A stretch of 8,782 nucleotides of DNA from Ignavibacteriota bacterium (GTDB taxonomy: Bacteria > Bacteroidota > Ignavibacteria > Tepidaquicellales > Tepidaquicellaceae), in the NCBI GenBank assembly GCA_003135995.1, contig PNBM01000103.1:20612-29393 (forward strand). The letters are read 5' to 3'. A program made the translations under genes and the position numbers. Each line of letters opens with the position of its first letter. The stretch's first letter is position 1. This document shows positions 1-8,782 of the stretch, in pieces. The notes beneath the pieces were generated by a model. It saw nothing but the letters and a program-made list of their open reading frames with translations. It did not search any database and was not told the DNA's origin.

Positions 1-1038
1 CAACTCAAATTGTTCAGGTATTTCATTTGATTCTTTATTTACAGTAGTAACTCCGCCCGAGACAGTTTTAAGCAATCCCGAGCTTCCTGCGGCAATCCAT
101 CCAAAAAGTGAATTTAAAAAATAAACCGATTTCAAATTTGTTGTAATGGGAGAAACCTGGTCAGTCCAATTAAATCCCCCATTTTCAGTCTTTTTTATAA
201 GTGAATTATCACCAATAAACCATCCGGTCTGTGTATTAATAAAATAAAAACACCTTATCATCTGGGTCGTCACAGAAGGCAAATTGGTCCAGCTATTACC
301 TCCGTCAGGCGTGCGGGAAAAGTAAATCGAGCCAATATAAGAATATTTAAATCCTAAATTTAAATCATAAAAATAAATCTTCCCCGGATTTATACTAACT
401 CCCGAGCCCTGACTGATTACATTCCAGGATGAACCGCTGTTTGTAGTTTTGTAAACATTCAGGTAATACTGATTAAGAGGAGGTCCTGTAAAATATGAAC
501 CGTAAGCCCATCCGTTATTAAAATCTGCAAACCAGACATTTTCAGCAGATAAAGTAGTTGACTGAATTTGCCAGTTCGCTCCCGAATTTGATGATTTATA
601 TAAATAGATATCATAATACGGGCTTACCCAGATAATTGATGTTGCAACCGCTTGTCCCGTTCCGATTAAATGTAAATCCGTTATACTGTAATTTAATGTC
701 GCGGGACCGTTCAAAGTATTCCAGGTGGCTCCTCCGTCCGTTGTCCTTATTATTACCTGATTATCACCTGCCGCAACTGCTATGGATGAACTGAACATCA
801 GAATCGTATAAAGACTATATGTTGTTCCTGTACTCAGATTAGTCCAGTTTAGCCCGGCATTTGTGGTTTTTACAATAACACCGGAGTTTCCGCAAGCCAT
901 TCCCGTTAAAGAATCTGTAAAGTGAACGCAGTTATAAATGTGAGAATATCCGGTATTAACCTGTTGCCATCCCGGCACAGCCAAAGAAATACCCGGTAAC
1001 AAAACAATTAAAATACTTAAATAAAGTATGAATTTCAT
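1..1038 (-). CDS. Secreted Ycf48/BNR-repeat protein, C-terminus cut by window edge (likely T9SS cargo)
   Basis: The reverse strand is open from ATG at 1038 to base 1 (346 codons, no stop), so the gene is partial at its C-terminus. The start is set by AGGAGA at 1044-1049, five bases upstream. Residues 1-20 form a signal peptide with a hydrophobic core, ending near SLA/VPG. The mature part repeats a T-(T/N/P/E)-(D/N)-(A/G/S)-G-x-x-W motif at about residues 58-65, 99-106, 149-156, 198-205, 243-250 and 284-291, the signature of Ycf48-like/BNR beta-propeller blades ('the event happened in this time' type secreted proteins of Bacteroidota). The last visible residues, IPEQFEL, match the linker that in Ignavibacteria commonly precedes a type A T9SS sorting domain (SQNYPNPFNP). 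That domain itself lies outside the window. Function is probably cell-surface or extracellular; ligand unknown. Fold call is confident, T9SS export is inferred. Confidence 0.85.
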   Translation of the reverse strand, partial: MKFILYLSILIVLLPGISLAVPGWQQVNTGYSHIYNCVHFTDSLTGMACGNSGVIVKTTNAGLNWTNLSTGTTYSLYTILMFSSSIAVAAGDNQVIIRTTDGGATWNTLNGPATLNYSITDLHLIGTGQAVATSIIWVSPYYDIYLYKSSNSGANWQIQSTTLSAENVWFADFNNGWAYGSYFTGPPLNQYYLNVYKTTNSGSSWNVISQGSGVSINPGKIYFYDLNLGFKYSYIGSIYFSRTPDGGNSWTNLPSVTTQMIRCFYFINTQTGWFIGDNSLIKKTENGGFNWTDQVSPITTNLKSVYFLNSLFGWIAAGSSGLLKTVSGGVTTVNKESNEIPEQFEL

Positions 1039-1073
1039 TTTGTTCTCCTTATTTAATTTTTTTTATCTTATAT

Positions 1074-1119
1074 CGTTCCCAAATGCCTGCCCAGACTTGT
1101 CGGGGTCCTCTTGGGAACG
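1074..1119. repeat. Nested palindromic repeat, CGTTCCCAA outer arms
   Basis: Perfect 9-bp outer arms CGTTCCCAA (1074-1082) and TTGGGAACG (1111-1119) enclose a second imperfect palindrome at 1090-1105 (CCCaGAC-TT-GTCgGGG, one mismatch). It lies between the stop of the membrane-protein gene and the start of the Ycf48-like gene. Neither strand has a T-run directly after the arms, so a dispersed repeat is more likely than a simple terminator. Confidence 0.75.
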
Positions 1120-1173
1120 AAAGAAAAATGTTAATATGTGCTTTTGTTTTCTATATCATCTTTTTTTGGTTTA

Positions 1174-1851
1174 TTATTTTGTTTCTTCTGTTTTTTTAAG
1201 CGTTTTCCTGAAAATTAATAAACTAAACCAAGGTAAAATAAAATAAACAAATTGCAATAAATCCGGGGAAAAAATACTTTTATATGCTTTCCTTATCCAA
1301 CGTTCAGGTAATTTTGTCGCGTTGTTGTATTGTTCACTCATATTGTCATTTAAAACATAGATAGTATCGTTGTATGGATTTGCAAGTTGGTTAATAGAAT
1401 TGCTGGTTATAGATCTTGTTGTCATTTTTCTTTGGAGTAAATCTTGTTGATGTATATCGACGATATAAAAAAGGGGAATTACTATAAGTGTAATGAATAT
1501 TATTTTTTTCCTCATTTTTCCATTCCAAATAAAGATAAGATATACAAGACCTGAAATTATTGCACAATAAAACATAAGAGATTGCATCTTAATACTTTGA
1601 CCCGATGAAATTAAGTTATCAGAGGATGTCTCTCTTTCCTGAAGTAAATTAATAAGAACAGAATGATTGCTCTTTAGAAATTCTCCATTAATATTGGAAA
1701 TATCAGCAGGAAATAATATTTTTATGTTTGAATCAATAGCTTCTGGAGGCTCATTTATAAAGGATCTTAAAAGAAAAAGGATTACTAATAAAAGGAAAAC
1801 AATTATAACAAAAAGCTTATTTGTTTTAATGAATTCAAATATTTTTTTCAT
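1174..1851 (-). CDS. Hypothetical four-helix inner-membrane protein
   Basis: I do not recognise the family. The 225-residue product starts at ATG 1851, supported by AAAGGAG at 1856-1862. Predicted membrane helices are at about residues 13-29, 91-109, 116-132 and 198-214. With a Lys-rich N-terminus (MKKIFEFIKTNK), the two large hydrophilic loops (about 31-90 and 133-197) would lie on the periplasmic side, and the middle KMRKK turn and the KKTEETK tail in the cytoplasm. No catalytic motif is visible. The second loop contains several Asn/Tyr residues and ends in an amphipathic stretch (PERWIRKAYKSIF) just before the last helix. The gene is AT-rich, like the gene upstream at 1947-2969, from which it is separated by 95 bp including a strong hairpin. 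The two may have been acquired together, but the hairpin argues against tight co-expression. Confidence 0.75.
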   Translation of the reverse strand: MKKIFEFIKTNKLFVIIVFLLLVILFLLRSFINEPPEAIDSNIKILFPADISNINGEFLKSNHSVLINLLQERETSSDNLISSGQSIKMQSLMFYCAIISGLVYLIFIWNGKMRKKIIFITLIVIPLFYIVDIHQQDLLQRKMTTRSITSNSINQLANPYNDTIYVLNDNMSEQYNNATKLPERWIRKAYKSIFSPDLLQFVYFILPWFSLLIFRKTLKKTEETK

Positions 1852-1855
1852 ACAA

Positions 1856-1862
1856 CTCCTTT
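1856..1862 (-). promoter_or_regulatory. Shine-Dalgarno AAAGGAG of the membrane-protein gene
   Basis: On the minus strand AAAGGAG is followed by TTGT and the ATG at 1851, a normal although short spacing. It contrasts with the gene upstream (start 2969), which has only A/T before its ATG. Confidence 0.7.
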
Positions 1863-1899
1863 TTTAGATAACTCTAAAATGGAAATAATTAACATGCAT

Positions 1900-1943
1900 T
1901 TTTCCTCTTGTTCCTAAAGCGAACTTTGGAAACAAGAGGAAAA
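1900..1943. repeat. Long hairpin after the AdkA/NDT-like gene (terminator or repeat element)
   Basis: Arms TTTTCCTCTTGTT (1900-1912) and AACAAGAGGAAAA (1931-1943) pair perfectly over 13 bp. The interior continues as CC-(t)-AAAG / CTTT-GG with single-base bulges, closing on a four-base loop CGAA (TTCG on the minus strand). It begins three bases past the stop codon of the minus-strand gene at 1947, the right place for a terminator of that gene. The minus strand reads ATGCATG after the stem rather than a T-run, so intrinsic termination would be weak. The core is a variant of the GTTCC(C)AA palindromes found elsewhere in the window. Confidence 0.7.
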
Positions 1944-1946
1944 TAA

Positions 1947-2969
1947 TTATTTTTGTGCAAATTCTTCCAGATGAACGAATAATTCTTCAAAAGATGGAAC
2001 TATTATTTTTGTGGCATCAGATAAAAATGGACTTGCTTTAAATGGGAAGAGCATATAAACTGGTTTGCCATTTCTATTCGCATATATGATTTCGCTCATG
2101 ACTCCCGGAGATAATTTCTCAGTCATATAAATAACAACGACAGCATCTGATTGATCGATAAATTGATAATCTCTTTGAACAGTCCTTGATTTAATTATAT
2201 CGATACCTTTTTTAGTTAATTTACTAACGTTTGGAATGGAATTAGTAAGTTTCATGTCTTCAATCGACAATGGGTTAAAAACAATAAAAATTTTTTCTAA
2301 TTGATCAAGTATTGGTCCTTGTATTTTTTTTAATAGTTGAGGATTTGATTTTTCAATTGCTGTTATTGGATAACTTAAATAAATTTTCTTTTTATTAGTA
2401 CACATTAAATCTGATAAATTGGATATATTATGTTGACTTGATACTAAATATATAGGGGCATTAGTCATGTCAGCGAGCATTTCAGTAATAAATTCTTCCT
2501 CCATTAACCAATATTGAGTTTCTAATAAATCTGGTAGTTTTACGCTTTTCCATTTCGGATTTTTCTTATTTGTTTGATAAATATCTGTGACATTATTAAT
2601 AACATTTATGAATCCATCAGGTTTTAAACTTAATATCTCATTAATAGTAAATCCAGGAATTAATCTTTGTTTCCATCTGAATGTAAGATGAACACCGATT
2701 AAATGAAATTCAATATTAGAATTTTTTAATATTTCAGAATTAATTTCACTAATAGCCAAACTTCTTGCTAAAGATAATGTATTTAAATCCAAATCTAATA
2801 TGCTATCATCCTCAACTTTAATTTTGTTTTTTGCACATACTTGTCTAATAATATTTCCCAAATCATAAATCATAACATTTTTTTTCTTTCTCTTTAATTC
2901 TTTTTTTATATCTTCTAAAAATTCAATTCTCCCACTTCCAGATATACCAGTAAATATCCATTTATTCAT
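1947..2969 (-). CDS. Fusion of adenylate-kinase-like P-loop domain and nucleoside 2-deoxyribosyltransferase-like domain
   Basis: The product has 340 residues. Residues 1-180 follow the layout of archaeal-type adenylate kinase AdkA: beta strand and P-loop-like GISGSGRI (residues 8-15), a basic helix, YDLGNIIRQV (35-44, compare the nucleotide-binding region after the P-loop), FHLIGVHLTFRWKQRLIPGF (88-107, compare the DTH...GYLPGLP segment), LKPDGFINVIN (115-125), and LMEEEFITEML...APIYLVSSQ (155-179). The Walker A Lys and Ser/Thr are replaced by Arg13... more exactly GR-I stands where GK-S/T is expected (Arg14, Ile15 counting Met as 1), so ATP hydrolysis is doubtful. Residues 195-310 resemble nucleoside 2-deoxyribosyltransferases: KIYLSYPIT (195-203), FNPLSIED (231-238), FIDQSDAVVVIY (270-281) and PGVMSEIIYANRNGKPVY (288-305), where Glu293 fits the catalytic Glu. 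The ATG has no clear Shine-Dalgarno. Substrate is unknown; modified nucleotide turnover or stress/defence signalling are possibilities only. Both domain calls are by eye. Confidence 0.75.
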   Translation of the reverse strand: MNKWIFTGISGSGRIEFLEDIKKELKRKKKNVMIYDLGNIIRQVCAKNKIKVEDDSILDLDLNTLSLARSLAISEINSEILKNSNIEFHLIGVHLTFRWKQRLIPGFTINEILSLKPDGFINVINNVTDIYQTNKKNPKWKSVKLPDLLETQYWLMEEEFITEMLADMTNAPIYLVSSQHNISNLSDLMCTNKKKIYLSYPITAIEKSNPQLLKKIQGPILDQLEKIFIVFNPLSIEDMKLTNSIPNVSKLTKKGIDIIKSRTVQRDYQFIDQSDAVVVIYMTEKLSPGVMSEIIYANRNGKPVYMLFPFKASPFLSDATKIIVPSFEELFVHLEEFAQK

Positions 2970-3198
2970 TTTTAAAATTTTAATTGATTTTATAAAATAT
3001 TTTTAAAAAAATAAGAAATGCATCTCCTCCGTGTTGCGATGTGTTATGTTCTCATATTGAATGTAAATATTTTTATTTTATTTTTAAATGATTAAAAAAA
3101 TATAAATTATTTAGGGTTTGATACTTTACGGGAGGGAGGTTTTGCGGTTTTTGTTGGTTTGAATTACCGGAACTTGAGCGATATAAATATTTAATAAA

Positions 3199-3232
3199 AA
3201 AAAACGTTCCCTGCCGATAGGGAACGTTTTTT
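3199..3232. repeat. 14-bp perfect hairpin with A/T flanks (terminator-shaped palindrome)
   Basis: Arms AAAAAACGTTCCCT (3199-3212) and AGGGAACGTTTTTT (3219-3232) are exact complements around the six-base loop GCCGAT. An A-run on one side and a T-run on the other give it the form of a bidirectional intrinsic terminator. No gene ends nearby on either strand (it lies between divergent genes), so it may instead be a compact member of the CGTTCCC repeat family. Confidence 0.75.
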
Positions 3233-3334
3233 AAGAAAGGTAGAGCAATGACTATCAAAAAAGCACTTGCAATTCAAATTTATATATAATTTTTTGATTT
3301 TAAAAGCAAATTTTTTTTCTGAGTCAGAATACTC

Positions 3335-3376
3335 AAAAGCACACACCCCTAAATCCCCTCTTTATAGAGGGGACTT
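3335..3376. repeat. CCCCTAAATCCCCT palindromic element, copy 1 (simple loop)
   Basis: A 25-bp sequence starting at 3335 (AAAAGCACACACCCC...) recurs exactly at 3394. In this copy the arms TCCCCTCT (3354-3361) and AGAGGGGA (3366-3373) pair perfectly around TTAT. With one mismatch the pairing extends to 3351-3376. Similar 'cccctaaatcccc...ggggactt' palindromes are dispersed in many bacterial genomes. Confidence 0.75.
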
Positions 3377-3393
3377 TTAAGTGGAGACTTATG

Positions 3394-3468
3394 AAAAGCA
3401 CACACCCCTAAATCCCCTTCCCGACAAGTCGGGATCAAAAGCAAAGAGCGACTTATTAGAGGGCACTT
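3394..3468. repeat. CCCCTAAATCCCCT palindromic element, copy 2, with inserted palindrome
   Basis: The left 25 bp (3394-3418) are identical to copy 1 and the right side (AGAGGGCACTT, 3458-3468) matches copy 1 with one change. Between them are 39 bases instead of 6. The extra DNA starts with the palindrome TCCCGACAAGTCGGGA (3419-3434), so the loop of the element appears to have received an insertion of roughly 33 bp. Confidence 0.7.
3419..3434. repeat. Small palindrome TCCCGACAAGTCGGGA
   Basis: Seven-bp perfect arms TCCCGAC/GTCGGGA around AA. The same module, with one mismatch and a TT centre, sits inside the unrelated CGTTCCCAA element at 1090-1105. Confidence 0.75.
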
Positions 3469-3477
3469 ATAAAAAAA

Positions 3478-3519
3478 CGTTCCCAATCCTGAAACAAGTT
3501 CAGGAGGAGTTTGGGAACG
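3478..3519. repeat. Nested palindromic repeat, CGTTCCCAA outer arms, second copy
   Basis: Outer arms CGTTCCCAA (3478-3486) and TTGGGAACG (3511-3519) are identical to those at 1074-1119. The inside differs: here it is TCCTGAA (3487-3493) / TTCAGGA (3499-3505) around ACAAG. Same outer frame, different inner palindrome. Confidence 0.75.
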
Positions 3520-3533
3520 AGGGTTAAAAAATA

Positions 3534-3698
3534 TTCCGCTTAAGCGGGAAAATTATCTGCTTAAGAGATTCAACAAATAATTAAGCGGGGAAATGTTCCG
3601 CTTAAGCGGGAAAATGTTCCGCTAAAGCGGGGAAATGTTCTGCTTAAACGGGAAAATGTTCCGCTTAAGCGGGAAAACTTTCCGCTCAGGCAAAAAAA
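3534..3698. repeat. Seven-unit 21-bp tandem array of CCGCTTAAGCGG palindromes
   Basis: Units begin at 3534, 3555, 3596, 3617, 3638, 3659 and 3680. The consensus is TTCCGCTTAAGCGGGAAAA followed by two spacer bases, mostly TG. Each unit centres on the 12-bp palindrome CCGCTTAAGCGG. Spacing is exactly 21 bp except unit 2, which carries an exact 20-bp insertion (3566-3585), with TTAAG on both sides (3561-3565 and 3581-3585). The outermost right unit (3680) has decayed on its right side. The array ends about 280 bp before the first barrel gene. Confidence 0.85.
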
Positions 3699-3746
3699 TA
3701 TAGAAACAAACAAAAAATGAAATGAACTTAGATAAAAAAATTAAAA

Positions 3747-3778
3747 TCTTTCGCGGGATATTTTTCGGGAACGAAAGA
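3747..3778. repeat. Partial CGAAAG/GGGAACG palindrome
   Basis: TCTTTCG (3747-3753) pairs with CGAAAGA (3772-3778). The right half GGGAACGAAAGAAA is the same as the sequence at 1113-1126 beside the first CGTTCCCAA element, so this looks like a degraded member of that family. Confidence 0.5.
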
Positions 3779-3976
3779 AATAAAATTTGGGTTTTATTGA
3801 ATCTATATATTAGATTAGCATTTATTTTGTTCTTTAGTTTTAACGAATTTTAGGATGAATGGAGATGATAAAAAGTGATGAGATAAATAAATTTCTCAAA
3901 ACTTTTTTCGGAGGATACGAGTTAATTTTCTGTTTAAATTAATTTTTCAAAAACTTTATTTTTCAGGGAGAACGTT

Positions 3977-4735
3977 ATGAAAAAGAATATTTTAGCTCTA
4001 CTAATTTTATTATTAACTGTCAATTTTTTAAATGCCCAGTCGAAAGATATGAATGACTGCGAAGGCTGTAAAGGCGATTTCGGGTTTGTGAATTTTCTTA
4101 TGGGACCGAGCATTCCTATCGGAAACTTCGCGGATAAAAGTTTAACAAATTCGAATGCGGGTTTTGCGGACGTAGGCTCGAAGGTTGAACTTAATGCTGG
4201 AATTCACCTTACACCCGTTATTAGTGCAAATTTCAAGGCATTCTATTCCGTGAACGGTTTCGATATTGCGAGCTATACAAGCGCACTTTCGCAGAATTCC
4301 CCGGGAACGGTATGGAAAACCGCAGGCAGAAGCTATGATATATACGGCGGATTGCTCGGACTTTCTTATTCCTATCCGGGTCTGGGAAAATTTGTCGCGG
4401 ACTTTAAAGCTATGGGCGGCTTGATGCAAATTTCGAGCTCGGCTTTTAGCGTATCGAATAATATAGGGGAAAGTCTTAGCGGAAGCAATTTTTCGGCGAC
4501 TTCATTTGCGTATATGATATCTATGGGCGGTTATTATCCGATTGGAAATTTGATTGACCTTACGGGAAGCTTAGAATATCTTGGCTCAAAACCTGAGATG
4601 CAAAATAATAATTTTGCTATTAATACTCCTCCTAAATCAGCAACATCTACGAACACCGTCAATACAAGTTTATCAAACGTAAGGCAGGACGTGAGTTTGC
4701 TGACAATTAATCTGGGCGTGAGACTGAAATTTTAA
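3977..4735 (+). CDS. Outer-membrane beta-barrel protein, paralogue 1
   Basis: The product has 252 residues. The start is fixed by GGGAG at 3966-3970, six bases before ATG. Residues 1-20 are a signal peptide (hydrophobic core LALLILLL, cleavage at LNA/Q21). The mature N-terminus has a CxxC pair, Cys28-Glu-Gly-Cys31. The rest alternates amphipathic strands with Gly/aromatic turns and ends in GVRLKF, with the terminal Phe typical of substrates of the BAM assembly machine. Conserved blocks shared with the two downstream genes include GPSIPIGNFADK, GFADVG, PGTVWK, KAMGGLMQ, and GGYYPIGNLIDL. Length fits an 8-10-stranded barrel of the OmpA-like/OMP_b-brl type. It acts in the outer membrane; transport, adhesion or structural role cannot be told. 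Unlike its paralogues it lacks the TGGCAC promoter element, and the repeat-rich region lies just upstream. Confidence 0.85.
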   Translation: MKKNILALLILLLTVNFLNAQSKDMNDCEGCKGDFGFVNFLMGPSIPIGNFADKSLTNSNAGFADVGSKVELNAGIHLTPVISANFKAFYSVNGFDIASYTSALSQNSPGTVWKTAGRSYDIYGGLLGLSYSYPGLGKFVADFKAMGGLMQISSSAFSVSNNIGESLSGSNFSATSFAYMISMGGYYPIGNLIDLTGSLEYLGSKPEMQNNNFAINTPPKSATSTNTVNTSLSNVRQDVSLLTINLGVRLKF

Positions 4736-4773
4736 ACTGCAAAATTTTTAATCGGGTTTTTAACAGGAACTAA

Positions 4774-4962
4774 AGTCAATATAATGGAATTCAGATTCCT
4801 CGGGTTGGAGGCTCTTTGAAATTAGCCTTAAAATATTTTGGTGAAAAGGAAATAAAGAAAACAAAGATTGAAAAGGAATTCGATTTATACCGATGGAATT
4901 TCCGATTAATCCCTGCTCTAAAACAATGCGGGAATTCCGGGATGACAAAGAGGAATCTATGA
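4774..4962 (+). pseudogene. Possible remnant of a C39-like peptidase gene
   Basis: A 62-codon frame is open between stops at 4771 and 4960 but has no start codon with a ribosome binding site. Its translation contains GGSLKLALKYFGEKEI and, after about 20 residues, RLIPALKQCG. These resemble the first helix of papain-like C39 peptidases (CGPASLKMVLKYFG) and the later LVKALKKLG helix. The catalytic Cys position is occupied by GG, and the frame ends in repeat-like sequence (GGGATGACAAAGAGGAATCT). If the resemblance is right, only about the first 50 residues of the domain remain. It could equally be chance in a repeat-derived sequence. Confidence 0.25.
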
Positions 4963-4977
4963 AGCATTATAGCAAAT

Positions 4978-5005
4978 TTTCACGTTTCACATTTCACCTT
5001 TCACG
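4978..5005. repeat. Four tandem heptamers TTTCACN
   Basis: TTTCACG, TTTCACA, TTTCACC and TTTCACG follow one another without gaps. This is a short low-complexity tandem repeat with no evident function. Confidence 0.7.
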
Positions 5006-5172
5006 ATTTTACCAAAAAATTTAATCTCCTGTTTTAATTTTACTTTATTATAGTACAGCGATTAAATAAGAAATTAATCCGGTTTTCATAGTCTAAATAC
5101 TATCTTTTAAATTATAATTCTTAACATTCATATCTTTTTACGTCCAAAAAAGTTTAAAAACCGTCATTTTTT

Positions 5173-5187
5173 TGGCACGATATTTAC
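5173..5187 (+). promoter_or_regulatory. -24/-12 (sigma-54-like) promoter candidate of barrel gene 2
   Basis: TGGCAC (5173-5178), five bases, then TTAC (5184-5187). Sigma-54 promoters read TGGCAC-N5-TTGC, so the match is full in the -24 box and differs by G to A in the -12 box. Transcription would start near 5199, giving a leader of about 40 bases to the ATG at 5239. The same element with the same TTAC stands before barrel gene 3. Confidence 0.55.
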
Positions 5188-5223
5188 AATATATAATGGC
5201 TGACATTGCTATTTATAAAAAAT

Positions 5224-5231
5224 AAAGGGAG
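5224..5231 (+). promoter_or_regulatory. Shine-Dalgarno that sets the start of barrel gene 2
   Basis: AAAGGGAG lies seven bases before ATG 5239. An in-frame TTG at 5206 would add eleven residues in front of the signal peptide, has no site of its own, and would place this sequence inside the gene. ATG 5239 is therefore preferred. Confidence 0.8.
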
Positions 5232-5238
5232 CTGTAAT

Positions 5239-5976
5239 ATGAAAGTAATTTTTTACATTTTATTACTTTCATTATCATTTTCTACTGCGTGCTATTCACA
5301 AACTAATAATGATAATGAAAATCACTCTTTAAAAGGTGATATCGATTATGTTTATTTAGCGGTCGGTCGGAGTGTGCCGATGGGAGATTTCGCCAGTAAG
5401 GATATGAGCAACAGGAATTCCGGATTTGCAAATGCGGGTTATAAAATAGAAATAAATGCGGGATATCACCTTGTAGAAAATCTTTATGCGAATGCGAAAT
5501 GTTTTTATTCAAATTATAATTGCGATGCATCGGTCTTCATGAATTTTTTTCAGAAACAAAATCCTGAAATGACATGGAGATCGAACGGAATGAACTGGAA
5601 TCTGGCGGGCTTAATGATAGGACCGGCGTATATTTTTAATGTCAGTGAACATTTTACTTTGGAAGCAAAATTGCTCGGAGGTATTATGCAATCGAGGAGT
5701 ACAGGATTGACGCTGACTGCAAGCGACGGCTCTACATTTACAGAAGATGATAAATCGGCTTTATCATTCGTGAATACGATTTCAATCGGCGGAATTTATC
5801 CGGTCAAAAAAGCATTTAATATATCCGGTAATATTGAATACGTTAACGCTGACCCGAATTTTGAAAATGTTAATACTACAATAAAGACGAGTAAATCTGT
5901 AAGTACTGTAAATTCGACAATACATCAGCATATAAATTTATTGTCATTTAATCTTGGAGTGCTTTTTATATTTTAA
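5239..5976 (+). CDS. Outer-membrane beta-barrel protein, paralogue 2
   Basis: The product has 245 residues from ATG 5239. The signal peptide is MKVIFYILLLSLSFSTACYS with cleavage before Gln21, as in the two paralogues. A lipobox reading (STAC) is weak, since position -3 is Ser rather than Leu. The mature region aligns along its whole length with paralogues 1 and 3: VGRSVPMGDFASKD, SGFANAGYK, GYHL, PEMTW, LLGGIMQS and SIGGIYPV; it ends LGVLFIF with a terminal Phe. It lacks the CxxC pair present in both neighbours (residues 25-34 read DNENHSLKGD) and has an unusual end, LFIF instead of RLKF, so it is the most divergent copy. It stands alone behind its own -24/-12-like element. Location: outer membrane; role unknown. 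Confidence 0.85.
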   Translation: MKVIFYILLLSLSFSTACYSQTNNDNENHSLKGDIDYVYLAVGRSVPMGDFASKDMSNRNSGFANAGYKIEINAGYHLVENLYANAKCFYSNYNCDASVFMNFFQKQNPEMTWRSNGMNWNLAGLMIGPAYIFNVSEHFTLEAKLLGGIMQSRSTGLTLTASDGSTFTEDDKSALSFVNTISIGGIYPVKKAFNISGNIEYVNADPNFENVNTTIKTSKSVSTVNSTIHQHINLLSFNLGVLFIF

Positions 5977-6061
5977 ATTCGTTTTCATAATTATTTTTTA
6001 GCTTTTTTAATTAAACGGTTTATATTTTATATATTCCGGCATTTCATTTATTTTTAATTCC

Positions 6062-6080
6062 AGTCTTAAAATAGTCTTAA
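6062..6080 (+). promoter_or_regulatory. Direct repeat AGTCTTAA x2, possible activator site for barrel gene 3
   Basis: AGTCTTAA occurs at 6062-6069 and 6073-6080, 11 bp apart (one helical turn), beginning 86 bp before the TGGCAC box. AGTCTAAA at 5090 stands 83 bp before the matching box of barrel gene 2. Sigma-54 promoters need an enhancer-binding protein bound at about this range, so the placement is suggestive but rests on short motifs in AT-rich DNA. Confidence 0.35.
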
Positions 6081-6147
6081 CTTTCTCTTTTTGAGAAAAC
6101 CAATATCATTAAAAAGTCAAATAAAATCAGATAATTAATGTTTTCTT

Positions 6148-6162
6148 TGGCACAATATTTAC
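6148..6162 (+). promoter_or_regulatory. -24/-12 (sigma-54-like) promoter candidate of barrel gene 3
   Basis: TGGCAC (6148-6153), AATAT, TTAC (6159-6162). It shares with the element before gene 2 the flanking TTTGGCAC and ATATTTAC, within otherwise diverged DNA. The first base lies 70 bp before the ATG, against 66 bp at gene 2. The expected start of transcription is near 6174. Confidence 0.55.
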
Positions 6163-6204
6163 TATGAGAATAATGTCTGGTTTCTTTTCTTAATTTTAAA
6201 TAAG

Positions 6205-6210
6205 AAAGGA
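6205..6210 (+). promoter_or_regulatory. Shine-Dalgarno AAAGGA that sets the start of barrel gene 3
   Basis: AAAGGA is seven bases before ATG 6218. The in-frame TTG at 6212, two codons earlier, would be only one base from this site and is unlikely to be used. Confidence 0.75.
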
Positions 6211-6217
6211 TTTGAAA

Positions 6218-6952
6218 ATGAAAACAACATTATTTATTTCACTTCTCGCTGTTTTATGTTTTGCAACAGGTCACGCCCAGGAAAATAACTGTGTCAACTG
6301 TATGAAAGCAGACAATGGTTATATAAATCTCTTCATCGGTCCGGGAATTGCGCTTGGAGATTTTGGCAGTAAGGATATCGGAAACAATTCATCCGGTTTT
6401 GCGGAAAAGGGTTATAACGTAGAATTAAACGGAGGATATCATCTTACAAAATCTTTAGACCTAAGTGCAAAATGTATTTACTCACTTTTCAATTACGACG
6501 TTTCGGGAATGCTGAGTTCATATTCAGTAAAATATCCCGGAACAACGTGGAAATCGCTTGGAAGAGAATGGGAATTAATCGGCGGACTGGCAGGGTTTTC
6601 TTACCTTCAGCCGCTTGGTAAAAATTTTATAGCAAACGTAAAAGTTCTCGGCGGTGTTATGCAATCAACTGCACCTGAATTAACTTTGAAAAGCAGTGAT
6701 GGTGCATCTTTCACGGAAAGCAAAAGATCTGCGTCGTCTTTTGCATATTTATTTTCAGTCGGCGGAACTTACCCGATTGGGAATTTGATTGATTTAGCGG
6801 GAAACATAGAATACATAAGCACGGCTCCGACATTTAATAATGTGACTCAGTCGTTTAATCCTTCTGTTGATTCGCCTGTGACGACGACTTCAAATATAAA
6901 ACAGAATATCGGAATGCTTGCATTCGATATCGGAGTAAGATTAAAATTTTAA
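6218..6952 (+). CDS. Outer-membrane beta-barrel protein, paralogue 3
   Basis: The product has 244 residues from ATG 6218. The signal peptide MKTTLFISLLAVLCFATGHA is cleaved before Gln21. The mature N-terminus carries Cys25-Val-Asn-Cys28, matching the CxxC of paralogue 1. Conserved blocks are GPGIALGDFGSKD, SGFAEKGY, PGTTWKSLGREWEL, KVLGGVMQS, and GGTYPIGNLIDLAGNIEY; the end is IGVRLKF with terminal Phe. It looks mosaic: the middle loop SSDGASFTE resembles paralogue 2, the PIGNLIDL and RLKF segments are those of paralogue 1. It is preceded by its own TGGCAC element and ends 18 bp from the stop of the convergent PNGase F-like gene, with no obvious terminator between. Outer-membrane barrel is confident; function is unknown. 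Confidence 0.87.
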   Translation: MKTTLFISLLAVLCFATGHAQENNCVNCMKADNGYINLFIGPGIALGDFGSKDIGNNSSGFAEKGYNVELNGGYHLTKSLDLSAKCIYSLFNYDVSGMLSSYSVKYPGTTWKSLGREWELIGGLAGFSYLQPLGKNFIANVKVLGGVMQSTAPELTLKSSDGASFTESKRSASSFAYLFSVGGTYPIGNLIDLAGNIEYISTAPTFNNVTQSFNPSVDSPVTTTSNIKQNIGMLAFDIGVRLKF

Positions 6953-6970
6953 GAACGGGATAATATATTT

Positions 6971-8641
6971 TTACTTATTTCCAATTTCCGAATTTACGCT
7001 GAAACAATAGCGGATTTCTGCGCCGAAATCCGGAGGGAATGTTTTTAAAGTATCTCCTTCGATATTTATGATTGAAATTTTTCCGTTATTACCGATTCGT
7101 TCAGGATGGTCGCGCTCCCACCAGTGCCGCATCATGCCGTCGCGTTGTTTGTCAGTGAGAAGGAAAACGTAACATCCGTCTGAGAGATTTATTTTTTCAT
7201 CATAAACTGCGTTGTCCTCAAATTCGTTTTTTGCAAAATAAATTTTTCCGCTGCCGTCGAAAATCGTATAAGAGTTTTCTTTCGCCCTGCCTAAATCAGT
7301 GGCTTCGATGTGCAAAATAAAATTCTGTGGAAGTGTGGCCGGCGTCGAAACTACAGCGGACAAAATATTATTTGAAAGATTTTCATCGGGCATATTATTA
7401 GGATTGCTGATTTCAACCGTGAAAATGCTTTCTTCGTTCATTCCGTTCCAATCGGGCGGAGGTAAATAAACTTCCTGAGTTTCGAGAAATTTTAAATTTC
7501 CGTTCCATTCGAAATAAGATTTTTTTCCGTTTAATAGTCCGTAAGAAATTTTTGCGGAACGCAAAACTCCTGCACCATGATTTTTAATTATAATGCGCGG
7601 ACTTCCGCAGATAGGATTATCACGGCTGTAACCTTCATATTTATTCGGAGCAATGATATCTTCTATAGTTGCGTCGTTTTGGAAATTCGGAGTGCCGTAA
7701 TAAATTATCTGGTGCGACTCTACGAACTCGCCGTCTTTTTCACCGTTATTTGTGTAAGGCTGAATTTCATAATCAAAATTCGGAATGGTATCGCCGGGCG
7801 CGAAGAGATTTGAAATATCGAATTCAAAAGTTAATGCAGGCGAGCCGGGACACCAGCCGGCGCGGTCGAAGGGCCAGGTGCCGCCCTGCGGGAAAACGGG
7901 ATTGTGACTGCAATCTTTCCATACCGTCCAGTAAGCAATCGTGCTTCTTCCTTCGCTTGTTCCGTAAGTATATTTCATTTGTTTGCTGTCCCATTCACAG
8001 CAGGCATAGGGACCGACTTCGCGATGACCCGTGATTCTTGCTTTGAGTTTATAACCTTGAGAATCTTTTCGGAGAATAATATTTTTTGGCGTGAGCTTTT
8101 TATTATCGGACAAATCAGAATATTTATACATTCCCCACGGATAAATATTTTCAATTGCAATCACGTTGCGCGCCGGTGTTCCTTTTACAAAAATAAATTT
8201 CATATCGAGAAGTTCCTGCAAATTGCCGGAAGAAATATCTACATCGCCTTTTAATATCGGCGCATAGTCCGTAACATCATAAAAATAAGACCAGCCTTTT
8301 TCGCCGTTAAAGTCGAGGCGTTTGCCGTAAGGGGTTACGAAGTTTTCAAGTTCAAAAATTTCTTTCGCCGTATCGCCGGGAAAATGCGGAACGTAAACAA
8401 GTGTGTTCGTTGTGTAATCCCATTCACCGCAGGGATATTTATCGTGTTTCGTTTCCCAATCGCATTTGAGTGTGCGGACGAGAATTATTTTTGCCCAGTT
8501 TCCGTTTTCGGGAAATTGAAATATTCCGCGGCGTTTTGTAATATCGTTAAAAGTGAAAGTCTGAACGATTAATGTATCGCCGGCGGAGGCAAATAATATT
8601 TCCGGAAAGATAAATAAAAATAATAGTAAAATATTTTTCAT
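6971..8641 (-). CDS. Secreted peptide-N-glycosidase F-related protein
   Basis: The product has 556 residues. The signal peptide is about residues 1-20 (cleavage near ASA/GDT). PNGase F enzymes release N-glycans from Asn. The N-terminal domain shows Cys60...Cys71-Gly-Glu-Trp-Asp75, matching the C..C-x-E-W-D segment with catalytic Asp60 of the Elizabethkingia enzyme. The C-terminal PNGase F domain shows ITGHREVG (203-210), Cys214-Cys215-Glu216 (Glu216 fits catalytic Glu206), and WKDC244...PQGGTWPFDRAGWC264PG, fitting the Cys231-Cys252 bridge. The Cys two residues after the catalytic Glu is Asp218 here. Residues about 320-430 look like a CARDB/Ig-type domain (ATIEDIIAP...NPNNMPDENLSNN), and 440-550 like another beta-sandwich. 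The chain ends SVNSEIGNK without a T9SS sorting domain. No Shine-Dalgarno is seen before ATG 8641. Family is confident; activity is not proven. Confidence 0.88.
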   Translation of the reverse strand: MKNILLLFLFIFPEILFASAGDTLIVQTFTFNDITKRRGIFQFPENGNWAKIILVRTLKCDWETKHDKYPCGEWDYTTNTLVYVPHFPGDTAKEIFELENFVTPYGKRLDFNGEKGWSYFYDVTDYAPILKGDVDISSGNLQELLDMKFIFVKGTPARNVIAIENIYPWGMYKYSDLSDNKKLTPKNIILRKDSQGYKLKARITGHREVGPYACCEWDSKQMKYTYGTSEGRSTIAYWTVWKDCSHNPVFPQGGTWPFDRAGWCPGSPALTFEFDISNLFAPGDTIPNFDYEIQPYTNNGEKDGEFVESHQIIYYGTPNFQNDATIEDIIAPNKYEGYSRDNPICGSPRIIIKNHGAGVLRSAKISYGLLNGKKSYFEWNGNLKFLETQEVYLPPPDWNGMNEESIFTVEISNPNNMPDENLSNNILSAVVSTPATLPQNFILHIEATDLGRAKENSYTIFDGSGKIYFAKNEFEDNAVYDEKINLSDGCYVFLLTDKQRDGMMRHWWERDHPERIGNNGKISIINIEGDTLKTFPPDFGAEIRYCFSVNSEIGNK

Positions 8642-8659
8642 AAAAGATATTTAAAATTC

Positions 8660-8782
8660 TTTGTAGCCGCAGGCTTTAGACTGCGTTTTGCTCTTGTAGC
8701 CGCAGGCTTTAGACTGCGTTTCGTTATTGTAGCCGCAGGCTTTAGACTGCGTTTTGCTCTTGTAGCCGCAGGTCGAAGATTC
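8660..8782. repeat. 33-bp tandem repeat upstream of the PNGase F-like gene, cut by window edge
   Basis: TTGTAGCCGCAGG begins at 8661, 8694, 8727 and 8760, exactly 33 bp apart. The first three units share an identical 27-base core that contains the inverted arms CGCAG and CTGCG; the last six bases alternate TTGCTC, TCGTTA, TTGCTC. The fourth unit departs after 13 bases (TCGAAGATTC). The array begins 20 bp before the start codon of the minus-strand gene, so that gene's promoter must lie within or beyond it. Six-base gaps are too short for CRISPR spacers. Confidence 0.85.

Follow-up and report, generated by a model that had tools for sequence, protein, structure and literature searches.

A conserved AdkA-fold/NDT-fold fusion protein with a variant P-loop in bacteria and archaea

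What does a protein do that carries two nucleotide-handling folds in one chain? The question is raised by an open reading frame on a contig of an Ignavibacteriota bacterium, within a stretch of 8,782 nucleotides that was analysed as a whole (the window). The original prediction saw in its 340 residues an AdkA-like kinase domain followed by a deoxyribosyltransferase (NDT)-like domain, and Pfam matches, an AlphaFold2 model and structure comparison agree on both. Feature coordinates are collected in Table 1.

Table 1. Positions of the fusion gene, its domains, its motifs and the adjoining reading frame in the window
Feature	Positions	Strand	Details
Fusion-protein ORF, ATG start	1947..2969	minus	340 aa
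AdkA-fold domain, residues 1-190, probably a pseudo-kinase	2400..2969	minus	
Variant P-loop GISGSGRI, residues 8-15, Arg14 at the Lys place	2925..2948	minus	Arg in 140/146 rows
Walker B region lacking Asp, residues 92-104, GVHLTFRWKQRLI	2658..2696	minus	His94 and Phe97 in 149/149 rows
NDT/DNPH1-fold domain, residues 193-340	1950..2393	minus	
YLSYPIT, residues 197-203, triad Tyr197	2361..2381	minus	Tyr197 in 149/149 rows
Pro233, hand-aligned with the transferase Pro	2271..2273	minus	149/149 rows; NDT sequences for comparison
Asp267, predicted triad acid/base	2169..2171	minus	149/149 rows; aligned with Asp61 of DNPH1-like profile A4
SPGVMSE, residues 287-293: Ser287, predicted 5'-phosphate contact; Glu293, predicted nucleophile	2091..2111	minus	Both in 149/149 rows; hhalign to A4
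SPF, residues 313-315: Ser313, predicted second phosphate Ser	2025..2033	minus	Ser 144/149, Gly 5/149; aligned with Ser108 of A4
ORF downstream of the fusion at 95 nt, hydrophobic by eye	1174..1851	minus	225 aa

Two folds and a scattered family

Pfam AAA_17 matches residues 7-124 at 29.7 bits, above its cut-off of 27, and a profile of three ordinary archaeal AdkAs aligns with the N-terminal domain at E 2.5e-11. The NCBIfam AdkA model NF003122 matches weakly (26.3 bits) and does not reach its cut-off of 155. In the C-terminal half, Pfam Nuc_deoxyrib_tr (PF05014) scores 26.0 bits over residues 261-308, just under its cut-off of 28.8; a precomputed PF05014 label is borne by many homologues, and the PHROGs nucleoside 2-deoxyribosyltransferase model matches weakly (E 5.9e-4). 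The AlphaFold2 model (pLDDT 91.4, pTM 0.89) and structure comparison back both folds, placing the AdkA fold in the N-terminal half. PADLOC-DB 2.0.0 gave no family match to the protein at E up to 1.

No single family spanning both halves was found in Pfam, NCBIfam, PHROGs or PADLOC. A literature search at the level of listings and abstract openings found no description of an adenylate kinase paired with a deoxyribosyltransferase; a 2015 survey of nucleotide-centric systems may mention the pair. The claim that no named family has this pair holds for these databases and this search, although JGI annotation already labels some members 'adenylate kinase/nucleoside 2-deoxyribosyltransferase'.

The fusion is a conserved family and not a one-genome curiosity, a stronger finding than was first stated. 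Among 5.8 billion clustered proteins, 282 homologues were found at E 1e-3, and of the best 120 of these, 117 match the query over at least 97% of its length. A profile of 24 divergent rows gave at least 321 matches at E 1e-5; scoring was limited to the candidates with the most shared words, so this count is a minimum. GTDB contigs hold 22 loci, 21 of them matching most of the query, distributed, by record title, over Sphingobacteriales (1), Anaerolineae (2), other Chloroflexota (2), Caldiserica (4), Bacillota (1), Ignavibacteria (1), further bacteria (2) and archaea (8). The search for homologues with the same fusion therefore finds the pairing conserved.

The family is scattered over bacteria and archaea, and its distribution is patchy. 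The fusion occurs in 8 of 251 sampled Chloroflexota genomes, including that of locus L011. In a 43-row tree the phyla are intermixed, and the query protein sits in a well-supported group (100/98) that also holds the Sphingobacteriales copy and two proteins from the databases. It is the sole match within its own genome, which is the only one with a full-length match among the 29 genomes of its family; another family genome (G311) encodes a diverged protein of 401 aa, whose match covers model positions 113-341. The query genome is also the sole full-length match in a class sample of 294 genomes, where eight others have partial matches, and in a phylum sample of 296 genomes two others have matches of about 40 residues only. 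Plasmid records, phage records and IMG/VR gave no match at the sensitivity used.

Some more distant proteins were also seen. Two much diverged ones of about 401 and 467 aa (L040:1432-2634 and L023:2930-4333) match the family in their C-terminal parts and appear kinase-like by eye in their N-terminal parts; the L023 locus lies near an ORF that resembles a transposase by eye. Standalone NDT-like proteins of the YLSGGME type, found in some of the partial-match class genomes, are distant relatives only, and in three genomes of one genus (L042, L043, L044) such a protein overlaps an alanine racemase-like gene (by eye). One Anaerolineae copy has a reading frame interrupted near its start (L003:10001-10039), and the frame is open in its close relative L005.

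A variant P-loop and a complete triad

Residues were counted in 149 aligned rows (the fusion protein, 134 homologues and 14 loci), which are not independent because some loci and homologues are identical proteins and only top-ranked homologues were taken; one homologue, P0001, is a fragment of the query protein itself. The P-loop was originally read as GISGSGRI, without the Lys and the Ser/Thr of Walker A, and so it reads at residues 8-15. Among the 146 rows with letters at the Lys position (the other three are fragments), 140 have Arg, 4 Lys, 1 Ala and 1 Ser. 'Broken' is thus true of the motif itself, but aligning the P-loop across homologues shows a form conserved in the family. Decay of the query copy alone is thereby ruled out. 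At the next position Thr occurs in 4 of 146 rows and Ser in none (Ile15 in the query), and the Walker B Asp is found in 0 of 149, its place being taken by Gly (124, including Gly92 of the query), Ser (15), Ala (9) or Thr (1). His94, Phe97, Trp154 and Glu158 are each kept in every row.

Loss of the Lys alone does not prove inactivity, because methanococcal AdkA has Gly at that position. The stronger argument against kinase activity is that the metal site has lost both of its residues, the Ser/Thr and the Walker B Asp. With the Walker A Lys gone as well, the domain likely binds nucleotide without phosphorylating it; that it still binds one is likely from its conserved fold and its retained His94 and PG segment.

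The second half was compared with DNPH1. In that enzyme the triad is Y24/D80/E104, S98 and S128' hold the phosphate, and E55 is required for hydrolysis (PMC10603095). The corresponding triad of the fusion (Y197, D267, E293) is complete in 149/149 rows. A profile-profile alignment with DNPH1-like proteins (E 1.6e-6) brings D267, S287, E293 and S313 into register with their counterparts; the profile, A4, was built from the DNPH1-like protein of the source genome plus homologues of that protein, with rat and human DNPH1 left out. Ser287, six residues ahead of the catalytic Glu, takes the place of DNPH1 Ser98, and Ser313 that of Ser128. Asp275 and Glu293 had been named as the retained positions: Glu293 is invariant and Asp275 occurs in 144/149 rows, but the Asp of the catalytic triad is Asp267, and Asp275 aligns with Asp69 of A4, outside the triad.

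In NDTs the 5'-hydroxyl is served by an Asp or an Asn (PMC12884076). LlNDT, PDT and BpNDT have an Asp six residues ahead of the catalytic Glu, which is the place of Ser287 in the hhalign alignment to LlNDT. Their Asn was aligned with Ser313 by hand, and a weak hhalign match to LlNDT alone puts that loop off register. The Asp/Asn pair is absent from the fusion, with Ser287 at the Asp place in 149/149 rows and Ser313 at the hand-aligned Asn place. Also missing is the LTEHV motif, which holds the hydrolytic Glu; the second strand of the query protein ends in FNPL, and residues 232-233 are Asn/Asp-Pro in 149/149 rows. Pro233, which follows the second strand, was equated with the Glu55 place of DNPH1 by hand because hhalign left this strand unaligned. 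The same invariant residue was equated, again by hand, with the transferase Pro of the phosphate-accepting site of DmtZ. A Pro that every known transferase retains is described as excluding water (PMC12884076), and the ribose-using MilB has Phe at the place of Tyr197 (PMC10603095).

From these residues, the second half looks active and equipped for 5'-monophosphates, and Tyr197 in place of the MilB Phe points to a deoxyribose substrate. Since its 5'-phosphate residues are of the DNPH1 type, it is expected to act on dNMPs rather than on nucleosides. Taken together, Ser287/Ser313, Pro233 and Tyr197 predict a dNMP-level enzyme that leans to transfer, as for phage DmtZ.

The locus and its neighbours

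The ORF downstream of the fusion may be co-transcribed with it. It has no convincing family match in Pfam, NCBIfam, PADLOC or PHROGs, and of 196 other class-sample genomes, 2 encode distant relatives of it. The fusion and this next gene have GC contents of 26.6% and 26.8%, against 34-41% for other genes in the window. In two genomes of the same family the collinear place spans about 1.2 and 1.6 kb and lacks a stretch of roughly 8 kb that contains the fusion (window -1060 to 6993, contig G000:C163). The two AT-rich genes, lying in a stretch absent from these relatives, were probably acquired laterally. Contamination is ruled out: a flanking gene (6971-8641) has copies in the two relatives with 80% and 77% identity, and collinear DNA lies on both sides, so the contig belongs to the genome. 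The product of this gene has a PNGase F C-terminal domain (PF09113, E 7.9e-7), with matches in 15 of the 29 family genomes, its own included.

Elsewhere in the window, three tandem plus-strand genes (3977-4735, 5206-5976 and 6212-6952) have products that are alike by eye, one of which weakly matches an outer-membrane beta-barrel model (Pfam, E 0.071). Short near-palindromic tandem repeats, resembling GTTCCGCTTAAGCGGGAAAA and TGTAGCCGCAGGCTTTAGACTGCGTTT, were seen by eye at 3530-3690 and 8660-8782. Promoter-like sites near the fusion number 10, below the shuffle mean of 16.7, and we claim no promoter.

Neighbours of the fusion vary among lineages, and over 17 loci no common gene neighbourhood was found beyond lineage-local pairs; some called neighbours are probably not genes, because they were called by a mechanical ORF script. 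All four Caldiserica loci have an upstream gene with a 4-nt overlap into the fusion (no Pfam match in L009, the one tested), and in three a sigma-factor-like gene precedes that gene (Pfam-tested in L009 only); the fourth contig, L007, begins there. Six Geothermarchaeota-type loci have a membrane protein ahead of the fusion (VTT domain, Pfam-tested in L020), and five of these six have an Rpr2-like gene nearby. Among the Chloroflexota, one genome has a thymidylate kinase gene that shares 4 nt with the start of the fusion, and a guanylate kinase gene on the downstream side; others have gatB or superoxide dismutase genes next to the fusion. Among 93 of the 97 neighbour proteins at the 17 loci, 24 PADLOC models found a match, none in more than four proteins (mad8 in four; HerA, QatD and others in one each), and no recurring defence system was found.

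Proposed role and relation to known systems

The order of the halves had been taken to mean that the first binds a nucleotide and the second cleaves or transfers a base. This would still be the most likely reading, now refined to dNMP substrates. Somewhat tentatively, we favour a pseudo-kinase half that serves as a nucleotide sensor or substrate-capture module, joined to an NDT-superfamily half that exchanges the bases of dNMPs, with a likely cellular role in dNMP-level salvage or pool sanitation. The NDT-superfamily domain would attack the glycosidic bond of 2'-deoxynucleoside 5'-monophosphates whose phosphate is held by Ser287 and Ser313, the latter perhaps from an adjacent subunit as in DNPH1. 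Glu293, oriented by Tyr197, would displace the base to form a deoxyribose-5-phosphate ester, while Asp267 would protonate the departing base. Pro233, replacing DNPH1 Glu55, would keep water away, so that a second base would preferentially resolve the intermediate, and slow hydrolysis would be a side reaction.

Simple hydrolysis, in which the protein would be a DNPH1-like dNMP N-glycosidase that destroys unwanted or modified dNMPs on a pseudo-kinase scaffold, is the strongest competitor, though an unlikely one. The Ser/Ser phosphate pair and the triad match those of DNPH1 (PMC10603095), but the LTEHV motif, the source of the Glu that drives hydrolysis in DNPH1, is missing and the invariant Pro233 looks transferase-like. 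Moreover, the source genome already encodes a separate DNPH1-like protein of 139 aa (L038:1393-1809, minus strand), which matches rat Rcl (2khz) at 9.7e-23 and 4fyh at 3.6e-22. It is improbable that the N-terminal half remains a kinase with an unusual P-loop and phosphorylates dNMPs after base exchange. Arg14 could contact phosphate, AdkA's His94 and PG segment are retained, and the Lys is missing from methanococcal AdkA too, but the Mg-site Ser/Thr is missing in 142/146 rows and the Walker B Asp in 149/149. The five fusion-bearing archaeal genomes searched divide on this point: two (L014 and L022) have no AdkA above the family cut-off, as a working kinase half might suggest, and three have an ordinary one with GxPGVGK[ST]T and DTH.

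NDT-type domains belong to the DrHyd branch of the TIR/DrHyd/SLOG clade. That kinship, together with a patchy family and an AT-rich query gene in a lineage-specific stretch, would suit an enzyme or effector acting on NAD+ or a nucleotide signal in defence or stress, with the pseudo-kinase as sensor; TIR, DrHyd and SLOG domains are described as a single clade of Rossmann-like domains whose members act on nucleotides and NAD+ (PMC9503650). Some neighbours match the PADLOC models HerA, QatD and mad2/3/8, but each of these accounts for 1-4 of 93 proteins, and the 25 neighbour Pfam families listed belong mostly to ordinary metabolism. We give this reading slender odds, and phage defence, one of the roles originally suggested, is not borne out: plasmid, phage and IMG/VR records (at the sensitivity used) and PADLOC gave no match to the fusion, and no defence system recurs among the 93 neighbour proteins. 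Least probable is a non-enzymatic regulator that only binds nucleotide. The overlapping upstream gene and the sigma-factor-like gene of the Caldiserica loci would fit it, but the complete, invariant triad of the second half speaks against it.

If base exchange is correct, a conserved bacterial and archaeal pseudo-kinase/glycosyl-transfer fusion would join nucleotide metabolism, and the fusion would be a possible source of dNMP base-exchange catalysts. Its natural hybrid active site would also make the question of hydrolase versus transferase in the NDT superfamily testable. The chemistry is a specific prediction from the residues present. A bolder and doubtful extension is that these proteins are cellular, widely scattered deoxyribose-5-phosphate transferases that swap dNMP bases when a nucleotide on the kinase-derived sensor switches them on, a route that would not be confined to Z-DNA phages.

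Neither the Walker A Lys and Ser/Thr nor the Walker B Asp of AdkA (NF003122) is present in the fusion, which also carries a second domain. It shares the triad and both phosphate serines with DNPH1/Rcl (2'-deoxynucleoside 5'-phosphate N-hydrolase), but lacks LTEHV, has Pro233 for Glu55 (hand alignment) and has an added N-domain. With NDTs (LlNDT, PDT, BpNDT) it has in common the fold, the triad and probably the Pro after the second strand, whereas the 5'-OH Asp is replaced by Ser287 and the Asn by Ser313 (hand alignment). DmtZ of Z-DNA phages would, by its description, share with the fusion a predicted combination of a phosphate-accepting site and the transferase Pro (hand alignment); its triad has Asn77 where the fusion has Asp267, and DmtZ as described there has no kinase-like domain, being separate or fused to a dUTPase-like domain (PMC12884076). 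In the HGPRT/adenylate kinase of Zobellia galactanivorans, as in the fusion, a base-transfer enzyme is joined to adenylate kinase; that protein has a phosphoribosyltransferase where the fusion has its NDT-type domain, and is reported to be bifunctional, so its kinase works (PMC7326950).
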